Shown: positions 1 through 64,000, counted from the first letter of the stretch. The stretch: DNA of 64,000 nt from an uncultured Planctomycetaceae bacterium (GCA_937888715.1 CALARU010000312.1:1-64000), one strand, 5' to 3'. The notes: generated by a model not told the origin, from the letters alone. Made by a program: numbers and translations.

Positions 1-1
1 T

Positions 2-2632
2 AACCGGAGGAATGGGTATAGGCAGTTTTTTAAACAGCCTCAAAACATCTTTGATTATTGGGAAGCAATCACCTTTGAAATAGAGGTGGGCAAGTACGAT
101 TTTGCTGCGCGATACCTTCACGACCTTACCGAGAAAAAATACGCAGACGCTGAACTTTCTAGCTTGGTTGATAAAGTCACCTTGAATGCAATTTTCAAAC
201 TCAGGCTTGTTCCTGTCTGGTCGAAAGATAAAATCTTAAATGATCAGGCCAAAAAGGAAGCAGATGATTTGATTCAAATGGCGGGCGCAGCTTCCCTCAA
301 AAAGCTTCAAGACCCCGAAAGAATTGCAAAACTTATCCAGCAACTACAGGGTAATCCTGAAGAGAGAGCGTTTGCTTTTAAAGAACTTTATCGAAGTGGA
401 GCTTACTCGGTTCCTTTTCTAATTGCAGACTTGGCAAAGCAAACCATCATTGAAAAGACATACATTCTTGATGCATTAAAAAGACTCGGATCTGAAGTTG
501 AAGCGCCGATGATTGCGGCTCTTGAAGGAATGCCCGTATCTGCCCAAGTGGATTTGATCGATGTGTTGGTGGCCCGTGGCGCAATTCAAGCTGTTCCGGA
601 ATTGTGGTTTGTTTCCAGTGATCCTCGAAGGTCTGAAGGGCTTAAAAATAAAGCCAAGCTTGCTATTTCTAAATTGACTAATTTGGAGCTTGGAGCTCTT
701 CCTGAAGCTAGAAAAGAGCTTCTCTTGCTTGCAGAGAATTACTACAAAGGTAAAGTTCATTTCCCTGATCCTGCACGGGTTCAAATCTGGCGCTGGGATG
801 GCATGATGGTGGTTTCAGGATGGCCCGAACTTCCTACCGTTGATGTTAAAAAAGCTAATTCCTATTACGCTGCCCGTTACAGTTCGATGGCGTTGATCTT
901 AAATCCAACCGATAAAGATACCCAAATCCTTCAGCTTCTTAATACCCTCCATGGGCATCTCGAAAAAACCGATGTCAGGCTTCCTTTAATTCGTTCTAAT
1001 CCAGATTTGCATATTCTGCTTAACACTGTTGATGCAGATTTGCTCCTTGCTATTTTGGATCGGGCTTTAAGGGAAAAACAAACGGGGGTAGTGCTTGCGG
1101 TTACTCGTGCATTAGGAGATATGGCTGAATTACGAGCCGCTATGCCCAAAGGCAACAGGGTTGCGCCTCTTACTCAGGCTTTGAATTATGGTGACCGCAG
1201 GGTTGAAATGGCTGCCGCTCTTGCTCTTCTTAATATTCCCAATTCGCAAATATCCAAGGCGAGTGCTGAGGTGGTTGAAGTTTTGGCACGAGCGCTTCGT
1301 GCTGAACCCATGGTTATGAACAAGCCCAGAGTTTTGGTTGCTGTTGGGAATGAAGATTGGCGTCATAAGGTTGTTGGAGTTATGCGGGATGCGGGTGCTG
1401 ATCCAATTCTTACATCTAATGGCATGGAGACAATTCGCAGATTGGAAAAGGCTGCAGATATTGATGCGGTTTTTATTGAATCCACTTTGCCTGATCCTGG
1501 AATCCACTATTTATTAGCAAGCATCAAAGCGGAGTCTTATGCTGCGCATGTTCCAATTTTTCTTGCTGCAGTGCCTGAAGGCAACCTTGCCAAGGATCTG
1601 GTGGATCGATACCGCAAAGCAAGTAGCAGGCTGAAACAAATTGATGAGATTGTAGCAGAGTATAAGAAAGATCGCGAAGCCATCGAGATCAATCAACGAG
1701 ATACGGTTAAAAAGACCAATGAGCGATTTGAAAGAGAATTAAAAGAGGTTCGAAAAAAACGGAATGAATCTGATATTGAAGCGACTGAAAAACAGTTGGC
1801 GGAAACGCTGTCAGTGATTAATGATGGGCATCTGCAAGAAATCAAGGATCTGAACTTTAAGTACAAGGGCATTCAAAAAACTTTGATCGATGAAAAAGAC
1901 CTGAGGAAGATTTTAGTTGCGGTTGGGGATGAATATGAAGTTGAAGTGGGAAAAAGAGTAGAAGCACTTAAAAAACATTTTAAGAAGCAGGATAACATTC
2001 GGGTTGTTTCGACGGGGCATTTTTCTGATAGCAAAGCAATTCAGCGTGATATTCAACTTGTGTTTGCAGAGATAGGGGCGCCCGCCCTTTCAGAAGAAGA
2101 GCGAAAAAACTACGCTGAAGCTGCTGTGTTCTGGCTTGCTAAAATCGCTAAGGGCGAATTGCCAGGGTACGATGCTAGGCCTGCAACTGTTGCATTGCTC
2201 TCCGCACTTACCCCAGGGCGCCTTAGCGATCAAGGTATGATTTTTTTGGCGGAAGCTCTTGGTAATCTAGCACTCGGAAGAGTTCAACCAGAACTTGCAG
2301 CTATTGTGATGGATGCGAAAAGAATTCCACCTGTTAGAATTGCAGCGGCTCAAGCTTTGATTAAACATATTCAGCGAAACGGGACCCTTATGTCGCTTGA
2401 AGAAGTTACGGTTTTAGAACGATCTTGCTTGCAGCCAGCGGGCGAACCCGAGTTGGTATTCTTTTTTTCAAGCCTTGTTGGAGCGTTGAAACCTGGTCCT
2501 GTAACCACTGGGAAAAGGCTGCTGGATTTTCCCGGCCCTGTTCCTGGTTTTGCTCCCCCCATGCCCAAACCTATGAATGAAGAAAAACCCAAACCACCTG
2601 CCAAGGTGGAAGAAAAGAATAACGATCAGTAA
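2..2632 (+). CDS. HEAT-repeat protein with pseudo-receiver domain (5' partial)
   Basis: The reading frame is open from base 2, so the gene starts before the window; the GTG at 86 is probably internal. The text just before it (YWEAITFEIE) reads as normal protein continuing into the GTG-encoded part. Numbered from the GTG, residues 80-400 look like HEAT/armadillo-type helical repeats. Residues about 412-505 resemble a response-regulator receiver (beta strand RVLVAVGNED, then VFIESTLPD), where the phospho-acceptor Asp is replaced by Glu and the acidic pair is Asn-Glu. A charged coiled coil follows at about 510-600. The C-terminal part is helical again and ends in a Pro/Lys tail. It is probably a cytoplasmic scaffold; no enzymatic motif is seen. 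The HDAC-family gene follows 6 bases later, so the two are likely co-transcribed. Function unknown. Confidence 0.85.
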   Translation, partial: NRRNGYRQFFKQPQNIFDYWEAITFEIEVGKYDFAARYLHDLTEKKYADAELSSLVDKVTLNAIFKLRLVPVWSKDKILNDQAKKEADDLIQMAGAASLKKLQDPERIAKLIQQLQGNPEERAFAFKELYRSGAYSVPFLIADLAKQTIIEKTYILDALKRLGSEVEAPMIAALEGMPVSAQVDLIDVLVARGAIQAVPELWFVSSDPRRSEGLKNKAKLAISKLTNLELGALPEARKELLLLAENYYKGKVHFPDPARVQIWRWDGMMVVSGWPELPTVDVKKANSYYAARYSSMALILNPTDKDTQILQLLNTLHGHLEKTDVRLPLIRSNPDLHILLNTVDADLLLAILDRALREKQTGVVLAVTRALGDMAELRAAMPKGNRVAPLTQALNYGDRRVEMAAALALLNIPNSQISKASAEVVEVLARALRAEPMVMNKPRVLVAVGNEDWRHKVVGVMRDAGADPILTSNGMETIRRLEKAADIDAVFIESTLPDPGIHYLLASIKAESYAAHVPIFLAAVPEGNLAKDLVDRYRKASSRLKQIDEIVAEYKKDREAIEINQRDTVKKTNERFERELKEVRKKRNESDIEATEKQLAETLSVINDGHLQEIKDLNFKYKGIQKTLIDEKDLRKILVAVGDEYEVEVGKRVEALKKHFKKQDNIRVVSTGHFSDSKAIQRDIQLVFAEIGAPALSEEERKNYAEAAVFWLAKIAKGELPGYDARPATVALLSALTPGRLSDQGMIFLAEALGNLALGRVQPELAAIVMDAKRIPPVRIAAAQALIKHIQRNGTLMSLEEVTVLERSCLQPAGEPELVFFFSSLVGALKPGPVTTGKRLLDFPGPVPGFAPPMPKPMNEEKPKPPAKVEEKNNDQ

Positions 2633-2638
2633 ATTATA

Positions 2639-3577
2639 ATGACACTCCTGCTACGATCTGCTGAATTTCTGAAGCATAAAACTGGCAAGCATCCAGAGAG
2701 CCCCGATCGCCTAGTTGCTATTGAATCCATGCTTAAAAAATCAGGCCTTGGGTTGAAGTGTGATTCGGTTGCTTGGGATGCATTAAATGAAAAAGAATTA
2801 TCGCAGCTTCATGGCCCCAAGCAGGTTGAGCAAATAAGGCAGATAGCAGCGCATGGCGGTGGAAAAGCCGACCCTGATACCGTGGTGTGTCCGGATTCTT
2901 TCAAGGTTTCTTTGTTTGCTGCGGGCGCCTGCGTCAAAGCTGTTGATCAAGTGTTGACAGGTAAACAGCAAAATGCTTTATGCTTGGTCCGCCCACCTGG
3001 GCATCATGCCAATGCTATCAAGAGTATGGGTTTTTGTTTGTTTAATAATGTGGCTTTGGCTGCCAAGCGAGCACTTTCTGTTCATAAATTAAACAAAGTT
3101 TTGATTCTTGATTGGGATGTGCACCATGGTAATGGCACTCAAGATATCTTTTATGAAGATCCGCAAGTTTTCTTTTTGAGTATTCACCGATATGGGAATG
3201 GTTTTTACCCGGGCACTGGTGCGGCTTCGGAAACAGGGGCTTTAAAGGGGCTAGGTACAAATCTAAATGTTCCACTTTCCTATGGGATTTCACGAAAAGA
3301 ATATCTTGCAGCATGGGAAAAAGGACTTCAAAAAGCTTTTGAATTCAAACCTGAGTTGGTGATTTTAAGTGCAGGGTTTGATGCAGATCATAGGGATCCT
3401 GTGGGGGATTTGGGGTTGGAACCTGAAGACTTTGGTGCCATGACCAAGGTGTTGCAATCGCTTGCAAACTCTTGTTGCAAGGGGAAGATTGTTTCCTGCC
3501 TCGAGGGCGGTTACAGCATGGAAGGCTTAAGCGAAGGGGTCAAAGAGCATTTGGGCGGACTATTGGCAAAGAATTAG
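2639..3577 (+). CDS. Histone deacetylase family protein (class II-like / acetoin-utilization type)
   Basis: A zinc amidohydrolase of the arginase/deacetylase superfamily. In bacteria these remove acetyl groups from small amines, polyamines or acetyl-lysine. The 312 aa match a single-domain enzyme. The key features are present: RPPGHHA with the catalytic His pair at 122-123, DWDVHHGNGTQ with Asp158/160 and His162, the metal Asp in GFDADHRDP near 248, and EGGY with the transition-state Tyr292. The N-terminal HPESPDR is typical of the class II-like branch. The gene starts 6 bases after the HEAT protein and has no clear Shine-Dalgarno, which suggests translational coupling. The substrate cannot be told from sequence. 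Confidence 0.93.
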   Translation: MTLLLRSAEFLKHKTGKHPESPDRLVAIESMLKKSGLGLKCDSVAWDALNEKELSQLHGPKQVEQIRQIAAHGGGKADPDTVVCPDSFKVSLFAAGACVKAVDQVLTGKQQNALCLVRPPGHHANAIKSMGFCLFNNVALAAKRALSVHKLNKVLILDWDVHHGNGTQDIFYEDPQVFFLSIHRYGNGFYPGTGAASETGALKGLGTNLNVPLSYGISRKEYLAAWEKGLQKAFEFKPELVILSAGFDADHRDPVGDLGLEPEDFGAMTKVLQSLANSCCKGKIVSCLEGGYSMEGLSEGVKEHLGGLLAKN

Positions 3578-3668
3578 TCACAGTGCCCGACCTGTCATCA
3601 TATTTTCTTAAGTAAAAGAAGTCGAAGAAATGTTTGACTGCGTATTATCGCAATCAAGAATAATACTC

Positions 3669-3674
3669 TATAAT
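3669..3674 (+). promoter_or_regulatory. Perfect -10 hexamer directly before the FwdD-like ORF
   Basis: TATAAT lies so that its usual start site, about 7 bases downstream, falls on the A of the ATG at 3681. No Shine-Dalgarno lies between. A convincing -35 at 17-18 bp spacing is not seen (TTATCG at best). A leaderless transcript is an inference. Confidence 0.4.
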
Positions 3675-3680
3675 ACCCAG

Positions 3681-4052
3681 ATGAATAAAAACCAAGAAGA
3701 ACTGTTTATTCTGATTTCTGGTCGAAGCACCAGGCAGGGTACTTCCATGAATGAAAGTAAATTCAGCAAGGAGTATCTTGAGGAAACGGGCGTGGTTCAA
3801 ATTTGCCCCGAAGATTTGACCAGACTTGGTTTGGCGGCTGGTGATCTCGTATGTATCCGATCGGAACAACGATCTATTGAAATCCCCTGTGTTGCTGCCA
3901 AGGAAAAAGAACTCCCTTCTGGGTTACTGTTCATGGCATATGGTGATTGGTCGAGTCGCCTGATGGGTTCAGATACACACGGTACAGGCATGCCTAATAG
4001 CAAGGGCACAGATGTTTATCTTTCCAAGGTTTGTGCCATTAAAAAAGATTGA
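3681..4052 (+). CDS. Molybdopterin dinucleotide-binding protein, formylmethanofuran dehydrogenase subunit D-like
   Basis: A small stand-alone version of the molydopterin-dinucleotide-binding barrel that is fused to, or accompanies, the B subunit of formylmethanofuran dehydrogenase. The frame is open from 3630, but the ATG at 3681 is chosen because family homology begins with the FILISGRSTRQG segment just after it (G-R-x3-Q-G is the family signature). The C-terminal part carries the family's late signature: MAYGDWSS, then DTHGTGMPNSKGTDV. Length is 123 aa, normal for FwdD/FmdD. It is followed 21 bases later by fhcB, and the three C1 genes run in one direction. The protein is expected to bind the cofactor together with FhcB. 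Confidence 0.85.
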   Translation: MNKNQEELFILISGRSTRQGTSMNESKFSKEYLEETGVVQICPEDLTRLGLAAGDLVCIRSEQRSIEIPCVAAKEKELPSGLLFMAYGDWSSRLMGSDTHGTGMPNSKGTDVYLSKVCAIKKD

Positions 4053-4073
4053 TGACCCTGAGGGGGTTTTAAT

Positions 4074-5393
4074 ATGCAAAATGAATTAAAAGTAGTATCG
4101 AATGCGACCTGCACTTTTTGTGGATGCGTTTGCGATGATATCGAATTAACGGTCGAAGGAAACCACATAACTAAAGCGAAGAATGCGTGTGTTTTGGGGA
4201 AGGCTTGGTTTTTAAATCATCAGGCGGGGGAGGGGCCGGTTGCCCGCATTCGGGGTAAAGAAGCTACGGTTGAAGAAGCAGTTGAGGAAGCTGCCCGCAT
4301 TTTGGTCGATGCAAAATTCCCTATTATTTACGGGCTTTCTGATACCACCTGCGAGGCACAACGCGTTACTGTTGCCATCGCTGATTGGGTCGGGGCTTCT
4401 ATTGATACCACTACTTCGGTTTGTCATGGTCCCTCTGGAATGGCATTTCAAGGGGTGGGCGAAATCACATGTTCTTTAGGAGAGGTTCGCAATCGCGCAG
4501 ACCTCGTGATTTTTTGGGGATCCAATCCTGCAGAGTCGCATCCCAGACATTGGGGCAGGTATTCTACCATGCCCAAGGGGCTGTTTGTTCCCAATGGTCG
4601 AAAAGATCGCACTGTGGTTTTGGTGGATGTGCGCAGGACAAAAAGTGCGCCAGCAGCGGATATCTTTCTTCAAATTAAGCCTCGAAAAGATTTTGAAGTG
4701 CTTTGGATGCTTAGGGCCTTGGTTAAGGGGTTAACCATCAATGAAGCTGATTTGATTGATACCGGGGTGACTCTTGAGCAGTTGCAAAACCTTGTAGACA
4801 GAATGAAGGCGTGTAAGTTTGGTGTTCTCTTCTTTGGCATGGGGCTTTCCATGACTCGAGGGAAGCATCTTAATGTTGAAGCTGCCCTGGCATTAGCAAG
4901 AGACCTAAACGCTTTCACTAGATTTTATGCCAACCCCATGCGTGGGCATGGCAATGTTACCGGTGCGGATAATGTGGTTAGCTGGCAAACTGGCTATCCC
5001 TTTGGTGTAAACCTTGGTAGGGGCTACCCGCGTTTTAATCCGGGCGAGTTCACCACTACTGATACCTTAGCCAGGAAAGAAGCTGATGCTGCAATGATTA
5101 TCGCATCGGATCCCATGGGGAATTTCTCGCAGGCTGCGCGTGAGCATTTAGCGTCTATTCCTTTTATAGCTCTTGATACCAAAGAAACTTCCACCACCCG
5201 TGCTGCTGCTGTTGCTTTCACTACTGCAACTTATGGGATTAATGTTCCCGGAACCGTTTATCGCATGGATGATGTTCCTATTCCGTTGCGTCCTGCGTTT
5301 GAATCTCCCTATCCAAGCGATGAGAAAATATTGCGTGCCTTGGAAAAGAAGGTTCTTCACTTGTTGCAGGCGAAACTTCAAGCTTCCAACTAA
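4074..5393 (+). CDS. fhcB: Formylmethanofuran dehydrogenase subunit B (FhcB/FwdB)
   Basis: Molybdopterin-oxidoreductase-fold subunit of the formylmethanofuran dehydrogenase / formyltransferase-hydrolase complex of H4MPT-dependent C1 metabolism. Near the N-terminus, Cys13-x2-Cys16-x3-Cys20 and Cys39 can hold a 4Fe-4S cluster. SVCHGPSG contains Cys117, which aligns with the Mo/W-ligating Cys of archaeal FwdB. At 439 aa it is normal for the family. A GAGGG Shine-Dalgarno lies about 8 bases before the ATG. In methylotrophic bacteria the homologous subunit may have lost its redox role; here the cluster cysteines and the metal-ligand Cys are all kept, so an active metal site is possible. It sits between the FwdD-like gene and fhcA. 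Confidence 0.95.
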   Translation: MQNELKVVSNATCTFCGCVCDDIELTVEGNHITKAKNACVLGKAWFLNHQAGEGPVARIRGKEATVEEAVEEAARILVDAKFPIIYGLSDTTCEAQRVTVAIADWVGASIDTTTSVCHGPSGMAFQGVGEITCSLGEVRNRADLVIFWGSNPAESHPRHWGRYSTMPKGLFVPNGRKDRTVVLVDVRRTKSAPAADIFLQIKPRKDFEVLWMLRALVKGLTINEADLIDTGVTLEQLQNLVDRMKACKFGVLFFGMGLSMTRGKHLNVEAALALARDLNAFTRFYANPMRGHGNVTGADNVVSWQTGYPFGVNLGRGYPRFNPGEFTTTDTLARKEADAAMIIASDPMGNFSQAAREHLASIPFIALDTKETSTTRAAAVAFTTATYGINVPGTVYRMDDVPIPLRPAFESPYPSDEKILRALEKKVLHLLQAKLQASN

Positions 5394-5434
5394 ATTTGAT
5401 TTTAAATAATGACTTTTCAAGCAGGTGCATCTCG

Positions 5435-7096
5435 ATGGCGATCATAAGAATTAAGGGCGGAAAAATTTACGACCCAACCCATGGTATCAACGGCGAAGTC
5501 CGAGATATCTGGATCAAAGATGGCAAAATTATTGCACCCCCCATTGAAGCTGATATTCTTCCTGAAAAAGTTATCGACGCCACGGGCAGGATTATTATGC
5601 CAGGCGGCGTTGATATGCATTGTCATATTGCAGGGCCTAAGGTTAATCTTGCCAGAAAAATGCGCCCAGAAGATAAACGCTATGCCCCTCATGTTTCAAG
5701 AACTGCTTTAACCAGATCCGGAACCATTGGCAGCGTGCCCAGCACCTTTGCTACTGGGTACCTTTATGCGGGCCTAGGATACACTACCGCTTTCGATGCT
5801 GCGGTTCCCCCGCTAAGTGCAAGGCATGCGCATGAAGAGCTTCAAGATACCCCCATCATTGACAAAGGTTTTTTCTTGCTGATGGGTAATAATCATTATG
5901 CCTTAGAGCAGATTGCCAAAAAAGACAACGAAAAACTTAATAGTTTCTCTGCATGGTTGCTCGAATCTGCGAAAGGCTATGCAATTAAATTGGTGAACCC
6001 AGGTGGAGTTGAAGTTTGGAAAAGTGGTGGTGCCAACATTAGCGAAATTGATCAGGATATCGGCCACTTTAACTGTACCCCGAGGCAAATTATTCAGGGT
6101 TTATCTCAGACAGCGATGGATCTCGGTCTACCTCATCCCGTTCATATTCATTGCAACAATCTTGGTATTCCAGGGAATTGGCGAACCACCCAAGCCACTA
6201 TGGATGCTTTGGAAGGCCGTAGGGCTCACCTCACCCATATTCAATTTCACAGTTATGGTGGCGAACCCGATGATCAGGGTAAGTTCTGTTCCAAGGTTCA
6301 AGACCTTGCGGAGTTTGTAAACTCTCACCCTGAAGTTACTGTTGATGTTGGGCAGGTATTGTTTGGCGAAACCACCTCCATGACTGGCGATGGCCCATTG
6401 GGGTATTACCTCCATAAAGTCACTGGAAAAAAATGGACGAGTGCTGATACCGAAATGGAAGCAGGGTGTGGCATCGTGCCCATGGTCTATAAGGAAAAAA
6501 GCTTTGTCAACGCTTTGCAATGGGCTATCGGTTTGGAATGGTACCTTCTGGTTAAAGATCCATGGCAGATAGCAATGAGTACGGATCATCCGAATGGCGG
6601 GTCGTTTTTAGCATATCCGGAAATTATCCAATTGTTGATGGATCGAACTTACAGGCAAGAAATTTTAAAGAGGGTTCACCCTAGGGTTTTGGAGCGCAGT
6701 TGCTTAAAAGATTTGGATCGAGAGTACACGCTTAATGAAATCGCGATCATTACTCGTGCTGGGCCTGCACGCATGCTGGGCCTTAAAAACAAGGGTCATC
6801 TTGGCGTGGGGGCGGATGCAGATATCACCATCTATAACGAAAGCACCAATATTCTTGCCATGTTTGAGCTTCCCTTCATGGTTTTAAAATATGGTAAAGT
6901 AGTTGTCGAGAAGAGTGAAATAAGGCTTCAAGTTCCAGGCAATACGCTGCATGTTTCCCCTTCTTTTGACCCAGGGCTGGTAGGTGACATTAGGAAATGG
7001 TTTGAATCTTATTACACCATCCAGTTTGAGAATTATCCAGTTACGGATGAATATCTTTCCGGTGGTGGTACCATGATTCCTTGCAACAAAAAATAA
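5435..7096 (+). CDS. fhcA: Formylmethanofuran dehydrogenase subunit A (FhcA/FwdA amidohydrolase)
   Basis: Dinuclear-metal amidohydrolase subunit that interconverts formylmethanofuran and formate. The ATG at 5435 is chosen over the frame's earlier start because the family begins with IRIKGGKIYDP. A GCAGGTG element lies about 8 bases upstream. Visible features are the first metal motif VDMHCHIAGP (His62, His64), a candidate carboxylated Lys at about 185 (GYAIKLVNPGG), HPVHIHCNN, and STDHPNGGSF near the C-terminal metal site. At 553 aa it is normal for the family. The gap to fhcB is 41 bases. FhcC and FhcD, which complete the bacterial complex, are not in the window and must lie elsewhere if the pathway works. 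Confidence 0.95.
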   Translation: MAIIRIKGGKIYDPTHGINGEVRDIWIKDGKIIAPPIEADILPEKVIDATGRIIMPGGVDMHCHIAGPKVNLARKMRPEDKRYAPHVSRTALTRSGTIGSVPSTFATGYLYAGLGYTTAFDAAVPPLSARHAHEELQDTPIIDKGFFLLMGNNHYALEQIAKKDNEKLNSFSAWLLESAKGYAIKLVNPGGVEVWKSGGANISEIDQDIGHFNCTPRQIIQGLSQTAMDLGLPHPVHIHCNNLGIPGNWRTTQATMDALEGRRAHLTHIQFHSYGGEPDDQGKFCSKVQDLAEFVNSHPEVTVDVGQVLFGETTSMTGDGPLGYYLHKVTGKKWTSADTEMEAGCGIVPMVYKEKSFVNALQWAIGLEWYLLVKDPWQIAMSTDHPNGGSFLAYPEIIQLLMDRTYRQEILKRVHPRVLERSCLKDLDREYTLNEIAIITRAGPARMLGLKNKGHLGVGADADITIYNESTNILAMFELPFMVLKYGKVVVEKSEIRLQVPGNTLHVSPSFDPGLVGDIRKWFESYYTIQFENYPVTDEYLSGGGTMIPCNKK

Positions 7097-7115
7097 TGTT
7101 CAACTTGGGATTACG

Positions 7116-7463
7116 ATGAAACTTATACTTGCAATTATTCAGCCTTCAAGGCTTGAAGCTGTTAAAGAAGCGCTTAATAAAGTTGAGGTTTTTCGCCTAA
7201 CCATAGTTGATGTTCAGGGGTTTGGCAGACAAAAAGGCCACACCGAAGTTTATCGAGGCCATGAACTTACGGTTCAGCTATTGCGCAAGGTGCAATTGCA
7301 AATCGCAGTTAACGAAGATTTTGTCGAACCTACCGTGAATGCCATTATGGAGGCAGGAAGAACTGGCCCAGAAGGGCGCATCGGGGATGGGAAAATTTTT
7401 ATCCTACCTCTCGAAGATTGCTTGCGAATTCGCACGGGCGAGCGAGGCCCTGAAGCTATTTAA
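7116..7463 (+). CDS. P-II nitrogen regulatory protein, T-loop Tyr replaced
   Basis: A 115-aa PII signal protein that binds 2-oxoglutarate and ATP/ADP and controls partner proteins. Family motifs are present: KGHTEVYRG in the T-loop, IGDGKIFILP in the B-loop and RIRTGERG at the C-terminus. Position 51, the Tyr that is uridylylated in GlnB/GlnK, is Leu (YRGHEL), so regulation by a GlnD-type uridylyltransferase is unlikely. A short insertion (GPEGR) precedes the B-loop. It follows fhcA by 19 bases with no ammonium transporter or glutamine synthetase nearby. Co-transcription suggests a link to C1 or carbon status, but this is inferred only. The stop codon lies inside the first copy of a 15-bp tandem repeat. 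Confidence 0.93.
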   Translation: MKLILAIIQPSRLEAVKEALNKVEVFRLTIVDVQGFGRQKGHTEVYRGHELTVQLLRKVQLQIAVNEDFVEPTVNAIMEAGRTGPEGRIGDGKIFILPLEDCLRIRTGERGPEAI

Positions 7464-7512
7464 GGATGAGCTATTTAAGGATGAGCTATTTAAGGATGAG
7501 CTATTTAAGGAT
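7455..7512 (+). repeat. 15-bp tandem repeat, nearly 4 copies, between PII and NUDIX genes
   Basis: GCTATTTAAGGATGA is repeated exactly at 7455, 7470 and 7485, with a partial fourth copy from 7500. The first copy contains the PII stop codon. Each unit carries a Shine-Dalgarno-like TAAGGA, and the last one sits 9 bases before the NUDIX ATG. Copy-number changes would be multiples of five codons and would not disturb the PII stop. Confidence 0.95.
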
Positions 7513-7520
7513 CTTCCAGA

Positions 7521-8093
7521 ATGAAAATAAACAAGATTCGCAAGCTGACTAAACAGAAATGGCTCAATTTGTTCGTTGCAGAATACACCCATGATCAGCA
7601 TCAGGGAAAATGGATTTATGCATCGCGTAAACTCAAGCAATATTCTAAAGACGATGCTTCAGAGGCAGTGATCATCGTTCCTGTTTTAAAACAAAAAGGA
7701 AAACCAAACAAGTTGATAGCAATCAAGGAGTTCCGTGTACCACTAGGGTGTTATACCTATGGCTTTCCCGCAGGGTTAGTCGATCCCGGTGAAACGGTTG
7801 AAGCTACTATCATGCGTGAAATGATCGAGGAAACCGGCTACGAAGTTTCCAAAATAAACAAGGTGACCAAACCTCTGCATTCTTCCATGGGCTTGACGGA
7901 TGAAGCTATCACGATGGCTTATGTTGATGTGCGGGCAAACCAAGGAGCCAAGCCTGAACCGGGCGAAGATATCGAGGTATTGTTGCTTGATTTTGATGCA
8001 GCATGCGAATTGTGCGATAATCATGATCTCCCGATTGATGCAAAAATGTGGGCTACACTTTATATGTTTCAGCGTTTGGGGAAAATCGAATAA
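7521..8093 (+). CDS. NUDIX hydrolase, ADP-ribose pyrophosphatase type
   Basis: Hydrolyses a nucleoside diphosphate linked to another moiety, probably ADP-ribose or an ADP-sugar. The complete Nudix box G-x5-E-x7-R-E-x2-E-E-x-G is present: Gly85, Glu91, Arg99-Glu100, Glu103-Glu104, Gly106. GFPAGLVDPGE and the upstream IAIKEFRVPLG are typical of the ADPR-ase branch. Length 190 aa. The last TAAGGA of the tandem repeat serves as ribosome-binding site. The stop codon overlaps the next start as TAATG, showing tight coupling to the mini-receiver gene. Confidence 0.93.
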   Translation: MKINKIRKLTKQKWLNLFVAEYTHDQHQGKWIYASRKLKQYSKDDASEAVIIVPVLKQKGKPNKLIAIKEFRVPLGCYTYGFPAGLVDPGETVEATIMREMIEETGYEVSKINKVTKPLHSSMGLTDEAITMAYVDVRANQGAKPEPGEDIEVLLLDFDAACELCDNHDLPIDAKMWATLYMFQRLGKIE

Positions 8094-8473
8094 TGCCTGA
8101 GGAAAATAATACCGTACTTGTTTTATGCGATGACTTAATCTTTAGCAGCAAGATATCGGGGGAAGCTCGCGCCATTGGTTTACAGACCAAAGTGATAAAA
8201 ACCGTGGATAAATTGATTGAGGCTGCCAGTAAAGAAAAGTTTGCAGGTGCGCTGATAGATCTGGGTATAGCATCATCTGAGCTTGAAAAATTAATCACAG
8301 AATTAAGGGCGAGCCAGAATGCGAAGTTTTCTTGCTTGGGTTATGGGTCGCATGTGGATGTTGAATTACTTAAGAAAGCCCGATCGTTGGGTTATGATCC
8401 TGTGCTGCCTCGGAGTAAATTTGTTGTAGAATTAGGCGCAATACTTCTTTCCTACTCCAACAATAGTTGTTAG
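8093..8473 (+). CDS. Stand-alone, partly degenerate receiver-like protein
   Basis: A 126-aa protein with the alternating strand/helix pattern of a CheY-like receiver and nothing fused to it. The start at 8093 overlaps the NUDIX stop (TAATG); the frame upstream of it belongs to the NUDIX gene. The acidic pair (VLVLCDD) and a possible phospho-acceptor Asp (ALIDLG) are kept. The C-terminal Lys-Pro of receivers is missing; the segment reads VLPRSKF. It may be a phosphorylation-independent interaction module. No histidine kinase lies next to it. The assignment rests on fold pattern only. Confidence 0.65.
   Translation: MPEENNTVLVLCDDLIFSSKISGEARAIGLQTKVIKTVDKLIEAASKEKFAGALIDLGIASSELEKLITELRASQNAKFSCLGYGSHVDVELLKKARSLGYDPVLPRSKFVVELGAILLSYSNNSC
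8459..8471. promoter_or_regulatory. Inverted repeat AACAA-tag-TTGTT before marR
   Basis: A perfect 5-bp inverted repeat lies 45 bases before the MarR start, across the last codons of the mini-receiver gene. MarR proteins often bind short AT-rich palindromes near their own promoters. Whether this one is used is inference. Confidence 0.25.
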
Positions 8474-8515
8474 AACAAGTAATAGGGTTAATCTCTAATT
8501 GCTGGGTTCAAAATA

Positions 8516-9016
8516 ATGGCTCATGAAAAAATTGCTGCGCCTTCTGCTTTACCCCGTGCTTCTCGCTTCGATTCTACCCATCAAGAAGCTTATTTAAACC
8601 TTTGGCGTACTTATGATAGGCTTCGTTCGATTGAGGATTCTGTATTTTTGCAGGTCGGCCTCACAGCCCAACAGTACAACACACTCCGCCTCTTGCGAGG
8701 GGAGCACCCCCAAAAGTTACATACCCTTGTGCTTGCTAAAAAGCTTGTTTCAAAGGCTCCTGATATTACTCGCCTTCTTGATCGCCTTGAAGAACGCAAA
8801 CTTATTTCTCGTGAACGCCCTGATGATAACCGCCGGGTCGTCAAAGTTGGCATAACTTCACAGGGCATGAAACTGCTTCAAAAACTTGATCACGAAGTGC
8901 TTGAGTGCAGTAAAAAACAATTGGGCCATCTTGATGAACCGCAACTAACCCAGCTTGTAAGTTTGTTAAGGCTCGCAAGGGCGCCACACGAAGAACCAGA
9001 CAGTTTTTGGCGTTAA
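8516..9016 (+). CDS. MarR family transcriptional regulator
   Basis: A 166-aa winged-helix regulator. The MarR pattern is visible: QVGLTAQQYNTLRLL (helices before the recognition region), DITRLLDRLEERKLI (recognition helix) and RPDDNRRVVKVGIT (wing with the conserved Asp-Arg), followed by the dimerisation helices. It probably represses or activates the antiporter gene that starts 18 bases downstream, and perhaps itself. The ligand is unknown. It follows the mini-receiver after a 42-base gap. Confidence 0.92.
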   Translation: MAHEKIAAPSALPRASRFDSTHQEAYLNLWRTYDRLRSIEDSVFLQVGLTAQQYNTLRLLRGEHPQKLHTLVLAKKLVSKAPDITRLLDRLEERKLISRERPDDNRRVVKVGITSQGMKLLQKLDHEVLECSKKQLGHLDEPQLTQLVSLLRLARAPHEEPDSFWR

Positions 9017-9034
9017 TTCTATTAAGGGCTTGTT

Positions 9035-10336
9035 ATGATTTTTGCTTCCATGCAAGTTGAAAAGCTTTTATTGCCCCTGCTATGGCAGTTGGTGTTGATA
9101 ATACTTGCTGCACGAATTACAGGTGTTTTGTTTCGTAAGATCGGGCAACCCGAGGTTGTTGGTGAAATCACTGCAGGGCTTTTACTTGGGCCAAGTTTAT
9201 TTGGATGGCTTGCACCTGATACTTTCCAAATGATTTTCAAGCCGACTCTCGACGGGTTCCCCGAGGGGACACTTCATTGGGTTTTTGTTGGCATTAGTCA
9301 GATAGGCCTTATTCTTCTTCTTTTTATTGTGGGAATGGAGTTTGAGTTTTCGCATTTGCTATCATTGGGTGGCTCTACAGCTTTAATTTCTCTTGCAGGT
9401 ATTTTACTTCCTTTTGGACTGGGTATCGGATTATCTTTTCTTGTGTTTGAATTGGTTAGCAATAAGCCGGACACCCCTGAAAATTTCTGGAGTTTCAGTC
9501 TCTTCCTTGGAACAGCCATGTCCATAACAGCTTTACCCATCCTTGGGCGAATGATGGTGGACTGGAAGGTTTCTCACACAAGGCTTGCAGTAGTTACGAT
9601 TACTGCAGCAGCATTTGATGATGCCACAGGTTGGATTTTATTAGCGGGTGTAGCAGCTTTTGTAACATCGGGGTTTCATGTTTTTAGTACGCTTCTGATG
9701 ATTTTTTATACTTTGATGTTTGGTGCATTTATGATTATTGCAGTTCGACCTATTGCAATAAGATTGCTCAACAATTTTATTAAAGATGGCGAGATTTCTG
9801 TGACGGGGCTTGCAGTCACTTTATCTTTGTTGTTTCTATCTGCGATAGGGACCAATCTTATTGGGATATTTGGTATTTTTGGGGCTTTTGTTTTTGGAGC
9901 TGTACTAAGCGATCAAGTTGCGTTTCGTAAAGCAATTCAGGCGAAGTTAAAAGACTTTGTGACCGCATTTTTTCTTCCAATCTTTTTTGCTTACACCGGG
10001 TTAAGAACTAATATTGGATCGCTTGATTCTCTGCAACTTTGGCTGATAGCAGGTGGAGTAATCGGGGCGTCCATAATTGGAAAAATAGCTGGCTGTGGAT
10101 TGGCAGCATATTTCTCAGGGTTTTCAGTGAGAGAAGCTTCGTGCATTGGAGTATTAATGAATACCCGTGCTTTGATGGAATTGATCGTTATTAATTTGGG
10201 GAAAGATTTTGGGATTATTTCTGACAGTGTTTTTTGTATGCTTGTGATGATGGCTCTGGTCACCACATTCATGACTACGCCCATTTTGAAAACCATGGTC
10301 TCGGGTACCGAGTTTGAGCCGATCTTAAAGCATTGA
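9035..10336 (+). CDS. Cation:proton antiporter, CPA2 / KefB-like membrane domain
   Basis: An integral membrane protein of about 12 transmembrane segments that exchanges Na+ or K+ for protons. GQPEVVGEITAGLLLGPS is the hallmark of the Kef/NapA group, and AAFDDATGW holds the paired acidic residues of the ion site. At 433 aa it ends right after the membrane domain, so the cytosolic TrkA-N/RCK domain of full-length Kef proteins is absent and regulation must come from elsewhere. MarR precedes it by 18 bases, which suggests control by that regulator. Its 3' end overlaps the convergent desaturase gene by 12 bases. Confidence 0.93.
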   Translation: MIFASMQVEKLLLPLLWQLVLIILAARITGVLFRKIGQPEVVGEITAGLLLGPSLFGWLAPDTFQMIFKPTLDGFPEGTLHWVFVGISQIGLILLLFIVGMEFEFSHLLSLGGSTALISLAGILLPFGLGIGLSFLVFELVSNKPDTPENFWSFSLFLGTAMSITALPILGRMMVDWKVSHTRLAVVTITAAAFDDATGWILLAGVAAFVTSGFHVFSTLLMIFYTLMFGAFMIIAVRPIAIRLLNNFIKDGEISVTGLAVTLSLLFLSAIGTNLIGIFGIFGAFVFGAVLSDQVAFRKAIQAKLKDFVTAFFLPIFFAYTGLRTNIGSLDSLQLWLIAGGVIGASIIGKIAGCGLAAYFSGFSVREASCIGVLMNTRALMELIVINLGKDFGIISDSVFCMLVMMALVTTFMTTPILKTMVSGTEFEPILKH

Positions 10337-11707
10337 TTTTTTGCGTGCTGATACTTCTGCCTTTTGTTTTTCTCGTTCTCCTGTATTGATGATGCCCTCT
10401 TTATCTTCCACCTCGTTATCATCAAGCACGGTGTTATCGATGTGTACGCCCCGGAAATTCTTGCTTGCGTAGTTGTCGCCTAATACATCCACAACGGTAG
10501 GGTGAATCTGTGGGCTTTCAGGCGAATGAAAATACCCATGCACATTAATCGCATCTTTTTGATATTCAGGATACTCCATCAATATTGCGTGAAGTTTTTT
10601 TAGACGATAGTGAGGCACAGTGGAATAAAGGTGATGGGGTAGATGATAATCTTGGCCGATCGGGAACACACAAAAGTTGATGAATTTGTTGACGAAAAAT
10701 ACGCGTGTGTTGGTGATCCAACCCCTGTCGCCATTACCATGCTGGACAACCTGCCGAAGGATCATGAAGAAAGAAAACGACGTAAAAATTGGGACCAACC
10801 AAAGCACAAAGTAATAGATGGGCGCCCAAGGATCTACGGTGAGATGCAAAACCGCAAGCGTAGTGAAAGTCGTGGTTATATAGCCAAGGCGCATAACGGT
10901 TGAAGTTTTTGAAGAAAAAACCGGATGAACTTTTGCTTGTTGGTAACAGTCATTTGATATGAGTAGTAAAATTGTTGAAAAGAAAAGGAATATTGCGAGT
11001 GCACTTAGAACAACGACAAGGGGATTGCCAAACCAGGTAAGAACTGCAAGGACTGGAATCATGGAAAAAACATAAGCGATGCCAATACGAATTGCGACTT
11101 TGTTTTTGCTGGTACTTTTTTTAACATAAGGGTTAGAGTCTGTGCCTGTGGAATTATAAGCAGCCCGAATTATCATGAACATAAAAAGATTAGGGATCCA
11201 AAGTTGATTGAACAAAAAATTGTAGAACTTTTTCGGAGAAGCAGGGAAACCCAACCAATGGCCGCTGGATAATAGTTGCGAGACATCTGGATCGCGTTCG
11301 GGGTCATTTACAAACTGATGGTGAGCCATGTGTTGCAGTCTGTAAAAATGAGTGGAACTGTAAACAGGGAACATACAAAAAACATCGGAAGCAAATTCGT
11401 TCCATTTTTTAGTTTTGAAAAGAGAGTGATGTGAACCTTCATGGCCAAGGCCTGTGAGTTGATGTTGGCCAGCCCCTATCAGAATGATTGCAAGGATTGA
11501 AACGGGGATGGTTACCCAGAAGGGCATGGCCCAAGTTTCCCGTTGGTAATAAAACATGAGGGTGCTTGAAATCACTGCAGCCAGATAAATATAAATCATC
11601 GCAATATAATAAAGATTGGTCCAATTGTCAGCTTGCCTGAGAATTTGCAATTGCTGTTTCAAGTGGGCGTCGTTCAGAACTTTTTCGCCAATAATTGTGT
11701 TCGACAT
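10325..11707 (-). CDS. Membrane fatty acid desaturase
   Basis: A di-iron membrane desaturase that introduces a double bond into a fatty acyl chain. The three His boxes are present: GHEGSHHS, HMAHHQF and, after the second membrane pair, YHLPHHLY. Hydrophobic segments before the first box and between boxes two and three fit four membrane helices. Length is 460 aa, with a charged C-terminal tail of about 60 residues rich in Asp, Glu and Lys. The 3' end overlaps the convergent antiporter gene by 12 bases. No strong Shine-Dalgarno precedes the ATG. Substrate and regiospecificity are not visible. Confidence 0.9.
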   Translation of the reverse strand: MSNTIIGEKVLNDAHLKQQLQILRQADNWTNLYYIAMIYIYLAAVISSTLMFYYQRETWAMPFWVTIPVSILAIILIGAGQHQLTGLGHEGSHHSLFKTKKWNEFASDVFCMFPVYSSTHFYRLQHMAHHQFVNDPERDPDVSQLLSSGHWLGFPASPKKFYNFLFNQLWIPNLFMFMIIRAAYNSTGTDSNPYVKKSTSKNKVAIRIGIAYVFSMIPVLAVLTWFGNPLVVVLSALAIFLFFSTILLLISNDCYQQAKVHPVFSSKTSTVMRLGYITTTFTTLAVLHLTVDPWAPIYYFVLWLVPIFTSFSFFMILRQVVQHGNGDRGWITNTRVFFVNKFINFCVFPIGQDYHLPHHLYSTVPHYRLKKLHAILMEYPEYQKDAINVHGYFHSPESPQIHPTVVDVLGDNYASKNFRGVHIDNTVLDDNEVEDKEGIINTGEREKQKAEVSARKKSML

Positions 11708-11821
11708 AAAAGATATACCGTAAAAACCATCAGAAGTTAACTGGATGAAAATCTCTAGTTATTTTAGTATACTTTCCCGAGAAAAGAAAAGTTTTAGGGA
11801 AATTTGATCAAATGCAGGTTA

Positions 11822-12439
11822 TCAAGCTGCATTAGATCTGGTGGCAGGGGTGTGATGTTCAAACATTTCGTGCGTGGGTGCCCCAGTATTAGCTTCGGTT
11901 TTTAATTGCACCGCTCGTGAATGCTCTTTATGAATTGCAAAATTCTTTTTGTACAAGTCGACAATTTCAGGATGACCTTTTAAAATAAGCAGGTTTTCCG
12001 CATTGTTTTGTTCTGCTTGATGAGTGAAGTTAAAGCTTCCCGTAGCGATGGTTCTCGAATCGAAAATCATGATTTTGTTATGGGCAATCGGGTGATGACA
12101 GTCAATGACTGGGTGGATGCTATGCTCGAGTAAAAAGTGTAGTTCGGTGTATTGTTCTCGTTCGTTGCTACCATCAAGAACGATGTCGATTTTTACGCCT
12201 CGTTTTTTTGCATCCACAAGCGCCTGAGAAATTGGCTTGGAAGTAAAAGAGTAAGCTTGAACTAAGATTTCGTGTCGGGCTTTATGTATTTCGTTGATTA
12301 AAGCATCTGCGCAACCCCCAGCAGGAGAGAAATGCACAGCTATGGCTTTTGGGGCGGTAAATAGGTGGGCTATCTTTTTAAAGATAAATAAAAAGGTGTA
12401 GGCGCCACTAAAACCAGTTGCAATTAGTAACCATGTCAT
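11822..12439 (-). CDS. Membrane-anchored phospholipase D / Nuc-like protein
   Basis: A single-copy HKD-family protein of 205 aa, the size of the Nuc/PLD6 type that acts as a homodimer on phosphodiester bonds. The catalytic motif is HNKIMIFD followed by TGSFNFTHQAEQNNAE. An N-terminal hydrophobic stretch (TWLLIATGFSGAYTFLFIF) should anchor it in the inner membrane. The frame is open further upstream, but an AAGGAGG Shine-Dalgarno 7 bases before this ATG fixes the start. It is last in line behind the DevBCA-like exporter on the same strand, 50 bases after devB. Substrate could be nucleic acid or phospholipid. Confidence 0.85.
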   Translation of the reverse strand: MTWLLIATGFSGAYTFLFIFKKIAHLFTAPKAIAVHFSPAGGCADALINEIHKARHEILVQAYSFTSKPISQALVDAKKRGVKIDIVLDGSNEREQYTELHFLLEHSIHPVIDCHHPIAHNKIMIFDSRTIATGSFNFTHQAEQNNAENLLILKGHPEIVDLYKKNFAIHKEHSRAVQLKTEANTGAPTHEMFEHHTPATRSNAA

Positions 12440-12446
12440 TATTGGT

Positions 12447-12453
12447 CCTCCTT
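12447..12453 (-). promoter_or_regulatory. Strong Shine-Dalgarno that fixes the PLD start
   Basis: AAGGAGG on the minus strand with a 7-base spacer to the ATG at 12439. It rules out the longer reading frame that would run into the upstream adaptor gene. Confidence 0.8.
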
Positions 12454-12489
12454 GACCTGCAAAAACACGATTAAAGTAATGTTGATATC

Positions 12490-13668
12490 TTACTTCGATT
12501 TTGCTGAAGCTGGCTTGGTTGAATCCTCGGAAGGAATCAACTGAACCCGAACACGTTGTCCAATTCTTAGTAATGGTTGACCAGGATCTAACTCGATGAT
12601 GCATTCAAGGGTTCGCACATCATTGAACTGCAAAGGTTCGAGAAGGATGGATCTTCTGTGTGTGAACCAGTCGGAAATGCGTACTACTTTCCCGCGCCAG
12701 GTTATTTCGGAAGAGCTGCAATCGTCTTGAATAACAGCAATTTGGTTCAAGGCGAGTTTTCCTGCAAATTCTTGTTCCACTTCAGCACGGACAATGCGCT
12801 TAGCACTAGGGCAAAACATGATGGCAGGAAACTTAGGGTTTGATCCAAGTGTTTCACCCACGCTGGTGTTGATTCTAAGAATGGTTCCTTTAAAGGGCGC
12901 CTTTAATGAACATTCCCCTAAAGCATATTCAGCTTTTTGTAATCGTGCTCTTCTCGCTGTCAGATCGTTTGTCGCAAGGTTTACAGGAAGGTGCGGGTCA
13001 AGGGCTTGGATGCCTTTAAGCTTGATGGTCTCGCCTTCAACTGCAAATTCAAGGGCTTTAACGATTGCAGTTGCTGCATTTACATCATCATTGCTTGCAA
13101 GTTTGTTGCTTGCAAGTCGCTCGGCTTGATCTTTTTTGGCGACAGCGGCAGCCATTTCGCTGCGTTTAGCTTCGATGGCGGATTTTTGCCCATTGATCTT
13201 AAGTTCGTGCTGGGCGAACATAACTTTTGCTTGGTCTAGTTGGGATTGGCCAGCTTGCACATCTGCTTTGGCTTCTTCGAGTTGGGCTTTTTGCAAGGTA
13301 TCATCCATACGAATCAGAATATCGCCTGCTTCGACTTCGGTGTTTTCTCTAGCTGGAATTGCAAGCACTTTGCCTGGTTGAATGGGGTAAAGAGGTGTAA
13401 CGCCCCCATCTACATCAACATAGGCGATACAAACAGCTCTGCGCTCAGCATCTTCGGTGATTTTGGCTTTGGAAGCTGGTTTTGCCTGAGCAGTAATTTG
13501 ATCTTGGATGGCAAAATTTAATTCAAGCGTTTCATTTTCTGGAGGTTGATAATAACTCCAAAAAATAAACCCACCTGCAATCAGGCTGGAAACAAACATA
13601 ATCGAAAAAAGCTTTCTTCCCAAATGGGTCCAAGAAGCAACAGGTATTGGCTGAAATAACTTTTCCAT
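12490..13668 (-). CDS. HlyD/DevB-type periplasmic adaptor subunit
   Basis: The membrane-fusion protein of an ABC exporter. After one N-terminal membrane helix (FSIMFVSSLIAGGFIFW) comes a lipoyl/barrel half (VLAIPARENTEVEAGDILIRM), then a coiled coil at about 130-240 and the second half of the barrel. Length 392 aa. Together with the upstream ATPase and permease it matches the DevBCA order known from cyanobacterial glycolipid export. Such exporters work with a TolC-like outer-membrane channel, which is not encoded here. The ATPase gene ends 85 bases upstream. Confidence 0.9.
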   Translation of the reverse strand: MEKLFQPIPVASWTHLGRKLFSIMFVSSLIAGGFIFWSYYQPPENETLELNFAIQDQITAQAKPASKAKITEDAERRAVCIAYVDVDGGVTPLYPIQPGKVLAIPARENTEVEAGDILIRMDDTLQKAQLEEAKADVQAGQSQLDQAKVMFAQHELKINGQKSAIEAKRSEMAAAVAKKDQAERLASNKLASNDDVNAATAIVKALEFAVEGETIKLKGIQALDPHLPVNLATNDLTARRARLQKAEYALGECSLKAPFKGTILRINTSVGETLGSNPKFPAIMFCPSAKRIVRAEVEQEFAGKLALNQIAVIQDDCSSSEITWRGKVVRISDWFTHRRSILLEPLQFNDVRTLECIIELDPGQPLLRIGQRVRVQLIPSEDSTKPASAKSK

Positions 13669-13753
13669 TAAAGATTCCCCAACAAGGATTTCGTCCTTGT
13701 GAATGTAATTATAAAACTTGAGAATTCTAAGTGAGTAATCTTAGCAATCCTCT

Positions 13754-14524
13754 TTAAGGCATTTTGCCATAGGTTTTGTGGATACTTTTGCCACCATCGT
13801 CAATCATTTTGCCATCTTCGAGGTAAAATATTTTGTCCGCATAGGGTATAACTCTGGCATCGTGGGCAACAATAAGGATGGTACAACCGCGTTCATGTGC
13901 AGCAGACCGCAAAATATCAATAACTTGTTCGCCGTGGGCCCAGTCTAAAGCACTCGTAGGTTCATCAGCAAAACAGAAATCCGGGTTTTTGATAAGAGCC
14001 CTGCCAATAGCAACCCTTTGCTTCTCGCCACCGGATAGTTCACCTGGGCGTAAATGGGCTTTTTTCAACAAACCAAGAATGTCTAAGATTTCATCGGCTT
14101 TTTTCCTAGCTTCCCTTGAGCTGGCTCCATCGCCCCATTGGGCCACGATTTCTAGCTGCTGCCTAGCGGTTAAAGAGGAAAAGAGGTTGTAGCCTTGGAA
14201 AATGAAGCTGCAATGTTTCAGGCGAAAATGTTCTCTTTCGAGTTCAGTCATGGTCCAAAGGTCTTGCCCTAAGGCTGTAACTTTCCCAGCATCCGGTTTT
14301 AATAGGCCTGACAAGATGGCTAAAAGGGTGGTTTTTCCACTTCCTGAGGGGCCCATCATCAGGGCAACTTCGCCTTGATTGATATCAATGGAAACATCAT
14401 TTACGGCGATTGTTCGCATTTCGCCTTCGCCAAATGACTTAAAAAGACCTTTACCCGTAATAGAGGTAACCGAAACGCCTGAGCGAAGCTTGATATTTGA
14501 TTTTAAATTTGGAGATGTCGACAT
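13754..14524 (-). CDS. ABC transporter ATP-binding protein (DevA/LolD/MacB type)
   Basis: The energising subunit of the exporter. Walker A is GPSGSGKTT, the signature is LSGGEKQRVAIGRAL, Walker B is FCFADEPTSALD, and the switch His lies in IVAHDAR. The first 25 residues precede the usual start of the fold. At 256 aa it is typical for the family with its FtsX-type permease partner. It starts 18 bases after the permease gene ends, so the two are clearly co-transcribed. Confidence 0.94.
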   Translation of the reverse strand: MSTSPNLKSNIKLRSGVSVTSITGKGLFKSFGEGEMRTIAVNDVSIDINQGEVALMMGPSGSGKTTLLAILSGLLKPDAGKVTALGQDLWTMTELEREHFRLKHCSFIFQGYNLFSSLTARQQLEIVAQWGDGASSREARKKADEILDILGLLKKAHLRPGELSGGEKQRVAIGRALIKNPDFCFADEPTSALDWAHGEQVIDILRSAAHERGCTILIVAHDARVIPYADKIFYLEDGKMIDDGGKSIHKTYGKMP

Positions 14525-14542
14525 CCCTAAAACCTTTGTTAA

Positions 14543-15658
14543 TTACCTGAGTAAAGCAGCGGGCTCTACATTTCTAAGAGACCTTAAAGCAAACAACCCA
14601 GAAAACAAAGCCATCGTAAGCGTAACAACAGCAGCGATACTCTGCAACCAAATAGGCAGTTCAACTCGGCCACCAAAATAATCAGCAACGGCTGCAAGTG
14701 CGTGGACCGCAGGCAAAGCCAAACCAACACCTATTATTCCCACAAATAAGGATTGCTGCATAACCATAAACTGCATGCGCCATCTTGGGATACCCATGGC
14801 TCGTAAGACCGCAAATTCTCTTAAGGAGGCAGCGGTTGCAGAATATAAGGTCTGGCTTGTGACCACAGCGCCAACCAGTAATCCGAGGGCAGCAGCGTAA
14901 CCTAAAGCTATACCGGCTTTGGTTTTAAGAAGCCAATGCATTCTAGATCGAAGCGAAAATTCGGGGCTGGTGAAGGCAGAGACATTTTGATTTTCTTTTA
15001 AGCGGCTAACTACAGTAGCAGCATCTTTGGGGTTAAAACATTTACCCAGAACATAAGTAATTTGGTCAGGGAAAACGCGTAGCAAAGGCCTTGCTGTGTT
15101 GATCGAACAAAATACATAGGGGCCTGCCAAGCTTTTTAACCCAGTGGTAAGGCCTACGATGCGTACTCGGTTACCGGCAACCTCGGCGTGATCTCCAACC
15201 CCTTTGACACCAAGTCTGCCAAGGTCGGATTCATCAATAACAATAGTGCCAGGTTCGCTGAGTTGCAGATAAAGATCTTTTGATAGTTCTTTAACTTTGC
15301 CCAATGCGTTTTCATCGAGTCTGCTGCCAATAACCATGCAAAGTTCTGTTCCGCCATCGGGTTTAGACCAATAGGAAAAGCCTTGAAGATAGATTTCAAC
15401 GCGTTCGATTTCAGGCTGGCTAGCGAGCCTTGCCAAACTTGCTTCTCGGATGGGCCTGCCAAGATCGACGCTAAGAACTTCGGGGGCCCCAAGCCAAATA
15501 TCTGCGGTGGTATGGTCAACCGGGATTGAGGTGATTGAAAATAAGCCTAGCAATAGGCCGCACTGTAATGCTATGAGCAAAGCGCTAAAGCCAACAGCTA
15601 AAACGCCCGGCAGGTATCGTTGCCTGTCGTACCATAATGTAGAGAGAGCATATGACAT
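14543..15658 (-). CDS. ABC transporter permease, FtsX/DevC type
   Basis: A 371-aa permease with one N-terminal membrane helix, a periplasmic domain of about 200 residues (VDHTTADIWLGAPEVL onwards) and three C-terminal helices with the FtsX motif LREFAVLRAMG. It ends in SLRNVEPAALLR, the usual FtsX/MacB ending. It is first in a minus-strand operon: permease, ATPase, adaptor, PLD. Similarity to the DevBCA type suggests export of a lipid or glycolipid across the envelope; the cargo itself is unknown. Confidence 0.9.
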   Translation of the reverse strand: MSYALSTLWYDRQRYLPGVLAVGFSALLIALQCGLLLGLFSITSIPVDHTTADIWLGAPEVLSVDLGRPIREASLARLASQPEIERVEIYLQGFSYWSKPDGGTELCMVIGSRLDENALGKVKELSKDLYLQLSEPGTIVIDESDLGRLGVKGVGDHAEVAGNRVRIVGLTTGLKSLAGPYVFCSINTARPLLRVFPDQITYVLGKCFNPKDAATVVSRLKENQNVSAFTSPEFSLRSRMHWLLKTKAGIALGYAAALGLLVGAVVTSQTLYSATAASLREFAVLRAMGIPRWRMQFMVMQQSLFVGIIGVGLALPAVHALAAVADYFGGRVELPIWLQSIAAVVTLTMALFSGLFALRSLRNVEPAALLR

Positions 15659-15788
15659 AAGTATAAGGTTAACGGTTGTTAAAGGGTCTTGGAAGGTTAA
15701 AAGAGGTAAAGCGGGAAATAAGATGGGCGTTGGGCGTTAGACTGTAACGATTAGGGTCTCTAAGATTTTATGTTATAACAACTTATGG

Positions 15789-15823
15789 AAAAAACAGCGA
15801 TAGTGTTCAATTGATCACTATCG
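15789..15823 (-). terminator. Rho-independent terminator of the asparagine synthase gene
   Basis: A perfect 8-bp stem (CGATAGTG with CACTATCG, loop of 10) lies just after the asnB stop. In the minus-strand direction it is followed by CTG and six T. It separates asnB from the exporter operon. Confidence 0.8.
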
Positions 15824-15834
15824 AGCTAGAACTT

Positions 15835-17820
15835 TTAAGAAATTTTAGGAGCTTGCCAATAATCCATGTCCGCAAGCGAATGATCAATAAAGGTATGGTG
15901 CCACATTTGGGTTGCTAAAACCCCAACGAGCCCCATTTCGATCGAGACTCTCGAAAGCCCCCACGAGGGAAGTTTTTTGAATTCTTTGCGCCATCGGATA
16001 ACTTGCTTAACATCAAAATAGCCCGTCTTTTTAAGGGATTCTTCGCTTAAGAGGTGATCGATAAAGGGTGGTACGTTATCTAAATGGAAGCTATCGAAGG
16101 GTGCTCTAAACATGGCTTTCTTGCGCCATGCAATCGATGAAGGAAGGTAACGATCTGAAAGATGGCGGAGTAAATATTTATCGCCAAACAATCCACGAAA
16201 CTTCCACTTTGGGTGAACTGTTGCCAAAAAGTTAAATACATTTACATCTAAAAACGGGTAGCGGGTTTCTACCGAGGAGTTCATTGCGACACGATCGCCC
16301 TTGGCATTAAGAAGCAGCCCGGAGAGGTGGGCTCTGCCGCTAACATACAACTCCCGATTTAAAGGATGCCAGCTTTTCATTCGTTCAGAAGGAAGGTTTA
16401 AATCTTCATAGGGAGAAACATTTTTGACGAGATCCATCATTTCAGGGCTAAACAATCTGAACTTTGCCATGCTAAAAAGGTTATAAATATCAAGCCAGCC
16501 GTTCGGGCCACTCATGGCATTAATTGCCCGGTTTTGCATTGCTTGGTTGTATCTAGGGGCTTTTGTGATCCACAAGAAAAACCTGCGCATCCAATTGCTT
16601 ACCTTTAAGCCAGGCACGCTATCTACCCAACTTGCAATGCGGTGTACTTTGTGCCAAGGGTAACCAGCGAGCCATTCGTCCGAACCTTCGCCCGTCAGCG
16701 CAACTTTGTAGCCATGCTTGTTAACTTCCTTTGCAAGGAGCAAAAGTGCGGAACAAGAAGTGTCCACCACGGGGGCTTCAGCTGCACGGATTAGGGCAGG
16801 GTAGGTGTTGAGAACTTCGTCTGCCCCAACATCGATAATAATAGGGGTGGTGCCAATGTGTTTTGCAACAATGGTGGCTTCCGGAGTTTCATCAAGTTTT
16901 GGAGATTTGATGCGGATGGTAAAAGAAGGAATCGGGGTGCCCCGGATTTTGGAAGCCATTGCAACCACTAAGCTAGAATCAACCCCACCGCTTAAATACG
17001 AAACAACAGGAACATCAGCTCGTAGGCGTTTTTCAACCGAAGCTAGCATTTCCCTGTCGAAATCATCAACAAGTGATTTTAAAGAGGGCCCGGTTCTTTC
17101 TTGCCCTCTTTGAGGGAAGTCCATACGCCAATATGTTTTATCCTCAATGCGGGAAGCGTGCGATTGGCCACCCAATCTGATATCTAGAAAATGCCCGGGT
17201 TCTAAAGCAGAAATACCCTTAAAGCAACTTTGTGGCCCGGGGACTCCAAAGAAGGTGAAGAGATGATTGATACCCAATCGATCGGGCTCTGCTCGAATCA
17301 TTCCTGATGCGAGAATCGCTTTGATTTCAGATCCAAATAAAAGCCATTCGGAACCATCGTATTGCACTTTTGCGTAATAAAGTGGGCAAATACCAAACTG
17401 ATCGCGGGCAAGAATTACCCTTCTTTGTCTGGCGTCCCAAACTGCGATCCCAAACTGACCTTGAAGGTGGTCTAGCATTCCCTCTTGATGATCTTCATAA
17501 AGATGGGGGATAAGTTCGGTATCACAATGGGTGGAAAATTTATGACCTCTGGATTCAAGTCGGGCTTTGATTGTTTGATAATCAAAGAATTCGCCATTAA
17601 ATACCGTCGCAATGGAGCGGTCTTCGTTATATATGGGTTGCTTACCATCAGAGAGACCAACAATGCTGAGCCTGCGGTTGGCGAATGAAATGCCAGGGGC
17701 CTCTAAAAAGCCATCTTCATCGGGGCCACGATGAATGATTGCCTGTGCCATTGCACGAATAATGTTTGGGGAAATAGTTCTCTGACCTGCTAGGTCAATT
17801 ACGCCTGCTATGCCACACAT
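15835..17820 (-). CDS. asnB: Asparagine synthase (glutamine-hydrolysing)
   Basis: Transfers ammonia from glutamine to aspartate (or a similar carboxylate) using ATP. The start at 17820 is fixed by the required N-terminal MCGIAG, whose Cys is the nucleophile after Met removal, and by AGGAGA 8 bases upstream. The class II glutaminase domain covers about 1-210 (RGPDEDGF, FNGEFFD). The synthetase domain follows with the PP-loop SYLSGGVDSSLV and LTGEGSDE. At 661 aa it fits AsnB, but the family also includes enzymes that amidate cell-surface polymers. It is monocistronic by the terminator downstream. Confidence 0.93.
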   Translation of the reverse strand: MCGIAGVIDLAGQRTISPNIIRAMAQAIIHRGPDEDGFLEAPGISFANRRLSIVGLSDGKQPIYNEDRSIATVFNGEFFDYQTIKARLESRGHKFSTHCDTELIPHLYEDHQEGMLDHLQGQFGIAVWDARQRRVILARDQFGICPLYYAKVQYDGSEWLLFGSEIKAILASGMIRAEPDRLGINHLFTFFGVPGPQSCFKGISALEPGHFLDIRLGGQSHASRIEDKTYWRMDFPQRGQERTGPSLKSLVDDFDREMLASVEKRLRADVPVVSYLSGGVDSSLVVAMASKIRGTPIPSFTIRIKSPKLDETPEATIVAKHIGTTPIIIDVGADEVLNTYPALIRAAEAPVVDTSCSALLLLAKEVNKHGYKVALTGEGSDEWLAGYPWHKVHRIASWVDSVPGLKVSNWMRRFFLWITKAPRYNQAMQNRAINAMSGPNGWLDIYNLFSMAKFRLFSPEMMDLVKNVSPYEDLNLPSERMKSWHPLNRELYVSGRAHLSGLLLNAKGDRVAMNSSVETRYPFLDVNVFNFLATVHPKWKFRGLFGDKYLLRHLSDRYLPSSIAWRKKAMFRAPFDSFHLDNVPPFIDHLLSEESLKKTGYFDVKQVIRWRKEFKKLPSWGLSRVSIEMGLVGVLATQMWHHTFIDHSLADMDYWQAPKIS

Positions 17821-17883
17821 ATTTTGTCTCTCCTGCAATTCTTGTCTTATTACTTTATACAACTATCCAGCTAAGATAATATT

Positions 17884-18687
17884 TTAACGTGTGGCATAAA
17901 GTTGCTTCACGCGACGAGCCAGCAACCAGTTCACAAGTTTTGGGAAGAATTTGTCTAAGCGAAGCATCCAATGGGCATCCCAACCCAGAACTGTTTCTGT
18001 CTTGTTGGATAGTATAGCGTTTAATATTCCATTTGCTGCAACTTGCGGAGTCATCCCTTTTTCGATTCCAAGGTTTGCTCTTCCAGTCTTAAGTGCTAGA
18101 TTTTCCCAAAAAGGCGTAATAGTTAAGCCGGGTAATACCAAGAGCACATCAATATCGAACCTTGCCATTTCCCCTCTCAATGCCTCGGTAAGGCCAACTA
18201 GCGCATGCTTGCTAGCGGAGTATTCCGTCCAAGAGGGCATCGCCCTTCTTCCCGTCATAGATGCAATATTAACGATGGCAGGTTGATCCCCATTTTCCAA
18301 CAGCGGGATGGATTGCCTGATCATTTCTGCTGGTGCAAAGAAGTTGATTTCCATGAGTTGACGAACTATTTCTTCGTTGCCATCAACAAAATGATTCCAT
18401 GAGCCAGAACCAGCGTTGTTTACCAAAATGTCGAGCTCGTGAAAGTGGTCTTTAATTTGTCGGAAGAGATTATCCCGCTCAATATTGCAAGTGATATCGG
18501 CAGGAAAGGCTTTGGCATCAGCGCCAAGGGCTGTAAGTTCAGATGCAAGCTTTTCGAGTTCAATTTTGGAGCGCGCAACCAAGGCCAATCTTGCGCCAGC
18601 TTTGGCACAAAGCCTAGCGAGTTCAGCGCCCATTCCTCGGGAGGCCCCAGTAATAAGAATTCTTTTTCCTTTTACGTTACGTTTCAT
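17884..18687 (-). CDS. Short-chain dehydrogenase/reductase
   Basis: An NAD(P)-dependent oxidoreductase of 267 aa. The glycine-rich TGASRGMGAELA, the NNAG motif and the catalytic Ser plus YSASKHALVG (Tyr-x3-Lys) are all present. The Arg after the first strand (LVARSK) suggests NADPH preference. The ATG follows AGAGG at 7 bases. The C-terminal LNWLLARRVKQLYATR is basic and may touch the membrane. It lies 63 bases before asnB on the same strand; the substrate is not clear. Confidence 0.9.
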   Translation of the reverse strand: MKRNVKGKRILITGASRGMGAELARLCAKAGARLALVARSKIELEKLASELTALGADAKAFPADITCNIERDNLFRQIKDHFHELDILVNNAGSGSWNHFVDGNEEIVRQLMEINFFAPAEMIRQSIPLLENGDQPAIVNIASMTGRRAMPSWTEYSASKHALVGLTEALRGEMARFDIDVLLVLPGLTITPFWENLALKTGRANLGIEKGMTPQVAANGILNAILSNKTETVLGWDAHWMLRLDKFFPKLVNWLLARRVKQLYATR

Positions 18688-18791
18688 ATTAATACCTCTG
18701 TAGCTTGCTTGGTAGTCAACATTAAATGACCTGATAATAATTAACCAAATGCAAGCACTTTTCCCAAGGTTATTTAGCCCTTCTGCTGCAT

Positions 18792-18801
18792 ACTAATTAG
18801 T
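18792..18801. promoter_or_regulatory. Palindrome ACTAATTAGT in the SDR/epimerase divergent region
   Basis: A perfect 10-bp palindrome lies between the two divergent genes. It is a possible operator, but AT-rich palindromes of this size also arise by chance. Confidence 0.2.
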
Positions 18802-18903
18802 GGGGGAGATAGATTATTTCTCCTAGTGCTTAGAACAGTGAAAACCCTTATAACTAAAATAAGTGGAAGAATCGGCAAAGGTATGATTTTATCATTAAGG
18901 ACG

Positions 18904-19932
18904 ATGAGGTGTACTTTGGATGTTGTAACAGGTGCGAGCGGATTATTAGGCAGCCATGTTGTGGAAAAGCTTGTTAAGCAAGGCCGGAGCGTTCGGGCTT
19001 TGGTTCGACCGAACAGCGACACCTCGTTTTTAGAGAGCCTTGGGGTTGAGGTTTTAAGGGGCAGTTTGATCGATCAAGAATTTCTGAATTATGCTCTAAA
19101 AGGTTGTAACACTCTTTATCATTGCGCTGCCAAGGTTGGGGAATGGGGCCCTTGGCAGGAATTTGTTGAAAATATTATTAAACCGGTAGAATCCTTGGTC
19201 ATTGCCTGCACCGTTAACAAAGTGCAAAAAGTTGCTCATGTCAGTTCGATCACGGTGTATGGGCATCCCAAAGATAGTAGTTTTCCGATTGATGAGTCTG
19301 CGCCAACGGGCCAATACTTATGGCGGGCAGACAATTACATTCGGGCAAAATTGCAGACAGAAGCCCTTTGGAGAAAGTATCAAGGTGGGATTACGATTCT
19401 GAGGCCAACTTGGTTTTTTGGCCCCAGAGATCGCACCTCTTTGCCCAGAGTACTTGCTGCATTCAGGTTGAACCGAATTGCCCAAGCAGGCGATGGCACA
19501 AATATGCTCAATGTCCTTTATGTGGGCGATGTTGCAGATGGCGTTATCAAAGCGGGGCAGAGTCCAAAATCCGCAGGAAAAACGTACAACTTAAGTAACC
19601 CAGGTGAGATAACTCAAAAAGAGTTCCTAGCATTGCTTTCCGATTCTCTTGGGTATCCCAGAGTGCGGAAAGTTTATTCTGTTCGCATGGCTTATATTGC
19701 AGGATTCGTATCCGAGTTTATAGGCAAAATGATTCTACTTAAAAGGCCCCCTCATATTACGCGCTATAGCGTTGGGTTGGTAACACGAAGCAATAAGTTT
19801 GAAATTTCGAATGCAATGAACGATCTGGGTTGGCAGCCAACAACCCCTGTTTGTGATGCGGTTAAAGCGACAATTGAATGGCACTTTGGGTCTGCAAAAA
19901 GGCCTGGGCCACTCGCAAGGAGTTTGGCATGA
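18904..19932 (+). CDS. NAD-dependent epimerase/dehydratase (3-beta-HSD / HpnA-like)
   Basis: An extended SDR. The Rossmann motif VVTGASGLLGSHVVEKL lies near the N-terminus, followed by VRALVRPNSD, a central YIRAKLQTE segment with the catalytic Tyr/Lys pattern, and RPTWFFGP. Length about 342 aa. The start is uncertain: the frame is open from GTG 18826 and another ATG lies at 18883; 18904 gives the usual family N-terminus. The last codon overlaps pyrF (ATGA), so the two genes are coupled. The substrate could be a nucleotide sugar, sterol-like or hopanoid-related compound; nothing nearby decides. Confidence 0.85.
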   Translation: MRCTLDVVTGASGLLGSHVVEKLVKQGRSVRALVRPNSDTSFLESLGVEVLRGSLIDQEFLNYALKGCNTLYHCAAKVGEWGPWQEFVENIIKPVESLVIACTVNKVQKVAHVSSITVYGHPKDSSFPIDESAPTGQYLWRADNYIRAKLQTEALWRKYQGGITILRPTWFFGPRDRTSLPRVLAAFRLNRIAQAGDGTNMLNVLYVGDVADGVIKAGQSPKSAGKTYNLSNPGEITQKEFLALLSDSLGYPRVRKVYSVRMAYIAGFVSEFIGKMILLKRPPHITRYSVGLVTRSNKFEISNAMNDLGWQPTTPVCDAVKATIEWHFGSAKRPGPLARSLA

Positions 19933-20831
19933 ATTTTTCGGACAGGCTTGCAGAAAAAATCATCCTGAAGAAAACTCCTTTATGTGTGGGCCTTGATCCT
20001 CGCTGGGAAAGTCTTCCCAAAGCGATTCGCAGCAAGTTTGCGGATGCCACCCCAGAAGCCGTCGCTGAAGCTTATCTTGAGTTTTGTTCCGAAGTGTTGG
20101 ACATCGTTGCACCATTGGTGCCCGTGGTGAAACCGCAGAGTGCTTTTTTTGAAAACTGTGGGCCCAAAGGCATGGAAGTTCTGCGCAAGTTACTGCAGCA
20201 TGCGCGATCTCTTGGGCTAATTACTATTATGGATAACAAAAGGGGCGATATCGCTAGTACTGCCACCGCCTATGCAGAGGCTGTATTTGGTGGGCACGTC
20301 GGGAATCATGAATATGCCAGCTGGCCTGCCGACTCTATGACGGTTAATCCCTATCTTGGTTTTGATGCAGTAGAGCCTTTCTTGAAAGCAGCCAGGAAAG
20401 TGAATGGCGGAATCTTTCTACTGGTTCGAACCAGTAATCCTGGTGCTAAGTTGTTTCAAGATCTTGAGTCTTCGGGTAAGCCGCTTTATCACCATGTTGC
20501 AAAGTCACTTGCTAAATGGAATGAAGGGCATATCGGGGAATGCGGTTTTGGCGATGCGGGGGCTGTTGTCGGGGCGACATTTCCGCAAGAAGCTGCTGCT
20601 TTACGAGCAGAGTTTCCTCAGATGTGGTTTTTGGTTCCAGGGTTTGGCGCGCAGGGCGGTGGCCTTGACGAGGTCCGACCTTCGTTTCGTGAGGATGGTT
20701 TGGGGGCAATTGTAAACAGTTCCCGCGGGGTTACTTTTCCCACCTCTCCCGATGATCCCGATTGGAAAAGTTCGATTCGGAAAGCTGCGTTACAATCAGC
20801 ACAGGCATTGGGTTCGCTTTTGAAAATTTGA
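19929..20831 (+). CDS. pyrF: Orotidine-5'-phosphate decarboxylase, type 2
   Basis: Converts OMP to UMP, the last step of UMP synthesis. The type-2 signature MDNKRGDIASTATAYA holds the catalytic Lys/Asp network, and CVGLDPRWESLP and GAVVGATFP are typical. The start at 19929 overlaps the epimerase stop as ATGA and gives 300 aa, normal for the longer type-2 enzyme; the longer open frame is the shadow of the upstream gene. No other pyr gene is near. Confidence 0.95.
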   Translation: MNFSDRLAEKIILKKTPLCVGLDPRWESLPKAIRSKFADATPEAVAEAYLEFCSEVLDIVAPLVPVVKPQSAFFENCGPKGMEVLRKLLQHARSLGLITIMDNKRGDIASTATAYAEAVFGGHVGNHEYASWPADSMTVNPYLGFDAVEPFLKAARKVNGGIFLLVRTSNPGAKLFQDLESSGKPLYHHVAKSLAKWNEGHIGECGFGDAGAVVGATFPQEAAALRAEFPQMWFLVPGFGAQGGGLDEVRPSFREDGLGAIVNSSRGVTFPTSPDDPDWKSSIRKAALQSAQALGSLLKI

Positions 20832-20851
20832 TTACGACTGGATAAATCTCC

Positions 20852-22348
20852 ATGCGCAGTCCAGTTCAAGCAGTTTTGGCATTCACAATTCTGATGGGCT
20901 TTTTGCCTCACACTTTATTAGTTTGGATCCAACAAATTCCTGCTGTGCAGATTCTTATTGTTGGCCCTGTTGGCCCCATCGAAGGGGCATTAATTACCTT
21001 TGAACATAATTCTGATCAATTTCAAACGGATGTATTGGGCCGTTGCGATATCGCATACCCTTTAGCGGATACTAAGTTTGCGGTTGCTTGCGAAGGGTAC
21101 TTCATTGCGCATGATCGGCTTAAAAAGAAAGGGAATACGGTTCGACTTAAAAAAACACCGGCGGGCGATGCTGCCAATTACGAATGGGTTCATCCTTTGG
21201 AAGGAGAGCAAAATTGTGCAAGTTGCCATGGTCAGATTACACAGGAATGGGCACAAAGCGGGCATTCTTTTAGTAGCACAGGTCATCGATTTCTTGACAT
21301 GTATTCGGATATAAAAAAAGGTGGTGAGGTTATCAAAGGGTGGAGCCTTTCGCGAGATCTTCCGGAAGGTAAGACTGTTTGTGCGTCATGTCATGCCCCC
21401 GGAGTTGGTGCGGGGCAACCGGGCTTGGAAGATATTTCTGAAGTTAGCGGGATCAATAAGCTGGGGGTGCATTGTGATTTTTGTCATAAGGTTGCGACGG
21501 TTAAAAAAGAGGGTGTTGGTTTGTCGCATGGCAGAGATTTGTTGAGATTGGCTCGCCCAGAAAAAGGGCAGGTGTTTTTTGGCCCCATCAAAGATGCGAC
21601 TCGTGATGACAACTCTTTTAGTCCGGTGTACCAACAAAGCCTTTATTGCGCTTCCTGCCATGAAGGGACTTTATTTGGCATGCATGTCTATTCGACTTTT
21701 TCAGAGTGGCAGAAAAGCCCCGCTGCTGCAAAAGGGTTGCAATGTCAGTCATGCCATATGAAGCCTGATGGGCATTTCAAAAATATTGCTCCGGGAAAGG
21801 GTGGCATTGTTCGTGAAGCCAAGGGAGTGGCATCGCACCAGATAATGCCTGGTGGATTGCAGCAGATGTTGCAAAGTTCGATATACCATGAAGAGGAAGC
21901 TGTTCTGGGGGAAACCGAATGCGTGGTAAAAGTGCAGTTAAAAGCGGTGAATGTAGGGCACAAAGTTCCCACAGGATACATCGACCGGCATATGATATTG
22001 CAGGTGAGAGCGAAGTTTCAGGGGGAAGAGTTTAAACCAATCGATGGCCCGACCTTGCCAGCTTGGGTTGATAAAACCCTTGAGGGAAATGCTGGGGTGT
22101 TATTTGGCAGGCCCCTGTTAAGTGCAGATAAGCAGGGAATTCAGCCCTTTTGGCAGGGTGGTACAGGCTTTGTGGATTCCAGATTGGAGCCTGAGATGGC
22201 TAAAGTCTGGGTCTGGCGATTCCCGCACAAAATCGAATCAGTGAAGATTAGCTTGATTTATAGGCCATTCTGGAAAGAACAACAATTGATCAAACAGTGG
22301 GTTAATCAAGATATCGTTGTGTTTGAGAAATCTTTGGTCATTAAATAA
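20852..22348 (+). CDS. Exported multihaem (five CxxCH) cytochrome c with N-terminal beta-sandwich
   Basis: A 498-aa protein with a hydrophobic N-terminus suggesting export. Residues about 30-100 look like a carboxypeptidase-regulatory/Ig-like sandwich (VQILIVGPVGPIEGALITF). Five haem sites follow at about residues 120, 175, 207, 265 and 297: CASCH, CASCH, CDFCH, CASCH, CQSCH. This is similar to the cytochrome c554 family. The remaining 200 residues (HKVPTGYIDRHMILQVRAKF) resemble the beta-rich tail of such proteins. It should act in the periplasm as an electron carrier or reductase. No quinol oxidase or reductase partner is adjacent; it lies 20 bases after pyrF. Confidence 0.88.
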   Translation: MRSPVQAVLAFTILMGFLPHTLLVWIQQIPAVQILIVGPVGPIEGALITFEHNSDQFQTDVLGRCDIAYPLADTKFAVACEGYFIAHDRLKKKGNTVRLKKTPAGDAANYEWVHPLEGEQNCASCHGQITQEWAQSGHSFSSTGHRFLDMYSDIKKGGEVIKGWSLSRDLPEGKTVCASCHAPGVGAGQPGLEDISEVSGINKLGVHCDFCHKVATVKKEGVGLSHGRDLLRLARPEKGQVFFGPIKDATRDDNSFSPVYQQSLYCASCHEGTLFGMHVYSTFSEWQKSPAAAKGLQCQSCHMKPDGHFKNIAPGKGGIVREAKGVASHQIMPGGLQQMLQSSIYHEEEAVLGETECVVKVQLKAVNVGHKVPTGYIDRHMILQVRAKFQGEEFKPIDGPTLPAWVDKTLEGNAGVLFGRPLLSADKQGIQPFWQGGTGFVDSRLEPEMAKVWVWRFPHKIESVKISLIYRPFWKEQQLIKQWVNQDIVVFEKSLVIK

Positions 22349-22514
22349 CAGCATTGCTTTGGTTTGCACAAACAAGGGGATTTAATGAAGCCTTTCTTCT
22401 TAGTTTAAAAGTTTTTGTGGTTTGGCTTGCTTATACCACCCTGTTTCCCCTAAACTGCAAGATTGTAGGAAAATTGTATTTGCTAATAGGCATCAGGATG
22501 GATGGCAAAAATCT

Positions 22515-24239
22515 ATGACTTATGACCCGACTAATCCGCTTATTGTCCAAGGTGACCGTTCTGTTTTATTAGAAGTTGATAACCCTAAGTATGCGCAGGC
22601 TCGTGAAGCACTTGCGCCCTTCGCAGAATTAGAAAAAAGCCCTGAGCATATCCATACCTATCGTCTTTCCAATCTATCTTTATGGAATGCTGCTGCTTCT
22701 GGTTTGACCGCTGCGACTATGGTCGAGGTGCTTAAAACCTTTTCCAAGTTTCCCCTGCCTGCCACGATAAGTTCAGATATTTTTGAAGTGGTTGGGCGTT
22801 ATGGGCGGGTTTGCATTAGGCGATCTGATCAGCTTGATCCGAAATCGAATAGCCACATGCTTTTGATGGTTTGCGAAGATGCTCATTTAATGGAAGAGCT
22901 TTCACGCCAGCCCAAGTTGAAAGAGTATCTGCATGAACGGGTAAACAAAAAAAGCTACTTGGTCGAACCATCATTCCGCGGCGTGTTGAAGCAGGCGTTG
23001 ATAATGATTGGCTACCCTGCGGAAGATCTTGCAGGTTATACCGAGGGAGCGAATTTAGACATTGGGTTAAGGAAAATATGCAAGTCCGGGGTGCCATTCA
23101 CTGTGCGTGATTACCAGAATGAGGCTTGCGAAGTATTTCATGCAGGTGGTGATGTTCGCGGTGGTAGTGGTGTAATCGTGCTGCCTTGTGGTGCGGGTAA
23201 AACCATTGTGGGCATTGTTGCGATGAGCATGTTGAAAAAGAATACGCTGATTTTATCGACGGGTATTACTGCGGTAAAGCAATGGCATCGAGAAATTCTT
23301 GATAAAACTGATATTCCGGAACATCTGATAGCTGAATACACAGGCGAATCGAAGGCGATAGCACCTGTAACAATAGCGACTTATCAAATTTTGACATACC
23401 GGCCCGAGAAGTCTGATGAGTTTCCACACTTTAAATTGTTTGATAGTCAGGATTGGGGCTTGATCGTTTACGATGAAGTGCATCTTTTGCCCGCTCCAGT
23501 ATTTCGGGTTACCGCCCAGATTCAAGCAAGGCGAAGGCTTGGACTTACTGCAACCTTGGTAAGAGAAGATGGCAGAGAAACCGATGTGTTCAGTTTGATT
23601 GGCCCCAAGAAGTATGATGTGCCATGGCGTGAACTTGAAACCAAGGGTTGGATTGCAGAAGCATCCTGCACCGAGGTCAGGGTTGGTTTGGTTGAATCCG
23701 ATCGCATGGATTATGCAGTTGCAGAATGGCGCAACAAATACAGGCTTGCAAGCGAAAATATTGCCAAGGAAGACATGGTTGCTGCCCTGTTAAATAACTA
23801 CGGGGAAAAAAGAATATTGATCATCGGTCAGTATTTAAAGCAATTGCGTCAGCTTAGAGATAGATTCGATATACCATTAATCACCGGGCAGACTCCAAAT
23901 TCTGAGCGTGAAGAGTTGTATGCAAAATTCAGAACAGGTGAAATAAAGAGTCTGATTCTTTCCAAGGTTGGGAACTTTGCACTCGATCTTCCCGATGCCA
24001 ATGTGCTGATTCAGGTATCTGGGACTTTTGGTTCTAGGCAGGAAGAAGCCCAGAGGTTGGGTAGAATTCTGAGGCCTAAACCAAGCGGTGAAATAGCTTA
24101 TTTTTACACATTGGTCACGCGGGACACTCGGGAACAGGATTTTGCGCACCATCGCCAAATGTTTCTTACCGAACAGGGCTATAGTTATAATGTAATGGAT
24201 GGTGATGCGTTGCTTAGTGAATTTGGTTGTTCAGTTTAA
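22515..24239 (+). CDS. XPB/Ssl2-like DEAD/DEAH-box DNA helicase
   Basis: A superfamily 2 helicase of 574 aa related to eukaryotic/archaeal XPB and actinobacterial XPB. The start at 22515 gives the N-terminus TYDPTNPLIVQGDRSVLLEV, typical of the bacterial family. After an N-terminal domain of about 190 aa come motif I (LPCGAGKTIVG), motif II (YDEVHLL), motif III (LGLTATLVREDGRETD), and the second RecA domain with the motif VI region QRLGRILRP. The RED motif of XPB is seen in VREDGR. It probably opens DNA during repair or transcription restart. It is followed by an 80-aa gene and a Helicase_C_3-type gene on the same strand. Confidence 0.94.
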   Translation: MTYDPTNPLIVQGDRSVLLEVDNPKYAQAREALAPFAELEKSPEHIHTYRLSNLSLWNAAASGLTAATMVEVLKTFSKFPLPATISSDIFEVVGRYGRVCIRRSDQLDPKSNSHMLLMVCEDAHLMEELSRQPKLKEYLHERVNKKSYLVEPSFRGVLKQALIMIGYPAEDLAGYTEGANLDIGLRKICKSGVPFTVRDYQNEACEVFHAGGDVRGGSGVIVLPCGAGKTIVGIVAMSMLKKNTLILSTGITAVKQWHREILDKTDIPEHLIAEYTGESKAIAPVTIATYQILTYRPEKSDEFPHFKLFDSQDWGLIVYDEVHLLPAPVFRVTAQIQARRRLGLTATLVREDGRETDVFSLIGPKKYDVPWRELETKGWIAEASCTEVRVGLVESDRMDYAVAEWRNKYRLASENIAKEDMVAALLNNYGEKRILIIGQYLKQLRQLRDRFDIPLITGQTPNSEREELYAKFRTGEIKSLILSKVGNFALDLPDANVLIQVSGTFGSRQEEAQRLGRILRPKPSGEIAYFYTLVTRDTREQDFAHHRQMFLTEQGYSYNVMDGDALLSEFGCSV

Positions 24240-24259
24240 GAAAGGTAATGCGAACATAA

Positions 24260-24502
24260 ATGCTGATTGTATCCAATAAAACAAGTATTGCACGGATTCC
24301 CGTAAAGTTGCATCGAAGGGTATGCCTAGTGCTTACTGAAGATGCATTGCTTGCGGAAGAGATCCTAGCTCGAAAGAAGCTCGCATCAGATATATCCGGA
24401 AGATTAACCAACGAGGTTCTTTTGGTAAGAACAGGCAGGCTTGAAAGCGTTGTTGCGGAACTTCAGCGCATGGGTCACACTCCTCAGGTATTACAGCGCT
24501 GA
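24260..24502 (+). CDS. Small protein matching the C-terminus of the downstream 734-aa helicase-associated protein
   Basis: An 80-aa protein between the XPB helicase (20 bases) and the 734-aa gene (2 bases). Residues 19-73 align without gaps to residues 668-722 of the downstream protein with 14 identities, counted by hand. The shared pattern is a hydrophobic strand plus Glu, an Ile-x2-Arg-Leu turn, a Leu-x-Val strand, Leu-Glu in a helix and a closing Gly-His. This suggests a free copy of the same small alpha/beta module. An in-frame three-codon ORF (ATG at 24248) sits just before the start, behind GAAAGG. No function can be assigned beyond a likely role with the helicase. Confidence 0.8.
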   Translation: MLIVSNKTSIARIPVKLHRRVCLVLTEDALLAEEILARKKLASDISGRLTNEVLLVRTGRLESVVAELQRMGHTPQVLQR

Positions 24503-24504
24503 AA

Positions 24505-26709
24505 ATGACAGAACCCATCCAGAAAATATGGCCTGAACTTGTACGTCTTATTCTTGGTCGCTATGACGAAAAATTGTTGCGCGAAGTCGTGCAGCGATTC
24601 CTTCGCCCTAGAAATCAATGGCCTGTTGAAGAACTTATCGACCGTTGCGTTGAAGCATTCGATAACACGGTTTTACTAAACCGCAGATTAAAAGAACTTG
24701 ATGAATCGCGCAAAACCCTTCTTGCTGCTTTGGCCCAATCCGGACAATGCAAATGGAAGCTTGGGCAGTTGATTGAGATTAGCATGTGCTTGGGGCAGGA
24801 AGATGGTTTGTCTGCTGTATTTGATTTGTTGAACCAAGGATTTTTATTGCCTGATGTTGTCAACCTTGAACAAAAGGATCGTCTTCCAAAACCTTGCAAA
24901 AGCCCATACATCAAAAGTTTTGAGCAGTGGATTGGGTTTCCCGGCCCTGAAGGATTGGCGATTTTCCTGCCTCCCCCCATCAGCCAAAGGTCGATAGCTT
25001 TCCCTTTATCATTGCCCCAAAAATACGAACCACCTGAAGGTGCGGAACTCCTTGAACCCGACCCCATTGCTCCTGTCCTTCAAGCTGATGGTATGGAGTT
25101 TCCTCTTCGCATGTCGGTTCTATTGCAGATGGTTCATAAAGATCCCCTGCGTAAAAATCAGCAGGGTGGATTTTTCAAAAGAGATCTCGAAAATCTTCGT
25201 GCCAATTCCATGCTTTCTTCTGATCCTTCCGACCGCTTAATCGAAGTTCCTGATCTCGGTATTCTTTTAACTGAAATAGGTTTGAAACTAGGCATTCTTA
25301 TCCCCAAAGAAAGTGAATTGCACCCTGGAACTTTTCCCGCTTCTTGGGATGAAGGCTTGCTTGCAGTGCTGACTGAAATTTGGGCTGCGCTTCCCGCAAT
25401 TGATTCCTGGAACCCTTGCACTGGCCTAAATGATAATCCTGAAGATCGAAGCAACCCCTACAATTCGGCTTGCCTTGTTGCGGTTCTTGCGCTTGGCAAT
25501 CTTCCCCCTAATCAGTGGGTGGATCCAGAGTTTCTTGAATCCTGGGTGATTGATCATCATCCTTATTGGAAAGACCGGGAATCGATTAGGCCTTCCCGAT
25601 TAAAAGGCTGGTTGGTTAAATTCCTCCTTGGCATCGCATTTCAAATCCGGATGATCCAGGCAACCAAGTTGCTGGGCGGAAAATATTTGGTCAGGCTCAG
25701 TCCCGTGGGGCGATCCATTCTTGGTTTGCAAAAAGAAAATGATCTGCAAGATGTGATTGCAAAAACTTTGCTGGTGCAGCCCAATCTTGAAATTCTTGCT
25801 TTTCGCCAAGGATTGAATCCGGCACTTGCAAGAGATCTTACCAACCTCGCAACTTTGAAAAGCATTGGCCCCGCTTGCCAGTTGTTGTTGGAACCCGAAT
25901 CGGTCTATTTCGCTTTGGAAACAGGCTTACGCTACGAAGATATTTGCGGATTACTGGAAAGGCACGGCACTCGTGCAACCCCACAGGCGGTATTGGATGC
26001 CATTAAAACTTGGTCGAATAAACATGAACGAATAACGATTTATGCATCTGCAACGCTATTGGAATTTCCAACCGCACAAGATCTTGAGAATGCGCTTTCG
26101 CGTGGGTTGCCTGCATTAAAAATTTCGGATCGCTTTGCGGTAACTACAAGTGAAGAAGGCATTGATTTTAGCCAGTATAGGTTGACTGCGACCAGAGATT
26201 ATGGGTTGATGCCCGAAAAATGTGTGCAAGTTGAGAGCGATGGCGTGACACTTGTTGTTGATATAAGCAGGTCTGATCTTTTGCTTGAAACCGAGTTGCC
26301 CAGATTTGCAGATTTTGTTGAAGATGCTTCATCGCAGCAAAGAAGAGTTTATAAGCTTAGCCCCGAGACGCTGAAAAAGGCCGACCAGATTGGCTACACC
26401 CCAACAGCCTTGGACGATTGGTTTCAACAAAGGTTGGGGCATTCGCTGACTCCCGCAATTCAATTGATTCTTGGTGCAAAATCGGATGCAGTTCCTCCAA
26501 GTTTTGAAACCATGCTGGTCGTGCATTTGGAAAATGAACTGATCACGGATGGAATTATGCAATGGCCTGACACATCGCAGTGGATTCATTCTAGGCTGGG
26601 GCCTTGTGCTCTAACTGTTACTAGCGAATCATTAGAGAAATTAAGAAAAGCACTGTTGGAAGCTGGCCATAAACTTGTTGAATCTAGCGCGGTACAGGCA
26701 GGATGTTAA
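24505..26709 (+). CDS. Helicase_C_3 (XPB/Ssl2 helicase-associated domain) protein
   Basis: A 734-aa protein without helicase motifs of its own. Its second half (from about LAFRQGLNPALARDL through YASATLLEFPT and ALKISDRFAVTT) matches the family known as XPB/Ssl2-like, helicase-conjugated or Helicase_C_3. In actinobacteria such a gene also lies beside XPB (Rv0861c/Rv0862c in M. tuberculosis), which supports a shared function. The first 400 residues are mostly helical with winged-helix-like segments. The extreme C-terminus (668-722) is the module repeated as the 80-aa upstream protein. The gene starts 2 bases after that small gene. It probably binds DNA or regulates the helicase. Confidence 0.85.
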   Translation: MTEPIQKIWPELVRLILGRYDEKLLREVVQRFLRPRNQWPVEELIDRCVEAFDNTVLLNRRLKELDESRKTLLAALAQSGQCKWKLGQLIEISMCLGQEDGLSAVFDLLNQGFLLPDVVNLEQKDRLPKPCKSPYIKSFEQWIGFPGPEGLAIFLPPPISQRSIAFPLSLPQKYEPPEGAELLEPDPIAPVLQADGMEFPLRMSVLLQMVHKDPLRKNQQGGFFKRDLENLRANSMLSSDPSDRLIEVPDLGILLTEIGLKLGILIPKESELHPGTFPASWDEGLLAVLTEIWAALPAIDSWNPCTGLNDNPEDRSNPYNSACLVAVLALGNLPPNQWVDPEFLESWVIDHHPYWKDRESIRPSRLKGWLVKFLLGIAFQIRMIQATKLLGGKYLVRLSPVGRSILGLQKENDLQDVIAKTLLVQPNLEILAFRQGLNPALARDLTNLATLKSIGPACQLLLEPESVYFALETGLRYEDICGLLERHGTRATPQAVLDAIKTWSNKHERITIYASATLLEFPTAQDLENALSRGLPALKISDRFAVTTSEEGIDFSQYRLTATRDYGLMPEKCVQVESDGVTLVVDISRSDLLLETELPRFADFVEDASSQQRRVYKLSPETLKKADQIGYTPTALDDWFQQRLGHSLTPAIQLILGAKSDAVPPSFETMLVVHLENELITDGIMQWPDTSQWIHSRLGPCALTVTSESLEKLRKALLEAGHKLVESSAVQAGC

Positions 26710-26714
26710 ATTAG

Positions 26715-27275
26715 CTATTTCTTTTGCTCAAGTGTTTTTGAAATGTCGGTAAGTGTTTCATTGATCATAAAAAAGACTATGATCAATTCGCAGTAAATGC
26801 GAATAACCAAGGGGCCCAATAACATAGTTAGAAACCCGATTAGTATTCCTTGAGAATTAATGTTAACAAGCGAAATAATAAATAGCCCTAATCCAATCAC
26901 CACACTTATAATAGTTCCAATCCAAAAAAAGATGCTGACCAATTTTGGGGTGATCATCCTCTTAAAGCAAAGGTAATCCCAAACATTGTTCGGAATCATT
27001 TCAAAGGGAATTTTCAAAGCGGGGCTTGCTGCAGTTGATTCAGTTCGATTAACTGGCATTGGAGTTTGAGATAAAGCTTCAGGCGGTTTTTCAGCGGTAG
27101 CAAGAAATGCAAAAGAAGGAACTTCTCTCCAGCAAGTCCAAGCGGCCATCGTAGGTGTCCAAACTAAAGCATCTTTTGAAACCTTGCCTTCTTTTATCAT
27201 GGATTGAACCGTCAAAAAGGGAAAGGGGCCCTGACCTTTTCCTTGAATTACCACATGCCATTGTTGCTCACTCAT
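26715..27275 (-). CDS. GYF-2 domain protein with DUF4282 membrane segment
   Basis: A 186-aa protein. Residues 1-60 form a GYF_2/DUF4339 domain (WHVVIQGKGQGPF, then DALVWTPTMAAWTCW). A variable linker follows, and residues about 108-178 form a DUF4282 region with two membrane helices (FFWIGTIISVVIGLGLFII and a second hydrophobic stretch ending RIYCELIIVFFMIN). Such proteins are common in planctomycetes, and the GYF domain probably binds proline-rich peptides at the cytosolic face. AAAAGGA lies 8 bases before the ATG. It converges with the 734-aa helicase-associated gene, 5 bases apart. Confidence 0.85.
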   Translation of the reverse strand: MSEQQWHVVIQGKGQGPFPFLTVQSMIKEGKVSKDALVWTPTMAAWTCWREVPSFAFLATAEKPPEALSQTPMPVNRTESTAASPALKIPFEMIPNNVWDYLCFKRMITPKLVSIFFWIGTIISVVIGLGLFIISLVNINSQGILIGFLTMLLGPLVIRIYCELIIVFFMINETLTDISKTLEQKK

Positions 27276-27341
27276 CTTTAAATCCTTTTGGGGCGATCAA
27301 TTTGGATACTTATAAGAACAAGTATACTACGGTATAAAACA

Positions 27342-27554
27342 TCAAGGCAGATTTGCGATCGGACTGTCTTTGCTTTTTTTCAATACATAAAAGCAAGGCG
27401 CATCAGAGTTAGGATTGGGGATGAAGCTCACAAGTTCCCAGCCATTTTTGCCCTCCAATCCAAGGGCTCGTTGCAAAATAAGCATGTCTTTACGGGTGGC
27501 TATGGGTGAAGTACCAACCACCTTGTATTTCCATTCTCCGGTGATAGTTGACAA
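27342..27554 (-). CDS. DUF4177-like small protein, TTG start
   Basis: A 70-aa protein with the DUF4177 pattern: WKYKVV near the N-terminus, then LQRALGLEGKNGWELVSF. The open frame extends upstream to 27671, but an AAGGAG Shine-Dalgarno 7 bases before a TTG at 27554 marks the real start; upstream residues are hydrophobic non-family sequence. The function of the family is unknown. It lies 66 bases before the GYF gene on the same strand and diverges from the cyclase gene. Confidence 0.8.
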   Translation of the reverse strand: MSTITGEWKYKVVGTSPIATRKDMLILQRALGLEGKNGWELVSFIPNPNSDAPCFYVLKKSKDSPIANLP

Positions 27555-27561
27555 GATTGAA

Positions 27562-27567
27562 CTCCTT
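27562..27567 (-). promoter_or_regulatory. Shine-Dalgarno that fixes a TTG start
   Basis: AAGGAG on the minus strand, 7 bases before the TTG at 27554. This is the only strong ribosome-binding site in the frame. Confidence 0.8.
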
Positions 27568-27602
27568 GGAAAGAACATAAAAATAATATTCAAAGTAATG
27601 AG

Positions 27603-27627
27603 TACTTTTACTTTACTTGTAAAAGTA
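27603..27627. promoter_or_regulatory. Perfect 9-bp inverted repeat between DUF4177 and cyclase genes
   Basis: TACTTTTAC and GTAAAAGTA are separated by 7 bases, in the region between two divergent genes. It is a good operator candidate for either gene; no regulator is adjacent. As a hairpin it lacks a T-run, so a terminator is less likely. Confidence 0.45.
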
Positions 27628-27751
27628 ATGCAACTAAATAGGTGTGGCATTAATGAGAAATTAGTAGGCAATGGCCCCTAAATGTAATGTATGTTATCAT
27701 TAACCTTTGTATTTAAAGTATGAATGATGCGGAGTTCAAAAAGGTTGCAAC

Positions 27752-30289
27752 ATGTCCCAAAACTTAAACCCTAGCGCTAGTGGTCAGCCAAAAATAACCG
27801 ATGTTTTTTCAGGGCTATTTAAGTCGCTCACCCATGAAAATATAAGCAGTGTGGATGGGTTTGTCGAAAATGCTGTGCAAAATATCCGGATGGTCAACAA
27901 AACTTTAGGCATGCTGAATACCGACTTTAGTAAAGTCTTTGAGAATTTATTGCAAACCATCCAATCGAAAATATGTCATTTAACTTCTTCCGATCGTGCC
28001 TCGATTTTTCTGTTGGATAAAGAAAGGCAACAGCTTTGGCTAGTGGTAGAGGGCGCCAATAATACCAATGTTGAAATTAGAATTCCGTTTGATCCTTCAA
28101 CAATCGCTGGCGAGGTGGCCACTTCACAAAAAACCATTAACATTCCATTCGACTTTTTTGATGACCCGCGATCCGGGTTTGCTAAAAAACATTTCGAGCA
28201 GACAGGTTATCGTACCTACTCAATGCTGGCTATTCCTTTGTTTGATGAAAAAGGCGAACTTGTCGCAGTTGTTGAGCTAATCAACAAAGTAAAAAATAAT
28301 GATAAGAACGAGCAACTTGAAACTCGAATAAATAAGCTCGGTTTCACCAGTGCCGATGAAGATATGTTTAGCAAATTTTCTGTTCTCATCGCTCATATTA
28401 TTGAAAGCTCGAATTCGTTTTATCATGCTGCCCAAAAACAGCGTGTTGCAGATACTCTTATGAAAGCAGTACTTTCAGTGGGGCAAAGCCTTGATCTTGA
28501 AGATACACTTAAAACAGTGATGGATCAGGCGAGTTACTTGCTTAATGCTGATAGAAATGCGTTGTGGCTTATTGATCAAGAAAAATCAGAGCTTTGGACC
28601 AAAGTTTACAATGCGGGGGTATCAACCGTTTTGCGCATCCCGATAGGGGCAGGGTATGCCGGGTATGTTGCCAAAACAGGCGAAATACTAAATATACCTT
28701 TAGATGTGTACGATCATCCGGATTCAGGCACCTCTAAACAAATGGATAAGAAGAATGGGTACCGGACTTGCAGTTTGCTATGTATGCCTGTGTTTAATCC
28801 GAAGAAAGAATTAATCGGGGTTACCCAGGTTGTCAATAAGTTGCAAAGGGGGGAGTTTTCTCCTTATGATCCTAAAACTTGGCCTTTGGTTCCTCCGCAA
28901 TTTAAAAACAGCTTCACCAGTGAAGATGTTGAGTTTATGAAAGTCTTTAATACGCAGGCCGGTATAGCTCTTGAAAATGCGCGCCTTTTTGAAAAAATTA
29001 AACACGAGCAAATGATTCAAAAAAGCATCCTTCGTAGTTTGTCGGATGGTGTGATATCAACCGATACCCATGGATTAATCATTGCTGCCAACCAAAAAGC
29101 TTACGATATTCTTGGCGTTAATAAAGCGGATGGCCAGCAATTGGAGGGCTGCTCGATTCATGAGAAGATTAAAATCGAAAATGCTAATTTTTCCAAATGG
29201 TTTAATGCAAGCTTGGAAGGCGCTGATGAAAAAACCAGAAACCAATATTATCCTGACCAAGTGTTAAATTCTCAGATCAACGAACACCGCAATTTGAATG
29301 TTTCCATTAACACCATGGCGGATGCGGATCAGGGGGATAAAGTGCAGGGGGCTTTAGTGATCCTAGAAGATATAAGCCAAGAGAAACGGCTTAAAACCAC
29401 CATGTATCGCTACATGACGCAGGAACTGGCAGAGCAATTGCTTGCAGATGGCAGCCCAAAAATGGGCGGAGATCGCAAAGAAGTATCCGTGTTATTTTCT
29501 GACATCCGGGGCTATACCTCCCTTTCTGAAGTGCTTTCTGCTGAAGATGTTGTTTCTATGCTGAACGAATATTTTGAAACCATGGTCGATTCGGTGTTGA
29601 CCCATAAGGGGACTCTCGACAAGTACATTGGCGATGCGATTATGGCCGTCTTTGGCACCCCGCTTGCTCTGCCCGATCACGCCTGGCTTGCAGTGCAGAC
29701 TGCAATTGATATGAGGCACCGCCTCAAGGAGTTTAATGCAAAGCGAGTTGAAAAGCTAAAGCCCAAGGACCAGAAAGAATTTGATCTGGTAAATATCAAG
29801 ATTGGAATTGGAGTGAATTCCGATTCTGTAATTTCCGGGAATATCGGATGTACGAAACGAATGGAGTTCACCTCGATCGGAGATGGTGTTAACCTTGGCT
29901 CGCGTTTGGAAGGAACAAGCAAAGTTTATGGTACAGATATCATAATTAGTGAGACAACTTATAAAAGTTGTGCAGACCGGATTTGGACTAGGGAACTCGA
30001 TCGAATTCAAGTCAAAGGTAAAAATCAGCCCATTAGTATTTACGAGGTTTATGGGTTGCGTTCGGATCCGTTAAGTGCAAGTCACGAACAAATTATCGAG
30101 CTTTATCATAAGGCCAGAGCTTTTTACCATCAGATGAAATTCGGTAAGGCGATTGGACTATTTGGAGAGGTTCTTGAGTTGGATAAACTAAATAAGGCGG
30201 CAAGCCTGCACTTGGTGCGATGCCAGCACTTTCTTTCCAACCCTCCTCCTGATGATTGGGATGGGGTCTGGCGTTTTACCGAGAAGTAG
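27752..30289 (+). CDS. GAF-GAF-PAS class III adenylate/guanylate cyclase
   Basis: An 845-aa cytosolic signal protein. Two GAF domains (about 60-215 and 230-415) share the NIPFDFFDDPRSG / NIPLDVYDHPDSG motif. A PAS-like domain (about 425-540, LSDGVISTDTHGLIIAAN) follows, then the class III catalytic domain (about 560-760) with metal Asp residues in LFSDIRGYTSL (near 579) and YIGDAIMAVFG (near 626), and TSIGDGVNLGSRLEG. A short TPR-like tail ends the protein. It should make cAMP or cGMP in response to small ligands bound by the GAF domains. AAAAGG precedes the ATG. Confidence 0.93.
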   Translation: MSQNLNPSASGQPKITDVFSGLFKSLTHENISSVDGFVENAVQNIRMVNKTLGMLNTDFSKVFENLLQTIQSKICHLTSSDRASIFLLDKERQQLWLVVEGANNTNVEIRIPFDPSTIAGEVATSQKTINIPFDFFDDPRSGFAKKHFEQTGYRTYSMLAIPLFDEKGELVAVVELINKVKNNDKNEQLETRINKLGFTSADEDMFSKFSVLIAHIIESSNSFYHAAQKQRVADTLMKAVLSVGQSLDLEDTLKTVMDQASYLLNADRNALWLIDQEKSELWTKVYNAGVSTVLRIPIGAGYAGYVAKTGEILNIPLDVYDHPDSGTSKQMDKKNGYRTCSLLCMPVFNPKKELIGVTQVVNKLQRGEFSPYDPKTWPLVPPQFKNSFTSEDVEFMKVFNTQAGIALENARLFEKIKHEQMIQKSILRSLSDGVISTDTHGLIIAANQKAYDILGVNKADGQQLEGCSIHEKIKIENANFSKWFNASLEGADEKTRNQYYPDQVLNSQINEHRNLNVSINTMADADQGDKVQGALVILEDISQEKRLKTTMYRYMTQELAEQLLADGSPKMGGDRKEVSVLFSDIRGYTSLSEVLSAEDVVSMLNEYFETMVDSVLTHKGTLDKYIGDAIMAVFGTPLALPDHAWLAVQTAIDMRHRLKEFNAKRVEKLKPKDQKEFDLVNIKIGIGVNSDSVISGNIGCTKRMEFTSIGDGVNLGSRLEGTSKVYGTDIIISETTYKSCADRIWTRELDRIQVKGKNQPISIYEVYGLRSDPLSASHEQIIELYHKARAFYHQMKFGKAIGLFGEVLELDKLNKAASLHLVRCQHFLSNPPPDDWDGVWRFTEK

Positions 30290-30390
30290 GAAGAGTCGTA
30301 AAGCAGAAATGTTTCTGGTTGCGTTTGCTTGTGATTGATTTACCATACAGATAGAAATCTAAGCGTTCCATAATTGGGAAGGGAATGGTC

Positions 30391-31602
30391 ATGCAGCAAG
30401 GCAAAAGTGGCTTTGGTAGGCGTCAATTTTTAAAGCGCACAGCCGTAACCACTGCAGGAGCTTGTACTTTTTTGCCCGAGGCAAAAGGAATTGAAATTGG
30501 GAATAGTTCAAGCATTAAGAATTGCATCTTCCTTCTATTAACGGGTGGGCCTAGCCAAATAGATACCTTTGATCCCAAACCGGATGCTAGGTCGGAAATT
30601 CGTGGCCCGTTTAAAGCAATATCTACCAAGGTTCCTGGCACTTTTTTTGCTGAAACTCTGCCACTTCTAGCTTCCCGGGCTGATAAGTTTACAGTGGTTC
30701 GTTCCTTGTTTCATGATGAAGCACCTATCCATGAAACAGGATTGCAATTGATGCAGACGGGCAGGGTTTCCACCGTTCAAAATTGCTTTCCAAATTATGG
30801 GTCTGTTTGCGCTTCGCTTGCTTCCCCCTCGTATTCCCAAGTGCCAAGCTTCGTAGTGCTTCCCTCTAAAATTGGACTTACAGGCGTGGCCATGTATCAG
30901 GGGCAGGAGGCAGGTTTTTTAGGTGATCAATTTCAGCCGGTGAACATTAGGTCGCACGCCAACGATATCAGAAATATTAGTGAAATTACCCACAACAATA
31001 GCGAATTAAATCTTGGGATGATTCGTTCAACGGTTGCAAATCTTAGCTTTGATTCCCGCTATGGAAATACCAGATTTGGACAGTCCTGTCAGGCGGCTTT
31101 AGCGCTTGTTGAATCGGGTATAAAGTTTGTCACTGTAAATATGTTTGAAACCGTTTTTAACGAAGTCACTTGGGATTGCCATGCTGATGGCGGGGCGCTT
31201 GCGAGTAATTTGAATGATTACCGCACTAAAATCTGCCCTATGTTTGATGCTGCGTACGCTGCGCTTTTAGATGATCTTCAAGTTAAAGGGTTGCTTGATT
31301 CTACACTCCTTGTTGCGGTAGGTGAATTTGGTAGAAGCCCCTATTTAAACATGCGGGGTGGCAGAGATCACCATAGTGGAGTTTGGAGTGGGTTGCTTGC
31401 AGGGGCAGGTTTACCCGGTGGAGCTGTTGTTGGTTCTTCTGATGCCCTCGGTGGCGCACCTAAAAATACTCCTGTAAATCCTGCAATGTTTGCTGCTACT
31501 ATTTATAAGGCGATGGGAATTGACCCAACGCAAAAAATAAATCTTGCTAATGGAGTGTCAGTACCGCTAGCTGATTCCGCACCTATTCCTTCTTTGGTAT
31601 GA
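30391..31602 (+). CDS. DUF1501 protein with Tat signal (first copy)
   Basis: A 403-aa protein of the DUF1501 family, distantly related to sulfatases/alkaline phosphatases and very common in planctomycetes. GFGRRQFLKRTAV is a twin-arginine signal followed by a hydrophobic stretch, so it is exported folded. Family motifs include FLLLTGGPSQIDTFDPKP and VAVGEFGRSP, then GGRDHHSGVWSGLLAGAG. The ATG at 30391 is preferred to 30385 because AGGGA then lies 6 bases upstream. The DUF1549/DUF1553 cytochrome partner usually found beside such genes is missing here. The reaction is unknown. Confidence 0.92.
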   Translation: MQQGKSGFGRRQFLKRTAVTTAGACTFLPEAKGIEIGNSSSIKNCIFLLLTGGPSQIDTFDPKPDARSEIRGPFKAISTKVPGTFFAETLPLLASRADKFTVVRSLFHDEAPIHETGLQLMQTGRVSTVQNCFPNYGSVCASLASPSYSQVPSFVVLPSKIGLTGVAMYQGQEAGFLGDQFQPVNIRSHANDIRNISEITHNNSELNLGMIRSTVANLSFDSRYGNTRFGQSCQAALALVESGIKFVTVNMFETVFNEVTWDCHADGGALASNLNDYRTKICPMFDAAYAALLDDLQVKGLLDSTLLVAVGEFGRSPYLNMRGGRDHHSGVWSGLLAGAGLPGGAVVGSSDALGGAPKNTPVNPAMFAATIYKAMGIDPTQKINLANGVSVPLADSAPIPSLV

Positions 31603-31612
31603 ATACGAATAA

Positions 31613-32476
31613 ATGATTAATTCTGAATGGATATACGCTGTCGATGAAAAGAACTTTTCTCCAAAAGTAGTGGAGATGTCTAAGAATGTACCCGTGGTGG
31701 TGGATTTTTGGGCGCCTTGGTGCCAGCCTTGCAAATTGCTAAAGCCCATGCTTGAAAGTGCCATTCAAAATCTCAATGGCCAAGTCATGCTTGCGGAAAT
31801 CAACACCGATGAGAACCCCAATCTAGCATCATCATTCAAGGTTGAAGGAATACCTGCAGTTTTTGCTTTGAAGGATGGCCTTGTTGTTAATCGATTTCAA
31901 GGCTTATTAACCGATGAACAACTACAGGAGTTTCTTGCAACGCTTTTGCCCACCGAAGTAGATAAGCGATTGGTAGATGCTGTCGAATTAAAAAAAACGG
32001 ATGCTGTTGTAGCAGAAGAAACAGTAAGGGGGTTGTTCAAGGAAAACCCAAAGCATGATAAGGTTCGATTGGCCCTTGCAAGAATGTTAGCAGGAAAAGG
32101 GGATGAACAATCCGAAGTGCCCGGCCTCTTGGAGCCTTTTGGTTCGGATGGAGATACAGGCAAAGAAGTTCAGAAAATCATGGCTGAACTAAAGATCTAT
32201 CAAATAACAAAACCACTTCCTACCGAGGCTGATGTCCTTAAGCAAATCGAATTGAAGCCTAAAGATGGTTTAGCCTATTACCAGCTTGGCTGCCTTAAGG
32301 CCGCTTCAGGAAGTTACGAGGAAGCTCTGAAGCTTTTAATTCAAGCAGGCGAAAACGATATGAACCTTGCTAAGAATTGCGTTCGCGAGGCTATGGTCAG
32401 CATCTTCCATTTGGTTGGTGTGGGCAGTCCGCTTGCCAATCAATATCGATCAAAATTGTCGAGCCTACTTTACTAG
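31613..32476 (+). CDS. Thioredoxin with TPR domain (CnoX/YbbN-like)
   Basis: A 287-aa co-chaperone-type thioredoxin. The N-terminal thioredoxin fold has WAPWCQPCK with Cys37 and Cys40, so the active disulfide is kept, unlike E. coli CnoX. The rest consists of TPR-like helices (LAYYQLGCLKAASGSYEEA). In the family it protects unfolded proteins and passes them to GroEL. It follows the DUF1501 gene after 10 bases and its stop overlaps the convergent rhomboid stop by 4 bases (CTAG). Confidence 0.92.
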   Translation: MINSEWIYAVDEKNFSPKVVEMSKNVPVVVDFWAPWCQPCKLLKPMLESAIQNLNGQVMLAEINTDENPNLASSFKVEGIPAVFALKDGLVVNRFQGLLTDEQLQEFLATLLPTEVDKRLVDAVELKKTDAVVAEETVRGLFKENPKHDKVRLALARMLAGKGDEQSEVPGLLEPFGSDGDTGKEVQKIMAELKIYQITKPLPTEADVLKQIELKPKDGLAYYQLGCLKAASGSYEEALKLLIQAGENDMNLAKNCVREAMVSIFHLVGVGSPLANQYRSKLSSLLY

Positions 32477-33243
32477 AGGTTTTGCCCCCAGGACGCATTT
32501 TGCTTGCCTTCGCCTAATGTCTTATCGATAAAGAAAGCTAAAGGCAAACCCGCAATAAATCCGCCTATGTGCGCCCCATAAGCTACGCCGCCACCTTCCC
32601 CGGCGCCCAACTCCATGAAGCTACTAAATAGCTGCATTGCAAACCATAATCCTACTGCGACCATTGCTGGTACTGTGGTGACAAACCGAAAGATCAGGAC
32701 AGTTACATTGTTGTTGGGAAAGAAAAGAAGATAAGCACCCATGACCCCTGATATTGCTCCTGAGGCACCCAAACTGGGGGTTAAGAGGTCGGATTTCAGA
32801 AGAACACAAGTTGCAACATGAGCCAAAGATGCCAGTATCCCCACGGTAATGTAAAAAAGCAGATATTGTAGATGTCCGAGTCGGTCTTCAACATTATCAC
32901 CAAAGATCCATAGGAAAAGCATGTTGCCTAAAATATGGGCTATGCCTCCATGCATGAACATGGATGTGATTAGCGTGATGTAAACCGTGAAGGGGGTTGG
33001 CTCTAAACCAGGTCGGATAATCTCTTCGCCTGAGCGGGTTTTTCCCAAAACAGTGGGGCTTGATTGAATATCTTTTCCTGAAATGATTTCGGCGGGCACT
33101 GCAGAGAAAGTGTAAATAAAGCGCTCGTTCTCGCCAAAGTTTTGAAACATGACAAAAACAAAAATATTCATTGCTATTAGAGTGTAATTAACAAACGGGG
33201 TTCGAATCCGTTGCGAGTTGTCATCATACAGGGGCATTATCAT
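32473..33243 (-). CDS. Rhomboid-family intramembrane serine protease
   Basis: A 256-aa membrane protease with six or so membrane segments. The catalytic Ser161 lies in GASGAISGVMGAY, and His225 in AYGAHIGGFIAG completes the dyad. HGGIAHILGNMLFLWIFG is the conserved loop/helix region. The start is uncertain by two codons (33243 or 33237). It probably cleaves membrane-anchored substrates. It runs head to tail after the second DUF1501 gene, with a 21-base gap. Confidence 0.93.
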   Translation of the reverse strand: MIMPLYDDNSQRIRTPFVNYTLIAMNIFVFVMFQNFGENERFIYTFSAVPAEIISGKDIQSSPTVLGKTRSGEEIIRPGLEPTPFTVYITLITSMFMHGGIAHILGNMLFLWIFGDNVEDRLGHLQYLLFYITVGILASLAHVATCVLLKSDLLTPSLGASGAISGVMGAYLLFFPNNNVTVLIFRFVTTVPAMVAVGLWFAMQLFSSFMELGAGEGGGVAYGAHIGGFIAGLPLAFFIDKTLGEGKQNASWGQNL

Positions 33244-33264
33244 AAAGGTTACTCTGAAAAAGCA

Positions 33265-34683
33265 TTAAGCAAAAACGGATTGTACAACACGGCCTGCAAC
33301 ATCAGTAAGGCGCTCATCTTTGCCCAAGTGCGGGTAGATAAGTTTTTCATGATCCATGCCTAGAAGATGAAGCAAAGTGGCGTGGAAATCATTGACGGAT
33401 ATTCTTGTGTCGATTGCATTGAGGCCCATTTCGTCGGTGGCACCAATAGTTTGTCCGCCTTTAACTCCGCCTCCTGCTATCCACATCGTAAAGCCATGTG
33501 GATTGTGATCACGGCCTCGGCCTCCCTGAGTATTGGGTAACCTGCCAAATTCACTTGCCCAAACAACCAGAGTAGAGTCTAGCAAACCTCTGGCTTTAAG
33601 ATCTTTGAGTAATGCAGCAATTGGCTGATCAACATGGCCACACATCTTTTCATGATTGGAATTAATGTCGTCATGTGCATCCCACTGGGTGACCAAGGGG
33701 CCGCCACCCGAGTAAAGTTGCACGAACCGAACCCCTCGCTCGACCAACCTTCTTGCGAGAAGGCAGCGGGTACCAAAGTCGGATGTTTTTTTGTCGTTCA
33801 AGCCATAGTTGTTTTTGGTTCTTTCGCTTTCTTTGGAAAGATCAACCGCTTCGGGAGCATGGCTTTGCATGCGAAAAGCGAGTTCGTAAGAAGCAATTCT
33901 AGCAGCAAGATCGGTACGCGAAGGATCAAGATCTTTTTCGTTCATCTGCTTGATGAAGTCGATGGTTGCCCTTTGGCGGCTGGGTGTTATGTCTGCAGGC
34001 GGTTTAAGGTGCAACAGAGGGTTGGCGCCGCGCCTTAGCAATGTTCCTTGATAAACAGCAGGAAGGTAGGCATTGGACCAGCAGGGTGCCCCGCCTTCGG
34101 GAGTGCCTTCGGGTTGTAGTAGAACGCAGTATGCAGGCAAATTTTCATTCGTGCTTCCTAAGCCATACGAAACCCAGGAGCCCAAACTTGGATGCCCCAT
34201 TAAGGTTCTACCCGAATGCATTTCATACATTGCGGGCGCATGAACTGTGCTGGTGCACCAGCAGGATCTTAAAAAACAAATGTCATCGACACACTGAGCG
34301 AGATTAGGCATCAGGTCTGAAACTTCGAGTCCGGATTTACCATGTTTTTGAAATTTCCGGGTCGAGCCAAGAATGGGCGTATCGCCTTTGGTGAACTGAC
34401 TAACGGGCTTGCCAAAGCTAGGGGGAAGGGGTTGACCATTAAGTCGATTCAATTCCGGCTTAGGGTCAAATAAATCGATCTGGCTAGGGCCACCCACCAT
34501 GAACATGAAAATGACTGACTTGGCTTTTGAAGGAAAATGAGAACGTCGTGGTGCAAGCGGATTAAGATTATTTGCTTCGATGGAAGCAGCAAATCCTTCT
34601 TGAGAAAGAAGCCAAGAAAGCGCAAGGGAACCACAAGGGCCCATGGGATGAGTTAGAAAATCTCTTCGATTGAAATTGTTCAT
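33265..34683 (-). CDS. DUF1501 protein with Tat-like signal (second copy)
   Basis: A 472-aa exported DUF1501 protein. The N-terminus [13 protein letters not shown] is a twin-arginine signal. Family motifs are [28 protein letters not shown] and [16 protein letters not shown]. It is longer than the 403-aa copy and clearly different in sequence, so it is not a recent duplicate. AGGA lies 8 bases before the ATG. As with the first copy, no DUF1549/DUF1553 gene is adjacent. Confidence 0.93.
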
Positions 34684-34729
34684 TGCATAATCCTACCACA
34701 TAAGTAGAGGAAAAGCACGAATCGAAGCT

Positions 34730-35611
34730 TTAGGATTTCTTCCTTTTCAGGGCTTCTTGCAAGGTAATGCCGAGATCCGCAGGGCTTTCTGCAACTAGAA
34801 TTCCAGCTTTTCGCAAGGCTACCATTTTATCTTGTGCAGAACCCATGCCCCCGCTGATGATTGCGCCCGCATGCCCCATGCGTTTTCCGGGCGGTGCTGT
34901 TTGGCCCGCAATAAAGGCTGCGACTGGCTTGGTAACATACTTTTGAATGTAAGCAGCAGCTTCTTCTTCAGCAGTGCCACCGATTTCACCCATCATTAGA
35001 ATTGCTTCGGTGCCAGCATCATCCTGAAACATTTTGAGTACATCAATTTGATTGGTACCTATGATTGGGTCACCCCCAATGCCCACGCAAGTCGATTGAC
35101 CGAGCCCTAAATTAGTAAGCTGCCAAACAGCTTCATAGGTGAGGGTTCCACTGCGCGAGATGACGCCAATGGTTCCTGGCTTGTGAATGTAACCTGGCAT
35201 GATACCAATTTTGCATTGCCCAGGAGTAATAAGACCGGGGCAGTTGGGCCCGATAAGGCGAATATTAGGCTTGGTTGCAAGAAATCGTTTCGCCCTCGAC
35301 ATGTCCAAAACTGGAATGCCTTCGGTAATCGCAACAATAACTGGAATGCCTGCATCTGCTGCTTCCATGATAGCATCAGCAGCGCCTGAAGGCGGAACGA
35401 ATATCATGGTGGCATTGGCGCCAGTTTTAGCAACGGCTTCTGCAACCGTATTGAAAATAGGAAAACCTTCTTTGGTTGTGCCACCTTTTCCGGGAACCAC
35501 ACCACCCACTACCTGGGTTCCATATTCTCTGCATTGGATTGCATGAAATGTTCCGGCTTTACCCAAACCTTGGCACAGTACCTTGGTGTTTTTATCAATA
35601 AGAATGCTCAT
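34730..35611 (-). CDS. sucD: Succinyl-CoA ligase, alpha subunit
   Basis: Interconverts succinyl-CoA and succinate with ADP/GDP phosphorylation in the TCA cycle. The 293 aa contain the CoA-binding Rossmann N-terminus ([14 protein letters not shown]), [16 protein letters not shown] and the phospho-His loop [13 protein letters not shown]. Its beta-subunit gene lies 40 bases upstream, in the usual sucC-sucD order. Confidence 0.96.
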
Positions 35612-35651
35612 GAAAACAACTCCGCAGATTCTTTTGAACTTGGTTTATGAT

Positions 35652-36839
35652 TTATTTGGCAGCAGCTACAACTTTTTTAGCAGCATCGGTTAATCCCTCA
35701 GCAGCAATGATCTTAAGTCCGCTTTCCTGCAGGATTTTCTTGCCTTCAGCTACATTTGTACCTTCCAACCTTACCACTAATGGAACATGGAAACCGACTT
35801 CCTTGTAGGCAGCAAGAATTGCATTCGCAATGGTATCACACTTCATGATGCCACCAAAAATATTGACCAGTACCGCTTTTACATTAGGATCGGAAAGCAA
35901 AATTCGAAAAGCTTCGGTTACCTGATCCTTATTGGCACCACCCCCAACATCCAAGAAGTTGGCCGGTTCGCCACCATGATATTTAATGATATCCATGGTG
36001 CTCATTGCAAGGCCAGCACCATTAACTAGGCATCCTATGTTGCCGCTCATTTGCACAAAACTCAAACCGGATTTCGCGGCCCGTACTTCAGAAGGGTTTT
36101 CTTCGGAAAGATCGCGTAAGTGCTCAATGTGAGGATGTCGGAAAAGTGCGTTATCATCAAAAGTAATTTTGGCATCCAAGGCCAAAACCTCACCCGTAGG
36201 AGTAACCACTAAAGGATTAATTTCAGCAAGGCTGGCATCTTGCGCAAGGAAAACCTTGGATAATGCCATCATGATGGCTTCTGCTTGTGGAACCTGTTCG
36301 GGTGTAAAGCCAAGAGCAAAAGCTAGTTTGCGAGCTTGGTAGGGAAGAAGTCCGGTTTCAGGAGAAACAGCCATCTTCAAAAGTTTTTCAGGGTTCTTAT
36401 GTGCAACTTCTTCGATATCAACGCCACCATCAGCGCAAGCCATCATGATGGGCATGCCTTCGGAGCGATCTAAAACCATGCCAAGATAGATTTCACGGGA
36501 GATATCAGCTGCGCTTTGAACCAAAATCTTGGAAACCTTTTGTCCTTCTGGCCCAGTTTGCAGGGTAACCAGAGGAAACTTAAACATCACTTCAGCAATG
36601 GGAATAATGTCTTCGCGTTTGGTAATGAATTTAACCCCGCCGAAATCTTTGCCGCTATCTTTAAAGCGACCTTTGCCTCGGCCACCTGCATGAACCTGTG
36701 CCTTAAGAACAACGGGGTTCCCACCCAGATGATCAAAAGCTTTGACAGCTTCCTCGGGGGAATTTGCAATAATGCCTGCAGGGATTTTGGCCCCTTCAGC
36801 AGCAAGTAAATCTTTAGCTTGATATTCGTGAATTTTCAT
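35652..36839 (-). CDS. sucC: Succinyl-CoA ligase, beta subunit
   Basis: ATP-grasp subunit of the ligase, 395 aa. [13 protein letters not shown] is the standard N-terminus, which fixes the ATG at 36839 over an earlier in-frame start. [25 protein letters not shown] and the [10 protein letters not shown] segment are the family signatures. It is first in the sucCD operon and diverges from the M20 peptidase gene. Confidence 0.96.
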
Positions 36840-36888
36840 GGACCAACCCATCTACTCTTCAAGGAATAAGGTATGATGAATGTTTATA

Positions 36889-36912
36889 ACTTTACAGCAT
36901 ATACTGTAAAGT
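36889..36912. promoter_or_regulatory. Perfect 9-bp inverted repeat between sucC and the M20 gene
   Basis: ACTTTACAG and CTGTAAAGT are separated by 6 bases, about 50 bases before sucC and 82 before the peptidase start. The position between divergent genes fits a regulator binding site. The regulator is unknown. Confidence 0.45.
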
Positions 36913-36980
36913 ATTTATAGGATGAATATGCTGGGATACCAGCTTTTTCCATGATCATTCCTAGAGATTTCCTTTTTTAT

Positions 36981-36985
36981 GAGGA
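36981..36985 (+). promoter_or_regulatory. Shine-Dalgarno that decides the M20 start
   Basis: GAGGA lies 8 bases before the ATG at 36994. The upstream ATG at 36979 has no such site and overlaps it. Confidence 0.7.
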
Positions 36986-36993
36986 TTCTGCAA

Positions 36994-38160
36994 ATGGATG
37001 TTACCAGCCTTCTCGCGGATTTAGTTCGTTTACCAAGTATAAATCCGATGGGCAGGGTGTTGCCCGAGGAACTCATTTTTGAAAGCCGTGTAACTGCTTA
37101 CATGGAAACTTTCTTTAAAAATATGGGGGCCCGAACCGAGCGAACCAAAATCCAGCCAGGCCGAGATAATTTAGTAGCCTTCATGGATCCACCAGGTAAC
37201 CCTTCTCAAACCATCCTCTTTGAAGCGCATCAAGATACCGTTCCCATTGATGGAATGACCATCGATCCCTTTGGTGCCAAAATAGAAGCAGGCAAACTTT
37301 ATGGTAGAGGGGCGTGTGATGTTAAAGGAGGGATGGCATCCATGGCGACCGCTTTTGCCAGACTTTTTAAGCAAAAAAAAGCAGGGATGCCCCAATTGGT
37401 TATGGCATGTACCATTGATGAAGAGCATGGTTTTCAAGGAATTCAAAGTGTAGTTAATCAGCCTTGGTTAAAAGCAAAAGATCCCAAATCTATTTGGGCA
37501 ATCGTAGCAGAGCCGACCCGCCTGCATATTGTAAACGCCCATAAGGGTGCGGTTCGATGGGATTTGCAATGCAAAGGGGTATCCTGCCATAGTTCCACCC
37601 CTGAAAAAGGAAAAAATGCCATTTATAGCATGGCCAAGGTTCTGCCTTATGTTGAAGAATATGCAAAACATCTTGCGGCATTGCCCGGGCATCCGAGGCT
37701 TGGAAGTGCAACCTTAAGTTGCGGAACAATTCGCGGTGGCGCCAGCGTTAATACGGTGCCAGATTTTTGTGCGGTGCAGGTTGATCGAAGGTTGCTTCCA
37801 GGAGAAACCCCCGAGGGTGCGGTTAATCAATTCCGCGAATGGCTGGGGCAAAAATGTAAGGATATTCCATTTGAAGTAACGGAGCCATGGCTTGCAGCGC
37901 CTGCTTTGGGCGATGACTATTCCCCGAAACTGGTACAGGCTTTGGGTAAGAGTATTAAATCAAGAATTGGGACATTGGAAATCGATGCAGAACCCTATGG
38001 AACGGATGCCGCAAGTTTGTGCGAAGCATTCATTCCAGCAGTTGTTTTTGGCCCGGGAAGCATTGCCCAGGCCCATACTAAAGATGAATGGATAGAAATC
38101 GAACAACTAAAAATTGCGGAAGAGATCCTTTGTGATTTTGTTATTTCCCAGTCCGTGTAG
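36994..38160 (+). CDS. M20 family metallopeptidase / deacylase (ArgE/DapE-like)
   Basis: A 388-aa zinc hydrolase. Metal motifs are FEAHQDTVPIDG, GRGACDVKGGMASM, TIDEEHGFQG (catalytic Glu), VAEPTRL and FGPGSIAQAHTKDEWIE. The family removes acyl groups from amino acids or splits dipeptides, and the exact substrate is not visible. The start is chosen by the GAGGA site. It diverges from sucCD, with the 9-bp inverted repeat between them. Confidence 0.92.
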   Translation: MDVTSLLADLVRLPSINPMGRVLPEELIFESRVTAYMETFFKNMGARTERTKIQPGRDNLVAFMDPPGNPSQTILFEAHQDTVPIDGMTIDPFGAKIEAGKLYGRGACDVKGGMASMATAFARLFKQKKAGMPQLVMACTIDEEHGFQGIQSVVNQPWLKAKDPKSIWAIVAEPTRLHIVNAHKGAVRWDLQCKGVSCHSSTPEKGKNAIYSMAKVLPYVEEYAKHLAALPGHPRLGSATLSCGTIRGGASVNTVPDFCAVQVDRRLLPGETPEGAVNQFREWLGQKCKDIPFEVTEPWLAAPALGDDYSPKLVQALGKSIKSRIGTLEIDAEPYGTDAASLCEAFIPAVVFGPGSIAQAHTKDEWIEIEQLKIAEEILCDFVISQSV

Positions 38161-38253
38161 AATTATGTATTGTGAAAATTATCAAAGATTACAATGTTAA
38201 TGCCAATGGGTTTGAATTGTGTTATAAAGAAAGTCGTACGATTTATTTTCACC

Positions 38254-38259
38254 AAGGAG
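38254..38259 (+). promoter_or_regulatory. Strong Shine-Dalgarno before the GTG of the small basic protein
   Basis: AAGGAG lies 9 bases before the GTG at 38269. Such a strong site supports real expression of the short gene. Confidence 0.75.
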
Positions 38260-38268
38260 AAATAAGAA

Positions 38269-38457
38269 GTGAGCATTATTAGGATTGGACTCGCAGAGAC
38301 GAAGAATTTTTCACAAGGTTATGATGCGATATTTGGAAAAAAGAAAGCTACGCCTGCTGTAAAAGCTAAGGCCCCAGTTGCAAAGGCGAAAGCCAAGGCC
38401 CCCGTAGCAAAGGCGAAAGCCAAGGTAACAGTAAAGAAAAAAAGCGGTAAAAAGTAA
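38269..38457 (+). CDS. Small Lys/Ala-rich basic protein
   Basis: A 62-aa protein starting with GTG. The first 24 residues (SIIRIGLAETKNFSQGY and AIFGKK) are of normal composition. The rest is a basic tail built from AKAKAPV/AKAKA units and ends in KKKSGKK, like the C-terminal tail of histone H1 or bacterial histone-like proteins. AAGGAG before the start and a strong terminator after the stop show a real, single-gene unit. It may bind DNA, RNA or ribosomes through the tail; no enzyme motif is seen. Confidence 0.8.
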   Translation: MSIIRIGLAETKNFSQGYDAIFGKKKATPAVKAKAPVAKAKAKAPVAKAKAKVTVKKKSGKK

Positions 38458-38484
38458 AGCGACTTGCCCTTTAAGCACACTGTA

Positions 38485-38520
38485 AATAAGGCTTGCCTGA
38501 TGTTTCGGGCAAGCCTTATT
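38485..38520. terminator. Bidirectional Rho-independent terminator
   Basis: A perfect 13-bp stem (AATAAGGCTTGCC with GGCAAGCCTTATT, loop of 10). AT-rich flanks supply T-runs on both strands. It lies between the convergent small basic protein and kinase genes. Confidence 0.9.
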
Positions 38521-38523
38521 TAT

Positions 38524-41500
38524 TTATGGGGGGCTATATCCAACCCCTGTTGTTTCGTCGGTCCGAAATTGATTCAGGGGGGCTTTCCAAAATACCCCAG
38601 ACTTTGTTTCCAGAGCCGGTATGGATGTTGTTAACTTAATGCCCTGCAAGTCTGGGAAAAGTGCATTCCAACCTTCAAGGTTTAACGAAAAATTTTTGCT
38701 AATATCGATGGGAGATTTTGCCAAAAGCAATTTGTCTCCGCTCCCAAAAATATTCCTGCCTCCTTCAAACTGTACCGATTCTTTTAGCCGTTCCTGTGAT
38801 ATATTGGGGTCTTCTAACTGAACGAATTCCTTCGCCCCGATTTGAACTAGCAGGCTTTCGCTAACCTTTAACATAATTGGAGTTGAAGCAGGTTTTCCTT
38901 GTGTTATTTGGAATGGGATTCCTTCGCAAAAAGCAGATACTTTATAAATTCTTGCTTGTAATCCTGCAACTGCCACCGTACCGGTGCCCGAAGATTCTAC
39001 TTTGATGATCCCTCCTGCGATTGCAATGAAACTTTGGGTGATTTGTAATTCGCAATTTCTTGTGGTTCGATTTCTGAATATGTTGCATTCACCACGCAAC
39101 CTGCATTGATCAATCAAAATGGAATTAGCTGGTGCAGGGGGTTTACCTGGCATGGAATCCATCATCAGGTTGGTATCCACCCCTAACCCAATGATGGTAG
39201 GGAGTTGCAGTGCTTCACTTTTTTCGAAAGTAACACTGCAATTTTTCAGGTTAATGGAGCCGGCCTTCCCGAGAGTTGCCAAAGATGGTGTGCGCAACCC
39301 CGCCAATATTGGTCTGGATACAATTTCTAAATCTTCAAGCTTTAAAGAGCTTTCATTGATAAGAAACATTGCAACGATTATTCCCTCGGGTGTATCTCCA
39401 GAAACAAGAATGGGCTTGCTACCCGGAAAAGGCATGATGGTGATTTCGCCCGCAGTCTTGTCGAGCCTCAAGGGCTTTATAATAAGATTGCCATCATGCC
39501 TGATGAGAATAGTTTCGCCTCCCTTGCAAGATGCGAGCGCAGTTTCAAGAGTTTTGAAAACAAATTTTGAAGGATCATCGGTTTCAGCAGAGTCAACTAT
39601 TCTGGGCTTGCTGGAAGCTTCAGGCTTGGTGCTGGTAATGGGCGGAAGGGGTCTGGAGATATAAGAGAAGTCGAGGAATTTTTCTGCCCCGATAAGCCTG
39701 TCGGAAATATTATCAGGGCTGCGAAGTTCCAATGCTGTGTCTTTAAGCATGAAAGCCTGCCCTAGATGAAACTCTTCAAGTAATTTGAGAGGCTGATCAT
39801 TTTTCCAAGGGCTGGCTTCGAGCAACTTTGAAGTTTCATCAATGCCTAGTTTGGTATCGCGTAACTGGGTTTGAAACGAGAGGAATTCTTGGAATGAAAA
39901 CGGGGGAGAAGTCTGGATCAAAAAGCTATCTACTTTGTAATAACGATTCTCTTCACCTTTATACTTTGTTTGGTTAGGCCCCATGGTGTTTCGAATAAGA
40001 ACTGCATTATCAGAATCTGTTTGGAATAGAAGATCAGGGGATTTTGCAATTAAGGAATGGTTCATTTCAACCTGAGGATTGGATTGCGAACCTGCATAAA
40101 TCAAACTCGATTTTGAGCCTTGCATGATGGAACAATGCTGAATCACCACAGGATTGTCGGTGTCGGTTTTTCCAAGAAAATGAATGATGGAGTAATGAGG
40201 CCCGAAGACGCAATCGGTTATCCTGATGCGCGAATTTCCTTTTTTTATTATCGCATCACACCCCCCGCCATCCGGTTGCCGGTAAGAAACAGGCTCGGGC
40301 TTCCCCGTGTCATTAAGGGGCGAAACAATCTGCTCGAAACCTAAGAAGCAGCAGTCTTCGATATTAATCGTGGGCTTCGTGTTTTCGGGAGAATCAAGCA
40401 GGAGGGATGCCAGTTGCCTATTTTCGCTTTGAACCGCTTGTGCCTGGATGAATTCGCAGCGCCTTAAAACCAGTGTTTTTTTGCCCCGGAAGGTTATCCC
40501 ATGCATCTCGGTATCAGTGGATCGCGCATCGATCGTAATGTTGACATCTTGAATGATTGCATCATCTGAATCGATGGTGAGTGCAGACCATGCAACGGGG
40601 TTGGTAACAGAGCGGGCATCGTATCCCAATTTAAGGGTAGGCCTTTTAACAGAATCCTTGCCTCGGATTTTTACTTGCGCATGGTTGATGATCAAGCCAG
40701 GTTCTTGTTTGTCGTTTTCAGGAGTAAGGTCGAGATCTTTAGATAGCACGATTTCGATTTGCCTGGCGTCCTTGTTTTTTTGGAGCCATTCTCTGAGTTC
40801 TTTTAAAGTTGGTTCTTCCGATTCATATTTGGGAATCAATCCTGCTTTTGCTTCTATCGCAGGGTTGTTGATCGGTGTGTTTTCTCTGGGTTTATTATTT
40901 CCGGAATCGGGAAACAAAGGGGAATCGTTGGAAGCTGAACGCTGGTTTTTGAAGGGCCAAGTTCCCTCTGTATTTTGGGTTTTGCTTGGCAGAGAATCCA
41001 TGAATACAAGCGCAAGAATTATAAATATTCCAGCTAATGCCATGGGGTAAGTCAGGCTTTTTTGTCTTCCAGTCGGGCTGATATTGTGGTTGCCCAAGGC
41101 CCGGATCTGTGAATCGCGGGGGGCAATCCCAAGGCTTATTGCAACATTCTCCATATCTGTAAGCATTTCTTGGGGAGTCTGGTACCTGTCGATCGGTAGC
41201 TTTGCCATCATTTTGTCTAGAAGCATTGCGATGCCATCAGGCAAATCTGGAATTAACACTCTTGGATCAGTGGGTTTAACATGTTGGTGATGATAAAGTT
41301 TTCTCGCTGCAGTACCTTCTGGAACCACCGCATGGCCTGTAATCAAATGATAAAAAGTGCAGCCCAGCGAATAAATGTCGCTGCGATGATCAGCATCGCG
41401 TGGTTCTAACGCTTGCTCGGGCGAAATATAATCAAAGGTGCCTAATGTCATTCCGGATTGTGTCAACCCGCCTTCATTGGGCCCAAGCGATCTTGCTAGC

Positions 41501-42171
41501 CCCATGTCCACCAATTTTACCAAACCTGTTGGTGTTATGATAATGTTTGAAGGCTTGATATCGCGGTGAACAACATTACGGCTCGCGGCATGAATAAGCC
41601 CGCGTGCAACTTGAATCATGTAAAGCAAAGCTTCTTCGCAGGGGATGGTCTTGCGTGCAGTTAAGATTTCACGGAGGTTTTTCCCTTCGATGAATTCGAA
41701 TGCGATGAAACTTAGATTTTGATCCTCACCGCAATAAAATACCCTGGCAATGTTTTCGTGATCGAGCCTTGCAGCGCTTCTTGCCTCTTGATGAAATCGT
41801 AAAACATTCTCGTTATCTTTTGCCATATCCGGGGGCAATACTTTCACCGCCACGGTTCTGTCCAACAAGATATCCCTGGCTTTTAAGACGGTAGCCATCC
41901 CGCCTTTTCCAATGGCGCCAATCAATTCATAATGTCCGAGTTGTTTGCCTTTAAAAACATTTGGCAAAGGTGCATCTTCTGCGGTTTTTACCAGCTGGGG
42001 TGCGGTTTTGGAAACTTGGGTGGGGACTTCATCTGTTGATTCGATACCCGATGCAAATAATAAAGCAGAGGGGTCGGAAGGGTCTAAATCGATGTGGAGT
42101 TTGGGCAGTGGCCCTGGTGTTCCCAGCAACACTTCCTTTGGTAATTCTGGATTCGAAGATTCGTTATTCAT
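38524..42171 (-). CDS. Membrane Ser/Thr protein kinase with large extracytoplasmic beta-helix-like region
   Basis: A Hanks-type kinase of 1215 aa. The kinase domain spans about residues 81-345 and has IGKGGMATV, the VAVKVL lysine, VVHRDIKPSN and DMG in place of DFG. A proline-poor linker leads to one membrane helix at about 376-391 (ALAGIFIILALVF). The next 800 residues contain repeated strand-turn units (ALTIDSDDAIIQDVNI, LVLRRCEFIQA, INIEDCCFLGF, IRITDCVFG) typical of a right-handed parallel beta-helix, probably outside the cytoplasm. The ATG at 42171 is preferred to the TTG at 42198. A sensor of surface or periplasmic polymers is plausible, as in other planctomycetes, but not shown. Confidence 0.92.
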   Translation of the reverse strand: MNNESSNPELPKEVLLGTPGPLPKLHIDLDPSDPSALLFASGIESTDEVPTQVSKTAPQLVKTAEDAPLPNVFKGKQLGHYELIGAIGKGGMATVLKARDILLDRTVAVKVLPPDMAKDNENVLRFHQEARSAARLDHENIARVFYCGEDQNLSFIAFEFIEGKNLREILTARKTIPCEEALLYMIQVARGLIHAASRNVVHRDIKPSNIIITPTGLVKLVDMGLARSLGPNEGGLTQSGMTLGTFDYISPEQALEPRDADHRSDIYSLGCTFYHLITGHAVVPEGTAARKLYHHQHVKPTDPRVLIPDLPDGIAMLLDKMMAKLPIDRYQTPQEMLTDMENVAISLGIAPRDSQIRALGNHNISPTGRQKSLTYPMALAGIFIILALVFMDSLPSKTQNTEGTWPFKNQRSASNDSPLFPDSGNNKPRENTPINNPAIEAKAGLIPKYESEEPTLKELREWLQKNKDARQIEIVLSKDLDLTPENDKQEPGLIINHAQVKIRGKDSVKRPTLKLGYDARSVTNPVAWSALTIDSDDAIIQDVNITIDARSTDTEMHGITFRGKKTLVLRRCEFIQAQAVQSENRQLASLLLDSPENTKPTINIEDCCFLGFEQIVSPLNDTGKPEPVSYRQPDGGGCDAIIKKGNSRIRITDCVFGPHYSIIHFLGKTDTDNPVVIQHCSIMQGSKSSLIYAGSQSNPQVEMNHSLIAKSPDLLFQTDSDNAVLIRNTMGPNQTKYKGEENRYYKVDSFLIQTSPPFSFQEFLSFQTQLRDTKLGIDETSKLLEASPWKNDQPLKLLEEFHLGQAFMLKDTALELRSPDNISDRLIGAEKFLDFSYISRPLPPITSTKPEASSKPRIVDSAETDDPSKFVFKTLETALASCKGGETILIRHDGNLIIKPLRLDKTAGEITIMPFPGSKPILVSGDTPEGIIVAMFLINESSLKLEDLEIVSRPILAGLRTPSLATLGKAGSINLKNCSVTFEKSEALQLPTIIGLGVDTNLMMDSMPGKPPAPANSILIDQCRLRGECNIFRNRTTRNCELQITQSFIAIAGGIIKVESSGTGTVAVAGLQARIYKVSAFCEGIPFQITQGKPASTPIMLKVSESLLVQIGAKEFVQLEDPNISQERLKESVQFEGGRNIFGSGDKLLLAKSPIDISKNFSLNLEGWNALFPDLQGIKLTTSIPALETKSGVFWKAPLNQFRTDETTGVGYSPP

Positions 42172-42307
42172 CGAACAAGGTTTCCATTCCAATGCCAACT
42201 ATCAACTTTAAAGGGCGGCAAAGAATTCCTGCAATGATTATCCTTGATAAACGGGTTAAAGCAACCCGGGAATCAAGAAAGTGGAAACACTTGGGTAAAG
42301 AGCCAGC

Positions 42308-44830
42308 TTAAAGCAGATTGAAAGTGCCGCGGGTCAAACCCACCTGATTGCTGGCCTTCAAGTTTTGCCAAAGGTTTTTACCATCATTTTTACCCGAAAG
42401 GACCGACCCATACCCATCGAGAATCTTCTGCACTTCCAAGGTTGATTCCCTGAGGAATTCGATCCTAAAGGAAGTCACATGCATTTCAATAAGCCGCTTC
42501 AAATACTCTGCAGCAGATTGGGGCATCGAATTATAAACCGTATTTCTACAGCCCGAATCAACGCCAACGGGGAATTCCGCACCAGTGCTGCGATCCTTCA
42601 GAGAAACTTTGTGGGTTTCGCAGGGCCTGCCACAATCGCGATGATCCTTGCCTTCAGAAAGAAATGCAGCATATACACAATGCTCCATATGAAACATCGG
42701 CATATGCAGATGCGCACCTATCTCTAGTGCCCGAGGTTCCGACCGCGTTACAAGTTGCTTGAGTTGTTCCCAGTTGAGATCGTTACCGGGGGCTACGCGC
42801 TCTAAACCTTCATCCAGCATCATACGAGTGCTGATCTCATTGACGCAATTTAGTGACCAATCACCAATAAGTCTAAGAGAGGGCGCATGTTGCTTTGCAT
42901 ACCTAAGGGCGCTTATACTTCGAACCAACAATGCATCAGGTTGGTATTTGATTGCCTGGGTAAGAAAGCCATCTTCGCCCGGCTTAATTACACGCAAGGT
43001 TGCCAAAGAAATCGGAATCGCAGCCAAGTTGGCTTTGGTTACTGCTTCTTTGTAAAGTTTCGTGTCTTCAAAATCGCAATGAATCATTGATATTTTTGTG
43101 GGCTGAGAGTTTTTCGCCCAATCTATTACCGCATCGAGTTGCCCATGATTTCGTACCAAGGGTATAAGTGAAGGCGATTCATGTTGCAAAGGTTTAGCAA
43201 CTTTAATTTGCTCACGCAATTGTTCCAGCGCATTAGTGCTGACAATCGGCCTGATCTGGTTACTTTTTCTGGCATCAATTAATTGCTCAACTAATTCGCG
43301 CCTAAGCTTGTTTAAGATCGCAGGGGGAATCATTGCATTTCCCTGGATATTAAGTTCTATTTTGCCCAGAGAAAACGGGGTACTGCCGAGTCTGCCAAGA
43401 TATTCTTTTGCATCATTTAATTCGAAGGGGCGCTGATTAGCCTCTTGAACTGGCCCTTCCCAAGTTGCTTTTGCAGAAGTGCCATCTTTGCAAAGGGCTT
43501 CAACATGCAGCGGGGCATTGATCTTACAATCCAGCTTAAAATCTAAAGGAGCGCGATGAACCACAAGGTCCCGAGCGAAGCTGGATTCCATGCGCTTGCG
43601 GAAATCTGGGTCGTCTGTTTTCCAAACGGGGGCATCCAGAACCTCTTGCTTGTTTACTTCGATTCCGCCATGCAGGCGTATTTCAACCACATCGCTAATT
43701 CTGGTTTTTTGAATTTCCACAACGCGCCCGCCCGGCTCTTTTTCTTCAGGCTTGGCCAAGTCGATTACAATCCCATCACCGATTTGTAATGGTAAAGGGT
43801 GACCCAGATGTTCTTTATCAATTTTTAAAAAGAGGGTGCCTGCTTTGAGGTCGATAATGTGCCCGAGTAATAAGCCACGACTTTTCGGAAATCGACCGCG
43901 CACCAGTTTTTGATGATTGTTCCCGTGAAGGAAGCCTGGGGTAAAGCCCCGCGAAAAAGCCATCGTAAGATCGTTAAGCTGGAGTTTATCCGGCTCGAAA
44001 GGCCTGCCTTCTATGGCGCAATCGATTGCCTCGCGATAAAGCCTCGTTGTCGCTGCAACATAGGCTGCGCCTTTTAAGCGCCCTTCAATTTTGAAACAGG
44101 TGACACCCGCTTTGATGAGCTCCGCAATTTGCTCATGCCCTGCAAGATCCTGCGGGCTTAATAGATATGCCTTGTCGCCTAGATTTATTTGCTTCCCATC
44201 CACGATCATCTCGTAGGGCATTCTGCAAGCTTGTGCACATTGGCCCCGGTTAGCGCTACGACCGCCCAAAGCTTCGCTGGTTAGGCATTGGCCGCTGTAA
44301 GCAACGCATAATGCACCATGTACAAAAACTTCTAGGGGGATGGTGCTTTCTTCAGAGATTTTGGCAATCTGTTCGATGGACATCTCGCGTGCAAGCACCG
44401 CTTGAGTTGCCCCGAGTTCTTCAGCAAAGGTTGCACCTCGGGAATCGGAAATAGTCATTTGGGTGCTTGCATGAATTTCTAATTCCGGAACTGCCAGTCT
44501 TGCAAGCTTTGCTAATCCCAGATCTTGAATAATGACAGCATCCACTCCTGCCCGCGCGATTTCCTGAAGATATCTTTCAGCTTCTTTTAGTTCTTCAGAA
44601 AAAATCAGGATGTTGAACGCCACGAATGCCCGAATGTTGTGGCCGTGAAGAAACTCAACGACTTTGGGAAGTTCAGCAAGAGTAAAGTTGGTTGCCCTGT
44701 GCCTGGCATTAAATTGATCAAGGCCAAAATAGACTGCATCTGCACCGTTGGCTGCTGCTGCCTTTAGGCAATCCCAATCCCCAGCGGGCGCCAGTAGTTC
44801 GGGTTTTCGTTTTGATTCGACTTCCTGCAT
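42308..44830 (-). CDS. U32 family peptidase-like protein (RlhA/YdcP type)
   Basis: An 840-aa protein. The U32 core is at the N-terminus: ELLAPAGDWDCLKAA, ADAVYFGLDQFNAR and QACRMPYE, plus the cysteines that could bind an Fe-S cluster (GQCAQACR and others). The large C-terminal part with a second set of U32-like motifs (HMEHCVYAAFLS, DCGRPC) matches the RlhA/DUF3656 type. In E. coli RlhA takes part in hydroxylating 23S rRNA C2501, so this may be an RNA-modifying enzyme rather than a peptidase. No adjacent gene adds evidence. Confidence 0.88.
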   Translation of the reverse strand: MQEVESKRKPELLAPAGDWDCLKAAAANGADAVYFGLDQFNARHRATNFTLAELPKVVEFLHGHNIRAFVAFNILIFSEELKEAERYLQEIARAGVDAVIIQDLGLAKLARLAVPELEIHASTQMTISDSRGATFAEELGATQAVLAREMSIEQIAKISEESTIPLEVFVHGALCVAYSGQCLTSEALGGRSANRGQCAQACRMPYEMIVDGKQINLGDKAYLLSPQDLAGHEQIAELIKAGVTCFKIEGRLKGAAYVAATTRLYREAIDCAIEGRPFEPDKLQLNDLTMAFSRGFTPGFLHGNNHQKLVRGRFPKSRGLLLGHIIDLKAGTLFLKIDKEHLGHPLPLQIGDGIVIDLAKPEEKEPGGRVVEIQKTRISDVVEIRLHGGIEVNKQEVLDAPVWKTDDPDFRKRMESSFARDLVVHRAPLDFKLDCKINAPLHVEALCKDGTSAKATWEGPVQEANQRPFELNDAKEYLGRLGSTPFSLGKIELNIQGNAMIPPAILNKLRRELVEQLIDARKSNQIRPIVSTNALEQLREQIKVAKPLQHESPSLIPLVRNHGQLDAVIDWAKNSQPTKISMIHCDFEDTKLYKEAVTKANLAAIPISLATLRVIKPGEDGFLTQAIKYQPDALLVRSISALRYAKQHAPSLRLIGDWSLNCVNEISTRMMLDEGLERVAPGNDLNWEQLKQLVTRSEPRALEIGAHLHMPMFHMEHCVYAAFLSEGKDHRDCGRPCETHKVSLKDRSTGAEFPVGVDSGCRNTVYNSMPQSAAEYLKRLIEMHVTSFRIEFLRESTLEVQKILDGYGSVLSGKNDGKNLWQNLKASNQVGLTRGTFNLL

Positions 44831-44907
44831 GGAAACTTTCTTGGAGTTACCGTAAGTAAAGGTTATATTCTAAGTGTTATCTTATCGGAATTTACACGAG
44901 GTGTTCT

Positions 44908-45576
44908 ATGTTTCGAGTGCTTTTTCTGAGTGTTTTGTCCCTTTCGATGTTCGGTTATTCGTATGGTGCAGATAATTTACCGCTTCTTTTTGAAGAGAAC
45001 TTCGCCAAAGGCTCGGATCGTTGGGCTTTCAGCGATAGTTCATGCTGGAAAATAGTCGATGCCAAGGATGGGGGCAAAGCCCTTAGCCAATTCAAAAAAA
45101 CCAGTTCCTTTAAGCCTCCTCACCGCAGCCCTTACCACTTCGCACTGGTGAAAGATCTTAGCGTTGGGGATTTTGTTTTAGAAACCAAAATGCTCAGCAC
45201 TATCAAGGATTATAACCACCGCGATCTTTGCCTCTTCTTTGGTTATCAAGACCCCGCGCATTTTTATTATGTCCACCTAGGCAAGAAGACCGATGATCAT
45301 GCCAATCAAATTTTTATCGTCGATGGTAGCGATCGCAAGAAAATTTCAACCAAGACAACCCCAGGCACCAACTGGACTGATGCTTGGCATAAGGCTCGCA
45401 TTAAACGCGATGTATCCACTGGGTCGATCGAAGTTTTCTTTGATGATATGAATGAACCGGTGATGACCGCAACCAGTAAAAGTTTTGTCTGGGGGCAGGT
45501 TGGTGTTGGTACTTTCGATGATACAGGCGATTGGACCGATATTAAAATCTTCGGTGTGAAGGCCAAGGGTAAATAA
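44908..45576 (+). CDS. Exported concanavalin A-like lectin/glucanase-fold protein
   Basis: A 222-aa protein with a signal peptide (LFLSVLSLSMFGYSYGA). The mature part reads as one beta-sandwich (FEENFAKGSDRWAFSD, FVLETKMLST, HFYYVHLGKK, VGVGTFDDTGDWTDIKIFG), like the DUF1080/3-keto-disaccharide hydrolase or LamG group. Catalytic residues cannot be pointed to. It may bind sugars in the periplasm. It ends 3 bases before the convergent hemC stop. Confidence 0.8.
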   Translation: MFRVLFLSVLSLSMFGYSYGADNLPLLFEENFAKGSDRWAFSDSSCWKIVDAKDGGKALSQFKKTSSFKPPHRSPYHFALVKDLSVGDFVLETKMLSTIKDYNHRDLCLFFGYQDPAHFYYVHLGKKTDDHANQIFIVDGSDRKKISTKTTPGTNWTDAWHKARIKRDVSTGSIEVFFDDMNEPVMTATSKSFVWGQVGVGTFDDTGDWTDIKIFGVKAKGK

Positions 45577-45579
45577 AGT

Positions 45580-46512
45580 TTAAGCGGGTAGGGCAGGGCG
45601 GATATCTGCAAGTATCTTTTCTGCTCCGCCCTTTTTCATCTTCTCAGCCAGCCTTAATCCTATCATTTCAACTTCCTTGATCGATCCGGTTTCATCTGCG
45701 ATTATCCGCTGTTTGCCATCTTCCGATAAAACCACTGCAGTCAGAGAAACGACATCGCCTGTAATCTTCGTGCGAATACCAACCGGCACTAAACAGCCAC
45801 CCCCAAGATTTCTGAGCAGCGATCTCTCTGCAATAGTTTCAGCATGGGTTATCGGGTCATCAAGCTTGCTTAAGAGTTGCAAAGTGTTGGTATCATCGGC
45901 TCTGCATTCAAGGCCAAGCGCACCCTGACCCACTGCGGGCAGCATCCATTCGGGGTCAAGAATTTCTTTGATACGGCTTTCAAACCCAAGTCGAATCAAG
46001 CCTGCTTCTGCCAAGATGATGCCATCGAGTTTTTCAGATTCAATCTTGTTGAGCCTGGTTTCAACATTGCCACGAAGGTGAACCAGATTTAAATCGGGCC
46101 TGCGATAAATGGCTTGCGACCTGCGCCTTAAACTGGTGGTGCCAATAGTTGCATTCTGGGGCAGTTCAGCAAAAGAATTAATGGTGTTGGAAACAAAGGC
46201 GTCGCCTGTAGAGCCGCGCTTTGGAATTGCAGCAAGCTTTAGGCCAGCGACTTTCGCTGTGGGCAGATCTTTTAAACTGTGTACCGCGATATCAACACTG
46301 TTATCCAAAAGTGCGAGTTGGATTTCCTTGGTGAACAAACCATCGGAACCAATCTGGCTAAGAGCACGATCGCGAATCTGGTCGCCCTTGGTGTCAAGAA
46401 TCACTAACTCGACTTGATGATCGGGGAAATGGGATGCAAGGGTGTCACGAACAAAATGTGCCTGCCAAAGTGCAAGGGGGCTGCCTCTGGTTCCAATTCG
46501 AACTTTATGCAT
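45580..46512 (-). CDS. hemC: Hydroxymethylbilane synthase (porphobilinogen deaminase)
   Basis: Joins four porphobilinogens to hydroxymethylbilane in haem synthesis. Visible signatures are RIGTRGSPLALWQ, VHSLKDLPT (catalytic Asp), TSLRRRSQ and GGGCLVPVG with the dipyrromethane-cofactor Cys. The length of 310 aa is normal. The start overlaps the end of the HIT gene by 8 bases, so the two are translationally coupled. Confidence 0.96.
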   Translation of the reverse strand: MHKVRIGTRGSPLALWQAHFVRDTLASHFPDHQVELVILDTKGDQIRDRALSQIGSDGLFTKEIQLALLDNSVDIAVHSLKDLPTAKVAGLKLAAIPKRGSTGDAFVSNTINSFAELPQNATIGTTSLRRRSQAIYRRPDLNLVHLRGNVETRLNKIESEKLDGIILAEAGLIRLGFESRIKEILDPEWMLPAVGQGALGLECRADDTNTLQLLSKLDDPITHAETIAERSLLRNLGGGCLVPVGIRTKITGDVVSLTAVVLSEDGKQRIIADETGSIKEVEMIGLRLAEKMKKGGAEKILADIRPALPA

Positions 46513-46981
46513 CTTTTTTTGCCCCTAGCTTTTCAAGACAATTGCGTAAAAGGTTTGCTGTCTGTAATGGAGTTAGAGTTGAAGTAATGCAACGCTGATG
46601 TTCTTCAGGGTTTTTGTCTGCCCGATCCAGCCTCAGCCAGACAGGCATTAAAGTTTCAGGGTCGTGCTGATAACGGGGGAATAAATGCCAATGAAGATGA
46701 GGCACTTGATTGCCTAAAAGTTCGTAGTTGAGCTTTAGGGGTTGAAAAACTTGTTCGATGGCTTTTGCGACAAGACACATATCATCAAAATAGCTATGTC
46801 GAGATTCATCAGAAAGGGCATTGAGTTCTCGCTCGTGTTGCTTGGCAACAACGATGCAATAGCCTTGATAAAATTGCCACTTCCCCAGCAGCACAAAGCT
46901 GTTGGGGAAGTTCCAAACAAGTTCTTCCGAGGGAAGAGAGGCCAAGGAAGCAAGTTTTTGACAAAAAAAGCAGTTGGTCAA
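46505..46981 (-). CDS. HIT family hydrolase
   Basis: A 158-aa nucleotide-phosphate hydrolase or transferase. The His triad is PHLHWHLFP. The N-terminus NCFFCQKL holds a Cys-x2-Cys pair that could bind zinc. The start is a TTG with AGGA 8 bases upstream. It overlaps hemC by 8 bases. Confidence 0.9.
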   Translation of the reverse strand: MTNCFFCQKLASLASLPSEELVWNFPNSFVLLGKWQFYQGYCIVVAKQHERELNALSDESRHSYFDDMCLVAKAIEQVFQPLKLNYELLGNQVPHLHWHLFPRYQHDPETLMPVWLRLDRADKNPEEHQRCITSTLTPLQTANLLRNCLEKLGAKKDA

Positions 46982-47018
46982 AGAGAGAAAATCCTAAAGG
47001 AAGATAATAGTGGGGGAA

Positions 47019-47240
47019 TTAGTCACCCCCGCCACCGAAATCACCGCCGCCACCAAAATCACCACCACCGCCGAAGTCACCGCCGCCACCGAAGTCTCCG
47101 CCGCCGCCATTATCTCCACCGCCAAACCATCCACCGCCACCGTTGTCACCGCCGCCACCGCCGAACCAACCACCACCGCCGCCTGCATCATTACCTGCAT
47201 CATTACCAGCGTCATTGCCGAAGTCTCCGCCGCCGCCGCC
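47019..47240 (-). repeat. Low-complexity Gly-Asp-Phe coding repeat
   Basis: The 3' end of the TPM gene has imperfect repeats of 18 bases (DFGGGG, about four in a row at the end) and further Gly/Asn/Asp-rich units. Copy number may vary by slippage without frameshift, since the units are multiples of three. Confidence 0.8.
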
Positions 47241-48215
47241 AGAGTTATCATCGATGTCGCCACCTGAGCCGGAGTAATCGGTGTCTTGTGCGGAAGAGCC
47301 ATTGTCGCCAGCGCCGGTTTGATCCGCGCCGTAGGCGGAAGAGCCACCATGATTACCACCGAAAAAGTTGTTGTACATATACATACCAGCAGCAGCGCCA
47401 AACATACCACCCAAGAGCGAACTGAAAAAGCCACCACCACCGCCGCCACCATAGCCTGGGGCCATACCGCCCCCGCCATAACCACCGCCCCCTGCCATTG
47501 CACCGCCGCCGCCAAACAAAGATCTAAATATTGCGATGACCAACCAAGCCCCGCCAAGAACTAAAAGGCCCATGCAAATCCAGCCCCCGATAGGTGAGCC
47601 TTCAGCAGTGTTTTGAATCGGGTTGTTTTCTGTAGGTCTAGGAGCAGCAGCAACGGGTTTGTTTTGGTTGTTAACGGCAGGTGCCACCACGCCTGGCCTA
47701 CGGTTATCGGGATGCGATTCCATCGCAGTATAAACAAAGTTAACTGCTTCGATGAGAGCTTTATCATTTTGCTTTTCATTGAGTTTGGTACGCATGAGAC
47801 TGTTCAGGTTATCGCGGTCAAGCAATGAAAAGGTTTTCTTTTGGGTCTCGTTGCCTACTTCGATTTGAAGGTGCCCAGGTTCCTTGGTAAGCAGAATATA
47901 AACCCCATTTACCCTTAGGCTGGAAGCTTGCTTCCGCGCCCATTGATCATACATGTGATTGGCAGCAGGCTTATCTTTAAGATCAACCCCTTTTTTAACA
48001 TCATCGGGGATGCCGCTGAAAGTCTCGATGACAAGATCATGCTTAAATCGTTTTTCGATATCTAAAATCCTGCGGTTGGCTTCCGACTTTGCGTTTTCAG
48101 AAAAGAAGCCAGCGGGATCTTTGACCTCGCGGTATTCTGCTTTTAAGTCGCTATTAATTACCAAGCAAAGTGCTATCGCACCAAATATACTTAAATTTTT
48201 CATGATACCAATCAT
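47019..48215 (-). CDS. TPM-domain protein with long glycine-rich tail
   Basis: A 398-aa protein. A signal-like hydrophobic segment (FGAIALCLVINSDL) precedes the TPM domain (about 25-170), with DPAGFFSENAKSEANRR and VNGVYILLTKEP. One membrane helix (GWICMGLLVLGGAWLVIAIF) and a second hydrophobic patch follow, then about 130 residues of Gly/Asp tail ending in DFGGGG units. AAAGGGG before the ATG at 48215 favours it over an upstream TTG. TPM-domain proteins act in the envelope, some as phosphatases or in photosystem repair. Other frames of this GC-rich repeat are open by composition only. Confidence 0.85.
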   Translation of the reverse strand: MIGIMKNLSIFGAIALCLVINSDLKAEYREVKDPAGFFSENAKSEANRRILDIEKRFKHDLVIETFSGIPDDVKKGVDLKDKPAANHMYDQWARKQASSLRVNGVYILLTKEPGHLQIEVGNETQKKTFSLLDRDNLNSLMRTKLNEKQNDKALIEAVNFVYTAMESHPDNRRPGVVAPAVNNQNKPVAAAPRPTENNPIQNTAEGSPIGGWICMGLLVLGGAWLVIAIFRSLFGGGGAMAGGGGYGGGGMAPGYGGGGGGGFFSSLLGGMFGAAAGMYMYNNFFGGNHGGSSAYGADQTGAGDNGSSAQDTDYSGSGGDIDDNSGGGGGDFGNDAGNDAGNDAGGGGGWFGGGGGDNGGGGWFGGGDNGGGGDFGGGGDFGGGGDFGGGGDFGGGGD

Positions 48216-48351
48216 GGGCGCCCCTTTCAAAGAATGAGTGTTGCCTACTAAATATCATTATAAAGGTATTCGGATTTGTGATACGAATATTACGATGATT
48301 TTCTAAGATGTTTTAATGAAAGCCAAGTAAAAATCCCCTAAGGGAGCAAAT

Positions 48352-48888
48352 ATGCTGGAAAAAATTCATGCTACTACCATTTTGGCGGTCAGGCACCAAG
48401 GCAAAGTGGCCCTAGGCGGTGATGGTCAAGTAACGCTGGGTAATATTGTAATGAAACATGATGCCCAGAAAATCCGCAGGCTGTTTCAGGGTAAAGTCCT
48501 TGCAGGCTTTGCTGGCGCTGCTGCAGATGCGTTTGCCCTTATCGAACGGTTTGAATCTAAGTTAAAGGATTATCAAGGCCTAGTTCCCCGCGCTGCCATC
48601 GAATTGGCTCGGGAATGGCGTACCGATCGAATGTTAAGAAGATTAGAAGCCATGTTGATTGCTGCAGATCAAGAAAATGTTCTGTTAATCAGTGGCAGTG
48701 GCGATGTTATCCAACCAAGCGATGGCATAGCTGCAACTGGTTCGGGCGGGCCGTATGCAACAGCCGCAGCTCGGGCTCTTATTGCCAACAGCAATCTGGA
48801 TGCCACTGCAATAGTGCAAAAATCGCTTGAAATTGCAGGCGATATGTGCATTTACACGAATCGTAATATTCTGGTCGAAACCCTCTAA
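48352..48888 (+). CDS. hslV: ATP-dependent protease subunit HslV (ClpQ)
   Basis: Proteolytic subunit of the HslVU complex, 178 aa. The mature enzyme should begin at Thr8 ([12 protein letters not shown]), after removal of a 7-residue propeptide, which is longer than the single Met of E. coli Hsl[13 protein letters not shown] and [14 protein letters not shown] are family motifs. AAGGGAG precedes the ATG. hslU follows 29 bases later. Confidence 0.96.
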
Positions 48889-48917
48889 ACATTAGCAAAC
48901 CTTTGCTTCGTAACTTC

Positions 48918-50267
48918 ATGGAGAGTGCAAAATTGTCTGACTGGACCCCTAAGCAAATCGTTTCCGAGTTGGATAAATATATCGTGGGGCAGGGCGCTGC
49001 CAAGAGAGCCGTGGCTGTTGCAATTCGCAACCGCTGGCGCAGGCAGCAATTGGCGCCTGAAATGCGTAAAGATGTTACTCCTAAAAATATCATCATGATC
49101 GGGCCTACAGGTGTGGGTAAAACTGAGATCGCACGAAGGTTGGCTCAATTGGTAGGCGCTCCGTTCTTTAAAGTCGAAGCCACCAAATACACTGAAGTTG
49201 GATACCATGGCCGAGATGTCGAAAGCATGATCCGCGACCTTGCCGAAGTTGCTGCAGGCATGATCCGTAAGGAACAACGGAAATCGGTGGAAACTAAGGC
49301 TGCAGAAAGGCTTGAGGAACGATTATTGGATTTGCTTTTGCCCGGCACCTCGCCTTGGCAACCCGAAGATGAAGATGCAAATGTAAAAAGTAATCATGCC
49401 CGGGAAATCCTGAAAGAAAGGCTGAACGCAGGTGAGTTGGAAGAGCGCATGGTGGAATTATCCATCGAGCAAAAGGTAGTGCCAGTGCAGGTGTTTTCCA
49501 ACATGGGAATGGAGAACATGGATGCTGATTTTCAAAGTATGTTTGAAAAAATGCTGCCCAAGAACTCTCAGACTAGGCAGGTTAAAATCTGCGATGCCCG
49601 GAAAATTATTCTCGAACAGGAAACCGAGGCCTTGATCGATAGGCAGGCCGTAAATGAAAAAGCAGTTGAGCTTGTTGAGAACCAAGGGATCATATTTTTA
49701 GATGAAATTGACAAGGTTTGTACTAGTGGGCAATCGCAGGGCCCTGATGTTTCTCGTCAGGGTGTGCAAAGAGATTTGCTTCCCGTGGTAGAAGGCACAA
49801 CAGTAAATACCCGTTATGGGCCTGTAAAAACCGATCATATTCTCTTTATTGCTGCGGGTGCGTTTCATGTATCCAAACCTTCAGATTTAATGCCAGAGCT
49901 TCAGGGGCGTTTCCCTATTCGGGTGGAGTTGACTGATTTGGGTAAGGAAGATTTTTATCGGATTCTTACCGAACCCCAAAACTCGCTCGCCACCCAGTAT
50001 TCTGAACTACTTAAAACAGAAGGAATCACTTTAGAATTTACTAAGGATGGCTTAGAGGCCCTTGCAGACATTGCGTTTGAAGTAAACACATCAACACAGA
50101 ATATTGGCGCTAGAAGATTGCATACGGTGATGGAAAGAGTGGTCGAAGAAATTAGTTTTCATGGATCGGATCTGGACGAAAAGACCCAGAAAATAGACTC
50201 AGCCTATGTGAAAAATAGGCTGAAAGATGTGTTGCAAAGAGAAGACCTTGCCCGCTTTATTCTTTGA
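48918..50267 (+). CDS. hslU: ATP-dependent protease ATPase subunit HslU (ClpY)
   Basis: AAA+ unfoldase of the HslVU protease, 449 aa. Walker A is GPTGVGKTE, Walker B is IIFLDEIDKV, the pore motif region reads KVEATKYTEVGYHGRDVE, and the C-terminus ends in ARFIL, the tail that docks into HslV. The ATG at 48918 is preferred over the TTG at 48903. It forms an operon with hslV and ends 8 bases before a convergent hydrolase gene. Confidence 0.96.
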   Translation: MESAKLSDWTPKQIVSELDKYIVGQGAAKRAVAVAIRNRWRRQQLAPEMRKDVTPKNIIMIGPTGVGKTEIARRLAQLVGAPFFKVEATKYTEVGYHGRDVESMIRDLAEVAAGMIRKEQRKSVETKAAERLEERLLDLLLPGTSPWQPEDEDANVKSNHAREILKERLNAGELEERMVELSIEQKVVPVQVFSNMGMENMDADFQSMFEKMLPKNSQTRQVKICDARKIILEQETEALIDRQAVNEKAVELVENQGIIFLDEIDKVCTSGQSQGPDVSRQGVQRDLLPVVEGTTVNTRYGPVKTDHILFIAAGAFHVSKPSDLMPELQGRFPIRVELTDLGKEDFYRILTEPQNSLATQYSELLKTEGITLEFTKDGLEALADIAFEVNTSTQNIGARRLHTVMERVVEEISFHGSDLDEKTQKIDSAYVKNRLKDVLQREDLARFIL

Positions 50268-50275
50268 AAACCGGC

Positions 50276-51028
50276 TTACGCAGAGAAGGAACTTCTGCCT
50301 GCTTTTTTATCGTTTTGAACCTTATCCATGATCCAAGTGTTGGCATCCCTGAGCATCTCTGCGTGAATGCGATGGTTCGTACCATAGGTTCGCCAGAAGG
50401 GATTCATGCCAGCAAGAATCATGCTGTCACGGTCTTTTTCAGCGGATCGTGAAGTAACAACCGAGTTGGCAATGCCATGACCCATGAACACAGGTAGATT
50501 CTTCAAGGCTTGAACGCGCCATAGTGGCGCTTGATGACGGGGCAGATGACCATTAAGAGCCAAAATACCTGCGAACTTTTCAGGGTACGAGAAAGCCATT
50601 CGATAAGCCAAAGTTGCACCCTCACAAAAACCAGCAAGGAAAACCCTGTTTAAGTTAATGTTGTAGGAGTCTTGGGTTTTTTCGATGGCATTAAAAATGT
50701 AATCTTCAACCATAGCATCGCAGGAACCATCAGGGCCCCAAGTGTATGCATCTTTGTGCTTGAGGTTTTTTTTAACCATGGTGGCGTGCATACCACGCAG
50801 GGAAATCGAAATATAATTGCGCCTGCTGATATGGGGGGCATAACGTAAAACTTGTTCTTCGTTGCTGCCATGGGCATGTAAGTAAACAATCAAAGGGTAA
50901 GCGTAGTTGGGTTCATAATGAACGGGCAAAAAAGTGCGAAGCGGAAGTGCCTCCGGGGAAAATACTTTGGAGTCGTAGAACCCCTCGGTAGGTTGTTGAG
51001 TGATCAAAGACAAATTAAGAGGAGCCAT
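50276..51028 (-). CDS. Alpha/beta hydrolase with Cys nucleophile (dienelactone hydrolase- or esterase-like)
   Basis: A 250-aa alpha/beta hydrolase close in layout to the phospholipase/carboxylesterase and PHB-depolymerase-like groups. Oxyanion region YLHAHGSNEEQ. The nucleophile elbow is AGFCEGATLAYRM with Cys in place of the usual Ser (codon TGT). The expected acid position reads HGIANSVV, with Asn (AAC) where the family has Asp. The His is present in GTNHRIHAEM. Cys nucleophiles are known in dienelactone hydrolases, but the Asn is unusual, so activity may be altered or lost. The ATG at 51028 follows GGAG at 5 bases. Confidence 0.85.
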   Translation of the reverse strand: MAPLNLSLITQQPTEGFYDSKVFSPEALPLRTFLPVHYEPNYAYPLIVYLHAHGSNEEQVLRYAPHISRRNYISISLRGMHATMVKKNLKHKDAYTWGPDGSCDAMVEDYIFNAIEKTQDSYNINLNRVFLAGFCEGATLAYRMAFSYPEKFAGILALNGHLPRHQAPLWRVQALKNLPVFMGHGIANSVVTSRSAEKDRDSMILAGMNPFWRTYGTNHRIHAEMLRDANTWIMDKVQNDKKAGRSSFSA

Positions 51029-51469
51029 AAGCACTCCAAAGCTTTCTATTTTTTCCAAACGCCCCATGTTTTGAAATAAAACCAAGGCAAGCGTAAAGGA
51101 TGTAATGCATTCCGTTGCGCAAAGTCTACGGTGTAACTCCGGTTGAGTCAACGAAAGACTTAAGCCAAACTTTGAAAAAAATGCTTATATCGAACCGAAA
51201 AGTGATGAATAATCCGGTTAGGTCAGGTAGGCCGAGATGGGCCGATTTGGAGAAATAGAACAGGTCTGCCGATAAAGACAAACCTGATGGCTGTGAAACA
51301 GTTGCCTAAACTATTTGTATTTACCAATTGTTTCATATCACCCATGCTTGCGCATGTGCCGGTGAGGTCGTTGCTTATGGTTTAGGATCTGAACTGCAAA
51401 GCCGAGGATTTTTAAAGAAACTAATATGAAATGAATAAAAGATCTTTTCGAATCAAGCTTTCAAGGGAG
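51029..51469. other. 441-base intergenic stretch without a recognised gene
   Basis: Lies between the hydrolase start and the end of the lipoprotein gene (both minus). It contains the promoter side of the hydrolase gene and several possible short stems, such as TGAAACA/TGTTTCA and AGGTTTG/CAGACCT on the minus strand and the repeated GGCCGA. I recognise no tRNA, 4.5S, 6S or RNase P motif and no convincing ORF. Confidence 0.5.
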
Positions 51470-52720
51470 TTATTCAGGTTGAGGAGTGCTAGGAATAACC
51501 TTGAAGTCGATGGATTTTTTGCAAGAGCGTGGCACTTGGCCAGAAATTGCAGTTTCTTCCACACTTACCCATAAGGTGTATAAACCTGGCTGTAATTTAG
51601 GGGGGACCCTAAACTGAAAGGTGAGGTGGTAATCGGATCTTTGCGCCCTGCTGCGGTCAATTCGTGGCGGGAAAGCCATATTAAGTATCTTCCCGTTGCT
51701 GTCATGGATTTCGAGGTTACTTGAAAGCATGGATTCGTAAACCCCGTTATCCTTGCTGCAGTGCACATTTTCGACTTCGACATAAACCATTATTTTTTCG
51801 CCAGGTTGCGTGCCTTTGCCTTGCTGGAAACCAGGGCTGGAAGTCAAAGGATCGAAAGAACCAAACCCATGGATATCCTTACAGAACTGGAGGTTTTCTA
51901 AGTTTAGAGCAGCCTGGGTACGCAGTTTTTCTTGTGCCTTACCTACCATATCCAAGGCTTGCGATGCTTCTTTTGGATTCAAAACATCGTTTTTTAAAAT
52001 CAATCCTGCTGCTGATAAAAGGAATTCGACTATTTCCGGATTGGGTGCAGGGCCATTCTTTAAGGTTTTACTTGCTTCTTCTGGCTTGTTTTCCAGAATT
52101 TGCTTGAAGGCCAACACCGCTGGACTCAAAGTTAAAACTTCTGAGATGAGTTTGGGCTCGGGCGATTCTTTTTCTTTAACTGGAGTCTTTGCAACATCTA
52201 GATTAGGCTCTTTAGCTTCTAAAGCCGGCCCTTTAGCATCTGTTGGTTTTTCGAAAATCGGCTTTTCTGAGATTAATAGAAAAGGTTCGATTTCTTTGTT
52301 CGCAATTGGTTCGCCTTTAGTCTTTTCTTTCTTGGCGAGTTCTTTTTCAGTCTCTGGTTCGGGCGGAGGCGGAATGCTTAAAGGTTGGGGCTTGCTTGCA
52401 GCCAATTTATCCTTGGCATCCTTTTCTGATTTAAGTGAAAGAAGTTTTAGGGCAGGGGGTAGATCTTGAACTTTTAAAGACTTCTGTTCTTTGGGCGAGT
52501 CGGATTCCCTAATTTTTGCTGCTGCTGTTTTTTTTGTTACAAGCTCAGTTTTTGCAAGAACTTTGGCAGGGTCCTTGTCTTCGTCATCCAGCGAAACGGA
52601 ACGATTATCAGTTGCAACAGGCATTTGCACTCGTTGCACCTTGGCTTGGCCAAAGTTTGTGCAGCCACTTGCAATCTGCAAAAAACCAGCGATCAAAATC
52701 ATTCGAAACAGCATAACCAT
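51470..52720 (-). CDS. Lipoprotein with Lys/Pro-rich linker and C-terminal beta domain
   Basis: A 416-aa envelope protein. The N-terminus has a hydrophobic segment ending IASGCTNFG, a plausible lipobox with the lipidated Cys. A long linker rich in Lys, Glu and Pro follows (residues about 40-220), then a helical part and a C-terminal beta-sandwich-like domain (MVYVEVENVHCSKDNGVYES, LTFQFRVPPKLQPGLYTLWV). The start at 52720 follows AGGA at 6 bases. Function unknown; the linker could span the periplasm or peptidoglycan. Confidence 0.8.
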   Translation of the reverse strand: MVMLFRMILIAGFLQIASGCTNFGQAKVQRVQMPVATDNRSVSLDDEDKDPAKVLAKTELVTKKTAAAKIRESDSPKEQKSLKVQDLPPALKLLSLKSEKDAKDKLAASKPQPLSIPPPPEPETEKELAKKEKTKGEPIANKEIEPFLLISEKPIFEKPTDAKGPALEAKEPNLDVAKTPVKEKESPEPKLISEVLTLSPAVLAFKQILENKPEEASKTLKNGPAPNPEIVEFLLSAAGLILKNDVLNPKEASQALDMVGKAQEKLRTQAALNLENLQFCKDIHGFGSFDPLTSSPGFQQGKGTQPGEKIMVYVEVENVHCSKDNGVYESMLSSNLEIHDSNGKILNMAFPPRIDRSRAQRSDYHLTFQFRVPPKLQPGLYTLWVSVEETAISGQVPRSCKKSIDFKVIPSTPQPE

Positions 52721-52851
52721 GAACATTCCTGTGCCTAAAGTTTCCTTTGGAGGAGCAGCAATATCCTAGGATGGGGCTAAGGTCAACCCTAGCCTTGAAC
52801 CATATATGAACCTTGGGTGGTCTGGGAGGCTTGGTGAGGGTGGTTACTTAC

Positions 52852-53691
52852 TTACACCCAGATTTTCATTTTACTAAACAGCTCTGGGGGTATTTTTCGT
52901 TCTGAAACCCTTAAAATCTCACTCCGGAGGTATCGAGTGCTTTGATGCCCAACCACAATTAATTCGTTTTTAAACATCGTTGCTCGTTCGACAAAATCAT
53001 CGAGATGCATGTGTCCGAATTTGTGGATTTTTTCTCTGCGATGTTTGGACCGAATGAAACTCATTTCCGTAATGAGAATCTTGGCCTCATAAACAGGGGG
53101 GTAATTATCTAATCCCGCGGGGCTGGTATCGCCTGTGTATGCTAGCAAAGGAGTACGAATTTCCTGGGTGACCGGGGTGCCCGATAATCTTAAATCACGA
53201 ATCTTATCCCCTGAAAATCCCTGAAATTCTTCTTTTAGCTTGTTGCGCCTCTGCCAAACCATAAATCCCAGCGATGGAATCGTATGGGTGGTTGCAAAAG
53301 TGGTAACCACATGATCTCTGCTTAATTCAAATTCTTGGCCCGCTTCCAACCCAACGAGATTGCAATTCATACGGCCACGATCAAGCCGTTGAAAAACCAG
53401 CAAAAGTTTACGTAAATCTTCGACCGCATAAGCGGGAACGTAAATATTGGGGGGTTCCATTTTCATCATGCGCCTGCGGGCGACATAAATAGGCAGGCTT
53501 GCAACATGATCGAGATGGGTATGGCTGATGCACCAGTTAGGTGTGCCCATGAAATCCCAAGGTTGAGCACCCAGATCAAAGCCCATTTTTAATTCCGGGA
53601 CCCGCCAATAAGACTGAACCGCAGCCCTAGAATAGCCCTCAATAGTGAGATTTTCGTGTGTATGTCGCAGGTAAGGAGCGTTTTCGACCAT
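52852..53691 (-). CDS. Metallo-beta-lactamase fold hydrolase, ribonuclease Z-like
   Basis: A 279-aa zinc hydrolase. SHTHLDHVASLP is the metal motif, and TTFATTHTIPSLGF, YTGDTSP and TEMSF with a late GHMHLDDF fit the RNase Z/ElaC branch. The frame is open upstream to 53874, but that part overlaps the divergent DUF447 gene; ATG 53691 begins just before family-like sequence. Possibly tRNA 3' processing, but many relatives act on other substrates. Confidence 0.85.
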   Translation of the reverse strand: MVENAPYLRHTHENLTIEGYSRAAVQSYWRVPELKMGFDLGAQPWDFMGTPNWCISHTHLDHVASLPIYVARRRMMKMEPPNIYVPAYAVEDLRKLLLVFQRLDRGRMNCNLVGLEAGQEFELSRDHVVTTFATTHTIPSLGFMVWQRRNKLKEEFQGFSGDKIRDLRLSGTPVTQEIRTPLLAYTGDTSPAGLDNYPPVYEAKILITEMSFIRSKHRREKIHKFGHMHLDDFVERATMFKNELIVVGHQSTRYLRSEILRVSERKIPPELFSKMKIWV

Positions 53692-53788
53692 GAGGTATTC
53701 CGCAGTTGGAAGCTTTATATGCCCAAAGTCACTATAAAAACAATGGGCTATAAATCCAAGGTGCACCTTTAATTTAAGGTTTCTAGAA

Positions 53789-54367
53789 ATGATTTTAGAA
53801 GGTCTAGTTACCACGATCGGAAAAGAAGGAAAAATCCATGTGGCTCCCATGGGCCCCCGGGTTGATTCTTCCATGTCGCATTTGCTTTTACGACCGTATT
53901 CTACCTCCCAAACTTGCCAAAATTTACTCCAGCATCCCGAAGGCGTTTTTCATGTCACCGATGATGTCACTCTGATTGCCCGGGGTGCTATTGGCACGAT
54001 CGATTCCCCGCCAAACATGCCTGCAAGTATGGTTAAAGGCTTTATCCTTAACGAAAGCTGCAGGGCCTACGAATTCAAGGTGGTTAATGCCGATACTTCC
54101 GAGGATCGGGTCAGGTTGGAATGCGAAGTGGTGAAAGTTCATAGGCTGAGAGATTTTTTTGGTTTTAACCGTGCCATGTTTGCTGTTTTGGAAGCCGCGA
54201 TTCTAGCCTCTCGAACCGCATTTTTATCCCCCGAACAAATCGAAAAAGAATTTACAAAATTATCCACATTAGTACAAAAGACGGGCTCAGAAAAAGAAGC
54301 CGCCGCTTTTTCACTCCTCGAACAGTTTGTGCGAAACCAAGCCAATAAGTCAGGCCCGGAATCTTGA
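53789..54367 (+). CDS. DUF447 protein, associated with H4MPT-linked C1 genes
   Basis: A 192-aa protein of the DUF447 family, flavoprotein-like in fold, known from archaea and from C1 gene clusters of methylotrophs and planctomycetes. ILEGLVTTIGKEGKIHVAPMG is the family N-terminus, and VVKVHRLRDFFGFNRAMFAVLEAAI is a later signature. AAGG precedes the ATG by 9 bases. The next gene, beta-RFAP synthase, starts 1 base after the stop, so the two are one operon. A step in H4MPT synthesis or use is likely but unknown. Confidence 0.9.
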   Translation: MILEGLVTTIGKEGKIHVAPMGPRVDSSMSHLLLRPYSTSQTCQNLLQHPEGVFHVTDDVTLIARGAIGTIDSPPNMPASMVKGFILNESCRAYEFKVVNADTSEDRVRLECEVVKVHRLRDFFGFNRAMFAVLEAAILASRTAFLSPEQIEKEFTKLSTLVQKTGSEKEAAAFSLLEQFVRNQANKSGPES

Positions 54368-54368
54368 T

Positions 54369-55325
54369 ATGCCTATCCACCTATTTGACCCCCTTGCGCC
54401 TGCGATTTTCCCGCGCTACTCAGGTGCTTCCGATTTTCAGCGTATTTCTAAGGGAATCGTTCGTGTCACTACGGGCAGTAGATTGCACTTCGGTTTCCTA
54501 AACCTCACTCCAAATAATATCCCTTTTTGGGACGACCTTAATGGCAACCCCACCCTTCCTGTGCGCAGGTTTGGTGGTATAGGATTGATGATTCCTAACC
54601 CAGGGATTTCCGTTCTTGCAGAAGTATCAAACTCTTGGAGCTATCAAGGTGGGCATGTGCAAAGGGTTGAGGAATGCGCACTGAAGCTGCAAGCCTATTG
54701 CGAAAAGAACAATATCCCGCTTAAACCTTGCAAGGTTATTGTCGAAAAATCAGCTCCTCATCATGTGGGCTTGGGTACGGGAACTCAGCTTGCTCTGGCT
54801 GTGGGGAAATCTCTGCTGCTTGCAAACGGTTTTGATATGCCCACAAAAGAACTCGGCCCGATTTTTGGTAGAGGCAACCGGTCTGCGATTGGCCTTTATG
54901 GTTTTGATCATGGCGGTTTAATTGTTGAGGGGGGTAAAACCAAAGAAGACAAAATATCTCCTCTGATCTCTAATCTTCCTTGGCCTAGCGATTGGCAGAT
55001 CGAATTGCACTACGATAGCGAAAAGCCCGGCGTTCATGGCGTAGAGGAAGTGAATGCATTTAAAGAAATTATGAACGCCCCCAAGGATAACGAATTGCTT
55101 TCTGCGAATTCCAGAAATGCCTTGTTGGGAATCTTGCCTGCCATCGTTTCGAAAGATCTTGAAGCGGTGAGGAAATATATATTTGATATGAATATGCGAA
55201 CGGGAAGGGTGTTTGAACCTTTCGAGGGTAAAGAAGCAGCAGCGAAGTCAGGCTCAAAAGAATTAGGTAATTTTTGTGGACAGAGTTCCTGGGGCCCCGT
55301 CAAATTTCAAATCAGAAAATCTTGA
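54369..55325 (+). CDS. Beta-ribofuranosylaminobenzene 5'-phosphate (beta-RFAP) synthase
   Basis: Makes beta-RFAP from 4-hydroxybenzoate- or p-aminobenzoate-type precursor and PRPP, the first committed step of methanopterin-type cofactor synthesis. GHMP-kinase-like fold: VRVTTGSRLHFGFLNL at the N-terminus and EKSAPHHVGLGTGTQLALAVG (GHMP loop, split here across the motif). At 318 aa it is normal. The start at 54369 comes 1 base after the DUF447 stop. With fhcA/fhcB it shows that this organism makes and uses an H4MPT-type carrier. Confidence 0.93.
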   Translation: MPIHLFDPLAPAIFPRYSGASDFQRISKGIVRVTTGSRLHFGFLNLTPNNIPFWDDLNGNPTLPVRRFGGIGLMIPNPGISVLAEVSNSWSYQGGHVQRVEECALKLQAYCEKNNIPLKPCKVIVEKSAPHHVGLGTGTQLALAVGKSLLLANGFDMPTKELGPIFGRGNRSAIGLYGFDHGGLIVEGGKTKEDKISPLISNLPWPSDWQIELHYDSEKPGVHGVEEVNAFKEIMNAPKDNELLSANSRNALLGILPAIVSKDLEAVRKYIFDMNMRTGRVFEPFEGKEAAAKSGSKELGNFCGQSSWGPVKFQIRKS

Positions 55326-55352
55326 TCTCCATTAGGAATGTGTAAACGAAGA

Positions 55353-55389
55353 ATGCAACCAGCACCGTGTTTTGTTGTGATGGTTGCAT
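55353..55389. terminator. Possible hairpin between convergent genes
   Basis: A perfect 9-bp stem (ATGCAACCA with TGGTTGCAT) with a 19-base loop lies between the convergent RFAP synthase and dehydrogenase genes. There is no T-run, so it is only a weak terminator candidate. Confidence 0.35.
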
Positions 55390-55438
55390 CGTTGTATAAG
55401 ACAAAAGCATGTAGTTGATTAAATAATTGCCGAAGCGA

Positions 55439-56407
55439 TTATTTCTTTACATCTGGGTTGACTACTTTTTCTGCAGGCCATTTGCCATTAAGAATGTCCA
55501 CCACTGCATGAGCAGCGGAAAGAGCCATGTCATCTCGCGATTGAACATCCACCCCAGCCATGTGAGCCGTGAGCACTATATTTTCCATTTCGAAGATTGC
55601 AAGTTTGCCTGGTGGTTCTTCTTCAAATACATCAAGGCCTGCACCTGCGATTTTTTTTGCCTTCAAGGCTTCATGCAGATCATCTGTTTTGATAACCCCG
55701 CCTCGCGAAGTGTTAACCAGGAATGCTGAGGGCTTCATCATTCCTAAGGTGTTCTTGTTGATGATGTGATGCGATTCTTTGCTGTAGGGCAGATGCAGCG
55801 ATAGGAAGTCAGATTGCTTTAAAAGATCTTCCCAACTCAGAAGTTTAATATCATGCTTCTTGCAAAAATCATGATCGGGGTATGGCTCGTATGCTACGAC
55901 TTTCATTTCGAATGCCAAGCCTCTGGTTGCCATAGCTTTACCCGTACGGCCAAGCCCTGCCAGCCCCAAAGTTTTTCCACGCAAGGGAAGATTGGTTCCT
56001 CTGGGGAATTTACCCTGTTCGATTGCTTTGTGTTGTACAACTAGCTTTTTAGCAAGGCCCAGCATCAGGCAAAAAGCATGTTCTGCAACCGAACCCTGAT
56101 TGGTGCCTGGCGCAATGGTGACCACGGTGTTATTAGCGGTAGCGGATTTTAAATTCACCGCATCATATCCTACACCGACCCGGGCGATGACCCTTAGTTG
56201 CGGGTGAGCAGCGATTACTTTTTCGTTGTAAGGTTCAGAGCCTGCAAGAACAGCGACCGCACCATTAAGCCAATGGATCAACTCGCTTTCAGAAAGTTGC
56301 TCGCCTTTTTTTGGGTAAACGAGTTCATGGCCCGCATCTTTAAGAACTTTGACGAATTCAACTTCAATGCCATCAAGAGGAGAAGGGGCGATTAGAACTT
56401 TAGCCAT
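55439..56407 (-). CDS. D-2-hydroxyacid dehydrogenase, phosphoglycerate dehydrogenase-like
   Basis: An NAD-dependent dehydrogenase of 322 aa. Rossmann motif GLAGLGRTGKAMATRG, with catalytic Arg in NTSRGGVI, Glu in DVFEEEPP and His in LTAHMAG. It lacks the C-terminal ACT/ASB domains of long SerA enzymes, so either a short 3-phosphoglycerate dehydrogenase or another 2-hydroxyacid dehydrogenase is possible. GAAAGG lies 8 bases before the ATG. It follows pxpC after 48 bases on the same strand. Confidence 0.92.
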   Translation of the reverse strand: MAKVLIAPSPLDGIEVEFVKVLKDAGHELVYPKKGEQLSESELIHWLNGAVAVLAGSEPYNEKVIAAHPQLRVIARVGVGYDAVNLKSATANNTVVTIAPGTNQGSVAEHAFCLMLGLAKKLVVQHKAIEQGKFPRGTNLPLRGKTLGLAGLGRTGKAMATRGLAFEMKVVAYEPYPDHDFCKKHDIKLLSWEDLLKQSDFLSLHLPYSKESHHIINKNTLGMMKPSAFLVNTSRGGVIKTDDLHEALKAKKIAGAGLDVFEEEPPGKLAIFEMENIVLTAHMAGVDVQSRDDMALSAAHAVVDILNGKWPAEKVVNPDVKK

Positions 56408-56455
56408 TGTTAGAACCTTTCTTAAAAAGCGGGCGGGAATCTTATGAACGATATC

Positions 56456-57364
56456 CTACAAAAAAAGTCCGCTAGCGGTGCGAAGTTGCAGCGAAATAGT
56501 GGAAATAATCTTTAGTTTGTCATGCCAGAACTTTTCCGCATCAGATTCGGTTACTAAGGTGAAAGAGATCTTGGTTCCGGGCCTGAGTTGCCCAAGGATG
56601 TCTAGATCGGCCCTGATTACCTGCGCAATTCTTGGGTACCCGCCAATAGTCTGGCCATCCACCCCTAGCACCAATAACTGGCCATCGCGAGCAACTTGGA
56701 CGGTACCCGGGCAAACTGGTTCGGAAAGCATTTCGTGGTTAAGAGCGGGGAAAGGGGGGCCTGAAAGTCGTAATCCCATGCGGTTACTGGATTGATCCAC
56801 GAGAAAATCTTTGTCGAATAAAGCAGATGCTTTGAAGGAAGAAAATTCCGCACCGTGGGTAACTCTGATCAGGCCTTTGGGGGCTTGCCAACGCCATTCT
56901 TCGGGAAGTCGTGATCGCATGCACCAACCTTCATCACAAAGAAGCGTGGTTTTACCTTTGATAGGTTCTAATGAGGAATTGCTTCCAAGAATATTCGTGA
57001 CATTGATTCCACCTTTGACGCCGAGGTAGCCACGAACCCCGGTGGTGCAACTTCCTACTTTTAGCGTTTCACCTGCTTTTAGAGGAAAAGTGTTTAGGCT
57101 GTTTAAGTTGTAGCCATCAATTTCGAGTTGGCAGGGAGGTCCAATATAAGAAAGTGCCAAATCAACATTTGCTTTTAAAGTTGGTCCGACCAAGCTGAAT
57201 TCCAGAGCAGGCGTATTGTCTTCATTTCCTAGAATAGCATTGCACAGGTTATAAGAGTTGTAATCAGCAGCCCCACCCCAGGGATTCCCCTGATGCCTGG
57301 ATCCATATCTTCCCTGATCAACTACAAGGGTTTGTAATCCAGATTCAATAACAGAGATTGTCAT
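56456..57364 (-). CDS. pxpC: 5-oxoprolinase subunit C (PxpC/KipA, biotin-dependent carboxyltransferase-like)
   Basis: Part of the ATP-dependent 5-oxoprolinase PxpABC, which opens 5-oxoproline to glutamate. The 302 aa match the AHS2 fold: VDQGRYGSRHQGNPWGGAAD at the N-terminus and LLVLGVDGQTIGGYPRIAQV later. It overlaps pxpA by 4 bases, so the two are co-translated. The AHS1-type PxpB subunit is not encoded here. Confidence 0.92.
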   Translation of the reverse strand: MTISVIESGLQTLVVDQGRYGSRHQGNPWGGAADYNSYNLCNAILGNEDNTPALEFSLVGPTLKANVDLALSYIGPPCQLEIDGYNLNSLNTFPLKAGETLKVGSCTTGVRGYLGVKGGINVTNILGSNSSLEPIKGKTTLLCDEGWCMRSRLPEEWRWQAPKGLIRVTHGAEFSSFKASALFDKDFLVDQSSNRMGLRLSGPPFPALNHEMLSEPVCPGTVQVARDGQLLVLGVDGQTIGGYPRIAQVIRADLDILGQLRPGTKISFTLVTESDAEKFWHDKLKIISTISLQLRTASGLFL

Positions 57365-58056
57365 GAGAATGCCCTGATTTCGATTCCAAGTATTTCAAGT
57401 TGGCATCGTAACTGTTGTCCGAAACGAAAAGCATCGGGTTGGTCGCCATGAATGCAAAGAGTTTGAATGCCCATAGTTTGTAAAAGCTTTTGGGCTTGTA
57501 AAGCTGCTGCAATAGGGTCGTGAATAAAAGCGTTAGAAAGGTTGCGTGGTACCAGCGTGCCATTAGCTTGATATTGTCGGTCTGCAAACCCTTCCGAGAT
57601 AAAAGGTACTTTGCCCTTGGATGAATACTGGAGTTCAGAACCAGGCGGCCCAAGGATGGCGAGTTGAAAGCGCTCTGCGATAGATATGATTTTGTCTGCA
57701 AGGGTTTTACTTTTTGATGCCTGGTGATAAAGTGCGCCATGCGGTTTAAGGTGTGAAAGCTTGATACAGGCGAAATCAGCAAGTGCGATTAATGCCCCGA
57801 CTTGGAAAAGGCATTCTGCAAATATTTGATGTTCAGAAAGGTTGGATTCCAAGCGCCCGAAATTTTCTGGGTCGTTAAACCCCGGATGAACTCCCACATT
57901 GAGTTTGCAATTTTTGGCATGTTGTAGCAATTCTAAAACCTGACCTGGTGAACCCGCATGCCTGCAACAGGCTATGTTGATGGAAGAAACCAAAGGCAAT
58001 AATTCGAAGTCGTTACCAATGCCTTCGCCGAGATCGCAATTCAAATCGATGTGCAT
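57361..58056 (-). CDS. pxpA: 5-oxoprolinase subunit A (PxpA/LamB-YcsF)
   Basis: A 231-aa TIM-barrel-like subunit of 5-oxoprolinase. HIDLNCDLGEGIGND, SINIACCRHAGSP and VGVHPGFNDPENFGR are family motifs, and PHGALYHQ follows. The start lies 8 bases after the mog stop, and the end overlaps pxpC. Classical operons hold pxpB between or beside these genes; its absence is odd. Confidence 0.94.
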   Translation of the reverse strand: MHIDLNCDLGEGIGNDFELLPLVSSINIACCRHAGSPGQVLELLQHAKNCKLNVGVHPGFNDPENFGRLESNLSEHQIFAECLFQVGALIALADFACIKLSHLKPHGALYHQASKSKTLADKIISIAERFQLAILGPPGSELQYSSKGKVPFISEGFADRQYQANGTLVPRNLSNAFIHDPIAAALQAQKLLQTMGIQTLCIHGDQPDAFRFGQQLRCQLEILGIEIRAFS

Positions 58057-58064
58057 TGGGGTGC

Positions 58065-58601
58065 CTATTTTTTTTTGGGTCGGAAAGCCACCACGATGCT
58101 TTCGTGGGTGGTAAGAAAAGGCCCATCAATCAAATCAATGCAGTAGGGGACCGCAGGGAAAACCGCGAGCAAGCAATCTCTGATCGCAGAGGGTTTTCCG
58201 GGAAGATTGATGATAAGCGTACTACCCCTTATGCCTGCGATTTGTCGCGAAAGTATTGCGGTGGGAACAATTTTAAGCGAGATAGCTCGCATTTGTTCGC
58301 CAAACCCATCGAGGATCTTGTCGCAAACAGCTTCTGTCGCTTCGGGGGTTACATCTCTTTTTGCGGGCCCGGTTCCGCCTGTTGTAACTACTAGACAGCA
58401 TTTTTCGACATCACATAATTCTTTGAGTGTCGATTCGATTAATGGTTGTTCATCTGGGATTATTTTTGCGACAGTTTCAAAGTTGCATGAAAGTATTTCA
58501 TGCAAAAGGTCGCTGATTGCAGGGCCGCCTAGGTCTTGATAAACCCCAAGGCTTGCCCGATCAGACACTGTGACGATTCCTATGCGAATTGGATTGCTCA
58601 T
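58065..58601 (-). CDS. mog: Molybdenum cofactor biosynthesis protein Mog/MoaB type
   Basis: Adenylylates molybdopterin before metal insertion. VTTGGTGPAKRDVTPEAT is the substrate loop, and NLPGKPSAIRDCL is the C-terminal motif. The open frame extends to 58718, but ATG 58601 begins the family sequence (IRIGIVTVSDRAS). 178 aa. It may supply cofactor to FhcB-like or other Mo/W enzymes. First gene of a mog-pxpA-pxpC run. Confidence 0.92.
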   Translation of the reverse strand: MSNPIRIGIVTVSDRASLGVYQDLGGPAISDLLHEILSCNFETVAKIIPDEQPLIESTLKELCDVEKCCLVVTTGGTGPAKRDVTPEATEAVCDKILDGFGEQMRAISLKIVPTAILSRQIAGIRGSTLIINLPGKPSAIRDCLLAVFPAVPYCIDLIDGPFLTTHESIVVAFRPKKK

Positions 58602-58694
58602 GATAATTTGTCCGATCTTTATGATTTTCTTCTTGGGTTGAAGATAATATAGCAACACAATGACATTTTTACCCCTGCCTTTAAAGGAGAAAAT

Positions 58695-59900
58695 ATGAGA
58701 ACTGTATGGAGATTTCATGGAGCGGGAGAATTGGTGTTTGGCTGGGGTGCTGTAAATGAGGCAGGCGACCTTTCATCACGCATGGGTTTAAAGCGTGTTT
58801 TTCTTCTAACAGATAAAACCTTGCTTAACTTTGGAATTGCTCAGAAGGTGATCGACCCGCTGGAAAAAGCAGGCATCGCTGTAGAGGTATTCGATGGCGG
58901 TGAACCCGAACCCACGCTTCCCGCAGTATTAAAAGCCATCGAAGCTGCCATAACTTTTGGTCCTGATGGTATTTGTGGTGTTGGCGGTGGCAGCAATATG
59001 GATATGGCAAAGATTGTTGCCAAGGTTCTGGCGCATGGTGGCAGCCCTCTGGATTATGTTGGTGATGATCGTTTGCCCGGGCCAATACTTCCTTTAATCT
59101 GTGTTCCGACAACTGCAGGCACAGGATCTGAAGTTTCTGGTGCGGATGTTTTCACCGACCCTTCCACCCAGCTAAAACTAGGATCGCTTAGCAATTACCT
59201 TCGCCCTCGCATTGCAATTGTTGATCCACAAATGTCTGTTTCATGCCCGAAAAAAGTCACTGCAGATAGCGGCATCGATGCACTTACTCATGCCATTGAA
59301 GCTTTCACCGCAGTGGATAACGAGGTGTTCCCACTTCCCAAGGGCCAGCGTTCGGTCTATCAGGGCAGGCATTTCTTTGGCGATATGGTTGCTGAAAAAG
59401 CCATCAAGCTTTGTGGTCAATTTCTTAAGCGTGCTGTCCTTGATGGTAATGATCTCGAAGCTAGAGAAGGCATGGCTTTGGCTGCAACTCTTGGCGGTTT
59501 GGCGTTTTCGAATGTGGGCGTTGCTGCGGTTCATGCATTGGAATACCCGATTGGCGGTGCGGTGCATTGTTCGCATGGCGAAGGCAATGGTTTGCTGCTT
59601 CCTTATGTGATGAAGTTCAATTTGCCTGAAAGAAAAAAAGAATTTGCATTGATTGCAAACTGGCTTGGTGCAAGCACAGAGGGGCTGGGTGAAGATGCTG
59701 CTGCGAATAAAGCTGTAGAAGCGGTGGAGAAGTTACGCAGTGAAATAGGCATTCCCGGTAAACTCAGGCAGATAGGCGTAAAAGAAAATCAGTTGCACGA
59801 ATTCGCTATCAAATCGCATTCGATACAAAGGATTTTAAGAGTGAACCCGAGAACCACTTCGGTAGAAGATCTTGAAAAAATATTAAGAGATGCTTTTTGA
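58695..59900 (+). CDS. Iron-containing alcohol dehydrogenase
   Basis: A group III alcohol dehydrogenase of 401 aa. GVGGGSNMDMAK binds NAD, and PTTAGTGSEVSG is the fold signature. Metal ligands lie in DSGIDALTHAIEAF, AAVHALEYP and HCSHGEGN. AAGGAG lies 5 bases before the ATG. Whether it acts on short alcohols, 1,3-propanediol or an aldehyde from C1 metabolism is not visible. It diverges from mog and overlaps the convergent esterase gene by 18 bases. Confidence 0.94.
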   Translation: MRTVWRFHGAGELVFGWGAVNEAGDLSSRMGLKRVFLLTDKTLLNFGIAQKVIDPLEKAGIAVEVFDGGEPEPTLPAVLKAIEAAITFGPDGICGVGGGSNMDMAKIVAKVLAHGGSPLDYVGDDRLPGPILPLICVPTTAGTGSEVSGADVFTDPSTQLKLGSLSNYLRPRIAIVDPQMSVSCPKKVTADSGIDALTHAIEAFTAVDNEVFPLPKGQRSVYQGRHFFGDMVAEKAIKLCGQFLKRAVLDGNDLEAREGMALAATLGGLAFSNVGVAAVHALEYPIGGAVHCSHGEGNGLLLPYVMKFNLPERKKEFALIANWLGASTEGLGEDAAANKAVEAVEKLRSEIGIPGKLRQIGVKENQLHEFAIKSHSIQRILRVNPRTTSVEDLEKILRDAF

Positions 59901-60698
59901 TGATGAGTCTGGTTTTCCGAAAAGGAATAAGAGGATTCGATCGAAACGATCACGCCAATCGTTTTCGTGATGCTGCCCACCAACGATTTCCTGATAGTAG
60001 TAGTTCCATCCTGGGAGCAATCCGATTTGTTCAAGCCTGCTTGCAAGTAACCGGGTGAGGGTGAAGGGTGGGTTAACGCAGCCCGGATATTTGCCCTCTT
60101 CGGTGCCCATGTCGAACCAGATTCTGGAGTTCGATAATCGGGAAGCCTGGGCTAGAACATCATAAAGGGATTTTTGGTTTGCCCACCAGAGCGAAGCGGA
60201 GATTGCGCCACATAGGCCAAAAACTTCGGGGTAATCGAGTGCCAAGGTGAGAGAGACAAGCCCGCCAAGGGATGAACCTGCGATGCCACAATTTTCGGGG
60301 CCCGGTTTGGTTTGATAGTGCGAATCAATGAAAGGCTTGAGTTCTTCGGTCAGGAACTTTCCATAATTTCTGGCATTCCCCCCACGCTTCTCTCTCGCAT
60401 CACGCTGCAAAGTGTATTCCTCTTCGCGTTGAAGATTGTTATCAACACCTACTAAGATGAGTGGCCTAAGAAAGCCCTGTCGGATCAGTCGCTCTGCTGT
60501 TTTATCGGCTTCCCAAATCGAACCATAAGCTGCATACCGCTTATCAAACATGTTTTGGCCATCGTGCAGATAAAGTACGGGATAAGTTGAATCGGGGTTG
60601 TATTGGGGGGGAAGCCAAACAGCGATAGTGCGCTTATTGTCCAAATTTTTGGAGTGGAAATCGAAGTGGTAGCGAAGTTGGGAAGTATCTGAATGCAT
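59883..60698 (-). CDS. Esterase, enterochelin-esterase/IroE-like alpha/beta hydrolase
   Basis: A 271-aa hydrolase. AVWLPPQYNPDSTYPVLYLHDGQN is shared with the Fes/IroE and esterase D groups; GSSLGGL holds the catalytic Ser, and GGQHHENDW probably the His. It starts inside the end of cdd by one base, with GGAG 7 bases upstream, so it is the third gene of a salvage operon. A siderophore substrate is not supported by neighbours. Confidence 0.88.
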   Translation of the reverse strand: MHSDTSQLRYHFDFHSKNLDNKRTIAVWLPPQYNPDSTYPVLYLHDGQNMFDKRYAAYGSIWEADKTAERLIRQGFLRPLILVGVDNNLQREEEYTLQRDAREKRGGNARNYGKFLTEELKPFIDSHYQTKPGPENCGIAGSSLGGLVSLTLALDYPEVFGLCGAISASLWWANQKSLYDVLAQASRLSNSRIWFDMGTEEGKYPGCVNPPFTLTRLLASRLEQIGLLPGWNYYYQEIVGGQHHENDWRDRFDRILLFLFGKPDSSSKSIS

Positions 60699-61123
60699 CA
60701 GAATAACTCCGATGCTTTAGGTTTAGGTAGTTGGATAAAAGCTGGGCCGAATGCTTCGGGTAGTAAATCGCTCAACCGATAAAATTTCGTTTCGCCTGAA
60801 AGATTTACAACCCAGAGTTCAAGGTTTGGTGCGAACTCGAAAAGGAATTGCCTGCAAGCACCACATGGTGGGCAGGGCGTTTCAGAATTTGCAGCAATCA
60901 CCATTTGCGTGAAAGTTCGAATCCCAGCAGCAACTGCAGTACAAACCGTTGTTCGCTCCGCGCAAAGGGTAAGCCCGTAGCTTGCATTTTCAACATTGCA
61001 TCCGGAAAATAGTTCACCAAAAGAACCTCGCAAAGCTGCACCAACCTTGAACCCGGAATAGGGAGCATAGGCTTTTTGTCTGGCTAATATCGCTGCTGAT
61101 AGTAAGTCTTCGGGTGGTTTCAT
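60698..61123 (-). CDS. cdd: Cytidine deaminase
   Basis: Deaminates cytidine and deoxycytidine to uridine and deoxyuridine. Zinc motifs are NVENASYGLTLCAERT and PCPPCGACRQF. The length of 141 aa fits the small tetrameric type. It lies 39 bases after the phosphorylase gene and overlaps the esterase start by one base. Confidence 0.95.
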   Translation of the reverse strand: MKPPEDLLSAAILARQKAYAPYSGFKVGAALRGSFGELFSGCNVENASYGLTLCAERTTVCTAVAAGIRTFTQMVIAANSETPCPPCGACRQFLFEFAPNLELWVVNLSGETKFYRLSDLLPEAFGPAFIQLPKPKASELF

Positions 61124-61162
61124 GGGTTTCTCTAAATCTCGTTAGTTCATTAATAACATGCA

Positions 61163-62467
61163 CTAAAGGATTTCTTCAAGTATCAACCCATTTTCTTTTT
61201 GTGGTTGCTCATCAATCACCAAGGCATGGAGGCAAAGCTCTGATGCTTTTTCCAATCCTTTGCCATTCCTATGCCTGATTTCCATGATGATATCACCTTT
61301 ATGCACTTTACAGGAAGGCTTACGATGCAAAATAATTCCAACACCTGCGTCTACCGAAGCTTCAGCTTTGTCGCGCCCAGCACCAAGATGGCATGCAGCC
61401 CACCCAAGTTTGCAGGCATCGATGGCATTAAGCCAACCAGATTCGCAAGCTTTAATCTCATGAACCCCAGCAGAGATATCAAGCAGATTTGGATTATTGA
61501 TAACTCTAGGATCGCCTCCCTGGGCTTCGATAAGGGCTTCAAATTTTGCAAGCCCTTCACCTGATTCAAGTTTATTTCGCACCAACTCAGTTGCCTGATC
61601 AATGTCAGGTCGGATGCCCCCCATTTGCACCATCCTCGCAGCAAGATTAACTGCAAGCTCCGTGGTGTCTGCAGGGCCACTTCCTTTTAGAATTTCAATG
61701 CACTCCTGAATTTCTAGTGCGTTTCCAATTTTGTAACCCAAAGGAGAGTCCATGTTGGTGATAATCGCTTGGCATTGGATGCCAGACTTGCGAGCAGTGT
61801 TGACGATTGCCTTTGCTAATTTTCTTGCCTTATCGAGTTCCGGCATGAAAGCTCCCATGCCTGTTTTAACATCCATAATAAGCCCTTGAATACCTTCTGC
61901 AATTTTTTTGCTAAGGATGGATGCGGTTATCAGGGGAATGGATTCAACCGTTGCAGTAACATCACGAAGAGAATAAAGAATGCGATCTGCGGGCGCAATT
62001 TCGCTGGTCTGGCCAATCATTGCGATCCCTAGAGTGCGCAATATTTTATCGAAGGAGTTAAGATCTAGACGAACATTAAACCCCGGGATCGATTCGAGTT
62101 TATCAAGCGTGCCCCCGGTATGGCCAAGCCCGCGCCCTGAAATCATGGGAACATAAACACCACACGCTGCAGCAAGTGGCCCAAGAATGATGGAGGTTTT
62201 GTCGCCCACGCCCCCGGTACTGTGCTTGTCGATCACAGGGCCAGGGAGATCGGGCCAGGAAAGGATTTTTCCAGAACTAGCCATGAGTTGGGTGAGATTT
62301 GAGGTTTCGCGTGTGGTCATGCCTTCGAAAAAAATAGCCATTAACATTGCTGATAGCTGGTATTCGGGCCATGTACCCTTAGCCGCCCCGGTGACAAAGC
62401 TTTTAAGTTCAGATTCCGAAAGAGTAAACCCCTCTCTCTTTTTTCTGATAAGTTCCGGGATAAGCAT
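61163..62467 (-). CDS. Thymidine/pyrimidine-nucleoside phosphorylase
   Basis: Splits pyrimidine nucleosides to base and (deoxy)ribose-1-phosphate. KHSTGGVGDKTS is the phosphate-binding signature, and SGRGLGHTGGTLDKLES follows. The length of 434 aa fits DeoA/Pdp. First of a phosphorylase-cdd-esterase operon. The difference between thymidine and general pyrimidine specificity is not decided by what I see. Confidence 0.95.
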   Translation of the reverse strand: MLIPELIRKKREGFTLSESELKSFVTGAAKGTWPEYQLSAMLMAIFFEGMTTRETSNLTQLMASSGKILSWPDLPGPVIDKHSTGGVGDKTSIILGPLAAACGVYVPMISGRGLGHTGGTLDKLESIPGFNVRLDLNSFDKILRTLGIAMIGQTSEIAPADRILYSLRDVTATVESIPLITASILSKKIAEGIQGLIMDVKTGMGAFMPELDKARKLAKAIVNTARKSGIQCQAIITNMDSPLGYKIGNALEIQECIEILKGSGPADTTELAVNLAARMVQMGGIRPDIDQATELVRNKLESGEGLAKFEALIEAQGGDPRVINNPNLLDISAGVHEIKACESGWLNAIDACKLGWAACHLGAGRDKAEASVDAGVGIILHRKPSCKVHKGDIIMEIRHRNGKGLEKASELCLHALVIDEQPQKENGLILEEIL

Positions 62468-62580
62468 TCTTTAAAATCCTTCCATTAAAAATGGCAAGCC
62501 CGTGTTTATTATTATTCAGTAAAGAGGTATCATCGTAACTTGAAGAGGAAATTAAAGCGATCTCCAAACGGATGTAAATC

Positions 62581-63948
62581 ATGGAACCTGGCATAGTAGT
62601 TAAAAAAAACAAAGTACTGGAAGTAATATATTTTCTTACCGAATCGATTCCCACCTTGTTGGTAAGTGCGGGGTTGTTGGGTATTGGATATTGGGGCGCC
62701 ACCACCGAATGGACATTTAAATTTCCGGGCAGTGCGGAGTCAGAAAATAAAAGCCAGGAAGAATCAAAAGAAGCTGACGCTTCTCTTTGGAAGGTGGAGG
62801 GGGGTGTAGATAAGACAAACCCTTACGAAAAAGCAACTCTTACTGCGCCAAGCAAAGAAGTATTGGATCTTTCCGAATTGGGATTCCTAACAATTGAATC
62901 GCAAGCTCTTATTCAAACCATTTCTGGGACGGGGTACATTGAATTTGATTCGCTCAGAAAGGGTAGCATCAGCTCTAAGGCTCCTGGTGTGGTATCTCGG
63001 ATTTTGAAAAAGCAGGGGGATAAAGTTTTGAAAGGTGAAACGATTGCACTCATTGATTCTCCTGATGTAGGTAAAGCCAAAACAGATTTTATGCAATCAC
63101 TGGTGCTGAAGGATAACCGGAAAAAATCCATGGAACGGGGCCAGTTAGCAGCGGCAGTCATCCCGGAAAGGCAGATTCGAGAATTGGAAATGGTATTCAG
63201 GGAAATCGAAATCAAGCTGCTTGCTGATTTGCAGACACTCATCAATTTTGGATTTACTATTGAAACGATGGATTATAAAAACCTTTCTGATGCAGATATC
63301 TTTAAAAAGATTTGCGAAATCGGTATCCCAGAATCCATTATCAAGGAGCACAAAGGTTCGCTCTCTGCTAATCTGCTTCCCCTAAAAGCCCCTTTCGATG
63401 GCCAGATTATTGCCGTGATTAAAGGCTTAGGTGAAAATGTTGGCCCCGCAGATGCCCAGTGCATTCTGGCAGATGCTTCCAAACTTGTCCTGATTTTTAA
63501 TCTTCCCTTGGAAGCAGTTCAGTTGGTGAAGGTTGGTCAAGATTTTCGATTCAAGGCGGAACTTGTTGAAGACCAGATCATCACGGGGAAAATAGATTGG
63601 GTCTCACCCGAGCTTGATGATAAAACCCACACGGTAAAGGTGCGTGCTTCTTTTGCCAACCCTGATGGAAAGGTACGCCCAAATACTTTTGGAAAAGGCG
63701 ATATTCAAGTCGGGAAACAAGCGAAAGCAATAATTGTCCCAGATTCCTGTATTCAATACATGAGTAACAAACCTTTTGTTTTTGTCCGATTGGATGACCT
63801 TTCGTTTCAAGCAAAAGCAGTGGAGCTTGGGATTCGCAATGGTGATAAAATGCAAATCACCAAAGGTCTTTTAGCGGGCGAAACGGTTGTCTTTACTGGT
63901 TCGAACATGTTGCGCGCAGAGCTTCTCTCGAAACTAGAAGTGCAGTAA
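62581..63948 (+). CDS. RND efflux periplasmic adaptor subunit (CusB-like)
   Basis: A 455-aa membrane-fusion protein. A hydrophobic N-terminal anchor (TLLVSAGLLGIGYWGA) is followed by a linker, a barrel/lipoyl domain (APGVVSRILKKQGDKVLKGE), a coiled coil (about 160-250), LKAPFDGQIIAVIKGLGENV, and a C-terminal beta domain (VPDSCIQYMSNKPFVFVRLD). It links an inner-membrane RND pump to an outer-membrane channel. The pump gene begins 23 bases downstream. Metal or drug specificity is unknown. Confidence 0.92.
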   Translation: MEPGIVVKKNKVLEVIYFLTESIPTLLVSAGLLGIGYWGATTEWTFKFPGSAESENKSQEESKEADASLWKVEGGVDKTNPYEKATLTAPSKEVLDLSELGFLTIESQALIQTISGTGYIEFDSLRKGSISSKAPGVVSRILKKQGDKVLKGETIALIDSPDVGKAKTDFMQSLVLKDNRKKSMERGQLAAAVIPERQIRELEMVFREIEIKLLADLQTLINFGFTIETMDYKNLSDADIFKKICEIGIPESIIKEHKGSLSANLLPLKAPFDGQIIAVIKGLGENVGPADAQCILADASKLVLIFNLPLEAVQLVKVGQDFRFKAELVEDQIITGKIDWVSPELDDKTHTVKVRASFANPDGKVRPNTFGKGDIQVGKQAKAIIVPDSCIQYMSNKPFVFVRLDDLSFQAKAVELGIRNGDKMQITKGLLAGETVVFTGSNMLRAELLSKLEVQ

Positions 63949-63971
63949 TTTAATAATTTAGGCGCAAAAAA

Positions 63972-64000
63972 ATGATTGATGTAATTCTTAAACTTTCGCT
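63972..64000 (+). CDS. Start of an RND efflux pump gene (3' partial)
   Basis: ATG at 63972 begins MIDVILKLS, the usual opening of CusA/AcrB-type heavy-metal RND pumps. It continues past the window. Only nine codons are seen, so the call rests mainly on its place right after an RND adaptor gene. Confidence 0.6.

Follow-up and report, generated by a model that had tools for sequence, protein, structure and literature searches.

In eukaryotic TFIIH, the helicase XPB is partnered by p52 and p8 (Ssl2, Tfb2 and Tfb5 in yeast), and mutations in p8 (also TTDA) cause trichothiodystrophy. Within the complex, p8 and the C-terminal domain (CTD) of p52 have one fold in common and bind to each other by their strands, p8 also contacts the second helicase domain and the ThM motif of XPB, and p52/p8 both activate XPB and limit its speed (PMC7708078). 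Furthermore, the N-terminal domain (NTD) of XPB and the clutch of p52 form a pseudo-symmetric dimer (PMC6422496). Archaeal XPB works with a dedicated partner, the nuclease Bax1 (PMC7672443, PMC13024598). Both p52 and p8 have been reported to be lacking in bacteria, and a 2012 paper stated that bacterial p52 homologues had not been found. Open-access papers that link XPB to Rv0862c, or Asgard to TFIIH and p52, and papers on "bacterial TFIIH" gave nothing relevant beyond that statement, and no description of a bacterial p52 or p8 was found; as the search covered open-access papers, priority is uncertain. In the literature searched, the Helicase_C_3 (PF13625) protein that stands beside XPB in some bacteria is not described as p52.

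We analysed a 64,000-nt stretch of DNA, hereafter the window, from an uncultured Planctomycetaceae bacterium (GCA_937888715.1 CALARU010000312.1:1-64000). It carries an XPB-type helicase gene followed by genes for a small protein (S) and a large protein (L), all on the + strand, with gaps of 20 bases between XPB and S and 2 bases between S and L. The open reading frames agree exactly with the three-gene packing, 80-aa S and 734-aa L of the original prediction. This cassette is very probably the bacterial counterpart of the XPB-p52-p8 subcomplex, that is, a minimal TFIIH-like XPB motor subcomplex. Its features are as follows.

22515..24239, + strand: XPB-type SF2 helicase, 574 aa (NF045503, Pfam), with an NTD/clutch-like domain (PF13625, aa 9-143), a p8-like module (aa 117-167) and two RecA domains
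22863..23015, + strand: p8-like module in XPB, aa 117-167 (hhalign with S profiles)
24260..24502, + strand: S, free p8/Tfb5-like protein, 80 aa (AF2, Foldseek, hmmsearch of PDB sequences)
24505..26709, + strand: L, p52/Tfb2-like protein, 734 aa (hmmsearch of PDB, AF2, Foldseek)
25735..26151, + strand: first clutch domain of L (PF13625, aa 422-529) with a degenerate p8-like stretch (aa ~504-547), together aa ~411-549 (Pfam, profile matches)
26209..26505, + strand: second clutch-like domain of L, aa ~569-667 (colinear profile alignment with XPB)
26506..26679, + strand: fused p8-like module of L, aa 668-725, homologous to S (hhalign; secondary-structure order as in S)

The helicase scored 856 bits against NF045503 (repair_heli_XPB), for which the cut-off is 610, and so passes the curated XPB equivalog cut-off. 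Pfam places PF13625 in both XPB (9-143) and L (422-529). Directly upstream of the cassette (20852-22348) lies a gene for a protein with several CxxCH motifs, probably a multihaem cytochrome. Downstream, a gene for a 186-aa protein on the - strand (26715-27275) converges on L with a 5-base gap; by eye, its product has an N-terminus apparently of GYF type, together with predicted membrane segments.

The original prediction suggested that one alpha/beta module exists both free, as S, and fused, at the end of L, on the strength of an ungapped match of S 19-73 to L 668-722 with 14 identities. We reproduced this count. Taken alone, the pairwise alignment is within chance, and we rejected it as evidence: when S was shuffled 2000 times, its Smith-Waterman score of 36 was reached in 19% of cases against full-length L and in 3% against the last 134 residues of L, and the best ungapped score was reached in 9% of 300 shuffles. 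When family profiles were compared with hhalign, however, S 19-74 aligned with L 668-723 in the same register (E=4e-7, probability 92.8%). None of 200 column shuffles reached the observed score of 49.6 (mean, 13.9; maximum, 23.9), and a reversed profile scored 11.9. Deeper alignments gave E=1.3e-7, of the order of 1e-7, and a profile built from non-planctomycete S proteins matched the end of L at E=2.1e-9. In the AlphaFold2 (AF2) models, the secondary-structure elements of S (strand-helix-helix-strand-strand-helix; pLDDT 89) recur in identical order in the fused module of L. Thus, the observation holds because the family-profile alignment is far above chance, and not because of the pairwise match. 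S as a recent copy of the end of L was rejected by a model of S from other phyla, which gave median scores of 52.8 bits for planctomycete S, 16.8 bits for the ends of L and 17.8 bits for the XPB module. By these profile scores, S is an old, separate family.

We then compared S with proteins of known structure. A Foldseek search with the model of S returned Tfb5/p8 at ranks 1 to 5 (32% identity to 3dom_B), at an E value for S alone that was modest (0.02). By model and Foldseek, S has the makeup of p8, a single module of about 65-80 aa with the Tfb5 fold. A profile of planctomycete S sequences found TFB5 in the PDB at E=0.02-0.04, and in an hmmsearch with a pan-bacterial profile TFB5 reached E=1.3e-4, the next best match standing at 0.069. 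The S of the window matched no Pfam family. For one S from another phylum, Tfb5 (PF06331) was the best of 24,736 Pfam models (E=0.001), with 19.4 bits against a gathering score of 23.5. The clade of this relative keeps an ELD[DE]THW motif, matching the LDDTH of yeast Tfb5. Matches of S to the NCBIfam models HutZ, DfrA8 and FslC (best E 0.029), and PDB matches to uS15 and a designed TIM barrel, were rejected as chance or low information. Pfam gathering scores are curation thresholds and not biological features; S, being below that of PF06331, is therefore best described as a p8 homologue outside the curated Pfam family, an assignment well supported by profiles and predicted fold.

L, called a Helicase_C_3-type protein in the original prediction, gave a parallel result. 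Searched with hmmsearch against all PDB sequences, the L profile had 11 natural matches, namely, p52/Tfb2 (6) and XPB (5); human p52 was the best (E=7.6e-5), followed by yeast Tfb2 (about 0.02) and then the XPB N-terminal domain. A 12th match, to a designed protein, was weak. With the AF2 model of L (pLDDT 90.8), Foldseek ranks 1-21 were all p52/Tfb2 (best E 1.3e-8) and ranks 22-38 were XPB. Bax1 was not among the 50 matches listed. The alignments to p52 span up to about 600 columns, with low rigid TM-scores (about 0.3) that perhaps reflect a different placement of domains in a multidomain protein. The N-terminal region of L, to about aa 410, was matched to p52 by fold, and the clutch and C-terminal module were matched by profile; by model and profiles, L thus agrees with p52 in its fold and in the succession of N-terminal region, clutch and CTD. 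The L of the window had no match to Tfb2 (PF03849) in the Pfam search, its gathering score not being reached. Another bacterial L matched this family at E=7e-4 (19.0 bits; gathering score, 34.5) and a thorarchaeal L at E=0.018, below the cut-off. L is likewise sub-threshold and therefore a p52 homologue outside the curated Pfam family, which is well supported by the same two kinds of evidence.

The p8-like module occurs at further places in the cassette. S profiles matched XPB 117-167 at E=1.1e-5 (hhalign, deeper alignments), and the profile of non-planctomycete S proteins matched XPB ~117-170 at E=1.4e-7. We assigned this segment as the DRD by position alone, since it sits, as in the human layout, after the NTD and before the RecA domain. 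By profile alignment, XPB 5-171 is colinear with L 569-726 (E=1.9e-11), and the XPB NTD also matches L 459-512 (E=6e-8). S has a weak match to L 504-545 (E=0.0018, hhalign). The module is therefore present in XPB, twice in L (weakly at 504-545) and free as S. XPB and p52 probably share one ancestral unit of clutch plus p8-like module through copying from one to the other, and S would be its free p8-like half.

It could be argued that these similarities reflect one common small alpha/beta fold, with no system shared with TFIIH; S and L would then be a pair of accessory proteins of a bacterial helicase, unrelated to p8 and p52. The module is short, the Foldseek E value for S is no better than 0.02, and the Pfam cut-offs are not reached. 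However, two independent members of the cassette, when searched blindly, each returned exactly the TFIIH partners of the third. Moreover, an S profile run over 25 whole genomes, mostly without free S, returned almost only ORFs of XPB and L size: apart from the S of one genome (G357), the strong matches were ORFs sized as XPB (568-583 aa) and L (565-609 aa), with a few further weak ones. We consider the common-fold explanation very unlikely and retain the homology of each part to its TFIIH counterpart, which profile and fold support well.

Among 59 related genomes, including that of the window, XPB, S and L occurred together in 47 and were all absent in 8. Of the exceptions, G011 and G024 had only XPB and G043 had only S and L. 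A strong match to S (E < 1e-9) without internal stops was present in 48 genomes. The original prediction would have been refuted by a profile comparison without any relation between the two segments, but the comparison described above was positive. It would also have been refuted by loss of the small gene from relatives that keep the helicase pair. The gene was not missing there: G032 was the sole genome in which L matched and S did not, and in it L is cut by the contig end and XPB was not found. The XPB-S-L order, which the prediction had singled out for checking, was kept in other planctomycete families. XPB and S overlap by 4 bases at 16 of 46 junctions; of 50 S-L junctions, 36 lie within -20 to 30 bases and 19 are exactly -4, a stop-start overlap. 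In the nearer relatives, median identity was 64% for S and 37% for L. In five genomes (G012, G031, G039, G042 and G043), S and L are on different contigs or far apart, and in G031, G039, G042 and G043 S is separate from XPB as well. At loci L062, L073, L086 and L088, S is well conserved even though it stands apart from both L and XPB.

These data bear on what S might do at the helicase, for which the original prediction had offered a subunit contact or a competitor. As a competitor or decoy, S would be a free copy of the C-terminal module of L that drives L off XPB and shuts the helicase down. Its homology to the end of L and its location away from L and XPB in four genomes are in keeping with such a role. 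Nevertheless, the tight and often overlapping S-L junctions in many loci and the greater conservation of S than of L make a competitor less likely than a dimer partner. In addition, S is rarely missing where L is kept, and the same pair forms a stable heterodimer in TFIIH (PMC7708078). We judge the competitor to be unlikely, and subunit contact, by analogy with TFIIH, is the best reading of the two.

The distribution among relatives also speaks to a further idea, that of a helicase-based system for anti-phage defence or restriction. XPB does match PbeA helicase models of PADLOC in its core helicase region. S and L, on the other hand, match no PADLOC model, XPB passes the repair XPB equivalog cut-off, and the cassette is stably kept through the family and the order, unlike patchy defence islands. 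After the PADLOC check, we dropped this explanation as extremely unlikely.

Returning to the TFIIH-like subcomplex, p8 and the p52 C-terminal domain share a fold and dimerise in TFIIH, and the arrangement of one module both free and fused is therefore the p8/p52 design. By analogy with TFIIH, the clutch of L would pair with the N-terminal domain of XPB, and S would pair with the p8-like C-terminal module of L in a proposed dimer. L and S might then cradle the second RecA domain and stabilise XPB, with S capping the p8-like module of L. The two could both switch on and limit ATP-driven DNA translocation by XPB, as p52/p8 do. L contains a second unit of clutch plus module, and there is therefore more than one candidate module for S. 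Complex formation and control of the motor are what we infer from TFIIH. The likely biological use is DNA opening in repair or transcription-linked processes, repair being the natural guess. A p52-p8 pair beside XPB would supply the missing partners of bacterial XPB, and whether bacterial XPB acts in a complex becomes testable.

By profile and fold, the cassette holds the same three proteins as XPB-p52-p8 (Ssl2-Tfb2-Tfb5), including the clutch homology of XPB and p52 and the single fold common to p8 and the p52 C terminus. Unlike TFIIH, it encodes S and L in one gene cluster with XPB, its sequences have diverged below the Pfam cut-offs, and its L has two clutch-plus-module units, a second not being described for eukaryotic p52. 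Matches to p44 (PF04056) and p34 (PF03850) were absent from the genome of the window at E<=1, and we therefore do not file the cassette as TFIIH. It shares with archaeal XPB-Bax1 an XPB with a dedicated partner and differs in that Bax1 is a nuclease.

Beyond planctomycetes, a search with 65 aa of XPB as bait yielded 80 loci spread over many phyla. Taxa are named here as in the public records, which are in part metagenome bins. L-like genes adjoined XPB or lay close to it in Bacillota, Chloroflexota, Thorarchaeota, Bathyarchaeia, Desulfobacteraceae, Cyanobacteria, Synergistaceae and Actinomycetota. The PF13625 protein adjoining XPB in actinobacteria and other bacteria is of the same class as L; many such loci have no free S, and the module itself often stands at the end of their L. 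A free S directly before L was found in Armatimonadota, Hydrogenedentota, Actinomycetota, Chloroflexota, Myxococcota and the phylum of locus L188, and S-L adjacency extends to at least seven phyla. Of 44 genomes in the L188 phylum, 15 have an S, in loci where an L-like gene immediately follows; most of these S proteins have an ELD[DE]THW-type motif, like the LDDTH of yeast Tfb5. On a Troglogloeales contig (L194), S follows XPB and the contig then ends. Fibrobacter, Brevibacillus and others have XPB without L or S nearby. In five Chloroflexota loci (L162, L168, L181, L187 and L206), two p52-like paralogues in tandem come after XPB, and an S-like module forms the end of the first (E=2e-12 in L162). 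From its sequence, this first paralogue looks as if S, the free p8, had been naturally fused to a copy of p52.

Archaeal p52-like proteins were encoded near or beside XPB in Thorarchaeota (L164, L180 and L197) and Bathyarchaeia (L169 and L176); free p8 was not detectable at these five loci, and the archaeal literature surveyed speaks of XPB-Bax1 only. We lean toward an XPB-p52-p8 motor older than the eukaryotes. It would be a self-contained DNA-opening machine in many bacteria, with its XPB-p52 part present in archaea too, Thorarchaeota among them, and eukaryotic TFIIH would have been assembled around this motor. The cassette bears on the origin of TFIIH and offers a small system for studying control of the motor by p52/p8. 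One contig labelled Bacteroidales (L155) has an XPB segment 88% identical to that of the window, as close as Gemmata, and is probably a mis-assigned bin. XPB matches were split near residue 292-298 at L150, L151 and L206 and in the XPB of G037 and G038, which suggests that roughly 30-45 additional residues lie between helicase motifs.
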